Assembly (NCBI RefSeq): GCF_006542375.1
Contig: NZ_CP038143.1
Coordinates: 62,001-126,000, forward strand
Source of the DNA: Oecophyllibacter saccharovorans
Lineage (GTDB): Bacteria; Pseudomonadota; Alphaproteobacteria; Acetobacterales; Acetobacteraceae
Reading direction: 5' to 3'
Length of the DNA stretch: 64,000 bases
In this document: one piece after another, positions 1 through 64,000 of the stretch
Numbering within the stretch: position 1 is the first letter of the stretch
Layout: every line of letters starts with the position of its first letter
Made by a program: the position numbers and the translations under genes
The notes under the pieces: generated by a model
Told to the model about the DNA's origin: nothing
The model's database searches: none
What the model saw: only the letters and a program-made list of their open reading frames with translations

Positions 1-1
1 G

Positions 2-226
2 CAGCAGGACACGTTTAACGCTTCTCTTGTCGGGACGGTTCAGGATATTCTTATCACCGGTCCGGGGCGCAAGGCAGGCCAGCTCAACGGGCGCACACCT
101 TATCTGCAACCCGTCCATTTTGAAGGCACGCCCGATCTGATCGGCCAGATCGTTCAAGTCCGCATCACTGAAAAACTCTCCAATTCCCTCAGCGCCATTC
201 TGCTTAAGGAGCATCCAGACGCGTGA
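2..226 (+). CDS. miaB: MiaB-type tRNA methylthiotransferase, C-terminal end (5' truncated by window)
   Basis: The frame opens at base 2 and runs without a stop to TGA at 224-226, giving 74 residues. The sequence looks like the TRAM RNA-binding domain that ends MiaB proteins: a Gly-rich stretch with GPGRKAGQLNGRT, then V-H-F-E-G and a closing strand IGQIVQVRITEKLSNSL. MiaB adds a methylthio group to i6A37 of tRNAs reading UNN codons; the radical-SAM core lies outside the window. The stop overlaps the GTG start of phoH by 4 bases (GTGA), so the two are probably translationally coupled. The order miaB-phoH-ybeY-corC is common in alphaproteobacteria, which supports the call; another MiaB/RimO-family member cannot be ruled out from the tail alone. 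Confidence 0.75.
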   Translation, partial: QQDTFNASLVGTVQDILITGPGRKAGQLNGRTPYLQPVHFEGTPDLIGQIVQVRITEKLSNSLSAILLKEHPDA

Positions 227-1473
227 CCCGTTATTCTCCTTCCTCCCGCTCCAGCACTGCCCGCCCCGACGGAGAGCAACGCACCCTCACGCTGCGGTTT
301 GAAGACAATGCGCTGCTTCAACGGATTCTGGGCGAGCATGACCGCAACCTGGCCCGGCTGGAAGACGGCCTGAACGCACGCCTTTCCTGCCGAGGCAACC
401 GCGTGGCCATTTCAGGCCCGAGCGATGCGGTGGACCAGGCACAGGCAGCCCTGCTCGGTCTCTACCGCCAGGCTGAACAGGGCGAGCCCATCGGCACCGA
501 GCAGGTGGATGCCATTCTGCGCCTGCTCAGCCACCCGTCCCGCAATCATGAAGCGGCAGCCTCCTCCGAACCGAGAACCCTTCAGAACGCCATCTCTTCC
601 CAGACTGCACGTGCAAGACCCGCACGTGACGGAAGCCGTTCAGGCCGCCAGCCCATCCCCTCTTCTTCCAGGTCCAGAAAAAGTGCAGGTCCTGGCGGCA
701 ACACCGCTTCGGCTGATCTGCGCCATCTGCCCACCATCCAGACCAAGCGCGGCGTTGTCAGCCCGCGCTCCCACGGGCAGACCGGGTACATGGAAGAGCT
801 GGGACGGCAGGAACTGGTTTTCGGCATCGGCCCTGCCGGCACCGGCAAGACCTATCTGGCCGTCGCCCAGGCAGTCGCCATGCTGCAGGCAGGCCAGGTG
901 GACCGCATCATCCTCTCGCGCCCAGCTGTTGAGGCCGGTGAAAAGCTGGGCTTTCTCCCGGGCGACATGCGCGAGAAGATCGACCCCTATCTGCGCCCGC
1001 TTTATGATGCCCTGCATGACATGATGCCAGCCGAGCAGATCACCCGTCGCATGGGCAACGGGGAAATCGAGGTGGCCCCCCTTGCCTTCATGCGCGGTCG
1101 CACGCTGGCGCACGCCTATGTCATCCTCGATGAAGCCCAGAACACCACCCCTGCACAGATGAAGATGTTCCTTACCCGCATGGGGCCGAACACGCGCATG
1201 GCCATCACGGGCGACATTAGCCAGATCGATCTACCGCCCGGGGTCACTTCCGGCCTCAAGAACGCTCTTCATACCCTGGAGGGCGTGGAAGGCATTTCCA
1301 TATGCCACCTCACTTCAGAAGACGTGGTGCGTCATCCACTCGTGGCCCGGATCGTCGACGCTTATGACCGCCAGCCCCCTGAAGAACCGACCTCCAGAAA
1401 TACCTATGACCGCGACGAGGGACACCAGCGGAGAAACAGCCGGACCCATGGGCGTTTCCCGCGCACACGCTGA
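223..1473 (+). CDS. phoH: PhoH-family ATPase (YbeZ-like)
   Basis: 416 residues starting at a GTG that overlaps the upstream stop. The first ~80 residues look like the KH-like N-terminal domain of YbeZ proteins; residues ~100-180 are a low-complexity Ser/Arg/Pro linker longer than usual. The P-loop GPAGTGKT lies near residue 204 and the Walker B ILDEAQN near residue 301, followed by the conserved T-P-x-Q-M-K-M-F-L-T-R motif. PhoH proteins are predicted RNA-linked NTPases that work with the rRNA endonuclease YbeY, whose gene follows directly. The last ~30 residues are charged and overlap possible ybeY starts. Family call is firm; the biochemical role is only known in outline. Confidence 0.93.
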   Translation: MTRYSPSSRSSTARPDGEQRTLTLRFEDNALLQRILGEHDRNLARLEDGLNARLSCRGNRVAISGPSDAVDQAQAALLGLYRQAEQGEPIGTEQVDAILRLLSHPSRNHEAAASSEPRTLQNAISSQTARARPARDGSRSGRQPIPSSSRSRKSAGPGGNTASADLRHLPTIQTKRGVVSPRSHGQTGYMEELGRQELVFGIGPAGTGKTYLAVAQAVAMLQAGQVDRIILSRPAVEAGEKLGFLPGDMREKIDPYLRPLYDALHDMMPAEQITRRMGNGEIEVAPLAFMRGRTLAHAYVILDEAQNTTPAQMKMFLTRMGPNTRMAITGDISQIDLPPGVTSGLKNALHTLEGVEGISICHLTSEDVVRHPLVARIVDAYDRQPPEEPTSRNTYDRDEGHQRRNSRTHGRFPRTR

Positions 1474-1984
1474 GATGCCTGGGGGACCCGCAATCGAGGA
1501 GGGCCATCCCGAGACCCCCATCCTCGTTGAGGCGCCCGGATGGCGTCGGCAGATCAACGATCTGGAAAAACTCGTCAACCGTACGACTGCCGCCACCCTG
1601 CGGCATGGCAGGGTCGTGCAGACCCTGTCAGCTGGCCCTGCCCCGACCGTCACCTTTTCCGATGACCGGCGGATCCGCAGACTGAACGGTCGGTTCCGCG
1701 GCCGGCATAAGCCCACCAATGTGCTGACTTTCGAGCCGCCCGCTCCTTTCATGGGAGGAGACATCATTCTGGCGCTCGAGACAGTCCAACGCGAAGCGCA
1801 GGGCGCCGGACGCCCGCTGCGCGCTCATCTTTCTCATCTTCTGGTGCACGGCCTGCTGCATCTGGCAGGTCATGACCATCATCACCCCGGTGAGGCCAGG
1901 CGAATGGAAACCCTCGAGACGCGCATCATGCGCGCCCTGGGTTTTGCCGATCCCTGGAAACAGGTTAACAGGCGAAGACCATGA
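1448..1984 (+). CDS. ybeY: endoribonuclease YbeY (rRNA maturation factor)
   Basis: The Zn-binding motif of YbeY is clear: H-G-x-L-H-L-A-G-H-D-H near the C-terminus, preceded by R-x-L-N-x-x-F-R and the T-N-V-L-T-F strand. YbeY is a single-strand RNase acting in 16S rRNA 3' end maturation and 70S quality control. The start is uncertain. The open frame reaches back to ATG 1364, which would overlap phoH by 110 bases; ATGs also lie at 1406, 1448 and 1475. I list 1448 because GGAG sits 14 bases upstream, but 1475, just after the phoH stop, fits usual family length equally well. The stop overlaps the corC start by 4 bases (ATGA). Confidence 0.9.
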   Translation: MGVSRAHAEMPGGPAIEEGHPETPILVEAPGWRRQINDLEKLVNRTTAATLRHGRVVQTLSAGPAPTVTFSDDRRIRRLNGRFRGRHKPTNVLTFEPPAPFMGGDIILALETVQREAQGAGRPLRAHLSHLLVHGLLHLAGHDHHHPGEARRMETLETRIMRALGFADPWKQVNRRRP

Positions 1985-2922
1985 CCATTTCTCCACCCGA
2001 TTCTCCCGCTCCTGACGTTCCTCCCAAGGAGCGCGCCTCCTTTCTGAGCCTTTTCGGCCGGCGGCAACGGGAACAGGGACTGCGCGACACGATCGCCACG
2101 CTCGTCAAGGAATCCGCCGCTGATTCCGACACCCCCGACACGCCGGAGCTAGACCGACAGGAACGGGCGCTCATCATGAATGTCCTGCGCCTGCGAGACA
2201 TCACTGCAGATGACGTCATGGTTCCCCGCACCGATATCGTGGCCATGACGGACGATATCGCTCTTGACGAAGCGCTGGAGATGATGAAGCGCGAGCAGCA
2301 CTCGCGCCTGCCGGTCTATCACGGAGAGCTCGATGACGTGGTTGGGATGATCCACGTCAAGGATCTGGTGGCCGCCATCGGCCAGGACAAACCCTTCGAC
2401 CTCAAATCCCTTCTGCGCCAGCCCCTTTTCATCGCGCCGACCATTCCGATCCTCGATCTTCTGCTCCAGATGCGCCAGCGCAGAACGCATATGGCCCTGG
2501 TCATTGATGAATATGGCAGCATCGACGGGCTGGTTACGATTGAAGACCTCATTGAAACGATCGTCGGTGATATTTCCGACGAGCATGATGAACCCGTCAG
2601 GGAAGCGTGGATCGAACGCCCTGACGGTACCATCGACCTGGATGCGCGCCTGCCTATCCGCGAGCTGGAGGAAAAGGTCGGGCGTTTTCTGACCGATGTG
2701 GAACGCGAGGCGGAGATCGAAACGGTGGGCGGCCTGGTTTTCCGCCTGGCTGAACATGTTCCGGCCCGTGATGAAGTGCTGACCCATCCAAGCGGGCTGG
2801 AATTCCGCGTTCTTGAAGCCGATGCACGTCACATCCGGCGTTTGCGGATGCGCCTGCCTGCTGACTGGAAGCCAGACGATGCTTCGCACACTGAAGCGGA
2901 ACCTGATGACCGCGAGACTTGA
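1981..2922 (+). CDS. corC: CorC/HlyC-family CBS-domain protein
   Basis: 313 residues. A short N-terminal segment is followed by a conserved entry block (L-R-x-x-D-V-M-V-P-R-T-D near residue 80), two CBS domains to about residue 205 (ending in EDLIETIVGDI-DEHD), and a C-terminal CorC_HlyC domain with FVD-like beta strands (residues ~225-300). There is no membrane-spanning N-terminal DUF21 domain, so this is the soluble YbeX/CorC type rather than the larger YfjD/PaeA type. In enterobacteria CorC is linked to Mg2+/Co2+ efflux and ribosome health; its place right after phoH-ybeY fits the ribosome link. Function here is inferred from family and operon. Confidence 0.88.
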   Translation: MTISPPDSPAPDVPPKERASFLSLFGRRQREQGLRDTIATLVKESAADSDTPDTPELDRQERALIMNVLRLRDITADDVMVPRTDIVAMTDDIALDEALEMMKREQHSRLPVYHGELDDVVGMIHVKDLVAAIGQDKPFDLKSLLRQPLFIAPTIPILDLLLQMRQRRTHMALVIDEYGSIDGLVTIEDLIETIVGDISDEHDEPVREAWIERPDGTIDLDARLPIRELEEKVGRFLTDVEREAEIETVGGLVFRLAEHVPARDEVLTHPSGLEFRVLEADARHIRRLRMRLPADWKPDDASHTEAEPDDRET

Positions 2923-2990
2923 TGAACGGTCGGTGACTTCGTAACGTGTCGGCCCTTCTCACCTCTTCACCCGAACATTACCAAACCCTC

Positions 2991-3014
2991 TGATATTCCC
3001 GGTGATATTCTCGG
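2991..3014. repeat. tandem 12-bp direct repeat upstream of the DsbA-like gene
   Basis: TGATATTCCCGG (2991-3002) is followed directly by TGATATTCTCGG (3003-3014), one mismatch. The pair lies 53 bases before the ATG of the DsbA-like gene, in the only noncoding gap between corC and that gene. It could be an operator or part of a promoter; no function is shown. Confidence 0.6.
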
Positions 3015-3066
3015 TTTAAATCGCCTTTCAGTCCGTTCACTTTCCTCATTCAGCCGGAGCCTGGCC

Positions 3067-3771
3067 ATGCGCAGCCCTTATCGCCTCACCCGTCGTTCCC
3101 TTCTGGTCGCTGCGCCGGGTGCCCTGGCGCTCAGCGGTCTGATCCTCTCTGTGAAGGACAGCGCAGCAGCTGACGAGACTTCCGCCCCTGCCGACCGGGC
3201 ACCCGCCAGCCCTCCGGCGCAAGCCGGAACCGTTGGTGCCACAGATCCCCGTCTTGCACCGCGCATCATCGGCAATCCCAATGCCAAGGTTCTGGTGCAG
3301 GAGTGGTTTTCCCTGACCTGCACGCATTGCGCCCATTTCGCCCTGACCGAATTCCCCCAGGTCAAGAAGGACTTCATCGATACCGGCAAGATCCGTTTCC
3401 AGTTCAATGATTTTCCGATGGACGGTGCTGGTCTGCTGGGCGCGATGGTGGCACGCAGCCTGCCTGAAAACCGCTACCTGCCCTTTATCGATGCCCTTTT
3501 CTCCCACCAGGTGAAATGGCTGTTCTCAGGCGGTGATCCGGTAGCCTATCTGGAGAAAATCGCCGCTCTGGCAGGGGTTTCCAAAGCGCAGTTCGATGCG
3601 ATCCGCAATGACAAGGCCTATGCCGAGGCTCTCTACAATCAGGCCCATCAGGCAGAAGAGAAATACCATATCGAGGGCACGCCCTACTTCCGTTTCAACA
3701 ATCTTGCCCTCCCCCAGGACCCGGGCAACATCACGAAATTTGCTGAAATGGTCAAAAAGGCTGCCAGCTGA
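3067..3771 (+). CDS. periplasmic DsbA-family thiol:disulfide oxidoreductase
   Basis: 234 residues. The N-terminus (two Arg before S-L-L-V-A-A-P-G-A-L-A-L) looks like a Sec or weak Tat signal peptide, followed by an Ala/Pro-rich linker to about residue 60. The mature part begins with a thioredoxin fold containing Cys85-Thr-His-Cys88, then the FPMDGAG and EGTPYFRFN segments; the latter carries the cis-Pro loop (G-T-P). DsbA-like proteins with this layout oxidise or isomerise periplasmic thiols; the CTHC pair differs from the CPHC of E. coli DsbA and resembles the alphaproteobacterial DSBA/BdbD group. GGAG 8 bases before the ATG supports the start. A stable hairpin follows the gene. Confidence 0.85.
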   Translation: MRSPYRLTRRSLLVAAPGALALSGLILSVKDSAAADETSAPADRAPASPPAQAGTVGATDPRLAPRIIGNPNAKVLVQEWFSLTCTHCAHFALTEFPQVKKDFIDTGKIRFQFNDFPMDGAGLLGAMVARSLPENRYLPFIDALFSHQVKWLFSGGDPVAYLEKIAALAGVSKAQFDAIRNDKAYAEALYNQAHQAEEKYHIEGTPYFRFNNLALPQDPGNITKFAEMVKKAAS

Positions 3772-3792
3772 ACCGGCTTCGCTTCCATCCAG

Positions 3793-3846
3793 CCTGTCAG
3801 GGAAAGATCTCTGCATGGATCAAGTTTCCTGACAGGTCAGGAAACT
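3793..3846 (+). promoter_or_regulatory. two mutually exclusive RNA hairpins before smc
   Basis: Segment 3823-3832 (AGTTTCCTGA) pairs perfectly with 3837-3846 (TCAGGAAACT) around a 4-base loop CAGG. The same left arm plus loop (3825-3836, TTTCCTGACAGG) also pairs with 3793-3805 (CCTGTCAGGGAAA), with a single bulged base. The two structures cannot form together. No U-run follows the downstream hairpin, and the smc ATG lies 32 bases on. This may be an end-of-transcript structure for the DsbA-like gene or a switch in the smc leader. Confidence 0.55.
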
Positions 3847-3877
3847 GTCTGATCACTGCGCGGGCAGACGTGTTTTC

Positions 3878-6800
3878 ATGACTGACCCCAAATCCCACAA
3901 GGCCGCGATCACCTCACTGACCCTCAGCGGTTTCAAGAGCTTTGCCGACGAGACCAGCCTGCCCATTCTGCCAGGGCTGTCGGGGATTGTGGGGCCGAAT
4001 GGCTGCGGCAAGTCCAACATCGTTGAAGCGCTGCGCTGGGTCATGGGAGAATCCTCAGCCCGTGCCCTGCGTGGTGGCGAGAGCGACGACCTCATTTTTG
4101 CCGGCAGCCGGGGGCGCGCCGCCCGCAACCTGATGCGCGTGGCCCTGACCCTGCAGGATGCGCAAGGCCTTGCGCCCCCTCCGCTGACTGACAGCCCCGT
4201 TCTGGAAGTGCAGCGCCAGGCGGAACGGGAACAGGGCACCTCCTACCGTCTTAACGGCCGGGCCGTGCGCGTGCGCGATATCCATACCCTTTTTGCGGAT
4301 CTGGCTTCCGGTGCCAGGAGCTCTGCGATCATCAGCCAGAATCGCGTCGGCCGCCTGATCAGCGCCAGGCCTGAAGAACGACGCCTGCTGCTGGAAGAGG
4401 CGGCAGGCATTACAGGGCTGCATGCCCGCCGCAATGACGCAGCGATGAAACTCCGCCAGACCGAAACCAATCTTGAACGCGCCCGGGAACGTTCCCAACA
4501 GCTGAAACAGCGCCTGGAAGAGCTGCACCACCAGGTCGAACAGGCCCGGAATTATCGCCGCCATGCCGCCACTGTCAGGGACTGCGAAGAAGCCCTTCTG
4601 CACCTGCAGCACCGCCAGGCCCGCTCCCAGGTGGAGAAGTTTTCCAGCCTTCTTGAAAAAACGCGGCAGGATCTGGAGCAACTCCAGCAGCACGCGCATC
4701 AACAGCAGAAACTCTCAACTCAGCTCCAGGCAGAACTCGCCAGGCACCGCCAGCAGCATGGACAGCTCGACCAGCGTTGGCAGGCGCTTCACCTCCAGGT
4801 TGAGCTGACCAGAACAGAGCTGCACCATGCCCGACAAACCGCTGCGGATCGCCAGGAGGAACAGCGCCATCTCGAGACCGAACAGGAACGGTGCCGGGCC
4901 GCCCTCACCTGCCTGCTGGAGGCCCAGACCAAAGACCATCACCAGCTGGAAATGCTGCAGGAGCGGCTGGAGACCTGCACAACCGCACTGCCACAGTTGC
5001 AACAAGACCACTTCACCGCAGTGCAGGCGCTCAAACAAGCACGTGACGCGCAGACCCACGCCCAGGTGACTTTCCAGACAGCTTCGAGCCAGAGGCAACG
5101 CCTCGTCCAACAGGCAGAACAATTTCAGAAACAACTGGCGCTTCTACGTGCAGAAAAAACCCAGCGGCTTGAGGAGCGGTCTCAGCTAGGCCAGAAACTC
5201 GCTGTCCGCCCCGCCCCTGACCAGCTGCGCGCTCAGCTGGCCCAGGCGCAGGAAGAGCACTCCCAACAGCAGAAACAGCTGGGAAATCTCCGGGAAGCTG
5301 AGCAGGAAACGCAATTTTCTGCGCGTCTCACCCGACAGGAATTCCAGCAGGCGGAAGCCGCTCTCCAGCGCCTGGATCATCAGGAAAAAACCCTTGCAGG
5401 CCGGCTTTCTACCCAGGCTGGCCGTTTGCACGATATCCAAAAGGAGATCACCTCTCACGAACGCGCCCTGCAGGCGCTGCCAGCTGCACAAATGCTGGAA
5501 GAAACCGTTCAGAAGGCTGAAAGCTTTCTCTCATTGGCCCAGAACGAGGTGAAAGAAGCCGAACTGTCCTGCAGCGTTCAGGAGCAGGAATGGCTTACCG
5601 TGCAGGGGAAAGAGGCACAGTCCCGTCAGCGCAGGGAAAGCCTGGAAGCAGAAGAGACACATCTGACCCAACGTCTCCTTTCGGAAGAAGCGGCCGTTGC
5701 GCGGAAACGCGAAGAGCTGGCCGTACTGACCGGGAAACTTCCACCGGATGCAGAGCTGCATCAGGCGCAGAACACGCTGGAGCAGGCTGAAAAGACTCTT
5801 GAAAAACAGGTACAGCTGCACAACGAAATGCTGGCAGAGCATCAGGCGCTTCAGGAACGCACTGAAACTGCCCGCATTGAACTCCGGGAAACTGAAACGG
5901 CTCTCCTGCGGTTGCAGAGCGAGAAAACAGGTCTCCAGGCCAGTTGCCAGCAATCTGCTGCTGAAGACGCACCGCAGCAGCCCTTTCCTACCCTTGCCAC
6001 TGCGCTGGTTTGCCCGCCGGAACTGGTTGAAGCGGTTGGGAACGCCTTAGGGGCCTCTGTGGAAGGAAGCCTTGCCCCGACAGACACCGCCTCTTTCTGG
6101 CGCAGACTGCCCCCCCTTTCCCTACCCCCTGTCCGGGAAGATCTCCCTGCCCTGGCTTCCCTGGTCAGCGCCCCTCCTGAAGCCCAACGACGGTTGGAAA
6201 CGATCTACGTAGTCGCTTCTGCAGAGGAAGCAGAACGCCTGCAGCCTGATCTGCGGCCCGGACAGCTCCTCGTTACCCGCGAAGGTACGATCTGGCGCTG
6301 GGATGGATTTGTCCAACGTGCCCCGACCGCATCATCAGCGACCCGGCAGCTGGCACTCCAGCAGCAACTTCGGGCCGTGGATCAGGCGCAGGCGCAGGCC
6401 CGCAGGAAGTTGCAAAAACTGCAGCCGGAAGTTCAGGCTCTCGAAGAGCAATGTAAGCAGGCACATGAAGCGCTGACAGCTTCCACGTCACATCTTGAAA
6501 GATGCCAGCACGCCAGCGCTGAAGCGGGCACCCGTCTCCAGGCTGTCCGACAGGCCCGGACCCTTCAGGGGCAAGCCTTGACACAGGGCCGCCAGCACCT
6601 CGAGCAGCTGGAAAAACAACTGACTTATTCCAGGGCCCGGCTGCAACAGGTCAAGCAGGCCCTCGCTGCCCTGACAGTCAGCGCGCCTGGAGCAGAAAAG
6701 CTTCAGAAAACGCTTACGGAAGCCCGCCACAGCCTTCAGCAATGCCGCCAGCAGGCGGAAGCTGCCCTGTCTGCTTACCAGAAAGCCTGTAATCAGCGGG

Positions 6801-8437
6801 AGGAAAGCAAAAGACAGAAAAACCAATGCTCCGAACGGCTTACAGAACTGAGACGCCAGCTGAGCCTGACTGAAACGGAAAAACGCGCCTGCCAGACCGA
6901 ACTGGCGACAGTCACGGCAGACAGGGAAGCCTGTGAGCGTCACAAGGAGCAAAGGCAGGAAAAACTGCAGCTGATTGAGAAAGAACTTTCCAGCCTCCAG
7001 AACCAGCAGAAGGCCCAGATGCACCAGCAGAGTCAGCAGGCAGCCCTTTGCGCTTCACTGGACACGCAGCTTGCTTCCCTGCTGGAGGAAACTCACGCCC
7101 TGCACCAGGGTCTGCAAGAGCTGCAGCAACAGGAACAGCAGGCAGCCAACCTGCTGACGCGCCATGAGACTGAACTGCAGATGGTTCAGCTGGAACTGTC
7201 GCAGCTTCCCCCCGAGGCTGACACCTACCAGCTTCTGCAGAAGGCCAGCGAAACCTGTCAGGCTCAGGAAAGGGCAACTCAGACCTTGCAGGAGGAAATT
7301 CAGCAAACCCAGCAGGAAATTCACCATGTTCAAAGCCAGTCGGAAACGCTCGAAGGGCGGATTGAAGCGCGAAAAGCTGAAAAGACCCGCCTGGAAACAA
7401 CCCGGGATCACCTGACAACGCGTTTCGCCCATCTCCGGGCCCAGGCTGAAAGGTCCGAACTGAAAGAACTGACACGCGCGCTTGATGAAAAGACCCGCAA
7501 GCTCGCCAGCCTCGAAGAAGAACGCGCCGCGCAGGCTGCCCAGCTTGAGGAGGCTCAAGCCAGCCTGGAAGCGCATGAAGCCGCAACTGTCGTTGCCCGC
7601 AAGCAGCTGACTGAAAAACGTGAAACAGCCCTTGGGCTTCAGGCACGGCTGGAGCAGGCCCTGGAAACCCGTGACCGGCTCCAGGAGGAACGGCCTCTCC
7701 CCTCATCTCCTGCGCCCCAGCTCTCCTGCGCGTTTGAAGGCCTGAGTGAGCGTGAGATCAGAAAGTTGCTGAAAGAAGCCCTGAACGCACGTGAGGGCCT
7801 GGGCAGTGTCAATCTGTGCGCTGAAGAAGAATGCACCACCCTACAAGGGCAATACGATCAGCTGGCAGCAGAACAGGCGGATCTGCAGGGCGCGGTCTCA
7901 CGCCTTGATACCGCTGTGCAGACCCTCAACCGCGAAGGCCGCGCGCGCCTCAAACAGGTCTTTGCGGAAATGGACAGTCAGTTCCAGTCACTTTTCTCAC
8001 GCATGTTCGGAGGCGGCCGCGCCCATCTGGGGCTGGTCGGGTCCGAAGACCCCCTTGAAGCAGGACTGGAGATTTTCGCCCAGCCACCCGGAAAGAAACT
8101 GGCCACGCTTTCCCTCCTGTCAGGCGGGGAACAGGCCCTGACCGCCCTGTCGCTGATCTTTGCCGCCTTTCAGTGCACTCCGGCCCCCCTCTGCGTGCTG
8201 GATGAAGTGGACGCACCGCTTGATGATGCCAATGTGGAGAGGTTCTGCGCCCTGTTGCGCGACATGACCCGCCAGACCGGTACACGCTTTCTCGTTGTAA
8301 CACACCACCAGCTCACCATGGCGCATATGGACCGCCTGTTCGGTGTTACGATGCAGGAACGCGGGGTCAGCCGGCTGCTATCAGTCAATTTTGACGAGAG
8401 CCTCGCCCTGCTGGACAACACCTCTCAAAGCGCCTAA
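3878..8437 (+). CDS. smc: chromosome segregation protein SMC
   Basis: 1519 residues, clearly longer than the ~1150-1200 usual for bacterial SMC. The N-terminal head has the P-loop GPNGCGKSN (~residue 38) and W-V-M-G-E-S followed by the R-loop region. Long Gln/Glu/Leu-rich coiled coils flank a reduced hinge at about residues 700-820. The C-terminal head carries the ABC signature L-S-G-G-E-Q (~1414) and Walker B CVLDEVDAPLDD (~1439). SMC dimers organise and segregate the chromosome with ScpA and ScpB, neither of which is in this window. The extra length lies in the coiled-coil arms; similar long SMCs are known to me from acetic acid bacteria. No good Shine-Dalgarno precedes the ATG at 3878. Confidence 0.96.
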   Translation: MTDPKSHKAAITSLTLSGFKSFADETSLPILPGLSGIVGPNGCGKSNIVEALRWVMGESSARALRGGESDDLIFAGSRGRAARNLMRVALTLQDAQGLAPPPLTDSPVLEVQRQAEREQGTSYRLNGRAVRVRDIHTLFADLASGARSSAIISQNRVGRLISARPEERRLLLEEAAGITGLHARRNDAAMKLRQTETNLERARERSQQLKQRLEELHHQVEQARNYRRHAATVRDCEEALLHLQHRQARSQVEKFSSLLEKTRQDLEQLQQHAHQQQKLSTQLQAELARHRQQHGQLDQRWQALHLQVELTRTELHHARQTAADRQEEQRHLETEQERCRAALTCLLEAQTKDHHQLEMLQERLETCTTALPQLQQDHFTAVQALKQARDAQTHAQVTFQTASSQRQRLVQQAEQFQKQLALLRAEKTQRLEERSQLGQKLAVRPAPDQLRAQLAQAQEEHSQQQKQLGNLREAEQETQFSARLTRQEFQQAEAALQRLDHQEKTLAGRLSTQAGRLHDIQKEITSHERALQALPAAQMLEETVQKAESFLSLAQNEVKEAELSCSVQEQEWLTVQGKEAQSRQRRESLEAEETHLTQRLLSEEAAVARKREELAVLTGKLPPDAELHQAQNTLEQAEKTLEKQVQLHNEMLAEHQALQERTETARIELRETETALLRLQSEKTGLQASCQQSAAEDAPQQPFPTLATALVCPPELVEAVGNALGASVEGSLAPTDTASFWRRLPPLSLPPVREDLPALASLVSAPPEAQRRLETIYVVASAEEAERLQPDLRPGQLLVTREGTIWRWDGFVQRAPTASSATRQLALQQQLRAVDQAQAQARRKLQKLQPEVQALEEQCKQAHEALTASTSHLERCQHASAEAGTRLQAVRQARTLQGQALTQGRQHLEQLEKQLTYSRARLQQVKQALAALTVSAPGAEKLQKTLTEARHSLQQCRQQAEAALSAYQKACNQREESKRQKNQCSERLTELRRQLSLTETEKRACQTELATVTADREACERHKEQRQEKLQLIEKELSSLQNQQKAQMHQQSQQAALCASLDTQLASLLEETHALHQGLQELQQQEQQAANLLTRHETELQMVQLELSQLPPEADTYQLLQKASETCQAQERATQTLQEEIQQTQQEIHHVQSQSETLEGRIEARKAEKTRLETTRDHLTTRFAHLRAQAERSELKELTRALDEKTRKLASLEEERAAQAAQLEEAQASLEAHEAATVVARKQLTEKRETALGLQARLEQALETRDRLQEERPLPSSPAPQLSCAFEGLSEREIRKLLKEALNAREGLGSVNLCAEEECTTLQGQYDQLAAEQADLQGAVSRLDTAVQTLNREGRARLKQVFAEMDSQFQSLFSRMFGGGRAHLGLVGSEDPLEAGLEIFAQPPGKKLATLSLLSGGEQALTALSLIFAAFQCTPAPLCVLDEVDAPLDDANVERFCALLRDMTRQTGTRFLVVTHHQLTMAHMDRLFGVTMQERGVSRLLSVNFDESLALLDNTSQSA

Positions 8438-8482
8438 CGACGGAGAAAGCGGGGCGGGACTGTACGAAATCCACTCTCTCGC

Positions 8483-8511
8483 TTGACGATTTCGGCCCGA
8501 CAGCGGAAAAT
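8483..8511 (+). promoter_or_regulatory. candidate sigma-70 promoter after smc
   Basis: TTGACG at 8483-8488 is followed after 17 bases by GAAAAT at 8506-8511 (4 of 6 matches to TATAAT). It lies in the 257-base gap before the metallophosphoesterase and would start transcription near 8518. Judged by eye only. Confidence 0.35.
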
Positions 8512-8694
8512 CCCCCTCACATATTCATACTTCGCTGTAATTCCTTACTTCCACCATCGCTTTTGCCTGCTCCTTTCTGGAGACATGCAGGAAGGGGTGT
8601 TACCTAACCCCATTTCAGGAAAGTCCGAACCATTTTTGCTGAGCCGTCTTTTTCCCCATCCGCCCTGAAGCGCATACGCGAACATGGTCTGCGT

Positions 8695-9354
8695 GTGGTG
8701 GGAGACGTGCATGGCGATCTCACCGCATTCCGGCACGCCATCGCTACGGAACGTTACGTCATTCAGCTGGGCGATCTGGTTGATCATGGTCCTGACAGTG
8801 CTGGTGTGCTCGAACACATGCTGGAACTGCTGGAAACCCAGCGGGGCATGTTCGTGCTGGGCAATCATGACCGCAAGCTGGGTCGGGCCCTAGAAGGGCG
8901 GCGCCTGCGCCGCGACCAGGCGTTGGAGGAAACCCTGCAGCAACTTGGGCAGCCCCATAACCTGGAACTCGCCCAGCGGGCCTATGAAGCCATTGCCCGC
9001 GCCCCGGCCTGGCAGCGGATCGGCAACCGCCTCTTCGTCCATGGGGGGTTTCACACCGCCATGCTCAACGAGCCCCCGCCCGCTACCGGCTTGGCAACCA
9101 TGTCCGGTCCGCTTTCGCGCGCGCTGTTCGGCGAGACGACTGGGCGCATGCAACCTGACGGTTATCCGGAACGCCTGCTCAACTGGATCAACCGGATTCC
9201 CCCCCATCTGACGGTCTATGTCGGTCATGACCGCCGATCCACCGACGGACGTCCCTGGAGCCGGACCGGCCGCCAGGGCGGGGAAGCCATTTTCATGGAT
9301 CTGGGCGCAGGCAAAGGCGGCCACCTTGCCTGGGTGGACCTCAATGAAGAATGA
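8695..9354 (+). CDS. calcineurin-type metallophosphoesterase (PP2A-like family)
   Basis: 219 residues from the listed GTG. The metallophosphatase signature is complete: G-D-V-H-G-D at residues 3-8, G-D-L-V-D-H-G near 26, G-N-H-D near 56, and later H-G-G-F and Y-V-G-H-D metal ligands. Bacterial members of this group act as Ser/Thr or nucleotide phosphatases; the substrate is unknown. The start is doubtful: the frame stays open and protein-like back to 8608, no ATG lies in it, and the GTG has no ribosome site and begins inside the first beta strand. An in-frame ATT at 8632 has AGGA 11 bases upstream. It overlaps the next gene by 11 bases. Confidence 0.85.
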   Translation: MVGDVHGDLTAFRHAIATERYVIQLGDLVDHGPDSAGVLEHMLELLETQRGMFVLGNHDRKLGRALEGRRLRRDQALEETLQQLGQPHNLELAQRAYEAIARAPAWQRIGNRLFVHGGFHTAMLNEPPPATGLATMSGPLSRALFGETTGRMQPDGYPERLLNWINRIPPHLTVYVGHDRRSTDGRPWSRTGRQGGEAIFMDLGAGKGGHLAWVDLNEE

Positions 9355-9700
9355 GCCCGGGAAAAACGAACCTGGCCAGCCCAAGGCCAGCCCCCCTTCA
9401 GAACTGACGCAGCTCCGCGCCTCTATCGACAATATAGATGCGGCCCTGATCTACATGCTTGCAGAACGCTTCCGCTGCACGGATACCGTGGGATGCCTGA
9501 AAGCCATTCATCAGCTCCCCCCCACGGACCTGGAGCGGGAAAATCAGCAGCTGACCCGACTGCACCAGATCGCTCTACAGGCCGGGCTGCCCCCTGCTCT
9601 GGCAGACAGATTTTTTCGTTGCATCGTTGAAAGCGTCGTGACGCGTCACCGCCAGTTTGCCCGGGAGTTGCCTCAGGAGAAGCCGTCACAGGAAAAGTGA
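9344..9700 (+). CDS. AroQ-type chorismate mutase domain protein
   Basis: 118 residues from ATG 9344, overlapping the preceding stop. The all-helical AroQ pattern is visible: L-x-x-L-R-x-x-I-D-x-I-D in helix 1, then L-A-E-R-F, and the final helix F-F-R-C-I-V-E-S-V-V-x-R-H. Chorismate mutase turns chorismate into prephenate for Phe/Tyr synthesis. Compared with E. coli PheA, the lysine of the K-x-x-x-x-x-P region is placed as C-L-K-A-I-H-Q-L-P-P, so the active site is plausible but drawn by eye. A stand-alone monofunctional enzyme is usual in alphaproteobacteria. It may share transcription with the phosphoesterase; function with it is not obvious. Confidence 0.8.
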   Translation: MKNEPGKNEPGQPKASPPSELTQLRASIDNIDAALIYMLAERFRCTDTVGCLKAIHQLPPTDLERENQQLTRLHQIALQAGLPPALADRFFRCIVESVVTRHRQFARELPQEKPSQEK

Positions 9701-9705
9701 TGCGC

Positions 9706-9939
9706 TCAGCAATCGCAGCCGCGTGTAGGGCCGCGGGCCTGGCGTATAAGATGATGATCTATCCATTCCGCCACCAGACGCCGCGCCTCCGGCAAGCTGG
9801 CTTCAGGATGGTATAATCTGTAAAGCGTGGTGCAGGCAGAAAAAATACGTACTTCCTCTGCTCCGCGTTCCTTCAGCTCCAGATAAGCCGTTACAACAGC
9901 ACGTTCGCAACGACGACCGATATGTTGAACTCTGAGCAT
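9706..9939 (-). CDS. small conserved-looking protein of unknown function
   Basis: 77 residues from the ATG at 9939, which has AAGGAG 6 bases upstream; a longer open frame to 10044 lacks such a site. The protein has an amphipathic helical look (Arg- and Glu-rich middle with V-V-T-A-Y-L-E-L-K-E-R-G), an A-C-T-T-L-Y-R-L-Y-H-P-E-A stretch, and ends in a Cys-containing G-C-D-C tail. No signal peptide or membrane segment is seen. It is convergent with the chorismate mutase gene (5-base gap) and divergent from pyrE. I do not recognise the family. Confidence 0.55.
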   Translation of the reverse strand: MLRVQHIGRRCERAVVTAYLELKERGAEEVRIFSACTTLYRLYHPEASLPEARRLVAEWIDHHLIRQARGPTRGCDC

Positions 9940-10225
9940 GGGTGCTCCTTCAAGAGCTCTGGAAAGCCGGGACACGACACAACGATTGTGCAAGGGGCGC
10001 ACGGCAAAAGGGGCCGGCAGGTTCTGGAGCGCGTCTTTTACCAACGTTCAACCCTTATAGAGCGGCCGTCGGAGCAGGGAAACCCTGGCAATACCTCGCT
10101 CTGATCTTTCTTCTCTTGCTCCAGAGCCCGTTTTTATATTTTCCTCCTGATTACGCCAGGCCAGGCCCTGCCTTTTCCGGGCTTGAGCTGCTAGATCCGT
10201 AAGCACCCCATGTAAAGCGGAGCCT
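9940..10225. other. divergent intergenic region between the small unknown gene and pyrE
   Basis: About 286 bases that must hold promoters for both the leftward small gene and rightward pyrE. I see no convincing -35/-10 pair, terminator or riboswitch. GGAG just before 10226 is the pyrE ribosome site. Confidence 0.4.
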
Positions 10226-10963
10226 ATGATGAACGCACCCGTTTCTTCCATCAGTCGCCATACCCAATGGGACCGTGATGCGGCCCTGACCACCGCAAGA
10301 ATTCTTCTCGAGATCAGAGCGATTAATTTCCGCCCCCAGGACCCCTATACCCTGACCTCGGGATGGAAATCCCCTGTCTATATCGACTGCCGCAAGATCA
10401 TCTTTTTTCCGCGCGCCCGCACCAAGCTCATGGAACTGGCAGTCGAGAAGATCGGCCGTCATGTCGGTTATGAAAGCATTGATGCTGTCGTCGGCGGGGA
10501 GACGGCCGGCATTCCCTTTGCCGCCTGGATGGCAGACCGCATGATGGCGCCCATGGCTTATGTCCGCAAGAAACCCAAAGGCTTCGGCCGCAACGCCCAG
10601 ATCGAAGGCGATGTCCCGGAGGGAATGCGCACTTTGCTGGTTGAGGATCTGACCACGGACGGCGCCTCGAAAATCCGCTTTGCACGTGCCCTGCGGGAAG
10701 CGGGCGCCATCGTGGATCACACCTTTGTCGTCTTCTTCTACGGGGTTTTTCCGGGCGCTCAGAAATCCCTGGCCGATATGGGCATCACCCTGCATGCTCT
10801 CTGCACCTGGTGGGACGTGCTGGATGCCTGCGCCAATGGAGAATATTTCTCCAACGAGGACAGCGCGGAAGTTCGGCGGTTTCTGGAAGATCCCTGCGCC
10901 TGGTCGAAAGCCCATGGGGGCGTCGGAAGCCTGGAAGAAGCGCTGGCTTACAAGAAAAACTGA
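10226..10963 (+). CDS. pyrE: orotate phosphoribosyltransferase
   Basis: 245 residues. Orotate phosphoribosyltransferase joins orotate to PRPP to give OMP in pyrimidine synthesis. The family features are visible: F-x-L-T-S-G-x-K-S-P-V-Y-I-D-C-R near residue 45, V-V-G-G-E-T-A-G-I-P near 90, Y-V-R-K-K-P-K-G-F-G with the catalytic-loop lysines near 112, and the PRPP-binding loop L-L-V-E-D-L-T-T-D-G-A-S-K near 137. In that loop the usual D-V-x-T-T-G-x-S reads D-L-T-T-D-G-A-S, as in alphaproteobacterial PyrE. Start ATG 10226 has GGAG upstream; a second ATG follows at 10229. murI begins 13 bases after the stop. Confidence 0.93.
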   Translation: MMNAPVSSISRHTQWDRDAALTTARILLEIRAINFRPQDPYTLTSGWKSPVYIDCRKIIFFPRARTKLMELAVEKIGRHVGYESIDAVVGGETAGIPFAAWMADRMMAPMAYVRKKPKGFGRNAQIEGDVPEGMRTLLVEDLTTDGASKIRFARALREAGAIVDHTFVVFFYGVFPGAQKSLADMGITLHALCTWWDVLDACANGEYFSNEDSAEVRRFLEDPCAWSKAHGGVGSLEEALAYKKN

Positions 10964-10975
10964 AACGGGTTCTCC

Positions 10976-11869
10976 ATGTCTTTCAGCGTCTCTGCAGCTG
11001 AGCAGACCAGCCGGGAAGACCGGTCTGCAAACCCCTGCCCGCGCATTCTGGTTTTTGATTCAGGCATTGGCGGCATGGGAACTGTAGGGGCCTTACGCAC
11101 CCTGGCGCCGGACCTGCTCATTGATTATCTGGCCGATACTGCCCTTTTTCCCTATGGCGAGCAACCGGATCATGTGCTGATTTCACGCCTTGTCATGCTT
11201 CTGACAGAAGCGACCCGCCTGCTCGGTTCCACGCTGGTGGTCATCGGTTGCAACACGGCCAGCACCCTGGCCCTGCCCGCATTGCGCCAAGCGCTGGATG
11301 TGCCGGTGGTCGGGCAGGTGCCGCCTATCCGCTGGGCAGGACGGGTTTCGCGCACGCGCACGATCGGCCTCCTCGCTACCTCCGCTACCGCGCGACGCGA
11401 TTACGTGCGCAAGCTTCACACGGATTTTGCGGCAGATTGCCGCCTCATCATTCATGGAGGGCGGGCGCTGGCCGACCTGGCTGAGCGAGCCTTTGCAGGC
11501 GAAGATCTGCCCCTAACTTCCATTGCTCATGAAGTCGCCCAGCTTTTCAGCCAGCCTGGTGGTGAGAACATCGACACTATCGGGCTCGGATGCACGCATT
11601 ACACATTTCTGATGCCCTTTTTCCGCCAGCTCGGCCTCAGGGACGTTCTCTGGCTTGATCCCGCACCTGCTGTCGCCCAGCAGGTTCTGAGGCTCGTCAA
11701 TGCCTCAGCTGCCCCTCCCGCAACAGCCAGGGACTCTGCCCCTCAATCGCGCCGGGGCGTTTTCCTCATGACGGCCCTGCCCGAGCACACAGCTGAATTC
11801 ACCAGCCATCTCAAGGCCTTTGGCTTCAGCGGCTGCCGTGTCTTCATACTCTCAGGTGCCTGCGCCTGA
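10976..11869 (+). CDS. murI: glutamate racemase
   Basis: 297 residues. The enzyme makes D-glutamate for peptidoglycan by a two-cysteine, two-base mechanism. The first catalytic region G-C-N-T-A-S (Cys ~92) and the second G-L-G-C-T-H-Y-T-F (Cys ~206) are both intact, as is the N-terminal F-D-S-G-I-G-G. The usual F-P-Y-G substrate motif is present at ~60. Small departures from textbook MurI, such as the V-G-Q-V-P-P region in place of G-V-x-P-A, do not touch the catalytic residues. It follows pyrE closely and probably shares its transcript. Confidence 0.9.
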   Translation: MSFSVSAAEQTSREDRSANPCPRILVFDSGIGGMGTVGALRTLAPDLLIDYLADTALFPYGEQPDHVLISRLVMLLTEATRLLGSTLVVIGCNTASTLALPALRQALDVPVVGQVPPIRWAGRVSRTRTIGLLATSATARRDYVRKLHTDFAADCRLIIHGGRALADLAERAFAGEDLPLTSIAHEVAQLFSQPGGENIDTIGLGCTHYTFLMPFFRQLGLRDVLWLDPAPAVAQQVLRLVNASAAPPATARDSAPQSRRGVFLMTALPEHTAEFTSHLKAFGFSGCRVFILSGACA

Positions 11870-11890
11870 AATCTTTTCCCGAAAGCAGAT

Positions 11891-12955
11891 TTAACGTGCC
11901 CGGTTGACAGCGTAAGTCACCGTGCGGATCAGCAGAGTTTTCAACTCGCTTTCCGGAAAGATCTCCAGCGCTGCAACCGCCCGATCGGCATAAGCCGCAG
12001 CCCGTGCAAGCGTAATTTCGATTGCGCCGGTTTTTTCAATCAACGAAAGCGCTGTGGGCAGGTCGTCAGGTGTCTGCTCATTCTTCTCGATAACCCGTTC
12101 CCAGAAAGCCCGTTCCTGCGGTGACGCCGCCCCGTAGGCAGCCAGCACAGGCAGCGTGATCTTGCCTTCACGCAGATCATCACCAACCGTTTTGCCCAGT
12201 GTCTGCTGGTCAGCCGCGTAGTCAAGGGCATCATCAACCAGCTGGAAAGCCATGCCCAGATTGGTGCCGAAACTCTCAAGCGCCTTTTCTTCAGCCCCCT
12301 CTTTGCCTGCCACTACCGCCCCCACACGGCAGGCTGCGGCAAAAAGTGCGGCTGTCTTGCCGTGGATGACTGTCAGGTAGCGCTCTACCGGCGTGGAAAG
12401 ATCATTCTGGGTCGACATCTGCAGCACTTCACCTTCAGCGATCGTTGCAGAAGCCTCGGAGAGAATGCTCATCACTTCCAGTGAGCCGTCAGCTGTCATC
12501 AGCTGAAAAGAGCGTGCAAACAGGAAATCCCCCACCAGCACTGAGGCCTTGTTGCCGAAAAGCGCATTGGCTGAGGCCGCACCGCGCCGCAGGGCACTTT
12601 CATCCACCACATCATCATGCAGCAGGGTGGCGGTATGGATGAACTCCACACAGGCTGCCAGCCCCACATGGCGCTGTTGTTCAGGCGTATGGCCGTACCC
12701 GCACAGACGGGCCGAAGCCAGGGTCAGCAGAGGCCGCAGGCGCTTACCTCCGGCAGCCACCAGATGGGCCCCCAATTGCGGGATCAGGGGGACGGAGCTC
12801 TGCATGCGGTCAATAATGGCCTGATTGCAGGCCTGCATATCCCCTGCCAGATAATCCGACAGCGCCTTGAGAACATCTTCTCCGCCCGCGTCACTGATTT
12901 CCTGGACACTGCCAGCGTCAGAAACGGAACGGGAAGCGGCAGGGGATGCAACCAA
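11891..12955 (-). CDS. ispB: polyprenyl diphosphate synthase (octa-/decaprenyl type)
   Basis: 354 residues. The first Asp-rich motif D-D-V-V-D (residues 114-118) followed by S-x-L-R-R-G and the second motif L-V-D-D-A-L-D mark a long-chain trans-prenyl synthase; residues G-G-K-R-x-R-P bind IPP. The product would be the side chain of ubiquinone; in acetic acid bacteria this is usually C45 or C50, but chain length cannot be read here. The start is a TTG at 12955: it is the first possible codon after an in-frame stop, and GGAG lies 9 bases upstream. The N-terminal conserved part would be lost with the next Met (residue 40). Convergent with murI. Confidence 0.88.
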   Translation of the reverse strand: MVASPAASRSVSDAGSVQEISDAGGEDVLKALSDYLAGDMQACNQAIIDRMQSSVPLIPQLGAHLVAAGGKRLRPLLTLASARLCGYGHTPEQQRHVGLAACVEFIHTATLLHDDVVDESALRRGAASANALFGNKASVLVGDFLFARSFQLMTADGSLEVMSILSEASATIAEGEVLQMSTQNDLSTPVERYLTVIHGKTAALFAAACRVGAVVAGKEGAEEKALESFGTNLGMAFQLVDDALDYAADQQTLGKTVGDDLREGKITLPVLAAYGAASPQERAFWERVIEKNEQTPDDLPTALSLIEKTGAIEITLARAAAYADRAVAALEIFPESELKTLLIRTVTYAVNRAR

Positions 12956-12972
12956 GGATCACTACTCCACGC

Positions 12973-12998
12973 CCGGATGTTTTCACTGAAACATCCGG
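12973..12998 (-). promoter_or_regulatory. perfect 10-bp hairpin in the ispB leader
   Basis: On the minus strand CCGGATGTTT pairs with AAACATCCGG across a 6-base loop CAGTGA. It ends 18 bases before the TTG start of ispB, close to the ribosome site. No U-run follows in the minus direction, so it is not a standard terminator of nrdB; it may be an mRNA-stabilising or translation-affecting structure. Confidence 0.5.
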
Positions 12999-13162
12999 TT
13001 TTGTGACATATCCACCAGCGGACAGTCTTGCAAAGAATTCAGGCAAAATATGCGAGCCCTGTGCCGACCGGTCAAGCCATCAATCCGGCTCTTTTCAGGC
13101 CTCTTTTCCAGGGATCCCGTTTTGACTGTTCCCTGGACAAGCGTGCCTGAAAAACAGCGCGC

Positions 13163-14185
13163 TCAGGAGAAGACGTTGCTTTCAAAAGCTTCTTCCCAGC
13201 TGCCCTGGGTGGAGGCGCGGGAATATTCTGTCGCACGGTTTTCAAAGAAATTCGCATGCTCCACCGCATTCAGCATGTCATCCACCCAGGGCAGCGGGTT
13301 GTCATCAATGTGATAGATCGGATCAAGACCCAGCTGGGTCAGGCGGCGGTCAGCGATGAAACGGATATAACGCTTCACCTGAGAGGCATCCAGGCCTTCC
13401 ACCGGCCCCATCTCGAATGCGAGATCAATGAACGCGTCTTCATGCGTTACGGTAGTGCGGCAGATTTCCGTCAGTTCCTGCTGGAACTCTTCGGTCCACA
13501 GTTCCGGGTTTTCGCGGATAAAGGTCCGGAAGAGCCGAATCATGGAAAGACAGTGCAGGGTTTCATCGCGCACGGACCATGAGACGATCTGCCCCATCCC
13601 CTTCAGCTTGTTGAACCGCGGGAAATTCAGCAGGATGGCAAAGGAGGCAAAAAGCTGCAGCCCTTCCATGAAGGCCCCGAAGGCTGCCATGGTAAGCGCA
13701 ATGTCTTTTTTACTGTTGATATTGAAGGACTGCATGTAATCATACTTGTCCTTCATCTGTTTGTATTTCAGAAAAGCTGAATATTCATCTTCCGGCATGC
13801 CGATCGTATCCAGGAGATGGGAATACGCCGCAATATGTATGGTCTCGATATTGGAAAAGGCTGAAAGCATCATGAGCACTTCAGTCGGTTTGAAAACCTG
13901 ACTGTAGTATTTCATGTAAGCGCCGTTCACCTCCACGTCGCTCTGCGTGAAGAAACGGAAGATCTGCGTCACCAGGTTGCGCTCGCTTTCCGTCAGGGTG
14001 CGGTGCCAGTCCTTCACATCATCTGCGAGCGGAACTTCTTCAGGCAGCCAGTGGACACGCTGCTGGGTCAGCCAGGCGTCATAGGCCCAGGGATAACGAA
14101 AAGGCTTGTAAATCGGATTGGCGACCATGAGATTGGCTTCACCTTCCGGCAGGCCAGCGGGCGTTACCGACTGCGCTTCGCTCAT
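13163..14185 (-). CDS. nrdB: ribonucleoside-diphosphate reductase, beta subunit (class Ia type)
   Basis: 340 residues. The ferritin-like radical subunit of ribonucleotide reductase. The motif I-E-T-I-H-x-x-x-Y-S-H supplies two metal ligands and the tyrosine that carries the radical, so this is a tyrosyl-radical (class Ia-like) protein rather than the Phe-substituted Ic type. Further ligands appear as E-x-L-Q and R-D-E-T-L-H. The protein begins directly with the core, without an ATP cone. ATG 14185 is preferred to ATG 14191 because AAGGA lies 6 bases before it. It lies 80 bases downstream of nrdA and is surely co-transcribed with it. Confidence 0.93.
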   Translation of the reverse strand: MSEAQSVTPAGLPEGEANLMVANPIYKPFRYPWAYDAWLTQQRVHWLPEEVPLADDVKDWHRTLTESERNLVTQIFRFFTQSDVEVNGAYMKYYSQVFKPTEVLMMLSAFSNIETIHIAAYSHLLDTIGMPEDEYSAFLKYKQMKDKYDYMQSFNINSKKDIALTMAAFGAFMEGLQLFASFAILLNFPRFNKLKGMGQIVSWSVRDETLHCLSMIRLFRTFIRENPELWTEEFQQELTEICRTTVTHEDAFIDLAFEMGPVEGLDASQVKRYIRFIADRRLTQLGLDPIYHIDDNPLPWVDDMLNAVEHANFFENRATEYSRASTQGSWEEAFESNVFS

Positions 14186-14265
14186 TTTCATTCCTTCTCG
14201 ACTCTTGTTGCAGACAGGAGAGTGTTTTCAGGGAGCACGGAGCACGACCCCTGCTCCGGCCTGCC

Positions 14266-16233
14266 TTACTGGCAGGACAGGCATTCCTCGTATTCCGTCT
14301 GGCCGTCCTTCTCGGGATGGCGCTCGGTAGCCTGCGGGAGATGATCGTCATCCCCTTCCATGATGTCGCGTTTGGCCGCCACATTGGAAACGGTATCGGC
14401 ACGCTGAACTGAAAGGGAGCGGCAGTAATAGAGGGATTTAACCCCTTTTTTCCAAGCCTCGTAATGAATCCGGTTCAGGTCACGCTTGTGAACGTCGGCC
14501 GGCAGAAACAGGTTGACCGACTGCGACTGGCAGATAAAGGGCGCACGGTCAGCAGCGTGTTCGATCACCCAGCGCTGATCGATCTCGAAAGCCGTCCTGA
14601 AAACGTCCTTTTCCTCCTGCGACAGAAAGTCCAGATGCTGGACCGACCCCTTGTTCAAGGTGATGGAGGACCAGGTCTCATCCGTATTGCGGCCGTATTT
14701 CTCCAGCACGGGCCCCAGATGACGGTTTCGGACCGTAAAGGAGCCCGACAGGGTTTTCTGCAGAAAGACATTCGCGCTGATGGGGTCGATGCCCGGGCTT
14801 GCATTGCCGGCGATGATGGAGATGGAAGCCGTCGGCGCCACAGCCATCTTGTGCGAGAAACGTTCCTGTACCCCGTAATCAGCCGCGTCAGGGCATGGCC
14901 CCTTGGTCTGCGCCAGATCTTTTGAAGCCTTCGCCGTCTGTTCGGCAATATGGGAAAAGATTTTCTTGTTCCACACCTTGGCCATCACACTGCCGAAGGG
15001 GATCATCTTGCTCTGCAGAAAGGAGTGAAAACCCATCACCCCTAGCCCGACCGATCTTTCCCGCATGGCGGCATAGCGGGCATTTTTCATGTCATCGGGC
15101 GCATTATCGATGAAATCCTGCAGGACATTGTCCAGAAACAGCATGATGTCAGCAATGAACTGCGGATCATCCTTCCACTGGTCCCAGTATTCGAGATTGA
15201 CCGATGACAGGCAGCAGACTGCTGTGCGCTTGCGCCCGTGCTGGTCGATCCCGGTAGGCAGTGTGATCTCCGCACAGAGATTGGAGGTCTTGACCTCCAG
15301 TCCCGCCAGCCGGTGATGCTCCGGCTGAGCGCGGTTCACGGTGTCGGAAAAGACGATATAGGGCTCGCCCTGCTCCATACGCGCCGTCAGGAGGCGAATC
15401 CAGAGGCTGCGGGCCGAAACCTTGCGGATCACGCTGTGATCCTTGGGTGACAGCAGGGCCCATTCCTCATCGGCCACCACCGCCCGCATGAAATCATCAG
15501 AAACGAGCACGCCATGGTGAAGGTTGAGCGCCTTGCGGTTCGGATCACCGCCGGTCGGGCGACGCATCTCGATGAATTCCTCGATCTCCGGATGCCAGAT
15601 CGGCAGGTAGACCGCAGCCGAACCACGGCGCAGGCTGCCCTGACTGATAGCCAGTGTCAGGCTGTCCATCACACGGATGAAGGGGATGACGCCCGAGGTG
15701 CGTCCATTGCGCCCGATGCTTTCACCGATCGAGCGCAGATTCCCCCAGTAGGAGCCGATTCCCCCGCCCTTGGCGGCCAGCCAGACATTCTCGTTCCAGA
15801 GATCGACAATGCCCTCAAGGCTGTCTTCAGCCTCGTTAAGGAAGCAGGAGATCGGCAGGCCGCGATTCGTTCCGCCATTAGAGAGAATCGGCGTGGCAGG
15901 CATGAACCAGTGGCGCGACATGTAATCATACAGGCGCTGCGCATGCCCGGCATCGGCTCCGTAACGCGACGCGACACGGGCAAATAGATCCTGATAGCCC
16001 TCGCCTGCCAGGAGGTAGCGGTCATCTAAAGTGGCGCGCCCGAAGGGAGTGAGCAAAGCATCACGCTCATGATCCAGATGCACCGGTGCGCGGCCAGGCA
16101 GCTGGATGTCAGGCTCGAACAACATCGGCTCGTCATTCCCAGGCTCTGCTTTCCCGGCAGCCTCAGAGGCAGCAGAAGATCCGGGTATTTCGGCATTCGC
16201 CGGCCTGATCAACTGGTCGTCCTGGAAACTCAT
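14266..16233 (-). CDS. nrdA: ribonucleoside-diphosphate reductase, alpha subunit
   Basis: 655 residues from ATG 16233 (GAGG 8 bases upstream); an in-frame TTG at 16260 would add 9 residues. All key catalytic parts are visible: the first active-site cysteine in L-P-I-S-C-F, the N-L-C-A-E loop with the thiyl cysteine and partner Asn/Glu, the second redox cysteine in T-A-V-C-C-L-S-S-V-N-L, the radical-relay pair Y-Y in S-L-Y-Y-C-R, and the C-terminal cysteine pair E-C-L-S-C-Q. At this length there is no room for an N-terminal ATP cone, so overall activity control by dATP should be missing or use another route. Reduces NDPs for DNA synthesis with NrdB. Confidence 0.94.
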   Translation of the reverse strand: MSFQDDQLIRPANAEIPGSSAASEAAGKAEPGNDEPMLFEPDIQLPGRAPVHLDHERDALLTPFGRATLDDRYLLAGEGYQDLFARVASRYGADAGHAQRLYDYMSRHWFMPATPILSNGGTNRGLPISCFLNEAEDSLEGIVDLWNENVWLAAKGGGIGSYWGNLRSIGESIGRNGRTSGVIPFIRVMDSLTLAISQGSLRRGSAAVYLPIWHPEIEEFIEMRRPTGGDPNRKALNLHHGVLVSDDFMRAVVADEEWALLSPKDHSVIRKVSARSLWIRLLTARMEQGEPYIVFSDTVNRAQPEHHRLAGLEVKTSNLCAEITLPTGIDQHGRKRTAVCCLSSVNLEYWDQWKDDPQFIADIMLFLDNVLQDFIDNAPDDMKNARYAAMRERSVGLGVMGFHSFLQSKMIPFGSVMAKVWNKKIFSHIAEQTAKASKDLAQTKGPCPDAADYGVQERFSHKMAVAPTASISIIAGNASPGIDPISANVFLQKTLSGSFTVRNRHLGPVLEKYGRNTDETWSSITLNKGSVQHLDFLSQEEKDVFRTAFEIDQRWVIEHAADRAPFICQSQSVNLFLPADVHKRDLNRIHYEAWKKGVKSLYYCRSLSVQRADTVSNVAAKRDIMEGDDDHLPQATERHPEKDGQTEYEECLSCQ

Positions 16234-16391
16234 CGCTTTATCCTCGGGCAGATTTTTCAACCGACGCCGCGTGCATCTCAGCGTTCTTCAGCGTCATTTC
16301 TGATCTCGTTTTTTCACCCCACTGCATCCCACGCAGAAGACCTGCGGGCAAGCAATCTTCTCTCTTGAAAAATGCTGGCAATTATGCCTTT

Positions 16392-16444
16392 GACGCATAT
16401 CTTGGGGTCAGTCAGGAAATAGCAACACTATATGGTAAATTATA
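16392..16444 (-). promoter_or_regulatory. probable nrdAB promoter with candidate NrdR boxes
   Basis: On the minus strand a perfect TATAAT (16444 to 16439) is followed by a sequence ending in ATATAGTGT (box 16425-16440), which matches the right half of the NrdR consensus well. A weaker ATAT-centred site (16392-16407, AAGATATGCG) lies 33 bases away, about three helix turns, the usual NrdR pair layout. No clear -35 is seen. Part of the 286-base gap before nrdA. Confidence 0.45.
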
Positions 16445-16519
16445 GGTGCTTCCTCCACCCTCCCTCTCCCGGCTCAGGCCCCGGATGTTTCAGGTGGCAC
16501 TGCAGTCAAAGCGGGCACC

Positions 16520-17623
16520 TCAAAGAGCAGGCAGGTTCCAGCCGCACTGAGCATGGTGCCTCAAAAGCTGATCGGCCAGAACACAGGCCATCATGGCTTC
16601 CGCTACCGGTACCGCCCTGATACCCACGCAGGGATCATGGCGCCCTTTAGTGCGTATATCGATTTCCTCGCCCGTACAGGTAAGGCTCGGGACAGGGGTC
16701 AGGATGGAACTCGTCGGCTTGATCGCCAGCCGCGCCACGATAGGCTGCCCTGAAGAAATGCCCCCCAGAATGCCCCCTGCATGATTGCTACGGAAAGTCG
16801 GCTGACCCTCTTTCCCCCTGCGCAGGGGATCGGCATTGTCTTCCCCCCGCAACGATGCGACGGCAAATCCGTCCCCGATCTCAACGCCCTTGACGGCATT
16901 GATGCCCATGAAGGCACCGGCCAGCTCGGCGTCCAGCTTGCCATAAACCGGCGCGCCCAGCCCTGCCGGCACGCCTTCGGCCAGGACTTCCACCACCGCT
17001 CCTGTTGAGGAACCCTCCTTGCGGATACCTTCCAGAAAATCAGCCCATGCCGGCACTGTCGCAGCATCGGGACACCAGAACGGATTGCGTCCGGTCTCAT
17101 CCCAGTCCCAACGGGCGCGGTTTATGCCCAGGCCCCCGATCTCGGTCAAGGCCCCGCGAATCTTCAGCTCCGGCCCGACCAGGATTTTCAGGACTTCGCG
17201 CGCCACTGCGCCGGCAGCAACCCGCATGGCGGTCTCACGGGCCGAGGCACGCCCGCCCCCGCGATAATCGCGAATGCCGTATTTCAGGTCATAGGTGAGG
17301 TCAGCGTGACCGGGTCGGTAGGCGCGGGCAATCTCACCATAATCGCGTGAACGCTGGTCCGTGTTCTCGATCATCAGGGAAATGGGCGTTCCGGTCGTTC
17401 GGCCCTCAAAAACGCCTGAAAGGATTCTGACCTGATCCGCTTCCTGCCGTTGCGTGGTAAAGCGGGACTGCCCCGGGCGACGACGGTCCAGCCAGGGCTG
17501 GATATCGCCTTCACTCAACGGCAGGCGCGGGGGGCAACCATCAATCACGCAGCCGATGGCCGGACCATGGCTTTCCCCCCAGGTCGTGACGCGAAAGAGC
17601 TTGCCGAAACTGTTGTCAGACAT
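16520..17623 (-). CDS. aroC: chorismate synthase
   Basis: 367 residues, normal family length. Chorismate synthase removes phosphate from EPSP to make chorismate, needing reduced FMN. The start F-G[17 protein letters not shown], the G-D-x-Q-P-W-L-x-R-R-R-P-G-Q motif, R-A-S-A-R-E-T and [15 protein letters not shown] are all present. The gene stands alone between nrdA and fabI; the other shikimate gene in the window, aroE, is 24 kb away. The C-terminus is not truncated. Confidence 0.96.
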
Positions 17624-17714
17624 CAGACGCGATTACCCACTTTCTTTTCCCTGACCTGTGCACCGCAACCGCTTTTCTAAAGATCATCCAATCAGGCGGC
17701 GGTCAGGCAGATCG

Positions 17715-18563
17715 TCAATCGCCACTGCGCAGCGTCAGATCTGGGGCTTCAGGATTTTTCATGCCGATGATGTTATAGCCGCAATCGACATGCTGGATCT
17801 CGCCCGTCACCCCGCTGGACAGGTCGGAAAGCAGGTAAAGCCCTGCACCACCGACATCCTTGAGAGACACATTGCGCTCAAGGGGGGAATTCAGCTGGTT
17901 CCAGCGCAGGATATAGCGGAAATCGCCGATGCCGTTTGCAGCCAGGGTCATGATCGGCCCGGCAGAAATCCCGTTCACACGGATATTGTCACGACCGAGG
18001 TCAACGGCCATGTAACGCACCGAGGCTTCAAGTGCGGCCTTGGCCACGCCCATCACGTTGTAATGCGGCATGACGCGCTCTGCGCCCAGATAGGTCAGCG
18101 TGACCAGGGAGCCGCCCGGATTCATCATCGCACTGGCCCGGCGGGCCACAGCGGTGAAGGAATAGCAGGAAATATCCATGGCCTTCAGAAAGGCGTCACG
18201 TGGCGTGTCCAGATAACGGCCGCGAAGATACTGCTTGTCCGCCCAGCCAATGGCATGAACGACAAAATCAATCTTGCCCCAGACTTTCTCGATCTCATCA
18301 AAGGTCGTATCGATCGCTGCATCATCACCCACATCACAGGGCAGCACCAGCGAGGAGCCCACGCTCTCAGCCAGGGGCCGCACACGCTTGCCGAGCGCCT
18401 CACCCTGATAGGTGAAGGCCAGCTCGGCGCCCTGGGCGGCCACAGCACTGGCAATCGCCCAAGCGATGGAATTCTTATTGGCCACTCCCATGATGACACC
18501 GCGCTTGCCTGCCATCAGGGTTCCAGCGGGAAACCCCAGTGTATTGTCTTCGGTTTCAGACAT
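17715..18563 (-). CDS. fabI: enoyl-[acyl-carrier-protein] reductase (NADH), FabI type
   Basis: 282 residues. This SDR enzyme performs the last step of each fatty-acid elongation round. Features: N-terminal G-V-A-N-K-N-S-I-A-W nucleotide-binding stretch, the D-V-G-D-D-A segment, H-A-I-G-W-A, and the FabI active site Y-x6-K in Y-N-V-M-G-V-A-K, followed by A-L-E-A-S-V-R-Y. The usual triclosan-sensitive-type M-x6 region is kept (S-Y-S-F-T). Start ATG 18563 has only a weak ribosome site. It is divergent from pdxH across a 181-base gap. Confidence 0.94.
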   Translation of the reverse strand: MSETEDNTLGFPAGTLMAGKRGVIMGVANKNSIAWAIASAVAAQGAELAFTYQGEALGKRVRPLAESVGSSLVLPCDVGDDAAIDTTFDEIEKVWGKIDFVVHAIGWADKQYLRGRYLDTPRDAFLKAMDISCYSFTAVARRASAMMNPGGSLVTLTYLGAERVMPHYNVMGVAKAALEASVRYMAVDLGRDNIRVNGISAGPIMTLAANGIGDFRYILRWNQLNSPLERNVSLKDVGGAGLYLLSDLSSGVTGEIQHVDCGYNIIGMKNPEAPDLTLRSGD

Positions 18564-18744
18564 GTTCTAGCATCCTGCTCGTAAATCCAGCCACGTATTT
18601 GCTAAAACAGGTGGTTGCACAAGCGTCGCGCAGGAACAAGAGGCTGCTGCCCCCGAGCAGTTTCTCAGGGCTTTTCCGGCCGGCTGAAACGCCTCTTCCG
18701 GCAACCTTGCCTTTGCCCGTCTTTTTGCAACGGAGATATCCTCC

Positions 18745-19485
18745 ATGGCCGATTCCCCCGCTTCCGATCCTGCTTCTTCCGGTTCCGGCAGTTCCCAGCC
18801 TGCTCCTCCCAAGCACAATAATCACAATAATAACGATATCGGTGCTCTGCCTGCACAGGAACTGCCTGATCGCCCGCTCATTGATCTGACGGCCGATCCC
18901 TTCACCCTGTTCGGAAACTGGTTGCACGCAGCCGAAGAGACGGAACTCAACGACCCCAATGCCATGGCCGTCGCAACCGCTACCCCCGACGGGCTGCCCT
19001 CTGTCCGTATTCTGCTGCTCAAGGGAATGGACAAGAACGGGTTCGTTTTCTACACCAACGCCGACTCCCTCAAAGGCGAGGAGCTGAGGGAAAATCCGCA
19101 GGCGGCCCTTCTGTTTCACTGGAAGTCGCAACGGCGCCAGGTCCGTATTTCAGGACCGGTTCAGCCGGTCAGCAGTGAGGAGGCAGATGCCTACTTCGCC
19201 TCCCGCTCGCGCCTCTCACAGCTGGGCGCACTGGCCTCAGAGCAATCCCGCCCCCTGATTGACCGGGCCGTTTTTGAAAAACGCCTCAAGGACGTCCAGA
19301 CCCGCTATAAGGATGAAGAACATATTCCCCGCCCGGAAAACTGGAAAGGGTACCGGGTCGTGCCGACTTCCTTTGAATTCTGGCAGGAGCGGGCTTACCG
19401 GCTGCATGATCGTGCCCGGTGGCGCAGACCGGCTGACCTGTCAGGGGAAGCGCCTGGCTGGATGGTCACCCGGCTTTATCCCTGA
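18745..19485 (+). CDS. pdxH: pyridoxamine 5'-phosphate oxidase
   Basis: 246 residues. FMN enzyme that oxidises PNP or PMP to pyridoxal phosphate. The first ~45 residues are a low-complexity Ser/Pro/Asn tail absent from E. coli PdxH. The core shows N-A-M-A-V-A-T-A-T, P-S-V-R-I-L-L-L-K-G, G-F-V-F-Y-T-N, the H-W-K-S-x-x-R-Q-V-R-I-x-G FMN-binding block, S-x-R-S-R-x-S-Q-L-G-A-x-A-S-x-Q-S, and the C-terminal R-L-H-D-R. GGAG 9 bases before the ATG supports the start. Confidence 0.93.
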   Translation: MADSPASDPASSGSGSSQPAPPKHNNHNNNDIGALPAQELPDRPLIDLTADPFTLFGNWLHAAEETELNDPNAMAVATATPDGLPSVRILLLKGMDKNGFVFYTNADSLKGEELRENPQAALLFHWKSQRRQVRISGPVQPVSSEEADAYFASRSRLSQLGALASEQSRPLIDRAVFEKRLKDVQTRYKDEEHIPRPENWKGYRVVPTSFEFWQERAYRLHDRARWRRPADLSGEAPGWMVTRLYP

Positions 19486-19558
19486 ATCTTCACTCACGGC
19501 CGTGCTTCAGCCCGCAGCCTGATGGTATTTTTTTCAAAGTCCAAGGACAACTTCTTCA

Positions 19559-20494
19559 ATGGCATCCTGGATCCGCAACATATTTCTTTCCCTCAACGGG
19601 ACGACGGATCCCGCGCCACTTCTGAGAAGTGTTCTGGTTACAGCCCATCATTTCAGGGCCGGCATCACCGCTGTCCTGCTTGAGGGCCACACTGTCGATG
19701 AAGCCCCTCTGGCCGGCAATGGGCTGGCGGTCGGTGCCGTCAGCACCCTGGTGACTGAATCGCGTAACCGCCTTTCATCACGTCTGGAGGACATCCGGGC
19801 CACTTTGGAGGGGCTGGCCGAAAGGGGCCAGCTTACCTGGTCTGAAAGCACCTGGGTTGCCGGCAAACCCGCCAATCCCCTTTATCCCCCCGCAGGCGGC
19901 CCAACCCCCCATCTTCATCTCATCCGCTCCAGGGGTACGCTTACACGCACCCTGAAGGCCTTTGCCCAGCTGACAGACCTGGCAGCACTGCCGCATCCAC
20001 GCATTGAAGACGGATCGACCGCCACCCAGATCCGCAATGAGCTGCTGCGCCAGAAATGTGTGCCGCTTCTGCTGGCGCCTCCTGAAGGCCTGGCCTCGTC
20101 ACCGCAACGCATTGCCATCATATGGAATGAAGCGCTGGAAGATATCCGGACGCTGCATCAGGCCCTTCCCTGGTTCCAGGCCGCCCGAACCGTTCACGTT
20201 CTTCCCACTTCCCCTAAAGCGGCCAGAAGCGCGCCACAGCTGCTGGCCTATCTGCAGCTTCACAAAGTCGCAGCCGTCCTGGAACCCTTCACGTTGAATA
20301 GTGCAGTGGGGCCGGACGCTTCAACGACCAATCTCTCAGATCCAGCCAATCTGCTGGCGCTCATCGAACAGCTTTCTGTAGATCTCGTTGTCACCGGCCT
20401 GCATGCCACCGGCAATCTGCGCAATCTTCTGCTCGGTCCCCCTAATGACAGCATTGCCCAACAGGCGCTGCTCCCGGTGCTGGCCTGCGGCTGA
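19559..20494 (+). CDS. universal-stress-protein-like tandem domain protein
   Basis: 311 residues with two alpha/beta halves (about 1-145 and 150-311), the usual plan of tandem UspA proteins in alphaproteobacteria. The second half has the strand-turn A-I-I-W-N-E-A followed by L-H-Q-A-L-P-W-F and ends with D-L-V-V-T-G-L-H-A-T-G-N-L-R-N-L-L-L-G, which resembles the Usp G-x2-G-x9-G-S/N phosphate loop and then the I-A-Q-Q-A-L-L-P-V-L-A end strand. Family call rests on this end. No signal peptide. It precedes the Kdo/lipid A genes by 40 bases; whether it is part of that transcript or has a role in envelope stress is unknown. Confidence 0.6.
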   Translation: MASWIRNIFLSLNGTTDPAPLLRSVLVTAHHFRAGITAVLLEGHTVDEAPLAGNGLAVGAVSTLVTESRNRLSSRLEDIRATLEGLAERGQLTWSESTWVAGKPANPLYPPAGGPTPHLHLIRSRGTLTRTLKAFAQLTDLAALPHPRIEDGSTATQIRNELLRQKCVPLLLAPPEGLASSPQRIAIIWNEALEDIRTLHQALPWFQAARTVHVLPTSPKAARSAPQLLAYLQLHKVAAVLEPFTLNSAVGPDASTTNLSDPANLLALIEQLSVDLVVTGLHATGNLRNLLLGPPNDSIAQQALLPVLACG

Positions 20495-20533
20495 GATGCG
20501 CCTGCATCCATTGTTCTTGTTCGCGCTCTTTTC

Positions 20534-21988
20534 ATGACTTCGCCTGCACGTCCGGAGCGCGCAACACGGCAATGGCGTAAATGGCGCAGCTACAAACGGA
20601 AGAAGGGGCTTCCCCACAACTGTGCAGCGCTCCTGCTTTCCTTGCTGTGGGGGGCCATGATGAGGTGCATGGCAGGGCCTCTGCGCCTCTACCTGCGGCG
20701 CCGGGCACGACAGAAACGTGAAATCTCCCCCCGCCTGGCAGAACGACGCGGATTTGCTACCCTGCCCCGTCCCCCAGGGCCGTTGCTCTGGTTACATGCG
20801 GCCAGTGTCGGGGAGACACGCGCAGCCTTCGGATTGATTGAAACCCTGCTGGAGACAGAGCCTGACCTGCATTGCCTGATAACAACAGGCACCTGTACCA
20901 GCGCCCGGCTTGTGGAAGAACTGGATACTTTCGGAAAGCGCGTGCTGCACCAGTTCATTCCTCTGGACGTTCCGCGGTGGTGCAAGCGCTTCCTGGCATA
21001 TTGGCGCCCTGACGGTTGCGTGTTTCTGGAAAGCGAGCTCTGGCCCAATCTGCTTGAAGTCTGCCGCCAGGAAAAGCTGCCGGTCATGCTGGTCAATGGC
21101 CGCCTGTCCGAGCGCAGCCTGAAACGCTGGAAACGTTTTCCAGGGGTTGCAGACTGGCTGCTTGAAAGGGTGGCCTGGATCTCTCCTGCCACTCGTCATG
21201 ATCTGCTGGGTTTTCAGAAGCTTGCGGGAAAATCTTCAGATTCCGGCTTCCATCCCCTACAGGCGCAGCTGTTACCGCCCCTTGACCTGAAACAACTGGC
21301 TCCGCCCCTGCCCTGTTCGGAAAGCCTGCTGAGGGACTTCACCCGCCGTCTCTCATTACCTTCTTCTTCCCCTTCCCGCCCCGCCAGGCGTCCTGTTTTC
21401 CTGGCTGCTTCCACCCATCCGGGCGAGGAAGAACTTATAAGAAGAAGCGTTACGCTGATCGGGCAGCGTGTGCCTCATCTGCTTACCATCATCGTACCCC
21501 GTCATCCGCAGCGCGGCCCTTCCCTGAGCCGAAGCCTCGGGGTGCCCTGCAGAACAGAACAGCCTTTTCCCGCACCCCAGGACAAAATCTGGATTGCTGA
21601 CACGCTGGGTGAACTGGGTTTGTACTACAGGTTGGCTGATGCCGTATTGCTGGGACATTCCCTGCAACCGTCCGGCAATGGGCACAATCCCTACGAGCCT
21701 CTCGCCTTCCGCAAGCCAACCGCTGTCGGACCCTGGACGGGAAGCTGGCAGACAATCTGCCAGTCCCTGGCATTACCTGTCCTTCGCAATGAAGCTGAAA
21801 TTGCCGACTGGGTCACTGAAAAGCTGACTTCCCCTAGGGCCCTGTCCTTTCAAAACCTGCCCTCCAACAGCACAGTTCAAGCCCCGGAACACGCCAGCAC
21901 ACAACCCTCTACCCTGGCTGAACTGCAGCGGATGGCGCTCCGCATTCTGACCACAATTTCTCCCTATCGTTCCAGAAATGAGACTTAA
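20534..21988 (+). CDS. waaA: 3-deoxy-D-manno-octulosonic acid (Kdo) transferase
   Basis: 484 residues, rather long for the family because of a basic N-terminal extension (R-x-W-R-K-W-R-S-Y-K-R-K-K) before the single membrane anchor near residues 33-60. The GT30 core is clear: L-W-L-H-A-A-S-V-G-E (catalytic Glu region), P-D, F-L-E-S-E-L-W-P-N-L, N-G-R-L-S-E-R-S, and later D-T-L-G-E-L-G-L-Y-Y-R-L-A-D and G-H-N-P-Y-E-P. WaaA adds Kdo to lipid IVA at the inner face of the inner membrane. It overlaps lpxK by 11 bases. Confidence 0.94.
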   Translation: MTSPARPERATRQWRKWRSYKRKKGLPHNCAALLLSLLWGAMMRCMAGPLRLYLRRRARQKREISPRLAERRGFATLPRPPGPLLWLHAASVGETRAAFGLIETLLETEPDLHCLITTGTCTSARLVEELDTFGKRVLHQFIPLDVPRWCKRFLAYWRPDGCVFLESELWPNLLEVCRQEKLPVMLVNGRLSERSLKRWKRFPGVADWLLERVAWISPATRHDLLGFQKLAGKSSDSGFHPLQAQLLPPLDLKQLAPPLPCSESLLRDFTRRLSLPSSSPSRPARRPVFLAASTHPGEEELIRRSVTLIGQRVPHLLTIIVPRHPQRGPSLSRSLGVPCRTEQPFPAPQDKIWIADTLGELGLYYRLADAVLLGHSLQPSGNGHNPYEPLAFRKPTAVGPWTGSWQTICQSLALPVLRNEAEIADWVTEKLTSPRALSFQNLPSNSTVQAPEHASTQPSTLAELQRMALRILTTISPYRSRNET

Positions 21989-23054
21989 GGCGCCCGCTTT
22001 CTGGAATTCCCCACGTGCTTCCATAGGCGCCCTGCTCCTGTCTCCTTTCGCTCTCCTGACGCGCATCGCAGGCTGGAAACGCCAGCGCCACTGGCCTGTC
22101 CATCTTCCCGTTCCGGTTATCTGCTGCGGCGGCATCACTGTCGGGGGAACCGGCAAAACGCCCCTGACCCTTGACCTGCTGCAGCGCCTGCAGAAACGGG
22201 GTTACACCCCCCATGTTCTGACACGCGGTTACGGGGGGAAACGCCGCCGGGGCCGCGTCAGTTTTCGCGACACTGCCCGAAGTGCCGGAGACGAAGCTCT
22301 GATTCTCGCCCAGCACGCCCCGACCTGGTGCGGCAAAGACCGAGTATCCAACGCCCGCCAGGCCATCGCAGCCGGGGCTGACTGCCTTGTAATGGATGAT
22401 GGCCTGCAGGATCCGAGCCTGTACAAGGATCTATCCATCCTGACACTTGACGGCCAGGTCGGACTCGGCAACGGCCAGCTTCTTCCTGCCGGGCCCTTGC
22501 GTGAACCGCTCAAGCGCCTTCTGAAACGCGTTCACCACATCGCCATCCTGGGGCCTGATGCCCATAATCTGCATCACTGCCCGGAATTTGCCGGCCTGCC
22601 GGTCGATCAGGCCTATTTCGCCGCCTCTCCGGAAAATCTGCGTGAGCTTTCAGACCGTCGTGTCATCGCCTTTGCCGGTATCGGACGACCTGGGAAATTC
22701 TTCGACATGTTGAAAGCCTCAGGTATCCAGCTGCTGCGCGGGCTGGCTTTTCCCGATCACCATGTCTACTCCCGCAAGGACCTGCGCCGCCTGCGCCAGC
22801 TGACCCATAGAACCGGCACTGTGCTGGCCACCACCCAGAAGGACGCGGTCAAACTGCCAGCCGATTTCCGGCATAATCTCTGCATTGTGGAGACAGAACT
22901 GACCTGGTCTGATCCGCGTGCGCCTGAAGACTTCATCGATCGTCTCTTGGCCAGCTGGCCGCGCCTGCAGGCCCAAGCCCAGAAGAAGCTGGCCCAAAAG
23001 AAGATTGACGCCCACCCAGTCTCCGCTCAGACCTGTCAGAATGAGCGAAGCTAA
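21978..23054 (+). CDS. lpxK: tetraacyldisaccharide 4'-kinase
   Basis: 358 residues. LpxK phosphorylates the 4' position of the lipid A precursor. The membrane-associated N-terminus (A-F-W-x-x-P-R-A-S-I-G-A-L-L-L-S-P) is followed by the P-loop G-G-I-T-V-G-G-T-G-K-T-P near residue 52, then T-R-G-Y-G-G and the D-E-A-L-I-L-A switch-like segment, and D-D-G-L-Q-D-P (catalytic Asp region). Start overlaps waaA. The C-terminus has a Lys/Gln-rich tail (A-Q-K-K-L-A-Q-K-K). Confidence 0.95.
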   Translation: MRLKAPAFWNSPRASIGALLLSPFALLTRIAGWKRQRHWPVHLPVPVICCGGITVGGTGKTPLTLDLLQRLQKRGYTPHVLTRGYGGKRRRGRVSFRDTARSAGDEALILAQHAPTWCGKDRVSNARQAIAAGADCLVMDDGLQDPSLYKDLSILTLDGQVGLGNGQLLPAGPLREPLKRLLKRVHHIAILGPDAHNLHHCPEFAGLPVDQAYFAASPENLRELSDRRVIAFAGIGRPGKFFDMLKASGIQLLRGLAFPDHHVYSRKDLRRLRQLTHRTGTVLATTQKDAVKLPADFRHNLCIVETELTWSDPRAPEDFIDRLLASWPRLQAQAQKKLAQKKIDAHPVSAQTCQNERS

Positions 23055-23072
23055 ACTGTATTTGCGCTATCT

Positions 23073-23981
23073 ATGACCCGCCGGCACCTGAAAGACAGGT
23101 TGGAAGGTGCCCTGCTCCACCTTCTTCTAGGCACCATCACCTGCCTGCCACCCACAACCGCCTCAGCGCTAGGGGGAAAACTGGGGCGCTGGATCGGGCC
23201 TTGGCTGGCTGGGTCGAGAATCGCACACCGCAATCTGGCACGCGCTTTTCCACATCTCAGTCTGACAAACCGCAAACAGCTGTTGGAAAAGTGCTGGGAA
23301 AATCTGGGCAGCACTCTTTTTGAGTTTCCCCATCTAGGCAGCCTCCCTCAGGCCGGGAACACCGGCAGGGGCTGGCGCATTGAAGGCCGTGCCCATCTTG
23401 AGGCGGCAAAGGCGAGCGGGCGGCCGGTAATTTTCTTTTCGGGCCATCTGGGCAACTGGGAACTGATGCCCTTACTCGTGGCCCGGGAGGGGCTGGCCTT
23501 CGCGCCTTTTTACAGAGCTCCCAACAATCCCCAGGCCGACCGTCTTCTGCGCACACTGCGACAGAAAATCGCCGGAACGCAGTTGCCGATGTTTGCCAAA
23601 GGCGCGCGCGGGGCCCGGCAGGCCATGGCGCATCTGGCGCGGGGCGGGCATCTTGGAATTCTGGGCGATCAGAAGATGAATGACGGGATTGCCTGCCGGT
23701 TTTTCGGTCACTCGGCCATGACCGCCCCGGCCGCCGCGGCGTTGGCCCTGCGCTTCGATGCCCTTATCGTCACCGGCCATGTCCAGCGTGAGGGCCCGGC
23801 ACGGCTTGTGCTGAAAGTGGACCCGCTTCTGGATTCCCGGCAGTGGCAACGCCGGAATCGCCCGGAAGCTGTGGAGAGCCTGACCACCCGCCTCAACGAA
23901 GTGCTCGAAGGCTGGATCCGGGACTGTCCCCATAACTGGTTATGGATTCACCGCCGGTGGGATAAATCTTTTTATCGCTGA
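23073..23981 (+). CDS. lpxL: lipid A acyltransferase (LpxL/HtrB family)
   Basis: 302 residues. Secondary acyltransferase that adds a fatty acid to Kdo-lipid A. The H-x4-D/E catalytic motif is seen as G-H-L-G-N-W-E near residue 130, followed by the Y-R-A-P-N-N-P segment, G-I-L-G-D-Q-K-M-N-D-G and, at the end, P-H-N-W-L-W-I-H-R-R-W. The N-terminal helix L-L-G-T-I-T-C-L-P-P-T-T-A is the likely membrane contact. In line with waaA and lpxK, 18 bases after lpxK. Which acyl chain it adds cannot be read. Confidence 0.92.
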   Translation: MTRRHLKDRLEGALLHLLLGTITCLPPTTASALGGKLGRWIGPWLAGSRIAHRNLARAFPHLSLTNRKQLLEKCWENLGSTLFEFPHLGSLPQAGNTGRGWRIEGRAHLEAAKASGRPVIFFSGHLGNWELMPLLVAREGLAFAPFYRAPNNPQADRLLRTLRQKIAGTQLPMFAKGARGARQAMAHLARGGHLGILGDQKMNDGIACRFFGHSAMTAPAAAALALRFDALIVTGHVQREGPARLVLKVDPLLDSRQWQRRNRPEAVESLTTRLNEVLEGWIRDCPHNWLWIHRRWDKSFYR

Positions 23982-24336
23982 TAAACCCCTGAATTTTCTT
24001 TCAAGGAAAATATTTCTGATTTTTCTGTTCCTCACGGTAGGAGGAAGCTGAATTCTTGGAGAAAAAACTGCTAAAGAGCATTTTCAGGTAATTAAATTAC
24101 TTAAAATATCAATTATCAGTAATAATATTTCTTCACTTAACTTATTCTGACAGGCTTTTTCTTAAACCACAATCCATGCACATCTTACATGGTAGAATTG
24201 CAACACTCTCTGTCACAGGCTGACTAAAGGGCAATTTTCCAATTGAGTAACGCTTCCTCACCTTTTTAAGCTGAGCCTATCGCAATCGTGATCAGGCGTG
24301 ATCAGGTCAGAACCACATTCCGAGGAGGCATTTCCG
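23982..24336. other. AT-rich intergenic region
   Basis: About 355 bases with no supported gene. From ~24050 to ~24180 the sequence is strikingly AT-rich compared with the rest of the window. A weak hairpin (ATTTTC/GAAAAT, 23993-24011) follows lpxL. TTGAGT (24243) and TTTAAG (24265), 16 bases apart, are a weak promoter candidate for the gene at 24337. Confidence 0.5.
24287..24306. repeat. tandem 10-bp direct repeat before the unknown gene
   Basis: CGTGATCAGG occurs twice in a row, each copy holding the palindrome TGATCA. The repeat lies ~30 bases before the ATG at 24337 and could be an operator. Confidence 0.55.
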
Positions 24337-24723
24337 ATGGTGGTGAACGCACGCAACACTTCTGAACACCGGGCGCTCAGCGTCCAGACCCCCGTTTCAC
24401 ACGGCAACGTCATTGCATTGCGACAGAAATTTCTCAAGCACCACCGTATTCATCTTGAAAAATGGCTTGTTGCTGCAGCTCCGATGGGGATCCTGGACGG
24501 CCAGATCACTGGAATGGGCAGCCCGCCTCCTTCTTCTCAAGCAAGCCATGAACAGATCGTGATCTGGGTAAGGGAAAACGCCTCACCGGCTTACTGCGTG
24601 CATTCCGCAGGTAATAGCTGGGTCGTCATGGATGCCCTGCAGCAGTTGGAACTCGGCCGTTTTCCAAAATTCTGCCTGGCCCTGCACAGAATCCGTCCCG
24701 TGCTGCCCTTGGACGGAAACTGA
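24337..24723 (+). CDS. protein of unknown function
   Basis: 128 residues from ATG 24337, which has GAGGAGG 9 bases upstream; the frame also opens at GTG 24298 but that start has no such site. The protein looks soluble, with a basic N-terminal third (R-Q-K-F-L-K-H-H-R-I-H-L-E-K-W-L), a Gly/Pro/Ser turn near residue 60, a hydrophobic strand I-V-I-W-V-R-E-N and a C-terminal K-F-C-L-A-L-H-R-I-R-P-V-L-P. No motif I know. It sits alone between an AT-rich gap and a strong convergent hairpin, so it has its own transcript. Confidence 0.65.
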   Translation: MVVNARNTSEHRALSVQTPVSHGNVIALRQKFLKHHRIHLEKWLVAAAPMGILDGQITGMGSPPPSSQASHEQIVIWVRENASPAYCVHSAGNSWVVMDALQQLELGRFPKFCLALHRIRPVLPLDGN

Positions 24724-24745
24724 ATCCTACTGTTACGAAGACATT

Positions 24746-24787
24746 TGAGCCCACCGTCGCCTGCTTGGGAGAGCGACGATGGGCTCA
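24746..24787. terminator. bidirectional hairpin between convergent genes
   Basis: TGAGCCCACCGTCGC (24746-24760) pairs with GCGACGATGGGCTCA (24773-24787), 14 of 15 positions, loop 12 bases. It fills the gap between the rightward unknown gene and the leftward lipoprotein gene. U-runs on either side are weak, so termination is inferred from place and stem strength. Confidence 0.65.
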
Positions 24788-24799
24788 GCTTTACAGGTC

Positions 24800-26116
24800 T
24801 TACAGTTTGGCAGCCGGTGCAGGAGCAGCTTTTTCCGGCGTGCTGGCAGAGGCAGGACTGATCAGACGGGAGCCACCACCCGGCACAATCTCATAGAGGT
24901 TCAAGCCACGCAGCACATGCCCGTTCGGCAGCAATCTGAACCAGCCATTCACGCCAACAAAGCCATCAGGATCCGTCAGGCGTTCCACTGACAGAGAGTG
25001 TTGGCTGATCAGCGCGCCTGCCAGTGCGGCGGTATCATAGGCAAAATCGGTTACCGGCGAGGGCGCCTGGTGATACAGGGCCGTATACTGGCGGACATAT
25101 CCACCGCGCTGGCTCGTATCAAGTCCGGCATACCATGCCCCCTTCAACGCCCCCAGTTTGGTATCAAAGGACCGCCAGAGTGCCGGCCCCATGATCTGAA
25201 CCTGCGAAGAGCGCACGTCATCCTGCTTCATGGCGGCAATCACGCGCCCCAGATTCACTCCTGTATCCGCCAACAGCAGCGCATCGAAAGGTGGCGGACC
25301 CATGGGGACCCGTGGAAGGGGAATATGCACTTTCGGGGCTTCCTCCAGGGCTTCAGCCGTCTCCTTCTCGACCACCGGATCCACAGCTGAGGGCTCGGAT
25401 GCCGAAGAATCCTGGGCAGGCGTAGTCGAGTCAGGCTTGTCACTCAGATCCGGCGGGCGCCGCAGAGCGATTTCCGAAAGGTCGGCCATGCCCTGCGTCA
25501 CGGATTCAGGAGTGGCATCATGGAAAACGATATGGGGTGGCTCAAGTGCAGCGTGCTGACAGGCCTCCGCCAGGGCGCTGGCCATGGCGTGGCCCAAGGG
25601 GGATTCAGGCAGAAAAGCTGCAAAACGGTGCCGCCCCGCAGCCACAGCTGCCTGCACGAGGCGATCCACCTGCTGCTCGGGCGTCAGCCCCATGACCCAC
25701 ACGCCTGGGCGCGCCTGCTGGCTGTCGCTGGTGAAAGCCAGTTCCGGCAGCTGAGCCGGCTGCAGGACATCGGCTGCCTGCTCGGTCGCCCCGCCCATGA
25801 GCGGGCCGAGCACGATGCTGTCCCCTGCGCTCACGGCCTTGTGGGCCGCCTGGGTGCCGTTGGAAGGAGGCGCGCTGTCAAAAACGTCCAGCGCGATCTT
25901 CTGTGAAGGCGGCAGGGCCAGTCGCGCTGCCTGGCGCATGCGCTGCCCGATGGCCGCATGGGCGCCTGAAAGGGGCAGAATCAGACCGACGCGTGGCCCT
26001 TTGGGGGTCACCGTCTCCGGGCTTAACGCATGGGAGCCCTGCTTGCCGCCTCCACCGGAACAGGCTGCAAGGCTCATGCATAACGCAGTTGCCAGAAGCA
26101 GGGAGACCCCTTGCAT
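24800..26116 (-). CDS. LpoA-type lipoprotein / periplasmic-binding-protein-like (PBP activator family)
   Basis: 438 residues from ATG 26116; the open frame reaches ATG 26242. The listed start puts a lipoprotein signal right at the N-terminus: hydrophobic L-L-L-A-T-A-L-C-M-S then the lipobox L-A-A-C. The mature protein begins with Gly/Ser and a type-I periplasmic-binding fold (V-G-L-I-L-P-L-S-G). An acidic Asp/Ser/Glu-rich insert lies near the middle. Such proteins are annotated as penicillin-binding protein activators; in E. coli lpoA is likewise divergent from rsmI, as here. GGAGG lies only 1 base from ATG 26116, too close to be ideal, so the start is open. Confidence 0.72.
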   Translation of the reverse strand: MQGVSLLLATALCMSLAACSGGGGKQGSHALSPETVTPKGPRVGLILPLSGAHAAIGQRMRQAARLALPPSQKIALDVFDSAPPSNGTQAAHKAVSAGDSIVLGPLMGGATEQAADVLQPAQLPELAFTSDSQQARPGVWVMGLTPEQQVDRLVQAAVAAGRHRFAAFLPESPLGHAMASALAEACQHAALEPPHIVFHDATPESVTQGMADLSEIALRRPPDLSDKPDSTTPAQDSSASEPSAVDPVVEKETAEALEEAPKVHIPLPRVPMGPPPFDALLLADTGVNLGRVIAAMKQDDVRSSQVQIMGPALWRSFDTKLGALKGAWYAGLDTSQRGGYVRQYTALYHQAPSPVTDFAYDTAALAGALISQHSLSVERLTDPDGFVGVNGWFRLLPNGHVLRGLNLYEIVPGGGSRLISPASASTPEKAAPAPAAKL

Positions 26117-26208
26117 TCCTCCGGTCCCGCGGCCGCGGCTGTCCTTGCTCTTGCACCAGCACAATGGCACAGCTTGAGCAGACGTTGCCTGGCTTGCGGG
26201 AGAAACCG

Positions 26209-27120
26209 ATGCCGATGCCGATTCCAATGCCTGAGAAATCATATGACCCCACTTCCAAGAAGATGACCTCTTCTTCTACCGGGCAGCTTGTGCTGGTGGC
26301 AACGCCCATCGGCAATCTGGGCGATATAACCCCCCGCGCATTGGAAGCTCTGCAGACTGCCGACACCATTTTATGTGAAGATACGCGCGTTACGGCCAAA
26401 CTGCTGCAGCATTACGGGATTTCAAAACCTCTTCTGGCCGTGCATGACCATAATGAAAGCCAACGCCTGCCCGCTCTCCTGGAAAGACTGCGCAACGGTG
26501 AGACACTGGTTCTTGTCTCTGACGCCGGCACACCGGTCTTTTCCGACCCCGGCTACCGGCTTGTCCGCGCTGCCATTGAAGCTGACCTGCCGGTTACCTC
26601 ACTGCCTGGCCCTAACGCAGCCGTTACCGCACTGACCCTTTCCGGGCTGCCGCCTGCCCCCTTCCTGTTCCTGGGGTTTCCCGCACGCGGAGAAGCACGG
26701 ATACAGGAGTTTTCAGGGCTGCGCGCTCTGGAACAGACCGGTCTGCAGGCAACGCTGGCCTGGTACGAATCCCCCCACCGCCTGCTCGACACCCTGCAGG
26801 ATCTGATTGCCGTCTTCGGGGCTGAACGCCCGGCCGCCGTGGGACGGGAGCTGACCAAGAAATTCGAGGAAATGGTCCGCGGCACTCTGGCAGAGGTGCT
26901 GGCGCATTTCCGTCAGTTTCCCCCACGTGGCGAGATCACTCTTCTCGTCGGTCCCCCGCCGGAAGATGATACAGGCGCACAGGACCTCGACACCCTCCTG
27001 CAGGAAGCCTTGCGGACTCATTCAGTCAGGGATGCAGCGGCCCTGGTAGCCCCCCAGGTCAAGCTGCCCAAACGCACTGTTTACGCCCGGGCCATGGAAC
27101 TGGCCCGGGAAAAAGAGTGA
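26209..27120 (+). CDS. rsmI: 16S rRNA (cytidine1402-2'-O)-methyltransferase
   Basis: 303 residues. RsmI methylates C1402 in the ribosomal P site. The tetrapyrrole-methylase fold is clear: L-V-L-V-A-T-P-I-G-N-L-G-D-I near residue 28, C-E-D-T-R-V-T, H-D-H-N-E, V-S-D-A-G-T-P-x-F-S-D-P-G-Y, and P-G-P-N-A. The frame is open far upstream; I choose ATG 26209 because GGGAG lies 6 bases before it. ATGs at 26227 and 26263 would give shorter tails. The first residues (M-P-M-P-I-P-M-P) come from a short ATGCCG repeat. Confidence 0.93.
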   Translation: MPMPIPMPEKSYDPTSKKMTSSSTGQLVLVATPIGNLGDITPRALEALQTADTILCEDTRVTAKLLQHYGISKPLLAVHDHNESQRLPALLERLRNGETLVLVSDAGTPVFSDPGYRLVRAAIEADLPVTSLPGPNAAVTALTLSGLPPAPFLFLGFPARGEARIQEFSGLRALEQTGLQATLAWYESPHRLLDTLQDLIAVFGAERPAAVGRELTKKFEEMVRGTLAEVLAHFRQFPPRGEITLLVGPPPEDDTGAQDLDTLLQEALRTHSVRDAAALVAPQVKLPKRTVYARAMELAREKE

Positions 27121-27131
27121 ACCGGATCCTG

Positions 27132-27908
27132 TCACTGCTTCGGCTTGGGCAGGCGGAAAGTCTTGGGCGGCAGCGGAACCCAACCGTTCCTGACATCAGA
27201 AAGACGAACTGAAGTCACGTGACCCTGGGCATCGCGGACATTCCAACCCACAAGGGTCAGCGGCTGAGCGGTAAAGATGAGCGTGAGTTCCCCTTCGGCG
27301 GGATTGGATGTGCGCACCACGTTCAGGAAAAGCTCGTTTCCGACCTGTTTGAATCCAGTAAGAGTGATATCTCCCCTGAAGCGTGGATGCGGCTGGAGCA
27401 GAATGCCCAGCGGCGTGTGGTCAGCTGGCAGGGTGGTGATCTGGTCGATGCTCTTGTCCTGAAAGACGATCTTGGCCTCATCAGCGACCAGCAGCAGCGG
27501 GCTGGGCGGATCATAGGTAAAGCGCATGCGCCCGGGTCGTTCGAGGATCAGTGAACCGTTCGTCACCTCGCCATTGGCGGCCGTCTGGCGAAAGCGGGCC
27601 TGAATCATCCGGGTGGAAGCAAGCGCATCTTCAATCCGCTCCACCCATCCTTTCTGAGCCGGGTTCAGGACTGGCGCCGCCGGGAAATTCTGCTGGTGAT
27701 CGGGAGACTGCTCAAGCTGTGCGTGGTCTGGGCTCAGACCAGCCCCAGCTGAAAGATCCGCAGCGCCAGCCGGCAGCACAGTGCAGGCCAGCAGGCTGCC
27801 TGCCACCCCCAGGGTCAGCCCTGCCCTTCCATGCCGCCCTGATGGTTTTTTCTGTTTCATCATGCGCCATTTCCGCCAGAAGGAGGGAACCTCCAGATTA
27901 CGTCTCAT
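27132..27908 (-). CDS. lolA: outer-membrane lipoprotein carrier protein LolA
   Basis: 258 residues. LolA carries lipoproteins across the periplasm. A basic N-region (K-Q-K-K-P-S-G-R-H-G-R) is followed by a hydrophobic core and A-G-A-A cleavage site near residue 50; then a Pro/Gln linker and the LolA fold: M-I-Q-A-R-F-R-Q near 100, L-E-R-P-G-R-M-R-F-T-Y-D-P-P with the important Arg, and N-G-W-V-P-L-P-P near the end. ATG 27908 lies 1 base after the mbfA stop and has GGGAG 9 bases upstream; ATG 27863 would remove 15 residues from the long N-region. LolB is not in the window. Confidence 0.88.
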   Translation of the reverse strand: MRRNLEVPSFWRKWRMMKQKKPSGRHGRAGLTLGVAGSLLACTVLPAGAADLSAGAGLSPDHAQLEQSPDHQQNFPAAPVLNPAQKGWVERIEDALASTRMIQARFRQTAANGEVTNGSLILERPGRMRFTYDPPSPLLLVADEAKIVFQDKSIDQITTLPADHTPLGILLQPHPRFRGDITLTGFKQVGNELFLNVVRTSNPAEGELTLIFTAQPLTLVGWNVRDAQGHVTSVRLSDVRNGWVPLPPKTFRLPKPKQ

Positions 27909-27909
27909 C

Positions 27910-28866
27910 TCATGAACTCCCGATCAACACGCCAGCACCGAAAACAAGTGCCCCTCCCAGGACAACCTGAACCAGGGAAATGCTGAAAGGTGTATCCTGA
28001 TACTTCCAGCGGATCCATGAAATCAGGAAAAGCTCTACCGCCACCACGATCACAGCCAGCGTGAAAGCCAGGTGAAAATCCGGCACCAGAAAAGGCAGGG
28101 TATGGAAGATGCCGCCTGCAAAGGTCATGGCACCGCATAACACGCCACGCGCCAGGGAGCTGCCACGCCCTGAAAGCTTCCCGTCATCTGCCAGCGCTTC
28201 CGCAAGCCCCATGGAAATTGCCGCGCCCACCGAGGCCGCCAGCCCCACCTGAAAGGCGCTGAAAGCATCATGCGTGGCAAAAGCAGCAGCAAAAACAGGT
28301 GCCAGCGTGGAAACGGAACCATCCATCAGCCCGACAAGACCGGGCTGCACGATCCTGAGCAGGAAGTCCCGCCGCCCGATTTCATCTTCGCGCGCCTGGA
28401 CATCCTCCGTGACAAGACGATTTTCCAGCTGCGCCGCTTCATGGCGGTGCCGTTCCTCAATAGAGGCCAGGTCGCCCAGCAATTTGCGGATGCCGGCATC
28501 ACGGGAAAGACTGGCGGCCTTGCGGTAGAACTGGGCTGCCTGCTGTTCCATCACTTCTGCCTGAGCCCGGATGGCAGAAATATTGCGGTTCTTCATCTGC
28601 CAGGCTGACTTGCGTCTTGGAAAACCAAGAATATCCTGGCGCCTTACCAGCAGCACATGCGGGCCGAAACGCTCATGATACAGATCTATCAGCTGGCGCC
28701 GGTGGACATTCTCTTCCTCGGCCATCTCACGGAAAAGCGCAGCGCTGTCGGGATATTTTTCCTGCAGCATATGCGCATAATCGGCATAGATATGACCATC
28801 TTCCTCCTCAGTCGCGATGGCCAGCGCCAGAATTTCCCGCTCACTCAGTTCAGACAGGGTCGGCAC
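27910..28866 (-). CDS. mbfA: membrane-bound ferritin-like iron exporter (rubrerythrin-VIT1 fusion)
   Basis: 318 residues. The N-terminal half is a rubrerythrin-like di-iron domain (A-x-x-x-E-E-E-D-G-x-I-Y near residue 18, E-E-N-V-H-R near 50, and a second E-x-x-H-R-H-E set near 135); the C-terminal half is a VIT1/CCC1 domain with about five membrane segments starting at G-L-V-G-L-M-D-G. This is the domain plan of MbfA, which exports iron and protects against peroxide in rhizobia. GTG 28866, 1 base after the gshA stop with AGGAGG 12 bases upstream, gives the family's usual N-terminus; ATG 28902 would overlap gshA by 35 bases. Confidence 0.85.
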   Translation of the reverse strand: MPTLSELSEREILALAIATEEEDGHIYADYAHMLQEKYPDSAALFREMAEEENVHRRQLIDLYHERFGPHVLLVRRQDILGFPRRKSAWQMKNRNISAIRAQAEVMEQQAAQFYRKAASLSRDAGIRKLLGDLASIEERHRHEAAQLENRLVTEDVQAREDEIGRRDFLLRIVQPGLVGLMDGSVSTLAPVFAAAFATHDAFSAFQVGLAASVGAAISMGLAEALADDGKLSGRGSSLARGVLCGAMTFAGGIFHTLPFLVPDFHLAFTLAVIVVAVELFLISWIRWKYQDTPFSISLVQVVLGGALVFGAGVLIGSS

Positions 28867-28867
28867 G

Positions 28868-30250
28868 TCAGACAGCAGCCTCCTGGAATATGGGGCGCAC
28901 ATCCCCTTTCCAGACAGTGTGATATTTTTCGAGCCATTTTTCCGCCTGCGTCGGTCCGCCTGCGGCAATTTCATGCAGGGGCGCCAGATAGACCTCTTCT
29001 CCCAGGCCACGCGCCTTTAACCCCTTGTCAGCCAGCTGCAGCACACGCTGCGCCAGCGGCCGCAACCCGCCCGGGAAAGGCGCCTCCATGGCCTTGCGCG
29101 CCACTTCTGGACGCAGCGCCCGCCAGGTTTCCCAGGGATGTTCGCGCACCAGGGCTTCGACTTCGGCCAGCACGCTCTCATCATACAGCAGCCCCACCCA
29201 TAGGGCGGACTGTGCCAGCATCATTTCCGGGCTTCCGGCATCCGCGCCTCGCATTTCCAGAAACTGCTTGAGACGCACATCAGGGAAAAGCGTGGTCAGA
29301 TGGTCTTCAAAATCACCGACTGTCGGGGTCAGATCCGCCAGAATGCCTTCGCCGTTACCCTCCAACCAGCGGCGGAAGGAAGCACCGGCAACGTCATGAT
29401 ATTTTCCATCCCGCATGACGAAATACATCGGCACGTCCAGCGCCCAGTCCACGTATTTTTCAAAACCGAAATCTGGAGCGAAAAATTCCGCTGGCTGGCC
29501 TGAACGGGCAGGATCGGTATTCAGCCAGCTGCGCATTCTCGTTGAAAGCCAGCCGCTGGGCTTGCCCTCCTCGAAAGGGGAATTGGCAAATAGGGCTGAG
29601 GCCAGGGGCTGAAGCGCAAGGGAAACCTGCATCTTGCGCACCATATCGGCCTCGTCGCTGAAATCCAGATTGACCTGAACCGTGCAGCTGCGGGTCATCA
29701 TGTCCAGGCCGCCCGTGCCGACCTTGGGCATGTAACGGCGCATGATCGCGTAACGGCTCTTGGGCATCCAGGGCATGTCCTCACGGGGCCAGAGCGGCTG
29801 GAAACCAAGCGGGGCAAAGCCGAGCCCGAGCCGGGCTGCCGGTGCTTTCAAAGCCTCAAAGTGGCGCGCCATTTCCGCGCGCGTCTGGTGCAGATCGCTT
29901 ACCGGAGCGCCGGAGAGTTCAAACTGACCTGCCGGCTCAAGGGAGATGGAAGCATCCTTCTCACCAGCTTGCCCCTTCAGACCGATAACGTTCGGGCCAT
30001 CATAAAGAGGGGAAAAGTCTTTCCCTTCAAAAGACTGCAGGAGATTCTGGATGCCCCGCGGAGCATAAGGCGGCGGGGCATAAGGGGCCCTTTCCTCGCT
30101 CTTTGCCGCCCCCGGCAACGTGAAACCGAATTTTTCGTGTTCTGTCCCGATCTTCCAGTCCTGGCGGGGCTTGGAGCCCCTGGCCAGCACTTCAACCAGC
30201 TGGCCCTTGTTGCGGATTGGGGTTGAATTGCTTTCACCTGGATTTGACAT
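28868..30250 (-). CDS. gshA: glutamate-cysteine ligase
   Basis: 460 residues from ATG 30250. First enzyme of glutathione synthesis, of the plant/alphaproteobacterial GCS2 type. Conserved blocks seen: I-G-T-E-H-E-K-F-G near residue 34, S-L-E-P-A-G-Q-F-E-L-S-G, M-P-K-S-R-Y-A-I-M with M-M-T-R-S-C-T-V-Q-V-N-L-D, L-F-A-N-S-P-F-x-E-G, and E-M-R-G-A-D. The frame opens back to ATG 30388, but that 46-residue extension is low-complexity and unlike the family start. A 13-base-spaced direct repeat lies just upstream. Co-directional with lolA and mbfA, which suggests a shared redox/iron theme. Confidence 0.9.
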   Translation of the reverse strand: MSNPGESNSTPIRNKGQLVEVLARGSKPRQDWKIGTEHEKFGFTLPGAAKSEERAPYAPPPYAPRGIQNLLQSFEGKDFSPLYDGPNVIGLKGQAGEKDASISLEPAGQFELSGAPVSDLHQTRAEMARHFEALKAPAARLGLGFAPLGFQPLWPREDMPWMPKSRYAIMRRYMPKVGTGGLDMMTRSCTVQVNLDFSDEADMVRKMQVSLALQPLASALFANSPFEEGKPSGWLSTRMRSWLNTDPARSGQPAEFFAPDFGFEKYVDWALDVPMYFVMRDGKYHDVAGASFRRWLEGNGEGILADLTPTVGDFEDHLTTLFPDVRLKQFLEMRGADAGSPEMMLAQSALWVGLLYDESVLAEVEALVREHPWETWRALRPEVARKAMEAPFPGGLRPLAQRVLQLADKGLKARGLGEEVYLAPLHEIAAGGPTQAEKWLEKYHTVWKGDVRPIFQEAAV

Positions 30251-30280
30251 AAGCCGCTCGGAAGCCCTGTGCCTGTTGCA

Positions 30281-30304
30281 AGGAGTTGAAATGAGGAGTT
30301 GAAA
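30281..30304. repeat. direct repeat pair upstream of gshA
   Basis: AGGAGTTGAAA occurs at 30281-30291 and 30294-30304 (13-base period), 31 bases upstream of the gshA ATG on the other strand. Read toward gshA it is TTTCAACTCCT twice. A possible operator; no function shown. Confidence 0.5.
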
Positions 30305-30467
30305 AATCTCGGTACGGGAAGAAGAAGTACCTGCTTCGGGGCTCGCGGGATGCTTCAATCGGGCGCGACGGTCGAAAAGTCCGTTCATCTTAACGTCTTT
30401 TCACCGACACGACCAGCACAGTGGCGCCGCTCAACTGCCCCCAAGCAGAACTGAAACCTCCAGGTTC

Positions 30468-31190
30468 TCAGCCCCCCTTCAGGGCTGCTGCCGCGTTCAG
30501 GCGTGAAAGCGCTGCACAACCGGCCGTATCCGCACGCAGAACAAGAGGCCCCAGCGACAATGGCCGCAGGGAAGCAAGCTTTTCCAGCCGCGCCACTTCC
30601 TCAGGCGAAAAACCACCTTCCGGCCCGATCAGAAGCGCATCCGCTTCGACCAGCGGCGGGGCATGTACATGGCGCTCCAGCGCGACAGCCAGACTGCGGC
30701 GCTCGGGCCAGCGGGCAAGGACTGCTGCCAAAGGCTCTATCGGCATAACACCAGGCACGTCCAGGCGTTCGCACTGCTCAGCCGCTTCACAGGCAATGAG
30801 ACCCAGCCGCTCCAGATTGAGGCGGTGTGTGTTGGTTCGCGCCGTAATGACGGGGCGGAAACGGGACACACCCATCTCGGTGCCCATGCGAATCATCAGC
30901 TCTGTGGCATCACGCTTGAGCGGAGCGAAAAGCAGCTCCGGCCCTTCGGTCTCTTTCTGAGGCCTTGCGCAGGCCTGCAGCTGGGCAGTGGCCCGGTTCT
31001 TGCGCAGGGTCGTCAGAACCGCCTGCCACTCTCCGTCGCGCCCATTGAACAACCGCACGCCCTGCCCGCTGGAAAGACGCAGAACATTGGCAAGATAATG
31101 CGCCTGTTCAGCTGAAAGGGCGATTTCAGCCCCGGCTGCGAAAGCATTGTCATCGGGCTGGCAGAACAGGCGGGGCTCAGAGCGGCTCAT
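30468..31190 (-). CDS. rsmE: 16S rRNA (uracil1498-N3)-methyltransferase
   Basis: 240 residues. SPOUT-class enzyme that methylates U1498 of 16S rRNA. A short PUA-like N-terminal domain (R-L-F-C-Q..., H-Y-L-A-N-V-L-R-L) is followed by the knotted SAM domain: A-P-L-K-R, M-I-R-M-G-T-E-M-G-V, R-T-N-T-H-R-L, A-A-E-Q-C-E-R, and the motif I-G-P-E-G-G-F-S-P-E-E with L-G-P-L-V-L-R-A-D-T-A at the end. Divergent from ubiA. GGAAGGG abuts the ATG. Confidence 0.93.
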   Translation of the reverse strand: MSRSEPRLFCQPDDNAFAAGAEIALSAEQAHYLANVLRLSSGQGVRLFNGRDGEWQAVLTTLRKNRATAQLQACARPQKETEGPELLFAPLKRDATELMIRMGTEMGVSRFRPVITARTNTHRLNLERLGLIACEAAEQCERLDVPGVMPIEPLAAVLARWPERRSLAVALERHVHAPPLVEADALLIGPEGGFSPEEVARLEKLASLRPLSLGPLVLRADTAGCAALSRLNAAAALKGG

Positions 31191-31342
31191 CCCTTCCGCA
31201 TATCGCTTTCACCGCCGGCACTCCAGTCTTTCTTTCACCCTGTGTTCACCGCGTGTGCTGTCAGAGTCCTGGATCGGGACCAGAGCCGGAAGCACGCTCC
31301 GTCAAGGTTGACCGAAGACGGTTTCTGCCCGATCACTTTTTC

Positions 31343-32287
31343 ATGCCTTCCATGCCGTCCCCCTCCCCAGCAGATGCACCCCATACCGACCTCCGCCACA
31401 ATGGCTGGATCCGCCACCTGCCCCCTTCCTGGCGCCCTTATGCCCTTCTGACGCGCCTTGACCGGCCTGTCGGATGCTGGCTGCTGTTTCTGCCGGGTGT
31501 TTACGGACTGTTTCTGCCGGCAGGCGTCTCCGATGCGGCGCGCTGGAAAGACGTGGTCCTTTTTGCCATCGGGGCTGTCCTCATGCGTTCAGCCGGTTGC
31601 GTGGTCAATGACATCTGGGACCGCAAGATTGATGCCAGGGTCAGCCGCACTGCCAACCGTCCGCTGGCTTCCGGCGCGCTGTCGCTGCGCCAGGCCTTTT
31701 TTCTGCTGGCGGTTCTGCTGCTGGGAGGGCTGGCGGTTCTGCTGCAACTTCCCCCCATCTGCTGGGCGCTTACGCCTCTGGCCCTTGTGCTGGTAGCCCT
31801 CTACCCCACTGCCAAGCGCTTCACCTGGTGGCCCCAGCTTATCATGGGCATTACCTTCGGCTTTGGCGCGCCCATGGGATATGCCGCAGCCCACGGCACG
31901 CTGGATGTGACAGGGCTGCTTCTCTACGGCGGTGTCATTCTCTGGCAGCTCGGTTTCGATACGGTCTACGGCTTTCAGGACATGGAGGATGACGCACGCA
32001 TCGGGGTCAAATCCACCTCCCGCCTGATGGTGGGACATGCACGCCTGTTCGTAACCCTCTGTTATGCAGGCACGCTCGCCCTCTTCGGCCTCTGCGCCCT
32101 GCGGGCCCATCTGGCAGGCTTCTTCTGGATCTTCTTCAGTGCGGCCGCCCTCTGGCTGTTGTGGCAGGGCACCCATCTCACCCCCTGCAATCCACGGCGC
32201 TGCCTGCAGGATTTCAGAAACAATGTTCCGATCGGAATGCTGTTCGCGCTGGCTTTCATATCCGGGCGCCTGGGTCTTTCCCTGTAA
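31343..32287 (+). CDS. ubiA: 4-hydroxybenzoate polyprenyltransferase
   Basis: 314 residues. Integral membrane enzyme that joins the polyprenyl chain (made by IspB-type synthase, also in this window) to 4-hydroxybenzoate in ubiquinone synthesis. Both Asp-rich motifs are present: N-D-I-W-D-R-K-I-D (~residue 85) and D-M-E-D-D-A-R-I-G-V-K-S-T (~210). About eight hydrophobic segments follow the R-L-D-R-P-V-G entry. The start is open: ATG 31343 or 31352, neither with a good ribosome site; the frame also reaches 31253. Convergent with the MFS gene. Confidence 0.93.
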   Translation: MPSMPSPSPADAPHTDLRHNGWIRHLPPSWRPYALLTRLDRPVGCWLLFLPGVYGLFLPAGVSDAARWKDVVLFAIGAVLMRSAGCVVNDIWDRKIDARVSRTANRPLASGALSLRQAFFLLAVLLLGGLAVLLQLPPICWALTPLALVLVALYPTAKRFTWWPQLIMGITFGFGAPMGYAAAHGTLDVTGLLLYGGVILWQLGFDTVYGFQDMEDDARIGVKSTSRLMVGHARLFVTLCYAGTLALFGLCALRAHLAGFFWIFFSAAALWLLWQGTHLTPCNPRRCLQDFRNNVPIGMLFALAFISGRLGLSL

Positions 32288-32296
32288 AAGCCACCC

Positions 32297-33724
32297 TCAA
32301 GGCCTTGTGGAATTTTGTGTGATCAAGCGGCGGGGCCGGAATAAACCGCGCCCTGCACTCAGTGAGGCGCCCAGAAATGCGACAAAGCTTGCGGCCCCAA
32401 GGCACAGAAAGGCGGGATGGGAGAAAACCGTGAAGATCCCTGCCACCAGAAAAGCGCCGATCGTCTGGCCCGACAGGCGCGAAACCGACAGCATGCCGCT
32501 TGCTCCCGCTTCCCGCCCCGGAGGGGCCGTAACCATGATGGCGCGGTTGTTGGGGGGCTGAAACAATCCGAAACCCAACCCCCCCAGCAGGGTGCGCCAG
32601 GCGATCATGGCGTTGGTGGCCTCCGGCGGCAGCAGCCATAAAAGGGCGAAAGCGGTTCCCGTCACCATCAGGCCGAGGGATGAGAGGATGGTTGCCGGAA
32701 TCCGGTCCGATACCCGCCCAACCAGAAAGGACATGATGGCCACGCCCGCCGCCCAGGGGGCGATGAGGAGACCGACCATGGTGGTACTGCGGTGGAAGGT
32801 ATCCACCAGCGAAAAGGGCATGGCCACGATATAGAGATTGGAGGCCACGAATCCGCAGAAACTCACCAGACAGGCGATGAAAAAGGGTCGGCGGGCCAGC
32901 AGGTCAACCGGCACGATCGGCTCATGATGCGCCTTCTGCCAGCGCAGAAGCCAGATCCAGAAGCCGATTCCGGTCAGAGTCAGGGTAGTGCCGGGCCAGA
33001 AATCAGCATGCATGAGGCTGTCGAGCCCCAACCCGGTCACGGCGAAGGCCAGGACTGTGAGAATGCCCCCCTGGATATCGACAGGGTGTGGGCTGCGCGG
33101 CGTCTTCGGCATCGCCAGGACAGACAGAATGAAAGCAGCTAATCCCAGGGGAAGATTGATCCAGAAAATCCAGGGCCACCCGGCCCGCGCCAGGATAAAC
33201 GCCCCCAATGTCGGTCCTGTCGCCACGCCGAGCCCTACGAACAGACCGTTCAGCGCGATGCCGCGCCCGAGCAGGCGATGGGGATAAATAAAACGCACCA
33301 AACCGATATTGACGCTCATGATGCACGCGCCTCCCACGCCCTGCAGGGCGCGGGCCAGGGTCAGCTCCAGAATGCTCTGCGACAGCGCACAGGCCACTGA
33401 GGCAATCATGAAAATGATAAGCCCCAACTGGTTCATGCGCGCAAAGCCGATCCGCCCGCCAATGGCCGCCAAGGGCAGCAGGCAGGACAGATTCGCCAAC
33501 TGGTAGGCATTCACCACCCAGATGGCCCGTGAAGGGCTGGTGTGAAGATCCTGCGCTATGGTCGGCAAAGCCACATTGGCAATGGCGTAATCCAGAACCG
33601 ACAGCACCAGGGCCAGCAGAACAGCCGACATGGCCTGAAAACGCCGCACCCCATAAAGCCCCGCATGGCGCTCGGGATCATACTCGCCTTCATGAAGCTG
33701 GGCGTCAGGGGTCTTCCCGCTCAT
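32297..33724 (-). CDS. MFS drug:H+ antiporter (DHA2, 14-TM type)
   Basis: 475 residues with about 14 hydrophobic segments. The motif-A-like loop G-G-R-I-G-F-A-R-M-N-Q-L-G lies after the second membrane segment, and motif C (G-V-A-T-G-P-T-L-G-A) in the fifth; L-D-Y-A-I-A-N-V-A-L-P-T-I-A in segment 1 is typical of the EmrB/QacA group. Probably exports toxic organics; substrate unknown. No EmrA-like partner is nearby, and no regulator flanks it. It sits between convergent ubiA and the der operon. Confidence 0.85.
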   Translation of the reverse strand: MSGKTPDAQLHEGEYDPERHAGLYGVRRFQAMSAVLLALVLSVLDYAIANVALPTIAQDLHTSPSRAIWVVNAYQLANLSCLLPLAAIGGRIGFARMNQLGLIIFMIASVACALSQSILELTLARALQGVGGACIMSVNIGLVRFIYPHRLLGRGIALNGLFVGLGVATGPTLGAFILARAGWPWIFWINLPLGLAAFILSVLAMPKTPRSPHPVDIQGGILTVLAFAVTGLGLDSLMHADFWPGTTLTLTGIGFWIWLLRWQKAHHEPIVPVDLLARRPFFIACLVSFCGFVASNLYIVAMPFSLVDTFHRSTTMVGLLIAPWAAGVAIMSFLVGRVSDRIPATILSSLGLMVTGTAFALLWLLPPEATNAMIAWRTLLGGLGFGLFQPPNNRAIMVTAPPGREAGASGMLSVSRLSGQTIGAFLVAGIFTVFSHPAFLCLGAASFVAFLGASLSAGRGLFRPRRLITQNSTRP

Positions 33725-33795
33725 TGGCCGCTCTCATTCCCGGGGCTTGATGATACAGGCTTCCGTTCAGATGGGCCGGCCGCCTGGCTGACATT

Positions 33796-35178
33796 TCATT
33801 TCTTGCTGTCCTGATCCGCATAGGGATTGCGCGCTGAACGCAGCTGCAAGCGGATCGGCGTGCCAGGAAGATGAAAGGTCTCCCGCAGGCCGTTGACCAG
33901 ATAGCGCTTGTAACTTTCCGGCAGTTCATCAACACGCGTGCCGAAAATCACGAAGGTTGGCGGTCTGGATTTCACCTGGGTGATATAGCGCAGCTTCAGG
34001 CGCCGTCCTCCCACAAGCGGGGGCTGATGGCGCTCAAGCGCTTCTTCAAACCAGCGGTTGAGCTCGCCCGTGCTCACACGGGCATTCCAGACTTCAGCCG
34101 CTTCGCGCACTGTGGGCAGCAGACGCTTCACGCCCGCGCCAGTCAGCGCTGAGAAGGTCACGACGGGAATGCCGCGCATCTGGGCAAGCGAAGTTTCGAT
34201 CCGGTTGCTGACCGCCTTGCGGGCGGCCTGCCGGTCTTCAACCGTATCCCATTTGTTGAGCGCCAGAACACAGGCACGCCCTTCACGCTCGATCAGGCGG
34301 GCAAGTTGGAGGTCCTGCTCGTCCACACCGCGTTCGGCATCAATGACCAGCACGACCACCTCGGCCATCTTCATGGCTTCAATGGCCGCCGAGACTGACA
34401 TGCGTTCAAGGGATTCATTGACCCGTGCCCGCTTGCGCATGCCTGCCGTATCGACAATCTCGACCGGCCCTTCCCCGTCATTGATTGTCACGCTGACTGC
34501 ATCACGGGTCAGCCCGGCCTCAGGGCCGGTGATCATGCGTTCTTCCCCGAGAAGGGTGTTCAGCAACGTGGACTTGCCGGCATTGGGTCGGCCGAGGATA
34601 GCCACACGCAGCGGCTTGGCCTCTTCCTCTTCTTCAGAGGCAGCCGCCTTGCTTTCCTGGGAAGGCAGGCGCTCGGCGATTTCCGACATCAGGTCAGCAA
34701 TGCCTTCGCCATGTTCGGCTGAAAGCGCCAGCGGAGTACCGAGCCCCAGCGAAAACGCTTCCATGGCCGCTTCCGTTCCGGCACGCCCTTCCGCCTTGTT
34801 GGCCACCAGCAGCACCGGACGGTTCTGCCGACGCAGCCAGGCTGCAAAATGCGCATCAACCGGGGTGAGGCCGGCGCGTGCATCAACGCAGAACACGACC
34901 AGATCAGCCTGCGCCACACCTTCTTCCGACGAGGAGCGCATGCGCCCGTAAAGGGTTTCGGGGGCGGATTCCTCCAGCCCGGCCGTATCGATCAGCTTTA
35001 CCCGCCGCCCCCGCAGAAGCGCCTCGCCCTCCTTACGGTCACGGGTAACGCCCGGCTCATCGGAGACGATGGCCTGCCGGCGCCCGACCAACCGGTTGAA
35101 CAGCGTGGATTTACCCACATTCGGACGACCTGCAATAACGACGACTGGCAGCTTTCCGCCTTCTTTAGTCTCAGCCAT
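33796..35178 (-). CDS. der: GTPase Der (EngA)
   Basis: 460 residues. Tandem-GTPase factor for 50S ribosome assembly. First G domain: G-R-P-N-V-G-K-S-T (~residue 17), D-T-A-G-L-E, N-K-A-E. Second: G-R-P-N-A-G-K-S-T (~198), D-T-A-G-M-R-K-R, N-K-W-D. The C-terminal KH-like domain ends with L-R-Y-I-T-Q and R-Y-L-V-N-G-L-R-E. In the first domain the G4 motif reads N-K-A-E instead of N-K-x-D, a change often seen in Der. The start overlaps bamB by 8 bases. Confidence 0.96.
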   Translation of the reverse strand: MAETKEGGKLPVVVIAGRPNVGKSTLFNRLVGRRQAIVSDEPGVTRDRKEGEALLRGRRVKLIDTAGLEESAPETLYGRMRSSSEEGVAQADLVVFCVDARAGLTPVDAHFAAWLRRQNRPVLLVANKAEGRAGTEAAMEAFSLGLGTPLALSAEHGEGIADLMSEIAERLPSQESKAAASEEEEEAKPLRVAILGRPNAGKSTLLNTLLGEERMITGPEAGLTRDAVSVTINDGEGPVEIVDTAGMRKRARVNESLERMSVSAAIEAMKMAEVVVLVIDAERGVDEQDLQLARLIEREGRACVLALNKWDTVEDRQAARKAVSNRIETSLAQMRGIPVVTFSALTGAGVKRLLPTVREAAEVWNARVSTGELNRWFEEALERHQPPLVGGRRLKLRYITQVKSRPPTFVIFGTRVDELPESYKRYLVNGLRETFHLPGTPIRLQLRSARNPYADQDSKK

Positions 35179-36592
35179 ATGCTCTTAACACTCCATCCTG
35201 ACCGAGAGCCAGCACCTTACCGTCACAGACAATCGGTTGAACCTGGCAGGAAGATGGAATGTCATGTTCCAGCTCAATCTTGCCGGTCTGGGCATCAACA
35301 ACTGTCATGCCATATTCTGGCGCTGAGGAAAAACAGACGATCTTGTTGGCAACCAGAAGCGGCCCGACCCAGAAAATGGCTCCCTTCTGGCGCTTTCTGT
35401 GCACGAAGCGCCGCAGCTGCGTCATCCAGCGTACCTGGCCGGTCAGGCGGTGCACACAGGCAAGCTGTTGGTCGAGCGAGACGACGAACAGCCAGTCCCC
35501 GCAGACACAGAGCGGGTCCTGGCCGCTGACCTCACGCTCCCAGAGCCGCCGGCCGGACCGGATGTCGATCGCCACCATCACCTGCGACATGGAAATCGCG
35601 TATACAGTGCCGTCCACAATGACAGGGGCACCGCGCACGCAGGCAAAGTCGAGGCGCGCGCCCAGACCGTTCTGCCCGCCCAGACTGTCGCTCCAGATGA
35701 TTTCACCCGAGCGCGCCCGGAAGGCAACAAGCTCCCCGCTGCCGAACCCGGCCACGACAACGCCATCGACAAAAGCCGGCGCACCCTGGCCGAAGATCTG
35801 CGTGTGCACGACGCTCGCAGGATGCGACCAGAGCTGCTGCCCCGTTGCGGCATCAAGCGCATAGAGATGGTCATCGATCGTCGTGAAGACCACGATGCCT
35901 TCATTGACCGTCGGGGCTGAACGACCCGGCGTACTGACAGGCACCTTCCATTTCGTGTGCCCTGTCGCAGCATCCACCGCCATGACCTGTGAAACGCCGT
36001 CCACGATGTAAAGCGCATCGCCGTCCAGAGCGATACCGCCGCCCAGATTCGGCGAGCGCGTATGCTTGGCAGGCTCACGGTGCCAGACCAGGTTCATTTT
36101 CGGCCATGTCCAGCAGCGCACATGACCGCGTGCATCAACCGTATAGATCCGTCCGTCTCCCACCACGGGAGGGGACTGGAGATAGCCACGGTCATTCGGA
36201 AAGAAGAAAACCGTGGACAGCAGGTCGAACGGATCGACTTCATCGCCGATGGACCGGCTCCAGAGCAGCTTGGTGCCCGACCAGCTGCCATTGACAGCCA
36301 GATGGGAGGAAATGCGTCCCTGCTGCGGCCAGGAGGTGACATCCTCGACGGGCGGCAAGACCACCGGCTCTGTCTGATTGGGCGCCACCTGCAGACCGGC
36401 ACCTGTGGAGAGAATGTCAATGCGCTTGCCGGGCAGAATCGGTTTGGCCTCATCATCATCGAAAATGCCGCAGGCACTCAGCGATGCAAGCGCAGCGCCT
36501 GAAGTGGCGATACGCAGCAACGCGCGACGCCCCAGTCCTTCGGACAGCTTCAACGCGGAATCAGCTGATTTGGAAACGGAACGATGGCTCAT
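35171..36592 (-). CDS. bamB: outer-membrane assembly lipoprotein BamB-like (PQQ beta-propeller)
   Basis: 473 residues. A twin-arginine-like N-terminus (G-R-R-A-L-L-R-I-A) leads into the lipobox L-S-A-C-G near residue 41. The mature part is an eight-bladed propeller with PQQ-like repeats such as V-D-A-R-G-H-V-R-C-W, A-L-D-A-A-T-G-Q-Q-L-W and A-I-D-I-R-S-G-R-R-L-W-E-R-E. BamB is a subunit of the BAM complex. The order TPR protein, bamB, der matches the gammaproteobacterial yfgM-bamB-der operon, which firms up the call. Overlaps the TPR gene by 4 bases (ATGA). Confidence 0.88.
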   Translation of the reverse strand: MSHRSVSKSADSALKLSEGLGRRALLRIATSGAALASLSACGIFDDDEAKPILPGKRIDILSTGAGLQVAPNQTEPVVLPPVEDVTSWPQQGRISSHLAVNGSWSGTKLLWSRSIGDEVDPFDLLSTVFFFPNDRGYLQSPPVVGDGRIYTVDARGHVRCWTWPKMNLVWHREPAKHTRSPNLGGGIALDGDALYIVDGVSQVMAVDAATGHTKWKVPVSTPGRSAPTVNEGIVVFTTIDDHLYALDAATGQQLWSHPASVVHTQIFGQGAPAFVDGVVVAGFGSGELVAFRARSGEIIWSDSLGGQNGLGARLDFACVRGAPVIVDGTVYAISMSQVMVAIDIRSGRRLWEREVSGQDPLCVCGDWLFVVSLDQQLACVHRLTGQVRWMTQLRRFVHRKRQKGAIFWVGPLLVANKIVCFSSAPEYGMTVVDAQTGKIELEHDIPSSCQVQPIVCDGKVLALGQDGVLRAYG

Positions 36593-37266
36593 CCGGCCTC
36601 TCCCAGAATTTGCAGAACCAGACTTGCCCGTTCACGCAGGGCGGCACTTGTATCGGGGGCGTGCACGATTTCCCCCAGTAACCGCTTCGCTTCTGCCTGT
36701 TGTGCCTGTGTAGCGCCCGGCTGAAGGTCAAGAGCGACCAGGCCTTCGCGTGCCAGTCCGCTCCAGGATGAATTGTCTTTGATAAGCGCCTCAAACCCCT
36801 TCTGCAGTTCTGCGGGCGGCAGACTGCCATGCTGCAGCGCCATGTTCAGAACCAGAAAACGTGCCATGCCCTGCAGAGCCGGGTCGGCCTTTCTGTCATG
36901 AATCACCTGCTGCCAGAGCGTGTTGGCCTCTCCAAGCTGACCCGTGCGCGCCCGGTAATCGGCAAGGCGCATGGCCGCATAACTGCGGACGCCGTCAGGC
37001 GCATGAGCTGCGAGATCAGCAAATTCCTGGGCGGCTTTTTCCCGGTTGGTCGCGTTGTTCTGAAGCTGCAGGGCGGTGAAATAACGTGCTGAGGCTTTCT
37101 GCTGGGCAAGATGCAGGCTGTGCCGCTGCCAGGCCCAGCCGCCCGCGCCTGCACAGATGGCCAGAAGCACCACCCCGCCGACCATCAGCCCCTGCCTGAG
37201 CTTCGCACGCAGCTGCTGAAGACTCTGGGCCTCGTTATTTCCGTGAAATATCTCTTCGTCCGCCAC
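36589..37266 (-). CDS. membrane-anchored tetratricopeptide protein (YfgM-like)
   Basis: 225 residues from a GTG start. One N-terminal membrane anchor (residues ~28-48, G-L-M-V-G-G-V-V-L-L-A-I-C-A) is followed by a periplasmic domain with TPR-like helices (A-A-M-R-L-A-D-Y-R-A-R-T-G-Q-L near 120, A-R-F-L-V-L-N). The family (TPR_21/YfgM) assists periplasmic protein folding with SecYEG and PpiD in E. coli. Position ahead of bamB and der supports this. No known catalytic residue is expected. Confidence 0.78.
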   Translation of the reverse strand: MADEEIFHGNNEAQSLQQLRAKLRQGLMVGGVVLLAICAGAGGWAWQRHSLHLAQQKASARYFTALQLQNNATNREKAAQEFADLAAHAPDGVRSYAAMRLADYRARTGQLGEANTLWQQVIHDRKADPALQGMARFLVLNMALQHGSLPPAELQKGFEALIKDNSSWSGLAREGLVALDLQPGATQAQQAEAKRLLGEIVHAPDTSAALRERASLVLQILGEAG

Positions 37267-37424
37267 GCGTTTCCCAGTCGGATTTCAGTTGTTGCACTCA
37301 CGGCCAGCATAGGTTGCGGCACACGCTCGGTAAACACTGAAGAAGGCTCTATCCAATTCAGGCGCTTGTGGCAATCGGGCGAAACCACTCCCCCAGCCGC
37401 CCCTCTCTCTCACAGCCGGAAACA

Positions 37425-38744
37425 TCACGGCAGAAAACGCACACATCTGCCTGTTGAAGGCGTCACCAACTCCCCGTCACGCATCACAACGCGGCCGCGC
37501 ACGATCGTCGCTACCGGCCAGCCTGTGACCTTCATGCCGTCATAAGGGGTCCAGCCTGCTTTGGTGGCGATCCAGTCATTGGTGATCGTAGCTGAACGTT
37601 TCATGTCCACCAGCGTGAAATCCGCATCGAAACTCACAGCAATGCGCCCTTTATTGGCCACGCCGTAGACACGCGCCGGGCCGGCTGCCATCAGATCCAC
37701 CAGGCGGGCCAGACTCAACCTGCCTGCATTGACATGGTTCAGCATGACAGGAAGCAGGGTCTGCACCCCCGTAAGACCGGACGGCGCTTCCAGCCAGGGG
37801 CGCTTCTTGGCTTGAAGCGGATGGGGCGCATGGTCTGACGAGACCACATCCACCTGACCATTGCGGATGGCCCGCCAGCAGGCCTCATTGTGACGCGCAT
37901 CACGAATGGGCGGGTTCATGACGGCCAGGCCACCGAGGCGCTCGTAACAGTCCGGAGCTACCAGGGTCAGATGGTTGGCCAGAACCTCCACGGTGGCCAG
38001 ATCCCGGTTCTGCGCCAGTTCCTCCAGTTCTTCCGCCGTGCTGACATGCAGGATATGGACAGGCCTCCCGGTCTTGCGCGCCAGGGCCAGAATGCGTCCG
38101 GTGCCGCGCCAGGCGCATTCGGCGTCACGCCACTGCGCATGATTGGCGTAATCCTGCCCCGGCTTGAACAGCGCCCGCCGTTCCCGAAGGCGATATTCAT
38201 CCTCTGAATGAAAAGCGACCCGCCGGTGGCCGGACCTGAGCACGGCTTCGATCCCTGCATCATCCTCGATCATCAGTGTGCCGGTGGAGGAGCCCGCAAA
38301 CACCTTGATGGCGCAGACGCCGGGGAACTCTTCCAACACGGCCAGCTCAGGCGTGTTCTCACGCGTGGCGCCCACATAAATACCGACATCGACATGCGCC
38401 ACCTCTTCAATATGCCGCCTTTTCCACGCCAGCATGTTGCGATCGGTAACGGGTGGCGTGGTGTTGGGCATGTCAAACAGCGTCGCGATGCCACCCAATG
38501 CAGCGGCACGCGTGCCCGTTTCCATGGTCTCCACATCTGATTTTCCGGGGTCGCGCAGGTGGACATGGGAATCAAAAAGTCCCGGCAGAACATGCAGGCC
38601 AGTCGCATCGATCTCCTGGTCCGCCTCATCCTGGGTGGTGACCGACAGGGAAGCGATGCGTTGGTCTCTGACACCGATATCCGCTTCCGCCGCTCCCCAC
38701 GGAAACATCACCGTGCCGTTACGGATGATCAGATCGTAATGCAT
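37425..38744 (-). CDS. pyrC: dihydroorotase (class I type)
   Basis: 439 residues from ATG 38744 (GGGAG 11 bases upstream); the frame opens to 38903 but that part is not family-like. Zinc ligands D-S-H-V-H-L-R-D-P-G appear near residue 60, the carbamylated-lysine region reads A-I-K-V-F-A-G-S-S (~150), later H-I-L-H-V-S-T and the catalytic S-S-D-H-A-P-H. Members of this amidohydrolase group include dihydroorotases and allantoinases; the D-P-G and G-S-S-T-G pattern and presence of pyrE elsewhere favour dihydroorotase. Last gene of a long minus-strand string. Confidence 0.82.
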   Translation of the reverse strand: MHYDLIIRNGTVMFPWGAAEADIGVRDQRIASLSVTTQDEADQEIDATGLHVLPGLFDSHVHLRDPGKSDVETMETGTRAAALGGIATLFDMPNTTPPVTDRNMLAWKRRHIEEVAHVDVGIYVGATRENTPELAVLEEFPGVCAIKVFAGSSTGTLMIEDDAGIEAVLRSGHRRVAFHSEDEYRLRERRALFKPGQDYANHAQWRDAECAWRGTGRILALARKTGRPVHILHVSTAEELEELAQNRDLATVEVLANHLTLVAPDCYERLGGLAVMNPPIRDARHNEACWRAIRNGQVDVVSSDHAPHPLQAKKRPWLEAPSGLTGVQTLLPVMLNHVNAGRLSLARLVDLMAAGPARVYGVANKGRIAVSFDADFTLVDMKRSATITNDWIATKAGWTPYDGMKVTGWPVATIVRGRVVMRDGELVTPSTGRCVRFLP

Positions 38745-38799
38745 CGCGTTTCGCGCTCCCGTAAGTCTGTGAAAAATCTCTGACGTTCCATCATAAGCT

Positions 38800-39714
38800 T
38801 CAGCGCACCTGCTGCAGAAGCGCCAGCAGAGCCTGATCCACCTGCGCGGGCTCAAGAGCCTGCAGATCCCCCGCCCCCTCTTTTCCCGGCGCGGGCACGG
38901 CACGCGCCCGCAGGCCTGCAGGGGCGTATTGGGACGCGCAGCTGGGGCCGAACAGGCCCAGACTCGGTATACCGACAGAGGCTGCCAGGTGCATCAGGCC
39001 TGAATCATTGCCGACGAAAAACTGGCAGCGTTCCAGCAGGGCCGCGACCTGGGCCAAGGTCAGCTGCCCTCCCAGATCCCAGGCCTCTGGCAGCCGTGCC
39101 AGGAGTTCCCGGGCCTGCGCGCGCTCCCGCTCGCCCGGTCCGTAGAAAACCAGCGGTCTGTATCCTCTGTCCAGCCATCTTTGCCCCAGCTCGGCGAAAT
39201 GGGCTGCAGGCCAGCACTTGGTTTCTGTCCCAGCTGTCGGCGCCAGAGCAAACCAGCGCGTTTTTTCTTTATTTCCTGACCCGGCGGCCAGGAAAGTTTC
39301 AGCCCATTTCCGCACTTCCGACCCGATCCAGAGCCGCGGCAGGGGCACCTGCGCAAACCCGAAGGCACGGGCCTGATGGGCTATGCGCAGCCCTGGGCGT
39401 CGCCCCCCCTGCACCACCACGCGACGCCGGGATCTCAGGCCAAAGCTTACGAGAGAGGAACGCAGATCAGCCACAAGCTCCCAACGCTGCCTGACACAGT
39501 GCCGCCACAGGGCGAACCAGTGGCGGTTCCAGGGTTTTTTCTCAAGCACGAGCAAGCGCTCGCAACGCGGCATGAACTGAAACAGCTCCTCGACCATCGG
39601 CCCGCACACGACCGTGAATCGCGCTTCGGGATAGCGGTCCATCAACCCGTTGAGAACCCCCAGGGAAATAACAGCATCTCCCAGGCGATGGGCGGTAATG
39701 AAGAGAATTTTCAT
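38800..39714 (-). CDS. glycosyltransferase family 9 (heptosyltransferase-like)
   Basis: 304 residues from ATG 39714. Rossmann start M-K-I-L-F-I-T-A-H-R-L-G-D-A-V-I-S, the middle W-F-A-L-A-P-T-A-G-T-E-T-K-C-W-P-A-A-H-F, and the GT9 signature F-V-G-N-D-S-G-L-M-H-L-A-A then L-F-G-P-S all point to ADP-heptose (or related) transfer onto lipopolysaccharide core. K-C-W-P in place of K-R-W-P is a small variation. It overlaps nothing; dnaQ ends 59 bases upstream and pyrC starts 55 bases downstream. The sugar donor is inferred from family only. Confidence 0.82.
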   Translation of the reverse strand: MKILFITAHRLGDAVISLGVLNGLMDRYPEARFTVVCGPMVEELFQFMPRCERLLVLEKKPWNRHWFALWRHCVRQRWELVADLRSSLVSFGLRSRRRVVVQGGRRPGLRIAHQARAFGFAQVPLPRLWIGSEVRKWAETFLAAGSGNKEKTRWFALAPTAGTETKCWPAAHFAELGQRWLDRGYRPLVFYGPGERERAQARELLARLPEAWDLGGQLTLAQVAALLERCQFFVGNDSGLMHLAASVGIPSLGLFGPSCASQYAPAGLRARAVPAPGKEGAGDLQALEPAQVDQALLALLQQVR

Positions 39715-39773
39715 GCCAGAAACACGTTCAGCCCTGCTGGACGCTGCGCAAGCCCGGGTGCCGAACTGCAATT

Positions 39774-40472
39774 TCAATCACGCCGCTCCCAGATCGGGTC
39801 TGTGACGGTCTTCAGGAATGCTGCGTGGCGCTGGAGAAGATCCTGGGACGGCATCGGCATCGGGCGCGGCCTACGGTCGGGCGCAACGCGGCGCGTGGCG
39901 GTGGTTGCCTGCGCTTCCTGCTCTCTCCGGTTTGCTTCCAAGCCCAGGCCCCGTTGCCGGCCGCCTATCAGCTCCACATAGACCTGTGCCAGAAGCTGGC
40001 AATCCAGCAAGGCATTGTGGGTCCCGCGCGCTGAAAGATCGATGCCGAAACGGCGGCACAGCGCGTCCAGGCTGGCTGGCAGGCCAGGATATTTGCGTCG
40101 CGCCATCAGCACGGTATCAATCGCCCGGCTGTCATAATCGTAGGTCGGCTGCCCGCACCGTTCCAGCTCTGCATTGATGAATCTGAAATCGAACGTCGCA
40201 TTATGGGCGATCATCCGGCAATCCCCCACAAACGCCAGGAAATCTTCGGCAATCTCGGCAAACTTGGGCTTGCCGCGCACGTCATTATCCGTAAAGCCGT
40301 GAATACGGGTGGCATCGGGGGGAATAGGGCGCTCCGGGTCGATCACCACATGGAAATGCCGTCCCGTCGGCAGCTCGTTCTCAAGCTCCAGAGCGGCTAT
40401 TTCCAGAATACGGTCGCCCTGGTCGGGGTCGAAACCCGTCGTTTCCGTATCAAAAAGTATGGTGCGCGTCAT
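39774..40472 (-). CDS. dnaQ: DNA polymerase III subunit epsilon (3'-5' exonuclease)
   Basis: 232 residues from ATG 40472 with GGGAG 4 bases upstream. The DEDDh exonuclease motifs are all present: F-D-T-E-T-T-G at the start, H-N-A-T-F-D-F-R-F-I-N near 97, and the closing H-N-A-L-L-D-C-Q-L-L near 155 with the histidine. The remainder is a basic, Ala/Arg-rich tail with P-M-P-M-P, the region that binds the polymerase alpha subunit. Proofreads replication errors. Overlaps coaE by 23 bases; the coaE-dnaQ pairing is common in alphaproteobacteria. Confidence 0.93.
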   Translation of the reverse strand: MTRTILFDTETTGFDPDQGDRILEIAALELENELPTGRHFHVVIDPERPIPPDATRIHGFTDNDVRGKPKFAEIAEDFLAFVGDCRMIAHNATFDFRFINAELERCGQPTYDYDSRAIDTVLMARRKYPGLPASLDALCRRFGIDLSARGTHNALLDCQLLAQVYVELIGGRQRGLGLEANRREQEAQATTATRRVAPDRRPRPMPMPSQDLLQRHAAFLKTVTDPIWERRD

Positions 40473-41190
40473 GAGCTCCCAGTTCCTCCATGATCGTTCT
40501 GCGTCCAGGCGCGCGCCGTCGAGAGCTGCAGTCCCTGTCCTGCCGCAAAGCTGAACGGCCTCCTCGCAGCGCCCAAGCCAGGCGCCGGACCTGGCGCTGC
40601 ACGCCTGCCGGTCTGCCTTCGGTAGAGAGGATAAGATCCGCCCGGGCGCGCCTTTCCTCATCGCTCATCTGACATGCCATAAGCTGGCGAGCCAGCGCCA
40701 CTGTCATGCGCCCACCCAGGAGGTGACGGTGCTTCACACGAGCCAGGCGCGTTGGAAGCGCGGCTTCCACGACAAGGACCAGATCACAGCTGGCTGCTGC
40801 CCCGCTTTCCCAAAGCAGCGGCACATCCAGCACGCAGAGGGGCACACCACGGGCCCGGCATTGCCTGAGGAACAGCTGACGTTCCTTGCGGACCAGAGGA
40901 TGCAAAATGGCTTCCAGCTTTTTCAGCAGCCCCGGATCCTTTGCCAATTCAGCCCGCAGCGCCGCCCGGTCCACACAGCCATTACTGATAACGGAAGGCC
41001 GCAGCTGCTGCAGCGCAGGAATAGCCGCCCCGCCCCGCCCCTGAAGTTTTCTGACAACCGCATCCGCATTGAAAACAGGCACCCCCAGGCGTTGGAAAGC
41101 CCGGGCCACGGTCGTTTTCCCGGCTGCCATGCCGCCGGTCAGGCCCAGCACTGTCGTTCTTTCAGCACCTTTCGTAGGCAGGGCTTTCAC
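40450..41190 (-). CDS. coaE: dephospho-CoA kinase
   Basis: 246 residues, about 40 more than usual. The P-loop G-L-T-G-G-M-A-A-G-K-T-T is near residue 17, F-N-A-D-A-V-V the CoA-side aspartate, L-E-A-I-L-H-P-L-V, and V-L-D-V-P-L-L-W-E-S-G. It phosphorylates dephospho-CoA in the last step of CoA synthesis. The C-terminal ~40 residues after A-L-R-G-G are Arg/Ser-rich and run into dnaQ, so they may be a non-conserved tail. Three bases after aroE. Confidence 0.92.
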   Translation of the reverse strand: MKALPTKGAERTTVLGLTGGMAAGKTTVARAFQRLGVPVFNADAVVRKLQGRGGAAIPALQQLRPSVISNGCVDRAALRAELAKDPGLLKKLEAILHPLVRKERQLFLRQCRARGVPLCVLDVPLLWESGAAASCDLVLVVEAALPTRLARVKHRHLLGGRMTVALARQLMACQMSDEERRARADLILSTEGRPAGVQRQVRRLAWALRGGRSALRQDRDCSSRRRAPGRRTIMEELGAHDAHHTF

Positions 41191-41193
41191 CTT

Positions 41194-42078
41194 TCAGCCT
41201 TTGCCCAGATCAGCTTCAAGCAGCGCGACGAGGCCACTGTCTATGGCAGGCGCCGTCCCGAACCAGGCTTCAAAGCCGAGACGGGCCTGGTGAATCAGCA
41301 TGCCCAGGCCATCCACCGTTTTCAGCCCATGTTCTTCCGCTGCCTGCAGCAGCGCAGTCCGGCGCGGGGTATAGACGATGTCCGCAACGCAAAGATCGTG
41401 CGCAGCATGAGCCAGGGAATTTTTCCAGGACTGAACCAGGGCCTGATCCGGCCCTGCCGCCTCTGATCTGTCTTCCATGCCCAAAGATGTGGCATTGACC
41501 ACGAGATCCATGCGCTCCAATGCCTGGGGCCAGCTTTCCCAGGGAATCTGCTCAAGATTCCCCTCTCCGCCCAGAACCGCAACCAGTTTCACGGCCCGAT
41601 CAGCTGACCTGTTGGTCAGGCACACCCGCCAGCCGCGGTCCAGCAGGGCAGCGGCAATGGCCCGCGCTGCTCCCCCCGCCCCCAGGATAAGAGCATTTCC
41701 AGGCCTCTTGCCGTCTCCGCTCACGCCATGGGCTTCGAGGTTATCGCAGAAACCGCTGCCATCCGTGCAGTCACCAATAATCTTTCCGTCCCGAAAACAG
41801 ATTGTGTTGACCGCCCCCGCACGGCGAGCGGTCAGGGAAAGTTCGTCACACAGGGCAAAGGCTGCTTCCTTGTGAGGAATGGTCACATTCACGCCCCGGA
41901 AACCCGATGCTGCCAGGCCGCGCAAAGCCGGTTCCAGGGCACCAGGGGCAACCGGCAAGGGCACATAGGCGCCATTCACGCCGTAACGCTGGCACCAATA
42001 ATTATGCATGAGCGGGGACCGGGAATGACTGACTGGCCAACCGATCACGCCTGCCAACCGGGTGTGACCGTCAAGCAT
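41194..42078 (-). CDS. aroE: shikimate dehydrogenase
   Basis: 294 residues from ATG 42078. Shikimate-binding S-H-S-R-S-P near residue 16, N-V-T-I-P-H-K with the catalytic lysine, the D-G-S-G-F segment, and the NADP-binding L-I-L-G-A-G-G-A-A-R-A-I then L-T-N-R-S-x-D. The frame extends to a GTG at 42180 that overlaps the upstream stop as GTGA; that start would add a 34-residue low-complexity tail but could be used through coupling. I prefer 42078 because it gives the normal family N-terminus; AAGG lies a few bases upstream. Confidence 0.92.
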   Translation of the reverse strand: MLDGHTRLAGVIGWPVSHSRSPLMHNYWCQRYGVNGAYVPLPVAPGALEPALRGLAASGFRGVNVTIPHKEAAFALCDELSLTARRAGAVNTICFRDGKIIGDCTDGSGFCDNLEAHGVSGDGKRPGNALILGAGGAARAIAAALLDRGWRVCLTNRSADRAVKLVAVLGGEGNLEQIPWESWPQALERMDLVVNATSLGMEDRSEAAGPDQALVQSWKNSLAHAAHDLCVADIVYTPRRTALLQAAEEHGLKTVDGLGMLIHQARLGFEAWFGTAPAIDSGLVALLEADLGKG

Positions 42079-42176
42079 GACCCTTGGACAGCCTTCTGAA
42101 ACGGTTTTCGGGGCAGAAGGTGCGTTGTCCGTCCCAGCCGCCCTGGTCTCAACATTACAATCAGTCACTCTCGCAG

Positions 42177-43034
42177 TCACCTCCGGCTCCCATCAGCCTG
42201 CAGCTGGTACCTGGCCTGCCAGAAGCGGGGCAGCAGATCGGCAAGGCGCTCGGCCCAGAAGGCCTGGCCGGCCTCGTCAGTGATCAGGTCCTGGCGGATC
42301 TCCAGTTCCAGCGCCGGCAGCTGCCGGTCCTCGGCATGACGCGGCACGGTATAGTCATTCTGGCGCGTCAGGGCATAAGGCTCGTTATCACCGATACAGA
42401 GCGCAGGGTCGCTTGCCTGCAGAAGCCGGCTGAACAGCGCCGCACTTTCAGGGTCATGATCATGCAGCAACCCAATCTGCCAGGGACGCGCACGACCATT
42501 CATTTCAGGTGTGAAGCTGTGCAGGGAAACGATCAAGGTCGGCCGGTCTCCGCGCGCCTGCAGCACCCGGGCGATTTCCTCGTGATAGGGCAACAGGATT
42601 TCCTCTTCACGTTGCTGCCGGGCCGTGGGCGCCAGAGCCGCATTGGCAGGTACAGGGGTGCCGTCACTGACAGGGGGAATGGAGGTCGGGTGGCCCGGGC
42701 GGCGGTTGCAGTCGATCACCAGGCGGGAATAAACCTGCTCTACCCAGGCAGCGCCAAGAAGCTCATGCAGCTGCCGGGCAACATTGCGGATGCCGATGTC
42801 CCAGGCAATGTGGCGTTCCCAATGCTCCGCCGGCACGCCCATGTCACCCAGGCGGTCCGGTACGCTGCGCCCGGCATGATCGCTGACCAGCACGAAAGGC
42901 GTCGGTCGTTCTTCAGCCCAGCTGCGGAAGGGCGACGCGTCTTCAGGGCCCAGTAAAGCCCCTGGTGACCGGGCGGCATTTACCGGCTGCGAAGAGGAAA
43001 CGGCGCAGGAGGAAACATCGGAAGGCACAGTCAT
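42177..43034 (-). CDS. N-formylglutamate amidohydrolase family protein
   Basis: 285 residues from ATG 43034. Motifs of the family: P-F-V-L-V-S-D-H-A-G-R-x-V-P, H-I-A-W-D-I-G, Y-S-R-L-V-I-D-C-N-R, L-P-Y-H-E-E-I, and the metal-site S-L-H-S-F-T-P-x-M-N-G. Some members (HutG) release glutamate from formylglutamate in histidine breakdown; no hut gene lies near, so the substrate is open. First gene of the tight leftward string with aroE, coaE, dnaQ, the GT9 gene and pyrC. Confidence 0.84.
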   Translation of the reverse strand: MTVPSDVSSCAVSSSQPVNAARSPGALLGPEDASPFRSWAEERPTPFVLVSDHAGRSVPDRLGDMGVPAEHWERHIAWDIGIRNVARQLHELLGAAWVEQVYSRLVIDCNRRPGHPTSIPPVSDGTPVPANAALAPTARQQREEEILLPYHEEIARVLQARGDRPTLIVSLHSFTPEMNGRARPWQIGLLHDHDPESAALFSRLLQASDPALCIGDNEPYALTRQNDYTVPRHAEDRQLPALELEIRQDLITDEAGQAFWAERLADLLPRFWQARYQLQADGSRR

Positions 43035-43196
43035 CTCTTTCAGTTCCGTAAAACCGGCACGCTCACCTGACGCTGGGAAGGCTGCGAAATCCACGCCGCT
43101 TGCAGCTTCAGGGACCTGTAACCTACCTTAGCATCAGCCAGCATAATCCAGCCAATTCAACCCACGCCAATTCAATCCATTGGGAGTCCGGCCCTC

Positions 43197-44615
43197 ATGA
43201 CACGCCCCCCTAACGCTCCTTCTGCCACAGCCAACCCCCAATGGGGCGGGCGATTTGCGGAAGGACCTGCTGCCATCATGAAGGAGATCAATGCCTCCAT
43301 CGGCTTCGACCGGCTGCTCTGGCGTCAGGACATCGAAGGCTCGCTGGCCCATGCCCGGATGCTGCAGCATGTGGGCCTGCTCACATCTGGAGAGCTGGTC
43401 GCCATTGAGACTGGCCTGAAGGAGATCGGCGCTGAAATCGAAAACGGCACTTTCCCCTTTTCAGAGGCCCTTGAAGATATTCACATGAATATCGAATCGC
43501 GTCTGTCGGAAAGGATTGGTGAAGCGGGAAAACGCCTGCATACTGCCCGTTCCCGCAATGACCAGGTGGCGACTGACTTCCGCCTCTGGGTCCGCGAGGC
43601 GATTGACGGCCTCCTGGGACAGACACGGGCCCTGATGCGCGCCCTGGCCACACGCGCCCTTGAATTCCATGCCTTGCCCATGCCGGGCTTTACACATCTG
43701 CAGGTCGCACAGCCCGTTACATTCGGTCACCATCTGCTGGCTTACGTGGAAATGCTGGCGCGTGACTGCGGGCGTCTTGCTGACACCCGCAAACGTCTCA
43801 ACGAATCGCCTCTCGGTTCCGCAGCCCTGGCCGGCACCTCTTTTCCCATCGACCGCCAGATGACTGCCCGGGCTCTGGGCTTCAGCCGACCGACCGCCAA
43901 TTCCCTTGATGCCGTCTCCGACCGCGACTTTGCCCTGGAATATCTTTCGACCCTTTCCATCGCAGCGATGCATCTTTCACGGCTGGCTGAAGAAATCGTG
44001 CAATGGGCTTCTGGTGCTTTCGGCATGGTCCGGCTTTCGGATGCCTTCACAACCGGTTCCTCGATCATGCCCCAGAAGCGCAATCCGGATGCGGCCGAGC
44101 TGGTACGCGCCAAAAGCGGGCGCATTTCCGGTGATTTTCTGGGCCTGCTGACCGTCATGAAGGGTTTGCCGCTCGCCTATGCCAAAGACAGCCAGGAAGA
44201 CAAGGAGCCCGTTTTTGACGCCACCCAGGCCCTGACCCTCTCCCTGGCCGCCATGGAAGGCATGGTCTGCGACCTGCAACCCTGCCCCGAACGGATGCGG
44301 GCTCTGGCCGGGAGCGGCTTTGCGACGGCGACCGACCTGGCCGACTGGCTCGTGCGGGAACTGCGTCTTCCCTTCCGCACGGCACACCACGTGACGGGAC
44401 AACTGGTCAGCCTGGCAGAAGCCAGGGGCTGCGATCTGGCTGACCTCACGCTGGAGGACATGCAACAGGTTGAGCCGAACATAACCGCAGGCGTTTTCGA
44501 CGTTCTCTCCGTGGAAGCATCCCTTGCTTCACGGACCAGCTACGGGGGGACAGCGCCTGCCAATGTTGAAGCGCAGGCTAAACGCTGGCTTGAAGAACTC
44601 AATGCCACCCTCTGA
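43197..44615 (+). CDS. argH: argininosuccinate lyase
   Basis: 472 residues. Last step of arginine synthesis, releasing fumarate. The fumarase-superfamily signature [12 protein letters not shown] is intact near residue 290; also W-G-G-R-F at the start, [16 protein letters not shown]-x-A-Q-P-x-x-x-G-H with the catalytic His, and [13 protein letters not shown] lies ~10 bases before the ATG. Followed by a small lipoprotein gene. Confidence 0.97.
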
Positions 44616-44732
44616 ACCACCGGCATCACGTCAAAGCCCCTCAGCCGTTTTGTGCCTCTGCGGTGTCAGGGCTATGCTGGGCCAGTTTTCACCTGTTTTG
44701 ACTTCAGTCTCATCAGCAGAACGGATTTACCA

Positions 44733-44906
44733 ATGACTGCTTTACGCCCCCGCCTTTCCGTGCCCAGGCGTTTCCCCTTTTTCATGGGTGGAATGATGCT
44801 GCTTGCAAGCGCTCTTTTTCTGAGCGCCTGCGGTCGCGAAGGCCCCCCGCAAGCCCCGGGTCCCGCTGACCAGATCACTTATCCGCATTCCTATCCCTCA
44901 GACTGA
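44733..44906 (+). CDS. small LptM/YifL-like lipoprotein
   Basis: 57 residues. A basic N-terminus and hydrophobic stretch (M-L-L-A-S-A-L-F) end in the lipobox L-S-A-C-G, followed by R-E-G-P-P and a Pro-rich tail ending in I-T-Y-P-H-S-Y-P. This matches the small lipoproteins found after argH in many proteobacteria; the E. coli relative LptM (YifL) helps LptD mature. In most relatives lysA follows; here gluQ lies convergent instead. Short, so family call rests on motif and place. Confidence 0.7.
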   Translation: MTALRPRLSVPRRFPFFMGGMMLLASALFLSACGREGPPQAPGPADQITYPHSYPSD

Positions 44907-44948
44907 CCGGGTCCTTCCGGCACAGATAATTATCTACCTGTGCGTCAG
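44903..44948. terminator. possible hairpin between convergent genes
   Basis: GCACAG (44920-44925) can pair with CTGTGC (44938-44943), and CTGAC/GTCAG (44903-44907/44944-44948) lie outside with a large bulge on one side. It overlaps both stop codons. Weak; no U-run. Confidence 0.25.
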
Positions 44949-45790
44949 GGAAGCGAGCTTTCGAGCGTCTGTCTGACAAGGGGATGAGCCAGGACTTCAT
45001 GCGCGCTCCAGCCCCCCTGGCGCAGCTGGAAGATCCCTTCTGCCCCTTCACGCTTGGAAAGCTTGCGCCCCTCTGCATCCAGCAGGAGCGCGTGATGGGC
45101 ATAGACTGGTGCCGGCCATCCCATCAGCACCTGCAAGACGCGCTGCACTGAAGTGGCGTGCAGCAGATCCATCCCCCGCGTGACACAGCTTACCCCCTGC
45201 AGCGCATCATCATGCGTGACACAGAGGTGATAAGCCACGCCGCTGTCACGCCGGCCGAGCACGATATCTCCAAAAGCTGCCGCCTGACCCCGCTGCCTGC
45301 GCGGACCTGCAAGACGACCGATCTCCTGCCATTCCGGCTCGCCCCTGATTTCTTCCAGGGCCGCCTGCATGTTCAGCCGCCAGGCCAGGGGGCGGCCGGG
45401 CGGATGAGAATTCCTGTTGCGGCAAGTGCCCGAATAGACACGGCTGCCGTCAGGCGCCGTGACGGTCGAGCGGGCAGAAATTTCCCGGCGGGTGCATGAG
45501 CAAGGGTAAAGCAGGTGCCGGGCCTGAAGGTTGCGCAAAACGGCCTCATACTGGCTCAGATGCGCCGATTGGACGCGCACCGATCCCGCTGGCCGAAGCC
45601 CCAGCCAGCCAAGGTCCTCCAGCAGGGCCGCCCCATAGGCCGGGCGGCAACGTATCCGGTCCGTGTCTTCAACACGCAACAGAAAGCGACCGTCTGACCC
45701 AGCCAGCGCCCGCCCGTAAAGCGCTGAAACCACATGGCCCAGATGCAGCCTGCCTGTAGGGCTGGGGGCAAAGCGGGTCGTCAGGGGCAT
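44945..45790 (-). CDS. gluQ: glutamyl-Q tRNA(Asp) synthetase
   Basis: 281 residues. A short paralog of glutamyl-tRNA synthetase lacking the anticodon-binding domain; it loads Glu onto queuosine-34 of tRNA-Asp. The class I motifs are F-A-P-S-P-T-G-R-L-H-L-G-H at the N-terminus and G-R-K-L-S-K-R-E-G near residue 235. A zinc site is formed by C-S-C-T and a later C-R (residues ~100-125). Length fits GluQ and is too short for GltX. Convergent with the small lipoprotein gene. Confidence 0.92.
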   Translation of the reverse strand: MPLTTRFAPSPTGRLHLGHVVSALYGRALAGSDGRFLLRVEDTDRIRCRPAYGAALLEDLGWLGLRPAGSVRVQSAHLSQYEAVLRNLQARHLLYPCSCTRREISARSTVTAPDGSRVYSGTCRNRNSHPPGRPLAWRLNMQAALEEIRGEPEWQEIGRLAGPRRQRGQAAAFGDIVLGRRDSGVAYHLCVTHDDALQGVSCVTRGMDLLHATSVQRVLQVLMGWPAPVYAHHALLLDAEGRKLSKREGAEGIFQLRQGGWSAHEVLAHPLVRQTLESSLP

Positions 45791-46063
45791 TGCAGATCCC
45801 GCTGGCTGTCCTGGCTCGCAATGAACATAAAAACAGATCTAAAAAAGATGAAAAGGCAGAGCCTCCCTGCCTGCTTTCTCCAGCCGGATTTCCCGGAGGG
45901 CATATTCTCCGACCCCTTACCCGCAGGCACGTTTTTCTTGCCATCGCCGGATACGGATGGCAGCCTGAGACATGGTATTCTGCCTTTCAGTTCCCCTTAT
46001 CATGGAAACCGGGGAAGCTGGAGGCCCTGAGGACAGGTTACGATAACAGAAGGACGAAAGTAC

Positions 46064-46627
46064 ATGTATGATGGCAGAGAAAGGGGTTATCCCGCCCTGG
46101 TCCTGAATGCAGACTTCCGTCCGCTGGCTTACTTTCCGCTCTCGCTGTGGCCCTGGCAGGAAGCGGTCCGGGCGGTCTTTCTTAATCGCGTGACTGTTCT
46201 GTCGGCCTATGAGAAGGTCGTTCATTCACCCACCCGCAGCTTCCCGCTTCCCAGTGTCGTGGCGCTTCGGGAATATGTGGCTCCCCAGCGCAAACCAGCC
46301 TTCACCAGGCTCAATGTTTTCCTGCGCGACAATTTCACCTGCCAATACTGTAACACGCCTTACACGCCTGGAGCGCTTACTTTCGATCACGTCGTTCCCC
46401 GCTCACGGGGCGGGCGCACCTCCTGGACCAATATCGTGACGGCCTGCAGCAGCTGTAACCTGCACAAAGGCGCACGCACCCCGGCCCAGGCCGGTTTCAC
46501 GCTGCGCACCCCACCCCTGGCGCCGAGCTTCCACCAGCTTCAGGAAAACGGACGGCACTACCCGCCCCACCACCTGCATGAAAGCTGGCGCGACTATCTT
46601 TACTGGCATGCCGTGCTGGAAAGCTGA
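46064..46627 (+). CDS. HNH endonuclease-fold protein
   Basis: 187 residues. The HNH/beta-beta-alpha-metal fold is plain: C-Q-Y-C near residue 99, then L-T-F-D-H-V-V-P-R-S-R-G-G, T-S-W-T-N-I-V and C-S-S-C-N-L-H-K-G-A. The N-terminal half (V-L-N-A-D-F-R-P-L, then a W-P-W-Q-E-A-V-R-A-V segment and R-x-N-V-F-L-R-D-N-F) matches a widespread chromosomal HNH family, not a homing enzyme or restriction system. AAGGA upstream of the ATG. No partner gene; biological role unknown. Confidence 0.85.
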   Translation: MYDGRERGYPALVLNADFRPLAYFPLSLWPWQEAVRAVFLNRVTVLSAYEKVVHSPTRSFPLPSVVALREYVAPQRKPAFTRLNVFLRDNFTCQYCNTPYTPGALTFDHVVPRSRGGRTSWTNIVTACSSCNLHKGARTPAQAGFTLRTPPLAPSFHQLQENGRHYPPHHLHESWRDYLYWHAVLES

Positions 46628-46690
46628 AAGACAGATCTTCAGAAGCTCGGAAAGACCTGCGCCAGACGAAAAGGTACGACCCGACCTGAA

Positions 46691-47494
46691 TTACGATGAA
46701 CTGATTTCCAGCGTCATCCCGTCAAAGGCCGGTTCCACACCTGTGGGAAGGGTACGCCTGAGCGTGGCATAATCCATGGCAGGGCCCATATGCGTCAGGA
46801 CCAGGCGTTGGGGCTGCACGATTTCCCGCCACTCCAGCACGCGTGCCAACCAACCATGCGAGAAATGCTGTTCTGGCTGAAAACACCCCACCACCCAGGT
46901 CTTCACCCCTTTCAGCACCTCAAGGGAAGGGCCTGGCAATTCAGCCACGTCGGTGGAATAGGCGAAATCCCCGAAGCGCATTCCGCGTGACTCGATCAGC
47001 CCATGGGTCTGGGGGAAGACACTTCCGTGCAGGGGGCCGATCTGAATGTTTCCTGCTTCAGGAATGGGCTGCACGTCAAAGGCGGCGCGATAGAACTGCC
47101 CGCCTTCCCATGGCCGGAAAGCATAGGAAAAACGCGCCTGCAGCTCCTGGAGGACATCTTCTGTGGCCAGCAGGGGCAGAGGTTTGCGGATGACCCGGTT
47201 AATGGCCCGGACTTCATCGAGGCCAGCGATGTGGTCACTGTGGCCGTGAGTGAAGATCAGCGCATCGACACGGGCAAGATGATTGGCCAGCAGCTGCTGC
47301 CTCAGATCCGGCCCGCTGTCCACCAGCAGCCTGAATCCCGCCTGCTCAATGACGATCGAGGAACGCGTCCGCCGGTTCCTGATTTCATACGGATCACACG
47401 CGCCCCATTTTCCAGCCGGCTGGTCGGGATCCTCGCTCCCGCCGATTGACGGCACCCCTGCTGAACCGCCACAGCCCAGGATGGTGACTTTCAT
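46691..47494 (-). CDS. MBL-fold metal-dependent hydrolase (PhnP-like)
   Basis: 267 residues from ATG 47494 (AGGA 7 bases upstream). Starts with V-T-I-L-G-C-G-G-S-A-G-V-P and carries the metallo-beta-lactamase motif F-T-H-G-H-S-D-H-I-A-G-L-D, with later S-T-D-V-A and L-T-H-M-G-P. Relatives act as cyclic-phosphate phosphodiesterases (PhnP) or RNase Z-like enzymes. It closes the metG-tatD operon, a placing seen in many alphaproteobacteria; substrate unknown. Confidence 0.82.
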   Translation of the reverse strand: MKVTILGCGGSAGVPSIGGSEDPDQPAGKWGACDPYEIRNRRTRSSIVIEQAGFRLLVDSGPDLRQQLLANHLARVDALIFTHGHSDHIAGLDEVRAINRVIRKPLPLLATEDVLQELQARFSYAFRPWEGGQFYRAAFDVQPIPEAGNIQIGPLHGSVFPQTHGLIESRGMRFGDFAYSTDVAELPGPSLEVLKGVKTWVVGCFQPEQHFSHGWLARVLEWREIVQPQRLVLTHMGPAMDYATLRRTLPTGVEPAFDGMTLEISSS

Positions 47495-47538
47495 GATGTT
47501 TTCCTGCATGCATCCACTCCCCGTTTCAGCAGCTCTTT

Positions 47539-48342
47539 TCAGCGGGCCCTGCTGAACAGGCGCAGGGCATTGGCCGTGGTAATCTCCGCCAGACGCCCTG
47601 GATCCATCTCCCGTTCCTGCGCCAGACGCTCTGCGGTATGCACCACAAAGCCCGGCGTGTTGGCTTTGCCCCGCTTTGGCACAGGCGCAAGGAAGGGACT
47701 GTCCGTCTCGACCAGGATCCGGCTCTCCGGCGCCTTCCGCGCCACATCACGGATGTGGCCGCATTTGGGAAAAGTCAGCAGGCCGGAGAAGCTGAGATAG
47801 CCTCCAAGCTCCAGGGCAGTACGGGCCAGCTTCTCGCCCCCTGCAAAACAGTGCAACAGAAAAGGAAAAGCGCCCTTTTCCTGCTCTTCAGTCAGCAAAG
47901 CGCCCATGTCCTCATCAGCTTCACGCGAGTGAATGACCAAGGGGAGCCCAGTTTCCCGGGAAGCTGCGATATGGCGACGAAAGCTCTCCTTCTGGCGCGG
48001 CCGCATCTCTTCGCTGCCATGAAGATAATCCAGCCCCGTCTCCCCCACAGCCACAACGCCGGGCTGCTCCAGCACGCGCACCATCTCGTCAAGCGTCGGC
48101 AGCTCTTCCTCATGCGCGTGGTCCGGATGGGTGCCCAGAGCGCACCAGACACGCAGCTCCGGTCGGTCCTGGGCCAGCAGGGCGAGCTGTTCATGCCGTT
48201 TGGACCAGCGCGTGCCGATCGTCATCAGACCCTGAAGACCGCTTTCCTGCGCAAACTGCAGCTCAGCCTCCACCTCTTCCAGCCGATCAAGATGACAATG
48301 CGTGTCTATCAGGGAAGGCCGGCTGACCGCAGAAGCGCTCAT
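47539..48342 (-). CDS. tatD: TatD-family DNase
   Basis: 267 residues. Metal-dependent hydrolase with I-D-T-H-C-H-L-D at the start, G-E-T-G-L-D-Y near 95, H-S-R-E-A, H-C-F-A-G and E-T-D-S-P-F-L-A-P near 200. TatD proteins have 3'-5' exonuclease activity and are linked to DNA repair and D-aminoacyl-tRNA handling. Start overlaps the metG stop by 4 bases (ATGA). Confidence 0.9.
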   Translation of the reverse strand: MSASAVSRPSLIDTHCHLDRLEEVEAELQFAQESGLQGLMTIGTRWSKRHEQLALLAQDRPELRVWCALGTHPDHAHEEELPTLDEMVRVLEQPGVVAVGETGLDYLHGSEEMRPRQKESFRRHIAASRETGLPLVIHSREADEDMGALLTEEQEKGAFPFLLHCFAGGEKLARTALELGGYLSFSGLLTFPKCGHIRDVARKAPESRILVETDSPFLAPVPKRGKANTPGFVVHTAERLAQEREMDPGRLAEITTANALRLFSRAR

Positions 48343-49892
48343 GAGGACACCTCCACGTTCTCCGCCGCTTCAACGTAGCGGGGGAAAAGCCCCTGCGGCT
48401 TGGGGAGCACGCGCCCGGCTGGTACAGGCGTCTGCAGGGCTTCGAAATGCCGTTCCTCTTCGCCCACCCCCAGCTGATCCAGCATCCGCGCCATTGTTTC
48501 AGGCATGTAAGGCTGCAGCATGGTGGCAATGACGCGGATCATATCCACCAGAACCCGCAGCACATCGGCCATGCGCTGCGGATCGGTCTTCTTCAGCTTC
48601 CAAGGAGCCTGGTGATCAATATAGGCATTGGCCGCCCGAATGAGTTTCCAGACCTCCTCCAGCGCTTCACTCAGCGCCAGGCGCCCGATCTGCTCGTCCA
48701 TCAGCGCAGGCAACAGAGCCGCCTGGGCCAGCAGGTGCCGGTCTTCCTCGGTCTGCGGTCCCTGTTCAGGCAGGACGCCTTCCAGGTTGCGCGCCACCTG
48801 GCTTAAGGTGCGCTGGGCCAGATTGCCCAGATCATTGGCCAGTTCAACATTCATGCGCGTAATCAGGGAACGGCGGCTGAAATTTGAATCTCCCCCGAAC
48901 GGCACTTCACGCATGAGGAAGAAACGCAGCTGATCGAGCCCGAACTCCTCGGCCAGCGCTACCGGATCAAGGACATTGCCGAGAGACTTGCTCATCTTCT
49001 CGCCCTCGACCGTCCACCACCCATGTGCAAAGACGCGTTTTGGCAGCGGCAGACCGGCAGCCATCAGAAAAGCGGGCCAGTACACACAATGGAAACGTGC
49101 GATCTCCTTGCCGACAACATGCACATCGGCAGGCCAGAAAGCGGCTTTGGGACTTTCTGCATCCGGATACCCAACGGCGGTCAGATAATTGGCCAGCGCA
49201 TCGAACCACACATACATGACGTGTTCAGGGTCACCCGGCACCTCCACGCCCCATTTGAAACTGGTGCGGCTGATGGACAGGTCCCGCAGGCCATGACGCA
49301 CGAAGCTTTCAATCTCCCGTTTCGGCCCCAGGGGACCGATGAAAGACGGGTTCTCTTCATAATAGGCCAGGAGACGATCCTGAAACTCCGTCAGGCGAAA
49401 GAAGTAGGAAGGCTCACGCACCCATTCCAGCGGCGCGCCTGAAGGAGCCGTCCGGCTGCCATCGGGGTGAACCGTGATCTCGTCCTCCCCGATGAAGGCT
49501 TCGTCCCGGGTCGAATACCAGCCTTCATAAGCGCCGAGATAGATATGGCCGTTCTGTGCGACCTTTTCCCACAGAGCCCGGGCAGCGCCCTTGTGACGCT
49601 CCTGCGTCGTGCGCACGAATTCGTCTGCCGAGATGCCCATGCGGCGCTGCATCTCCTGAAACTGCCCGGAAATGCGGTCAGCGAACTCCTGCGGCGCCAT
49701 ACCCTGCGCCAGGGCACTCTGTTCCACTTTCTGTCCGTGTTCGTCCGTGCCGGTCACGAATAGCACCTCTTTTCCGCTCAGACGGTGGAACCGCGCAATC
49801 ACGTCACAGGCGATGGAGGTATAGGCATGGCCAATATGCGGTGCGCCATTCACATAGAAAATGGGTGTCGTGATCGTGTAACGCCCCGTCAT
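48339..49892 (-). CDS. metG: methionyl-tRNA synthetase
   Basis: 517 residues. Class I synthetase with A-P-H-I-G-H-A-Y-T (HIGH) near residue 17 and K-M-S-K-S-L-G-N near 300. It lacks the zinc-knuckle cysteines and the C-terminal EMAP-like tRNA-binding domain of E. coli MetG, which fits the short MetG2-type enzyme common in alphaproteobacteria. The anticodon-binding helical domain ends around residue 500. Sits between holB and tatD in one leftward operon. Confidence 0.96.
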   Translation of the reverse strand: MTGRYTITTPIFYVNGAPHIGHAYTSIACDVIARFHRLSGKEVLFVTGTDEHGQKVEQSALAQGMAPQEFADRISGQFQEMQRRMGISADEFVRTTQERHKGAARALWEKVAQNGHIYLGAYEGWYSTRDEAFIGEDEITVHPDGSRTAPSGAPLEWVREPSYFFRLTEFQDRLLAYYEENPSFIGPLGPKREIESFVRHGLRDLSISRTSFKWGVEVPGDPEHVMYVWFDALANYLTAVGYPDAESPKAAFWPADVHVVGKEIARFHCVYWPAFLMAAGLPLPKRVFAHGWWTVEGEKMSKSLGNVLDPVALAEEFGLDQLRFFLMREVPFGGDSNFSRRSLITRMNVELANDLGNLAQRTLSQVARNLEGVLPEQGPQTEEDRHLLAQAALLPALMDEQIGRLALSEALEEVWKLIRAANAYIDHQAPWKLKKTDPQRMADVLRVLVDMIRVIATMLQPYMPETMARMLDQLGVGEEERHFEALQTPVPAGRVLPKPQGLFPRYVEAAENVEVSS

Positions 49893-49969
49893 GGCCGAAT
49901 CTGCCTTTCATGTTGCCTGTCATTACAAGGCGGCACCGTCACAGTACCGCTTCTGTCAGCCCAGATCTC

Positions 49970-50953
49970 TCAATCTGACGCCAGCCCATAAGCTTCACGG
50001 AGCATCTGCGCCCTGTCGAGGCTGGCGCCGAGAGCGGCCTGTTCCAGCTTTTCCAGCTCTGCGGTTTTTTGGGCCAAACGTGCGCCCCGGGCAAGGGCGC
50101 CGCGTCTGATTTCCTCTTTCGCCTGCTGGGCAAGATGCACGGAAAGATAATCGCAGAACAGTTCCGCCCCATCCGTCTGGCGGGCGATCTGGCTGATTTT
50201 CTGCCAGTTTTCCACAGTCAGCGGCTGCCCCTGTAAAGCCTGGCGGGCCAGGGCGGCAATCTCACCATTGCGGTCCTGGGCCAGAAACAGCGCCCGCCCC
50301 GGCGAGCCATGCGCCCGGCGCAGGACGTCGGGAGGCAGATCAGGCAGCAGGGCTTCCATAAGCTCAGGCGAAAGACGATTCAGATTCAGAATCCGGCACC
50401 GGCTGCGTATGGTCGGCAGCAGCGCACCGGGCGTTGCAGTGGTCAGGAGCAGGACGGCACGCGGCGGGGGCTCTTCGAGAACCTTCAGCAGGGCATTGGC
50501 GGCAAACCGGTTCAGAAATTCCACCCCGTCCACGATCACGACCCGCCAGCCCCCCTCCGTTGCGGTATGATGCAGGAATTTCTGCAGGGGCTGCACATCG
50601 GCTACAGTGATTTCCGAGCGTAGACGCCCTTTGCGGGGGTCCGGTTTACGGGAGATTTCAAGCAGGTCTCCATGGGTTCCGGCCGATATCCGCCGACCGG
50701 CCGGAGTGGCATGATCTTCTGCGCCGAGAAGAATACGGGCCAGCCGGAAAGCCAGACTCGCCTTACCGATGCCCGCCGGACCGCAGATCAGCCAGGCATG
50801 ATGCAGACGGTCGCGCTCAATGGCTTCCCGAAAGATTTGCAGCGCCCTATCATGGCCTGAAACCTGCCTGCTCTGCCGTGGCTCCGGGTGTTCCCCTGGG
50901 GAGGGCGCATCCGTTTTCCGTGCCATGCCTTTTTCAGAAGGCGCTTTCCTCAA
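49970..50953 (-). CDS. holB: DNA polymerase III subunit delta prime
   Basis: 327 residues. AAA+ clamp-loader stator. It shows H-A-W-L-I-C-G-P-A-G-I-G-K-A-S (Walker A-like, catalytically inactive in most delta primes) near 47 and the sensor region L-L-K-V-L-E-E-P-P with T-A-T-P-G and T-I-R-S-R-C. The four-cysteine zinc module of E. coli HolB is missing, as in many alphaproteobacteria. The start is TTG 50953 overlapping the tmk stop (TTGA); ATG 50926 is an alternative. Confidence 0.88.
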   Translation of the reverse strand: MRKAPSEKGMARKTDAPSPGEHPEPRQSRQVSGHDRALQIFREAIERDRLHHAWLICGPAGIGKASLAFRLARILLGAEDHATPAGRRISAGTHGDLLEISRKPDPRKGRLRSEITVADVQPLQKFLHHTATEGGWRVVIVDGVEFLNRFAANALLKVLEEPPPRAVLLLTTATPGALLPTIRSRCRILNLNRLSPELMEALLPDLPPDVLRRAHGSPGRALFLAQDRNGEIAALARQALQGQPLTVENWQKISQIARQTDGAELFCDYLSVHLAQQAKEEIRRGALARGARLAQKTAELEKLEQAALGASLDRAQMLREAYGLASD

Positions 50954-51711
50954 GATATCACGTCCTTACCGGGCAAGGCACCGTTCCGGTCTGACCAATG
51001 GACCAACACCTGCTGAACCAGCATTCGGGTCACTTCATCAGGCTTGAGCAGACCATCAATCCTGCGCACACGCTCCGGATCCCTGGCAGCGATTGTGGCA
51101 AATCCTGCATGAACGCGCCCATGAAAGGCAGTGTCCTGCTGTTCGTAACGATCTTCCGCCCCCCCAGCAACAACAGCGCCTGAACTTTCGCGACGTTTCC
51201 GCAGCCGTTCAGTGGCCACTGCCTGAGGCACATCCAGCCAGAATGTCAGGTCAGGCTCCCTGTTGAGCAGTTTCCGCAGGCTGGCAATGAAGGCCAGCTC
51301 CGCGGGCGACCCTCTTCCCTGCCCGTAACCCTGATAAGCCAGCGTTGAATCGTGAAAGCGATCACAGATGACGATCTCCCCGCGGGTCAGGGCGGGGAGA
51401 ATAAGCCTGTCCAGATGGTCGCAGCGCGCCGCCATGTGGGTCATGATTTCAGCACGCGGCGAAAAATCCGCTTTCCCGAACAACAGAACTTCCCGCAACG
51501 CTTCAGCGCCTGGGGTGCCGCCTGGCTCACGTGTCAGGCAAACAGGCAGCCCGCGTGCTCTCAGGACCTCGGCCAGCAGACGGGCCTGCGTGGATTTACC
51601 AGCGCCTTCGCCGCCTTCAAGCGTTACAAAAAGACCTGAAGCAGGGGGAGTCTGCCCGCCAGTGCGCGCAGTTGTAAGGGCCTGAGCCTCAGAGGGATCA
51701 GGCAGGGGCAT
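50950..51711 (-). CDS. tmk: thymidylate kinase
   Basis: 253 residues from ATG 51711; the frame also opens at 51756. P-loop L-E-G-G-E-G-A-G-K-S-T near 34, then T-R-E-P-G-G-T-P with the DR-like segment, D-R-F-H-D-S-T-L-A-Y-Q-G-Y-G-Q near 115 and a LID with R. It phosphorylates dTMP. Its first ~25 residues are non-conserved and the start overlaps the end of dac by 14 bases, so start choice is soft. It lies between dac and holB, the standard alphaproteobacterial order. Confidence 0.92.
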   Translation of the reverse strand: MPLPDPSEAQALTTARTGGQTPPASGLFVTLEGGEGAGKSTQARLLAEVLRARGLPVCLTREPGGTPGAEALREVLLFGKADFSPRAEIMTHMAARCDHLDRLILPALTRGEIVICDRFHDSTLAYQGYGQGRGSPAELAFIASLRKLLNREPDLTFWLDVPQAVATERLRKRRESSGAVVAGGAEDRYEQQDTAFHGRVHAGFATIAARDPERVRRIDGLLKPDEVTRMLVQQVLVHWSDRNGALPGKDVIS

Positions 51712-52948
51712 GACCCAACCGGGCCAGAGTGCGACCGAGCAGCCCCAGACGCTCAACGCTTACCCCGGCGACCAGAGGCACCTGCCGCGTCAGCTTGCCG
51801 TTGAACCAGATGGAAACCGTGCCGCAGGGCTGACCGGCCTGTATGGGAGCGATGAGGGGCGAGTAATAGTCCACCGTTACGCGCGTCTTGTCACGCCATC
51901 CAGCCGGCACCGTCATGGAGACAGGCTCCGAAGCCAGGAGGGGGATGGTCCTGTGTGTGCCCATCCATACCGGGGCTGCTGGCTCGACCACTTGTCCCTT
52001 GTGGAAGAAGGTCACGGTCTCGAAATTGGCGAAAGCCCAGGACAGCAGGCGTTCCCCTTCACGGGCGCGCTGGTTGGAGGAAGAGGTTCCGTTGATGACA
52101 ACGATCACCCGGTTCCTGTCGCCATCCGCATTCGGGCGCTCGGAGCTGGCACAGAGCCCGAAGCCGCCTGCATCGGTATGGCCGGTCTTGAGACCGTCAG
52201 CCAGCCCCTTGTCCACCAGCACGTTGCGGTTACCCTGCTTGATGCCGTTGAAGGTGAATTCCTTCTCACCGAAGAAGTGATAATATTGCGGGAAATCATG
52301 GACGAGACGACCGGCCAGCACCGCCACATCGCGCGCGGTCATGTAATGGTCGGGCGCAGGCAGCCCGGTGCAGTTCATGAAATGCGAGCCGGTCAGGCCG
52401 ATACGACGCGCCGCTTCATTCATCAGGGCGACAAAGCGCTCCTCAGAGCCGGCAATTCCCTCAGCCAGCACAATGCAGGCATCATTACCGGACTGGATGA
52501 TCATTCCCTGGATGAGATCGGAAACGGAGGCATTGCCCCCCTGCGGCACGAAGGATTTCGACCCCTGCGTACGCCAGGCCCTATCGCTGACCGGCAGCAT
52601 CTGGCCAAGGTGCAGTTTACCGGCCGCCAGGAACGTGAACACCACATAGGCCGTCATCATCTTGGTCAGCGATGAAGGAGGCATGTGCTCATTGCCTGCC
52701 TTGTCGAGCAGGACCGTGCCGGTCGTATGGTCCAGCACGTAAGCCCAGCGCGCGGGGGTCGGCAACGGTCCGACCAGGGTGGCAGCAGGCGTTGCATCCG
52801 CCGCTTCCGCCTCAGCCGCTGCCGCTTTGCCATGCGCATGATGGCCCCTAGCAGCCTGCGCATTCCGCAGGCCCAGCCCTGTCAGGGCAGCGGCTGCGCC
52901 CATGTTCCTGAGAAGAGAACGTCTTGTCTGCACGCTTGTTATCTGCAC
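51698..52948 (-). CDS. D-alanyl-D-alanine carboxypeptidase (low-molecular-weight PBP)
   Basis: 416 residues from GTG 52948. Signal peptide with twin Arg (T-R-R-S-L-L-R-N-M-G-A-A-A-A-L-T) cleaved near A-Q-A; then a His/Ala-rich linker. Active-site motifs of the DacA/PBP5 family are all present: S-S-L-T-K near residue 96, S-G-N-D-A near 155, and K-T-G-H-T near 255. A C-terminal beta domain follows. It trims the last D-Ala from peptidoglycan stem peptides. Earlier open frame to 53047 has no good start signal. Upstream lies the transglycosylase gene. Confidence 0.9.
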   Translation of the reverse strand: MQITSVQTRRSLLRNMGAAAALTGLGLRNAQAARGHHAHGKAAAAEAEAADATPAATLVGPLPTPARWAYVLDHTTGTVLLDKAGNEHMPPSSLTKMMTAYVVFTFLAAGKLHLGQMLPVSDRAWRTQGSKSFVPQGGNASVSDLIQGMIIQSGNDACIVLAEGIAGSEERFVALMNEAARRIGLTGSHFMNCTGLPAPDHYMTARDVAVLAGRLVHDFPQYYHFFGEKEFTFNGIKQGNRNVLVDKGLADGLKTGHTDAGGFGLCASSERPNADGDRNRVIVVINGTSSSNQRAREGERLLSWAFANFETVTFFHKGQVVEPAAPVWMGTHRTIPLLASEPVSMTVPAGWRDKTRVTVDYYSPLIAPIQAGQPCGTVSIWFNGKLTRQVPLVAGVSVERLGLLGRTLARLGHAPA

Positions 52949-53184
52949 GCTCGGGATTCCGTTCCACCTGTTGCCCGGCCGTTCCTCCGCTTTCAGGATG
53001 CCCGGCCTGCAAAGACGGACAAAAGCTGGAAAGCACGGTGCCGGCATGTGATTGTTGACACTGTTTTCCGTTTACTTACCTACTTGCAGTGCAGCACCTG
53101 GTCCAGCCACCTGACACTCTACCGCGCTGCAATCAGATGTTTTTTATCTTCCCAGTGCTGATTGAGACTACAGATTTCCTCTTC

Positions 53185-54219
53185 TCAGGCGGGAACACCC
53201 GTACAGGCATCGCCAAGCAGGCCGACAGCGAGCGCATAATAGTCAGACGGGTTATAGGCACGAATGACATTGAAATTATGGAAAACCAGGAAAGCCTGCC
53301 CTCCCGGGCCATCCGGCTCAAGCAAACGGGCCTGGAGATCAGGCTGAGTGAAGGAGCCGCCGTCCACCGGGCGCACGCCCAGCGCTTCCCAGCTGCTCAC
53401 CGACCGGACCGCTGACTGCCGCGAACCCTTTGCGCCCAACGCTTCAGCTTCACTGCCTTGAGGCACACTGACTTCCGTTCCCCAGCCCTGTCCCTGAATC
53501 CAGTGGCGTCTGCCCAGGTAATTAGCAATGGAGGCGAACACATCCGGCTTGCTCGTCCAGATATTGGGCTTGCCGTCGCCATCCACATCAACGGCATATT
53601 GAAGATAGGCACTGGGCATGAACTGGGGCTGGCCCATCGCGCCCGCATAGCTCCCCAGCATGGTGGAAGGTGCCGCTTCCCCGTCCGAAACGATTCGTAA
53701 GGCCTTGAGCAGCTCGCTTCTGAAGAACTTTGCCCGTCGCCCGTCATAGGCCAGGGTCGCAAGCGCATCGATGACATTGAACTTGCCCAGCGTGGCGCCG
53801 AAGCCTGATTCAAGCCCCCAGATGCCCATCACCACCCCATCAGCGGCGCCATAACGCTGAGCAAGCGGCGTCAGGGTGCCACGAACGTTCTGAAACACCT
53901 GTGCACCTTGCTGCAGCCTGGCTGGCTTGAGCACACGGCTGCGGTACTGCGCCCAGGTCATGGTGAATTCAGGCTGATGCCTGTCCCGCGCCAGGACAGC
54001 CTGATTGGGCGCAGGCGCCATGGCCAGCGCTTCAGTGACAGCCGTGGCTGACAACCCCTCTGCCAGGGCCTGGCTGCGCACCCCTTCGAGAAATTGGCGG
54101 TAACTTTCGCTGGCTGCGGGCGGGCGGGTCATCGGCCGGGCCCGAAGCTGACCGGCAGAAAGGAAAAAACCGGCCATGCAAGCCGTGGAAAGGAAGGTGC
54201 GTCGTTCCAGAAGCGCCAA
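53185..54219 (-). CDS. lytic murein transglycosylase (MltB family)
   Basis: 344 residues from TTG 54219 with AGGAG 7 bases upstream. N-terminal signal peptide (R-R-T-F-L-S-T-A-C-M-A-G-F-F-L-S-A-G). Core MltB/SLT_2 features: G-I-W-G-L-E-S-G-F-G near residue 134 with the catalytic glutamate, then S-Y-A-G-A-M-G-Q-P-Q-F-M-P-S, D-V-D-G-D-G-K-P-N-I-W, and A-N-Y-L-G-R. The Cys in the signal is not in a lipobox, so it is likely soluble in the periplasm. Possible Asn/Tyr end N-P-S-D-Y-Y-A-L-A-V-G. Confidence 0.9.
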   Translation of the reverse strand: MALLERRTFLSTACMAGFFLSAGQLRARPMTRPPAASESYRQFLEGVRSQALAEGLSATAVTEALAMAPAPNQAVLARDRHQPEFTMTWAQYRSRVLKPARLQQGAQVFQNVRGTLTPLAQRYGAADGVVMGIWGLESGFGATLGKFNVIDALATLAYDGRRAKFFRSELLKALRIVSDGEAAPSTMLGSYAGAMGQPQFMPSAYLQYAVDVDGDGKPNIWTSKPDVFASIANYLGRRHWIQGQGWGTEVSVPQGSEAEALGAKGSRQSAVRSVSSWEALGVRPVDGGSFTQPDLQARLLEPDGPGGQAFLVFHNFNVIRAYNPSDYYALAVGLLGDACTGVPA

Positions 54220-54468
54220 GTTTTTTCTCCTCTTTCTGGTCTTCTCTCAGTTTCTCTTTTTACGCTACCCGCGTCAGGTTCTACCGCCTCAGGCCTGGTG
54301 ATAAGAGGCTGAAAACGCCTCCATAGAAGGGCAGTCAGGCGAAACTGCGGCACAGTTACATCACCACCCCGGCAAAAATCCCGCTTTACGGCTGATCTTG
54401 CCTGATCTCCTACCGCCCAACATCCACCGCCTCTTCCACGGGGTCAAAGATTCCTTTAAGGCATTTTT
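54220..54468. other. intergenic region upstream of mltB and of the small ORF
   Basis: About 250 bases with no supported gene. It must hold the leftward promoter of the transglycosylase gene and a rightward promoter for the DedA group. Short GCCTC/GAGGC inverted repeats occur at 54286-54321, but I see no clear promoter. Confidence 0.4.
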
Positions 54469-54627
54469 ATGATCGACCTCCTGCCGTCCCGGCTTTGCCT
54501 GACACAGGCTTTACCTCTCAGCGCGCCCGACCTTTATAAAGGGCGCAAGAGCGGCAAGGCAGGACAGGCCGCCAGATGCCGTCGCCTTCTGAAGGAAGAG
54601 CAGGTTATGAGAAAGCTGGGCATATGA
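54469..54627 (+). CDS. possible 52-residue leader or small protein overlapping the DedA start
   Basis: ATG 54469 is preceded by TTAAGG with a 7-base gap. The 52-codon frame ends in TGA at 54625-54627, overlapping the DedA ATG at 54624 as ATGA, the typical coupling layout. The peptide has a hydrophobic first 20 residues and then a Lys/Arg-rich part (Y-K-G-R-K-S-G-K, C-R-R-L-L-K-E-E). No family recognised. It could be a chance frame or a translated leader. Confidence 0.3.
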   Translation: MIDLLPSRLCLTQALPLSAPDLYKGRKSGKAGQAARCRRLLKEEQVMRKLGI

Positions 54628-55190
54628 TGGGACTGGGGGCCCTTGCTGCCAGCCAGCCAGCCTGGCTGAAGGCTGCGATCGTGATCGCAGGCACTTTCAT
54701 CCTGGAAGATGTGGCCACCGTCCTGAGCGCCATTGCGGTACAGGCGCACCAGATTTCCCTCCCTCTGGCGCTGGGCTCTCTGTATGCAGGGGTGGCGATA
54801 GGCGATATGGGGCTTTACGGGCTCGGCTATGCCGGTTGGCATTGGCCTGCCCTGCGCCGTTTTCTTACCTTGCCTGGCCAGGACAGAACGCGGGAGTGGT
54901 TTCTCAGCCACACGATACGCATCGTTGCCATTTCGCGCTTCGTGCCAGGGGCACGCCTGCCGCTCTATACGGCCTGCGGCTATTTCCGGGTCCCTTTCTG
55001 GAAATTCGCCCTGACGGCCATCTGTGCCACCCTGGTCTGGACGAGTCTGCTTTTTGCCCTGTCCCTCAAGGTAGGGCACTGGCTGCTGCTGCATCAGGCC
55101 GGCTGGCGCTGGGCAGGAATTATCGGTTTCGTGCTTTGCATTTTCGTGATCGGGCGTCTGATCGCCCATTTCCAACGCATGAGCGCTTAA
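54624..55190 (+). CDS. DedA-family (VTT domain) membrane protein
   Basis: 188 residues from ATG 54624; ATG 54576 in the same frame is an alternative. About five hydrophobic segments. The DedA pattern is present: an N-terminal re-entrant part with F-I-L-E-D-V-A-T-V near residue 28, G-D-M-G-L-Y-G-L-G-Y near 60, and the central S-R-F-V-P-G-A-R-L-P motif near 105 with the essential arginines. DedA proteins are lipid scramblases or flippases; some recycle undecaprenyl phosphate. The ATP-grasp gene begins 11 bases downstream. Confidence 0.83.
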   Translation: MMGLGALAASQPAWLKAAIVIAGTFILEDVATVLSAIAVQAHQISLPLALGSLYAGVAIGDMGLYGLGYAGWHWPALRRFLTLPGQDRTREWFLSHTIRIVAISRFVPGARLPLYTACGYFRVPFWKFALTAICATLVWTSLLFALSLKVGHWLLLHQAGWRWAGIIGFVLCIFVIGRLIAHFQRMSA

Positions 55191-55201
55191 GAGGACAGTC
55201 C

Positions 55202-56296
55202 TTGCCAACCATGACCAAAACCGCTCACACGCCTCTGCCCAGGAAACTCAACAGAAAGCAGCTTTCCCTTTTTGAATTCTGGCCTGGCTCCATCTTCTAC
55301 ACCCCCATCGTGCTCTACTGGATTCTCATGGGAATCCGATATCGGGATTTCAGCACACCCACAGCAGCCAATCCCCGCATCACGACCGGTGGGCTCTGTG
55401 GCGAAAGCAAAAGCTCCATCCTGTCCATGGCTGGCCCGACAGCCCGTGAAGCGATTGCCCCTTACGTTGCTTTCCGCAGCGGGCCGCAAGCCTGCGCTAC
55501 CGCTCTGCGCGCCATGAAGCAGGCAGGGATAGACTTCCCGGTCGTCATCAAACCCGATATCGGCTGCAAGGGTACCGGGATCAAACTTGTCCAGGACCGC
55601 GCCATGCTGGCCGAAGTGCTGCCCCTTTTTCCTGATGGGGTCATGCTTCTGGCGCAGAAGCTCGTGGCCTATCCACTGGAAGCGGGGATTTTCTATATCC
55701 GCCATCCCGGCGAGAAAACCGGTCATCTGACTTCGATCACCTACAAGGAAACCCCTACCCTGACCGGCAACGGACGCGCCACCCTGCGAGAACTGATCCT
55801 CCAGGACCCGCGCATGGGGCTCGTTCCCCAGATCTACCTACCGCGTCTGGGCAAACGGGCTGATGAAGTCATTCCCGCAGGCCAGCAGGTGCCCGTTGTC
55901 TTTGCCGGCAATCATTGCCGTGGCGCCATATTTCGCGATGGACGTGCCGATATCACTCCTGAACTGACAGCGCGCATCAACGCCATCATGAGCGATATCC
56001 CGGATTTCCACTTCGGCCGCATCGACGCCAAAGTGGCCTCCGTGGAGGACCTGAAATCCGGGCGCAACCTGCAGATTATCGAAATCAATGGGGTCGGTTC
56101 AGAGGCCATTCACATCTGGGACCGCCATACCACCCTGTGGGAAGCCTACCGCACCCAGTTCTATCATTACCGGCAGACCTTTCTTATCGGCGCTGCCAAG
56201 AAAAAGGAAGGGTGGAAAAGCTCCGGGGCTTTCGGAATGCTGTGGGCCTGGCGCAAACAGCGCCGCCTGCTCTCCTCCTATCCCCTCAACGACTGA
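55202..56296 (+). CDS. membrane-anchored ATP-grasp protein of unknown substrate
   Basis: 364 residues from TTG 55202 (GAGG 7 bases upstream); ATG 55211 is the alternative. Near residues 27-47 is a likely membrane anchor (F-E-F-W-P-G-S-I-F-Y-T-P-I-V-L-Y-W-I-L). The rest is an ATP-grasp ligase fold: F-P-V-V-I-K-P-D-I-G-C-K-G-T-G near 115, A-Q-K-L-V, G-N-G-R-A-T-L-R, F-G-R-I-D-A-K near 275 and the metal-binding I-I-E-I-N-G-V-G-S near 295. Such proteins are often labelled D-Ala-D-Ala ligase-like, but the membrane anchor and missing N-domain argue against that. It follows the DedA gene by 11 bases, so the two likely act together. Confidence 0.78.
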   Translation: MPTMTKTAHTPLPRKLNRKQLSLFEFWPGSIFYTPIVLYWILMGIRYRDFSTPTAANPRITTGGLCGESKSSILSMAGPTAREAIAPYVAFRSGPQACATALRAMKQAGIDFPVVIKPDIGCKGTGIKLVQDRAMLAEVLPLFPDGVMLLAQKLVAYPLEAGIFYIRHPGEKTGHLTSITYKETPTLTGNGRATLRELILQDPRMGLVPQIYLPRLGKRADEVIPAGQQVPVVFAGNHCRGAIFRDGRADITPELTARINAIMSDIPDFHFGRIDAKVASVEDLKSGRNLQIIEINGVGSEAIHIWDRHTTLWEAYRTQFYHYRQTFLIGAAKKKEGWKSSGAFGMLWAWRKQRRLLSSYPLND

Positions 56297-56301
56297 TCCG
56301 C

Positions 56302-56760
56302 TCAGAGCTTTCCGGCGCCAAAGATATAGTTGCTGATCTGCTGTTCCAGTGAAAGAAGCGGGCGGGCATTCGTTATGACCGCACCCGGCTTCAGCAGATC
56401 CTGGCTTTTGCCGGGCAGAAGCTGCAGCGCGTTGTTGCCGCCAATTCCCAGGGCGCCGATCGTAACGGCTGTATCAACCGGCAGCTTCAGGGACTGATCG
56501 ACCGTAAACGCTACGTCTGCCATGTCTGTCCGGGTATTGAGCACCACATCATTGACCCGGCCGACCACTACGCCATCAAGAGCGACATCATCGCCCCCCT
56601 GCAGGCCGCTGGCAGAGATGAAGACTGCCCTGTAGGGTGTTTGCGGACCAACAGGGCCCTGCCGCAGGGTCAGGGCATAGAAAAGAAAAACGCCTGTCAG
56701 AACCAGAACCAGCATGCTGGCGGCAAAGGCCACGCCACGTCCCCCGAACACGCCTTTCAT
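56302..56760 (-). CDS. MlaD-family protein (MCE domain)
   Basis: 152 residues. One N-terminal membrane segment (A-A-S-M-L-V-L-V-L-T-G-V-F-L-F-Y) followed by a single MCE domain: Y-R-A-V-F-I-S-A-S-G-L-Q-x-G-D-D-V, G-V-V-V-G-R-V, and I-G-A-L-G-I-G-G-N-N-A-L-Q-L-L-P-G. MlaD forms the periplasmic ring of the Mla phospholipid transporter, normally with MlaE and MlaF; neither is here. A strong ribosome site (AGGAGG, 7 bases from ATG) is present. Convergent with the ATP-grasp gene. Confidence 0.85.
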   Translation of the reverse strand: MKGVFGGRGVAFAASMLVLVLTGVFLFYALTLRQGPVGPQTPYRAVFISASGLQGGDDVALDGVVVGRVNDVVLNTRTDMADVAFTVDQSLKLPVDTAVTIGALGIGGNNALQLLPGKSQDLLKPGAVITNARPLLSLEQQISNYIFGAGKL

Positions 56761-57028
56761 CTGTTCCCTCCTGCTGTCAAACTGCTCTTTCCTTCATTCT
56801 GTAAGATCCGTCTGATCCTGGCAGAGAGCGCCATTTGCGTTTTCATGCAGGGGAAAATACACCCTGAAGTTCCTTCGTGCCACTTCTCCGGCTTCTTTCA
56901 AAGACTGCCAGCTGATGGAAGTCTTTTTCAAAAAGGATCGGCAGCGTCTGAAGAAAACCGGGACGACAAAGTCAATTCCACTATAGGGTGCAGCTCACCG
57001 GTCAGCCACAGGAAAAAGGAACGCATTC

Positions 57029-57901
57029 ATGGATGCAGGAAGTCCCATGTCCACTTATCAGGCCGTCATTCTGGCCATCGTTCAGGGCATAACGGAGCCT
57101 TTCCCGGTCAGCAGCCTGGGCCATGCCGTCCTGCTGCCTGCCGTCCTGCACTGGCACATTGATGAACACTCCCCTCTCTTCCTGCCTTTCCTGACTATGT
57201 TGCACGTGGGAACACTCCTGGCGCTGGCCAGCGTGTTCTGGAAGGACTGGAAGACGATTTTTCTCGGCCTGATCGGCAGGCTCGGCCCCCAGGGGCGCGA
57301 TGACGCCCTGCGCATGTGCATTCTGCTTGCCATCGCCACCCTGCCGGCTGTCATCGTCGGGGGGCTTTTCGAGCACCGGTTGCGCCAGGTCTTCGCCACT
57401 CCCCTGCTGGTGGCAGGATTCCTGGTCCTCAACGGCTTTCTGCTCCTGGGCACTGAGTGGCTTCTGCGCCGCGCGCGCCTGCGTGCCAATCAGAATCTTG
57501 ATACGCTGATGCCCAAAGACGCCTTCATCATCGGCTGCTGGCAGTGCCTGGCACTTCTGCCAGGGCTCTCGCGCTCAGGCGCCACCATGAACGGAGGCCT
57601 GACACGCGGCCTCGACCACCTCAATGCAGCACGTTTCTCTCTGCTGATGGCGCAGCCGATCATTCTCGCCGCCTCTGTCAAGGAAAGCTGGCAGATCCGC
57701 AATCTGTCTCTTTCTTATGAGATCCTCTATCAATCCCTTCTTGGCGCCCTGATCGCTGGGTTCACGGCGTGGCTCTGCTCGAAATTTCTCCTGAAATTCT
57801 TCCACCATACTGATGCCGAGGGCGACACCCAGGCGCTGGCGCCTTTCGGAATTTACTGCATCAGCGCTGGCTGCCTGGCCGCTTTCGTGATTTCCCGCTG
57901 A
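57029..57901 (+). CDS. uppP: undecaprenyl-diphosphatase-like protein (UppP/BacA family, divergent)
   Basis: 290 residues with about eight hydrophobic segments. Signature 1 reads Q-G-I-T-E-P-F-P-V-S-S-L-G-H (near residue 18) where most UppP have F-L-P-I-S-S-T-G-H; signature 2 is L-L-P-G-L-S-R-S-G-A-T-M near 175. The catalytic Glu, Ser-Ser, His and Arg positions are kept. It recycles undecaprenyl pyrophosphate for cell-wall synthesis. The L-G-H/P-V-S-S variant is a known separate branch of the family. AGGA 9 bases before ATG. Confidence 0.87.
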   Translation: MDAGSPMSTYQAVILAIVQGITEPFPVSSLGHAVLLPAVLHWHIDEHSPLFLPFLTMLHVGTLLALASVFWKDWKTIFLGLIGRLGPQGRDDALRMCILLAIATLPAVIVGGLFEHRLRQVFATPLLVAGFLVLNGFLLLGTEWLLRRARLRANQNLDTLMPKDAFIIGCWQCLALLPGLSRSGATMNGGLTRGLDHLNAARFSLLMAQPIILAASVKESWQIRNLSLSYEILYQSLLGALIAGFTAWLCSKFLLKFFHHTDAEGDTQALAPFGIYCISAGCLAAFVISR

Positions 57902-57939
57902 AACCTTTTCCTGCGTCACGTCCCTTCTTTTCCGCTTCA

Positions 57940-57956
57940 GCTCCTCTCGCAGGAGC
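57940..57956 (+). terminator. possible stem after uppP
   Basis: GCTCCT pairs with AGGAGC around CTCGC; flanking TCCGC/GCGGA can extend it loosely. Lies 39 bases after the uppP stop. No U-run. Confidence 0.3.
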
Positions 57957-58074
57957 GGAGGAAGGGCGGCACGGTTTACAGAAGGGCTGAAGCCGGGCAG
58001 GTAAGACACCACCCCGAACACGCCCGATGACCCGGACGTCCCTGGTTCCCGCTTCAGAGAGATGCAGCAACCCC

Positions 58075-59685
58075 ATGAGTGATGCCCCACCTCCCTCGCT
58101 CCGGCCCTCCGGGGGCCGGAACGCACGCCGCAAGACACTGGCGCAGGTGGCTGCAGAAAATGAAAGCCATGGTCTCAAGAAAAGCCTGACGGCCAGCCAG
58201 CTGCTGCTGCTGGGGATCGGCACCATCATCGGGGCAGGCATCTATGTCATGACGGGCACAGCGGCAGCTGAATATGCCGGCCCTTCCATCATGCTGTCTT
58301 TCATCATCGCTGCTGTCGGATGTCTGTTCACCGCTCTCTGCTACGGAGAGCTCGCTTCAACCTATCCTGTCTCCGGCTCGGCTTATTCCTATGCCTATAT
58401 CTCCATGGGCGAGAAAATGGCCTGGACCGTCGGGTGGGTATTGCTGCTTGATTACGGCATCTCCTGCACGGCAGTCGCTGCAGGCCTGTCCGGCTATGCC
58501 AACTCCCTGCTGGCCACTTTCGGCCTTCACCTGCCGAATTGCCTAACCCAGGCCACCCTTCAACCCGTGCCCGGCTCCGACGGGACGGCCATGACCATTG
58601 GCTGGAGGTTCGATTTTATCGGCTTCCTCAGCGTCATGGTCGTCACCTGGCTCCTGGTACGGGGGGTTGAGGAATCAGCCCGCTTCAACACCCTGATAGT
58701 TGCTCTCAAGGTAGGGGTGCTGCTGCTGTTTCTGGCCATGGGCATCAGCGCCATCAATCCTGCCAACTGGCATCCCTTCATTCCGCCGGCCGAACCGAAC
58801 TTCCATTACGGGCTTACCGGCATCTTCCGTGCGGCTGCCCTGATGTTTTTCACCTATTCAGGGTTCGAAGCCGTCTCCACAGCCGCTTCTGAAGCGCGCA
58901 ACCCCACACGCGACGTGCCGATCGGGATCATAGGCAGCCTGCTGGTGTGCACTGCCCTCTACCTGGCCCTTGCCGCGGTGCTTCTGGGCATCGTCCCCTA
59001 CCGGCAGCTGGATGTTGCTGATCCCCTGGCTGTGGCCACACAGATCATGGGCCATCCCTGGCTTTCGATCATGGTCAATTCCGGTGCCACAATCGGGCTG
59101 TGCGCTGTGCTGCTGGGTCTTATGTATGCACAGTCACGCGTCCTGCTGACAATCGGGCGCGATGGGCTGATTCCCCGCCTTTTCGCCCATGTGCACAAAG
59201 TCTACCGCACGCCTGCGGCCGGCACGCTCGTCCTGGGGTTGGTGGTTGCCATCATGACCGCCACACTGCCCATTGATATTCTGGCCGATCTGGTTTCTGC
59301 CGGCACCACTGCCGCCTTTGCCATCGTCTGCTTTACGGTGATCTGGCAACGCACCCATCATCCAGAGACCCCGCGCCCTTTTCAGGTGCCGCTGGGGGGT
59401 ATCTGGTTTCGTGGCGTATGGCTCGGCGTCACGCCGATACTGGGCATGCTCTTTGCCTTTCTGATGACACTACCACTCCTGCTCAACATGGTTCATGCCC
59501 TGCTGGGCGGCAATCCGGTCCCCATCGCGTTGCTGGGGATCTACCTGGTTCTGGGCGTGCTGACCTATATCTGTTACGGTCGCCACCATTCCAGGCTCGG
59601 ACGCGCTCTGCAGGATCAGAACGATGACCAGACTGCCCCGGACACCCCCCCTGAAACGCGCTCTGTCAGCGCCGGCAGGCAATAA
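58075..59685 (+). CDS. APC-family amino acid permease
   Basis: 536 residues from ATG 58075 (ATG 58027 also in frame). About 12-14 membrane segments. The start G-I-G-T-I-I-G-A-G-I-Y-V near residue 46 is the APC substrate-binding loop; later Y-S-G-F-E-A-V-S-T and E-A-R-N-P-T-R-D-V-P-I-G-I-I-G typify the cationic amino acid transporter (CAT/YfnA) subgroup. A soluble, basic N-terminal tail of ~35 residues and an acidic C-terminal tail are present. Substrate not readable. Confidence 0.87.
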   Translation: MSDAPPPSLRPSGGRNARRKTLAQVAAENESHGLKKSLTASQLLLLGIGTIIGAGIYVMTGTAAAEYAGPSIMLSFIIAAVGCLFTALCYGELASTYPVSGSAYSYAYISMGEKMAWTVGWVLLLDYGISCTAVAAGLSGYANSLLATFGLHLPNCLTQATLQPVPGSDGTAMTIGWRFDFIGFLSVMVVTWLLVRGVEESARFNTLIVALKVGVLLLFLAMGISAINPANWHPFIPPAEPNFHYGLTGIFRAAALMFFTYSGFEAVSTAASEARNPTRDVPIGIIGSLLVCTALYLALAAVLLGIVPYRQLDVADPLAVATQIMGHPWLSIMVNSGATIGLCAVLLGLMYAQSRVLLTIGRDGLIPRLFAHVHKVYRTPAAGTLVLGLVVAIMTATLPIDILADLVSAGTTAAFAIVCFTVIWQRTHHPETPRPFQVPLGGIWFRGVWLGVTPILGMLFAFLMTLPLLLNMVHALLGGNPVPIALLGIYLVLGVLTYICYGRHHSRLGRALQDQNDDQTAPDTPPETRSVSAGRQ

Positions 59686-59736
59686 GAAAGCGTATCGGAA
59701 GCTGCGGTATTTCCGGTTTGTGAAAGCAGATTTTCA

Positions 59737-59766
59737 TTGACGGCATCAGGCATTTTCCGCTATCAC
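59737..59766 (+). promoter_or_regulatory. candidate promoter of the tRNA-Met gene
   Basis: TTGACG (59737-59742), 18-base spacer, TATCAC (59761-59766); the tRNA 5' end follows 38 bases later. Confidence 0.45.
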
Positions 59767-59804
59767 TGCCCCTACCCGCAGCGCTTCGTTCTGACGGGAA
59801 AGAT

Positions 59805-59879
59805 GGCGGCGTAGCTCAGTGGTAGAGCAGGGGAATCATAATCCCTTGGTCGGCGGTTCAAATCCGTCCGCCGCTACCA
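59805..59879 (+). tRNA. tRNA-Met (anticodon CAT)
   Basis: A 75-base cloverleaf with encoded CCA. Acceptor arms GGCGGCG and CGCCGCT pair with G1-U72 wobble; D stem GCTC/GAGC; anticodon stem GGGGA/TCCCT with loop A-T-C-A-T-A-A, anticodon CAT; T stem GGCGG/CCGTC around TTCAAAT. Body matches elongator tRNA-Met of alphaproteobacteria better than initiator (which has the three G-C anticodon pairs and a 1-72 mismatch) or tRNA-Ile2, though a CAT anticodon alone does not separate these. Confidence 0.93.
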
Positions 59880-59907
59880 TCTTCACCTGAAATATAAATT
59901 ATTTGTG

Positions 59908-59945
59908 ACCTTCCATCCCATTAAGGGCTGGAAGGTTTTCTGTTT
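59908..59945 (+). terminator. intrinsic terminator of tRNA-Met
   Basis: ACCTTCCA (59908-59915) pairs perfectly with TGGAAGGT (59929-59936), the stem continuing inward through CCC/GGG after one mismatch, loop ATTAA. A T-rich run TTTTCTGTTT follows. The best classical terminator in the window. Confidence 0.85.
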
Positions 59946-59949
59946 AGAG

Positions 59950-60075
59950 GGCCAGCCAGCGCGCTCTTTCAAAGCCAGTCCACGCCCAGGCTGGCTTGCA
60001 GGACAGACAGGTGAAGGCCTGGCTGTCACTTGGCCTAAAGCAGGCCAGGGCCAGCCCTTATACGCTCGCACCAAC
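59950..60075. repeat. cluster of GCCAG/CTGGC inverted repeats after the tRNA
   Basis: Several GGCCAGCC, GCCAG, GGCTGGC and GCCTGGC words lie close together; AGCCAG (59973-59978) pairs with CTGGCT (59991-59996) and others can pair further on. The cluster lies downstream of the leftward DUF4167 gene and may form its transcript end. No gene is supported here. Confidence 0.5.
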
Positions 60076-60084
60076 GCACACAGG

Positions 60085-60543
60085 TCAGTCGGTTTCAGCC
60101 GTCTCTTTCCTGTCAGTCCCCCGTTCCTCGCTGGGAGCGCGTTCACGACCTGAAGCCGAGCCGGACTGATTTTCCTGCCCCTGCTGTTGCTGCACTTGAG
60201 CGGCTTCACGGCGTTCACGGCGATTCTGCTCTATCACGCGCTGGCGTTCAGCCCTCTCCTGCTGGGCTGCCTGAGCTGCCTGGTTCATGGCGTTGAGAAT
60301 TCGGAAATAATGTTCAGCGTGCTGAAAATAGGCCTCAGCCTGGATGCGGTCACCCGTTCCTGTCGCATCGCGGCCCAGCTGAAGATATTTCTCAAACAGC
60401 TGCTGCGCCGTTCCCCGCACGCGGAGATCAGGGCCGTTGCTTTCAAAAACATGATTCCGGTTGAGGGGAACCTGTCCATTTCCGGAACGTGACGACCCAG
60501 CGCCATTGCCTGCACGGCTATGCCGGCTTCTCATACGCTTCAT
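60085..60543 (-). CDS. DUF4167 domain protein
   Basis: 152 residues from ATG 60543; the frame reaches 60627. Short basic start (M-R-S-R-H-S-R-A-G-N-G), then the conserved core F-E-S-N-G-P-D-x-R-V-R-G-T-A-x-Q-x-x-E-K-Y near residue 35 and R-D-A-T-G-T-G-D-R-I-x-A-E-A-Y-F-Q-H-A-E-H-Y near 65. The rest is Gln/Arg/Glu-rich and probably disordered. In alphaproteobacteria this gene regularly follows prmC, as here. Function unknown; RNA or ribosome link is a guess from basic sequence and neighbours. Confidence 0.88.
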   Translation of the reverse strand: MKRMRSRHSRAGNGAGSSRSGNGQVPLNRNHVFESNGPDLRVRGTAQQLFEKYLQLGRDATGTGDRIQAEAYFQHAEHYFRILNAMNQAAQAAQQERAERQRVIEQNRRERREAAQVQQQQGQENQSGSASGRERAPSEERGTDRKETAETD

Positions 60544-60829
60544 TTTTTCCAACCTGTAAATCTCTTGTCCATGGGAACGTTCATCAAGCGAACGTTCCAG
60601 CATTCCGTTCCAGGCTGGACCTGGCACCTCTTCCGGAACGCCTTTGTTTCATACGCGAAGCAGATTTCCATTCGGGCCCTACCCGGTACGCCGGCCTGCT
60701 CCTATGGGGAACCATGTCGGGAATAAACCTGCCCGACCGGACTTTGCGTCCCCTTGCTGATTGGCGGCAGTCTAGCTTTTCTCCCTGCTCAAGCCAAGAG
60801 CAGGAAAAAAGCTTTCCTGCGCCCCTGCC

Positions 60830-61726
60830 CTATATTGCGGAATCCGGATTTTCCAGTACTAGGGCGCGCGCAATACCTCCCAGATCCCTGCCACATCCTG
60901 CCGGGCGCAGACCGGCCTGGCTGGCAAGCGCCGTTACGGCTGCCTCCTGTCCCTGGCCCAGTTCGAGAATGGCACAGCCTCCTGGCGCCAGGAGATCAGG
61001 CAGACGCTCACAGATCAACCGGTATGCGTCCAGCCCGTCTGGTCCCCCATCAAGGGCACGGCCCGGCTCGAAAGTGGCCACTTCCGGCATAAGCTGTGGC
61101 ACTGTTGCGCTTTCGATATAGGGGGGATTGCTCAAAACCACGTCAAATCTGCCCTGCAGCGCGTCCCCCCAGTTCCCGGCCATAAAGAAAGCGCGCTCTG
61201 ACAGCCGGGAACGTTCTCCTTCGCCCTGCTTTCCACCCCCGGTATTGCAGTGAGCATTGCGCTGGGCCAGCAACGCGGCTTCCGGTGCCAGATCCACCCC
61301 GATGCCCCAGGCGTCCCGATACGCAGTCAGCGCCGCCAGCAGCAGACAGCCTGTTCCGGTCCCAAGATCAAGGATGCTCCTGACCGCTGAGGGCTCCGGG
61401 CGCACCGACAGCAGGGTTTCGATCAGGCATTCACTGTCGGGACGCGGGATCAACGTTGCTGGAGAAACCTCCAGATCAAGCGTCCAGAAGCCCTGTCGGC
61501 CTGTGATATAGGCCATGGGCTCCCGCAGGACGCGGCGACGCATGCCTGCCCAGTATCGCTGCCGCTCATCGTGGCTGAGCCCGTTGCGCTGCAGCAGCGC
61601 CAGGCGGTCCAGCCCGGTGGCCCATTGCAGCAGATATCGTGCTTCCGCACGCGGCTCTTCCACGCCTGCGCCGCTCAGCTGCTGCGTTCCCGCCTGCAGC
61701 CATTCTGCGACAGTCTGACAGGACAT
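60830..61726 (-). CDS. prmC: release factor glutamine N5-methyltransferase
   Basis: 298 residues from ATG 61726; in-frame ATGs at 61774 and 61810 are possible. Motifs: L-x-A-G-V-E-E-P-R-A-E-A-R-Y-L-L at the N-terminal helical domain, I-P-R-P-D-S-E near 110, the SAM site I-L-D-L-G-T-G-T-G-C near 135, and the catalytic S-N-P-P-Y-I-E near 205. PrmC methylates the GGQ glutamine of release factors, including RF1 coded nearby. In many alphaproteobacteria prfA is directly upstream; here a plus-strand gene lies between. Confidence 0.94.
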   Translation of the reverse strand: MSCQTVAEWLQAGTQQLSGAGVEEPRAEARYLLQWATGLDRLALLQRNGLSHDERQRYWAGMRRRVLREPMAYITGRQGFWTLDLEVSPATLIPRPDSECLIETLLSVRPEPSAVRSILDLGTGTGCLLLAALTAYRDAWGIGVDLAPEAALLAQRNAHCNTGGGKQGEGERSRLSERAFFMAGNWGDALQGRFDVVLSNPPYIESATVPQLMPEVATFEPGRALDGGPDGLDAYRLICERLPDLLAPGGCAILELGQGQEAAVTALASQAGLRPAGCGRDLGGIARALVLENPDSAI

Positions 61727-61762
61727 ATCCCCGACATCTGGAAAATCTGCTAGAAGGATTTC

Positions 61763-62326
61763 ATGAGAGTCCATCCCGTTCTTGCTTCCTTCATACGCTT
61801 GCGCCGTCACCTGCCCTTCTCCTGTCCGAGCCGCGCTCTCAGAGGCCCGGAAAGCTTGGCCGGGCTGTTGTGCCTACTGGCAACTTCCCTGCTTGCCCCT
61901 TCCCTGCACGCAACACCCGTTTCCCCCGATATGATGGACGGTCTGACCGGCGGCAGCTTCACGGTCGTGGATGAACGTGCGCCTGACGAGATTTCCGAGG
62001 TCTCCCGCCTTTACCTGAATGGTCGTCTTGCAGCGACTTTCCGCCTTACCCTCAACCATACACTTGACGAGACCACGCTGCCCGTCCCGGTCGGCCGCAC
62101 TGAAGTGCCTTATGCCCTGTGCGGCGAGATCACTCTGCTTCGCAATGGCCGACCGGTTACCCATACGGTCAGCAGCGAAGGCATGCTGCACCATCCGGAC
62201 GGCCAGCACTACGAAGCGGTGGGGGACAACGATTTCAGGGACTTCTTCCTCGTCAGCTATGACGACCCCAGTGCTGCTGACCACAAGCCGGGTCAATCCA
62301 GCCTGTGCGTGTCCCCTAACGCCTGA
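61763..62326 (+). CDS. secreted protein of unknown function
   Basis: 187 residues; AAGGA 6 bases before the ATG supports the start. The basic N-terminal ~30 residues are followed by a hydrophobic core (L-A-G-L-L-C-L-L-A-T-S-L-L-A-P) and a probable cleavage at L-H-A near residue 50. The mature ~137 residues look beta-rich, with alternating strands such as S-R-L-Y-L-N-G-R-L-A-A-T-F-R and two cysteines (Y-A-L-C-G, S-S-L-C-V) that could form a disulfide. No known motif. It lies between prfA and prmC on the other strand, its promoter region overlapping the prmC start region. Confidence 0.7.
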   Translation: MRVHPVLASFIRLRRHLPFSCPSRALRGPESLAGLLCLLATSLLAPSLHATPVSPDMMDGLTGGSFTVVDERAPDEISEVSRLYLNGRLAATFRLTLNHTLDETTLPVPVGRTEVPYALCGEITLLRNGRPVTHTVSSEGMLHHPDGQHYEAVGDNDFRDFFLVSYDDPSAADHKPGQSSLCVSPNA

Positions 62327-62334
62327 CCTCTTCG

Positions 62335-63402
62335 CTATCCCAGGCCTTCAGCTGCAAGCCGCTCAGCCTGCTCATGCTGCGTCAGGGCTGTGATGATTTC
62401 ATCAAACTCCCCTCCCATCACCTGGGCGACCCGGTAGAGGGTCAGGTTGAGGCGATGGTCCGTCACGCGGCCCTGGGGAAAATTATAAGTTCGAATCCGC
62501 TCTGAACGGTCTCCCGTCCCCACCTGGGCCTTACGATCGGCTGCCCGCGTCTCATGGGCACGCCGGCGCTCGCGTTCGTAAAGACGGGCCCGCAGGATCT
62601 GCAGAGCCTTGGCCTTGTTGCGATGCTGGCTTTTTTCATCCTGCATGGCCACCACCAGGCCGGTCGGCAGATGGGTGATGCGTACAGCGCTTTCCGTCTT
62701 GTTGACATGTTGTCCCCCTGCCCCTGAGGCCCGGTACACGTCAATGCGCAGTTCCTGTTCATCAAGCTCGACGTCCACTTCTTCCGCCTCCGGCAGAACA
62801 GCCACTGTCACCGTTGACGTATGGATGCGCCCCTGGTTTTCCGTAGCCGGTACGCGTTGCACCCGGTGCACCCCGGATTCGTGTTTCAACCGGGCAAAAA
62901 CGTCCTTGCCCGTGATGGTAGCCATGCCTTCTTTCAGACCGGCCAGTTCGTTTTCCACCAGGCTGATGACCTCGAAACGCCATCCCTGTCTTTCGGCGTA
63001 ACGCCGATAAGCCTCGAAAAGCTCAGCGGCAAACAACCCGGCCTCATCACCACCGGCAGCGGGACGGATTTCCAGGATGGCACTGCGTTCATCCGCTTCG
63101 TCTCGGGGCAGCAGAGCAAGACGCATGGCTTGTTCCAACGCCGGAAGCCCCTGTTCCAACCCGACCAGTTCCTGCTGGGCCAGCTCCCGGAATTCCGGCT
63201 CTTCAAGCAGCTGCAGCGCTTCCTCGCGCCGCATCCGGGCTCGTTTCCAGGCCCGGATGGCCTGCACCGGTGCCTCCATGGCCGCATAGTCGCGTGCAAG
63301 ACGCGAGAGAGCTTCGCCACTTTCCTGCCCGGACGCCATCCGGGCTTCCAGCTCGTCAAAACGCGCCAGGATAAGCTCCAGTTTCTGCGCGATTTCTGTC
63401 AT
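62335..63402 (-). CDS. prfA: peptide chain release factor 1
   Basis: 355 residues. The GGQ motif is in [13 protein letters not shown] (~residue 231) and the codon-reading motif P-A-T (~186, in [10 protein letters not shown]) marks RF1, which reads UAA and UAG; RF2 would have SPF. Domain 1 helices and the [11 protein letters not shown] motif are present. Follows hisS closely (10-base gap). Confidence 0.97.
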
Positions 63403-63412
63403 GACGGGCCCA

Positions 63413-64000
63413 TCATGCAGGGGAGGAAGAAAGACCAGTCTGCTCAGCCAGGGTGGTCAGAAGATCTGCACGATTCACTTCCCTTTGTTGGCGATCGCTC
63501 AAGGAGCGCAGCTGCACCACGCCGCGGGCTACGTCATCATCTCCCAGAAACAGGGCATGTGTGGCGCCTGATTTCACGACGCGATCCATACGCTTTTTCA
63601 TGCTGCCACGCGTTTCCAGAGCGACCTGCCAGCCTGCTGCGCGCAGCTCACAGGCCAGGGCAGCAGCTTTCAACTGGTTTTCCTCTCCCAAGGGCAGAAC
63701 AGCAATGCCGCCGCTTTCTTCCTCCTGCGGCCCGATCAGGGAAGCCAGGCGCTCAATACCGGCCGCCCAGCCGATGGCTGCAACAGGCGGACCACCCATT
63801 TCCTCGACCAGCCCTTCATAACGACCCCCTGCCAGAACGGTACCTTGCGCCCCCAATTGATCGGTTGTGAACTCAAAGGCGGTGTGGCTGTAATAATCCA
63901 TGCCCCGCACGATGCGCGGGTTTTCATGAAATTCCACTCCGAAGGCCGCCAGGCTTTCACGCAGCTCATCCCAGAAACGACGGGAGCCGTCGTTGAGATA
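63413..64000 (-). CDS. hisS: histidyl-tRNA synthetase, C-terminal part (5' truncated by window)
   Basis: 195 residues reading in frame from the window edge. Class II motif 3 is present: G-G-R-Y-E-G-L-V preceded by [13 protein letters not shown], and later [12 protein letters not shown]. The HisS anticodon-binding domain follows ([28 protein letters not shown]). R-G-M-D-Y-Y is specific to HisS; ATP-phosphoribosyltransferase regulatory subunit HisZ would lack this anticodon domain. Motifs 1 and 2 lie beyond base 64000. Confidence 0.95.

Follow-up and report, generated by a model that had tools for sequence, protein, structure and literature searches.

A conserved DedA and ATP-grasp gene pair linked to ornithine-lipid genes: a possible system for making and moving double-headed amino-acid lipids

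Several enzymes that build or modify ornithine lipids have been described. The accessible portions of the papers cited here present OlsF as a protein with a PF19576 N-terminus and an OlsB-like C-terminus (PMC11631085), encoded in Vibrio cholerae by VCA0646 as the last of four genes (PMC12186959), and give OlsG and OlsH/OlsI as ornithine-lipid modifying enzymes, OlsH being an ATP-dependent, GH3-like amide synthetase and OlsI a planctomycete alpha/beta hydrolase that acts as an ornithine-lipid O-acyltransferase (PMC12493201). The ornithine-taurine lipid that Gluconobacter cerinus makes, cerilipin (Tahara 1976, as cited by PMC6669457 and PMC4484230), is named in the accessible text of PMC12493201, PMC6669457, PMC4484230, PMC10191378 and PMC11001654, one of which lists taurine transfer among the ornithine-lipid modifications. 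No gene for cerilipin or an ornithine-taurine lipid was found in the accessible parts of the literature searched, which covers few of the subscription journals, so that such a gene could have been missed; DedA and ornithine lipid are not mentioned together in that same literature, whereas DedA and ATP-grasp share three papers, each term appearing there once or twice. As for the DedA family, some members are undecaprenyl phosphate flippases, for example PA4029, according to the available part of PMC12893004.

The window analysed here is a stretch of 64,000 nucleotides (G000:C1:62001-126000) within a 1.94-Mb genome. Among the loci recovered, the closest named relatives of this genome are Acetobacteraceae (Gluconobacter, Saccharibacter, Bombella and Asaia). 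On the plus strand, a gene for a DedA/VTT-domain membrane protein of 188 aa (54624..55190) is followed by a gene for an ATP-grasp ligase of 361 aa when read from ATG 55211 (55211..56296). Both have alternative starts: the DedA protein would be 204 aa long if begun at the in-frame ATG 54576, and the ligase 364 aa if begun at TTG 55202, which GAGGA precedes. The DedA stop lies 11 bases from this TTG and 20 bases from the ATG, so an earlier note on this DNA, which had placed the ligase gene 11 bases after DedA with its own ribosome site, is borne out at the TTG start; it was equally accurate in putting uppP about 730 bases further on, since this gene for a BacA-type undecaprenyl pyrophosphate phosphatase (57029..57901, plus strand; Pfam BacA, 6.3e-67) starts 732 bases past the ligase stop. 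A convergent MlaD-domain gene (56302..56760, minus strand; Pfam MlaD, 2.4e-12) is outside the transcription unit of the pair. A scan for promoters and terminators returned no promoter-like site (expectation 1.0) and a single terminator-like site (expectation 3.2), which lies on the minus strand. The whole segment from 51698 to 57901, comprising PBP5, SLT, the pair, the MlaD-like gene and uppP, is a neighbourhood conserved in Acetobacteraceae.

A frame of 52 codons (54469..54627, plus strand), whose TGA overlaps the DedA ATG at 54624, had been proposed as a coupled small gene of the same unit. The frame and its ATGA overlap do exist, but the gene found no support: tblastn at E up to 1 gave zero matches in 63 related loci, and the frame ahead of the stop ranges from 1 to 193 codons in relatives. 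What recurs among these is a stop at +1 of DedA, and this recurrence, like the ATGA overlap, arises because DedA itself starts with ATGA or GTGA. The frame was rejected as a gene on these grounds and is probably not one.

The upstream protein of the pair belongs to the DedA/VTT family, scoring 41.4 bits against the Pfam VTT_dom cut-off of 33.9 (E 2.4e-10). Residues R105, P108, R111, E28, D29 and D61 are invariant in an alignment of 18 relatives, which preserves the R-x-x-P-x-x-R stretch; this stretch and the acidic residues are functional in DedA proteins. The UptA match (E 7.4e-06) is weak and stays far below the cut-offs of the NCBIfam equivalog models, at 26.2 bits where 250 are required and at 21.4 where 300 are. 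Comparison of the predicted DedA model with solved structures returned nothing at E up to 0.001 (best 2.3), a result that is not informative against its fold. The genome encodes two further VTT proteins.

The predicted model of the downstream protein (pLDDT 88.6) has an ATP-grasp fold, and the best match in a structure search was cyanophycin synthetase 1, an amide-forming ligase, over its ATP-grasp region (Z 16.5, rmsd 4.7, 275 residues aligned), with the CphA1 rows running from Z 16.5 to 15.2 and LysX/ArgX at Z 15.0, at about 15-17% identity. Profile searching gave generic ATP-grasp matches, with CphA2 at 3e-07, and searching solved structures with the single protein gave chance matches only. 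K114, D272, E291 and N293 are invariant across 22 aligned relatives, as befits a member of the ATP-grasp group, and are by motif the residues that we take to bind ATP and metal; the earlier note was thus right to call the K-P, D and E-x-N motifs intact. It was also right in separating the protein from the D-Ala-D-Ala ligase layout, since no such model is among its Pfam matches or among its NCBIfam matches at E up to 1. Assignment to RimK (20.9 bits against an NCBIfam cut-off of 143.4) or to cyanophycin synthetase (15.6 bits against 850) was likewise rejected; all three families are still related to the ligase by fold. The protein reaches none of the curated cut-offs for named enzyme families. 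Of the N-terminal membrane anchor that had been claimed, the helix itself (residues 27-43) is present, conserved and aromatic, but its Kyte-Doolittle peak is just 1.29, so that a spanning anchor is unclear and an in-plane helix equally likely.

The DedA and ATP-grasp genes are a real, conserved module, beyond chance. The 150 loci scored hold 114 distinct ligase sequences, and DedA lies immediately upstream on the same strand in 94 of these and is fused to the ligase in a single frame in 5 (L086, L089, L095, L106 and L142), an affirmative answer to the adjacency test set beforehand, which asked whether the two genes are neighbours in other genomes. For two others an inverted DedA lies about 1.08 kb off, past an alpha/beta hydrolase gene, and for 13 no DedA was found at the locus. 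Among the first 64 loci, which include some genomes twice, 63 have a DedA match just ahead of the ligase, many with stop/start overlaps or gaps of a few bases, and the remaining one, L026, retains a remnant of the DedA N-terminus. A tree was built from 95 of the 114 ligases, leaving out 18 close relatives and one fragment; it requires three changes to explain the fusions, and it scatters the rows that have an ols gene nearby over three separate places. One locus counted among the 94, from Azospirillum thermophilum (L161; 7255-8912), may be a broken fusion, because its tree neighbours are fusions and its annotated VTT and ligase genes overlap. Separately, L141 (G010:C106) has an N-terminal DedA remnant alone upstream of 10512 on the minus strand, through partner decay or an assembly fault.

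In the family Acetobacteraceae, 47 of the 120 genomes have a ligase match. In the class Alphaproteobacteria 83 of 385 genomes do at an E cut-off of 0.001; 31 of these matches are strong (<1e-60), and the remainder are short or weak ATP-grasp stretches. At 1e-20, 14 of 398 genomes of the phylum have a match, ten of them outside Alphaproteobacteria, and in the family f203, which we infer to be Vibrionaceae because coordinates in two of its genomes (G868 and G923) agree with those of Salinivibrio and Photobacterium records, the count is 52 of 121. Plasmid records carry the ligase in 28 of 72,556 cases (Paracoccus, Komagataeibacter, Azospirillum, Salinivibrio, Vibrio, Photobacterium and Variovorax), and phage records gave no ligase match.

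Other neighbours of the ligase were also seen. At L139:7393-9378, L145:8076-9930 and L162:6082-7894, which represent Komagataeibacter plasmids and G042, no DedA was found, and a Haem_oxygenas_2 iron redox enzyme and a SAM methyltransferase adjoin the ligase, possibly for another conjugate. Genes for a TauE/SafE-family exporter and Alph_Pro_TM lie directly upstream of a DedA-less ligase at L121:592-2326. YqcI/YcgG and DUF1989 genes stand just upstream of the ligase at L120:7659-9356 and L137:2300-2932, with homologous ORFs in L122, and L120 and L122 additionally have an SDR gene. None of the genes tabulated in PMC8319176 as unique to roseobacter sulfur-aminolipid producers is annotated as ATP-grasp or DedA; a DUF1989 entry in that table is reminiscent of the DUF1989 gene next to the ligase at L120 and L137.

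Outside Alphaproteobacteria, and only there, the ligase is physically linked to genes for ornithine-lipid synthesis. In Vibrio-type loci DedA and the ligase are followed in turn by DinB-like, TANGO2/NRDE-like and YHS-domain genes, then, where it occurs, by one for a small protein, and finally by a gene whose product of about 588 aa combines Acyltransf_2 (PF19576) and Acetyltransf_5 domains; we call this gene OlsF-like because its domain make-up equals that of OlsF. In each of the ten genomes found outside the class, which span five families, the OlsF-like gene and the ligase are 10 to 2294 bases apart; at one locus (L130) it directly follows the ligase and no DedA was found, and at another (L135) it precedes a DedA-ligase fusion. 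An OlsB-type gene directly follows the ligase on a Variovorax plasmid, again with no DedA found. Over the 14 distinct non-alphaproteobacterial sequences (L096-L098, L100-L106, L144 and L157-L159), OlsF or OlsB lies within 2.4 kb in 13, the Salinivibrio locus L144 being the one without. Within f203, OlsF is within 7 kb of the ligase in 45 of 52 carriers, elsewhere only in 6, which are Salinivibrio-type genomes (all genus g561), and absent from 1; its presence in 51 of the 52 carriers against 31 of 69 other genomes gives a Fisher p of 3.1e-11, a value to be read with the caution that genomes of one family are not independent.

For the class as a whole, an OlsB-type PF13444 gene is present in 30 of the 31 strong ligase carriers and in 223 of 354 other genomes (p 3.7e-5; 1.1e-4 after removal of the window's own family), with the caveat that both genes may be missing from genomes that are small or incomplete; the one strong carrier without PF13444 (G341) is a 57% complete genome. 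Near the ligase itself, no OlsF or OlsB match was found in 19 alphaproteobacterial regions (L107-L125). The family of the window cannot discriminate in this respect, since OlsB is near universal there (117 of 120 genomes, and 46 of 47 ligase carriers), and in the window genome the OlsB-type gene lies about 1.0 Mb from the pair. An alpha/beta hydrolase gene is directly upstream of DedA in seven of the same 19 regions (L108-L113 and L115). A gene for a YHS-domain protein is found repeatedly close to the pair, in alphaproteobacterial as well as Vibrio-type loci (L126:11845-12291, L089, L112, L114, L115 and L127-L134).

Taken together, the pair probably has an aminolipid role. The best explanation overall, for which we see an even chance of being right, is that a membrane ligase amidates an ornithine lipid and DedA moves the lipid. 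The ligase would be a membrane-associated carboxylate-amine ligase modifying ornithine lipids made by OlsB/OlsA or by OlsF. Working on the cytoplasmic side of the membrane, it would use ATP to activate a carboxylate and would join this to a small amine to form an amide; given the tie to ornithine-lipid synthesis, the simplest such carboxylate is the one left free on the ornithine head group. DedA would bind the ornithine lipid or carry it through the inner membrane, and this would account for the tight gene coupling and the repeated fusion; its family and the fusions suggest the carrier role. For acetic acid bacteria, cerilipin would be the best candidate as the product, and other lineages may use other amines. 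The pair is present in G. cerinus NBRC 3267 (L045), and in an ornithine-taurine lipid the taurine sits on the ornithine carboxyl, in agreement with its chemistry; that taurine is the amine used in acetic acid bacteria is possible, if somewhat doubtful. In its fullest form, in which DedA and the ATP-grasp protein together supply the missing machinery for synthesis and transport of double-headed amino-acid lipids, with taurine or another amine joined and the DedA domain carrying the lipid across, the proposal is tentative and rather doubtful.

The earlier note had suggested a lipid-linked envelope compound, and of this a membrane-lipid role is likely and the undecaprenyl connection less supported. 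The pair would in that case act on an undecaprenyl-linked or peptidoglycan intermediate, with DedA recycling undecaprenyl phosphate and the ligase extending a cell-wall precursor by an amino acid or an amine. Synteny keeps this idea alive at lower probability, because in the 63 family loci homologues accompany the pair for uppP in 56, the MlaD-like gene in 54, SLT in 43 and PBP5 in 27 (lower bounds, the flanks being at most 1.5 to 5 kb), and the flipping of undecaprenyl phosphate by some DedA proteins and the weak UptA match also speak for it. Yet the surroundings with uppP, SLT and PBP5 may be plain family synteny, the linkage outside Alphaproteobacteria is to OlsF or OlsB, and the two other VTT proteins of the genome could do the undecaprenyl phosphate job, so we regard a cell-wall substrate as unlikely.

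The gene linkage fits equally well with a reaction in the reverse direction, in which the ligase would activate the carboxyl of an amino acid and join it to the free delta-amine of the ornithine lipid, and ATP-grasp ligases do differ in which partner gives the carboxylate. The lipid of G. cerinus, as described in the accessible literature, argues against this, for taurine has no carboxyl and the ornithine carboxyl is needed, which makes the reverse direction quite unlikely. Very unlikely, finally, is a soluble head group made first, for example an ornithine-amine conjugate that OlsB or OlsF would then acylate: these enzymes would acylate the alpha-amine and could accept a pre-formed amide, and on the Variovorax plasmid and in L130 the ligase adjoins OlsB or OlsF with no DedA found, but the conserved aromatic N-terminal helix and the DedA fusions place the ligase at the membrane.

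Amidation of the ornithine lipid at the membrane, followed by its movement by DedA, makes the pair a candidate for the enzyme activity by which ornithine lipids acquire a second head group, taurine for example. If true, it would give a DedA protein an aminolipid substrate, the fusion proteins would combine lipid ligation and putative lipid carriage in one chain, and aminolipid head-group chemistry would extend to Vibrionaceae, Azospirillum, Paracoccus and others.

Compared with the undecaprenyl phosphate flippases UptA and PA4029, the DedA protein shares the VTT domain and a weak match to the UptA model, but it scores far under the UptA cut-offs and is coupled or fused to an ATP-grasp ligase. 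The ligase has in common with cyanophycin synthetase and the LysX/RimK-type ligases its ATP-grasp fold and the CphA2 profile match, and departs from them in its low identity (about 15-17%), in falling short of the NCBIfam cut-offs, in its N-terminal aromatic helix and in its DedA partner. With OlsB, OlsF, OlsG and OlsH/OlsI, as the accessible sources describe them, the pair shares neighbourhoods and co-occurrence, and OlsH likewise forms amides with ATP; OlsH is GH3-like, however, rather than ATP-grasp, and the ligase belongs to none of these families. The tie between the pair and cerilipin, a lipid reported in 1976, is hypothetical, no gene being named for this lipid in the accessible parts of the literature searched; with a candidate pair in acetic acid bacteria that are easy to grow, the question becomes testable. 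G. cerinus carries the pair, and the ornithine-taurine amide is the type of bond that an ATP-grasp ligase forms.
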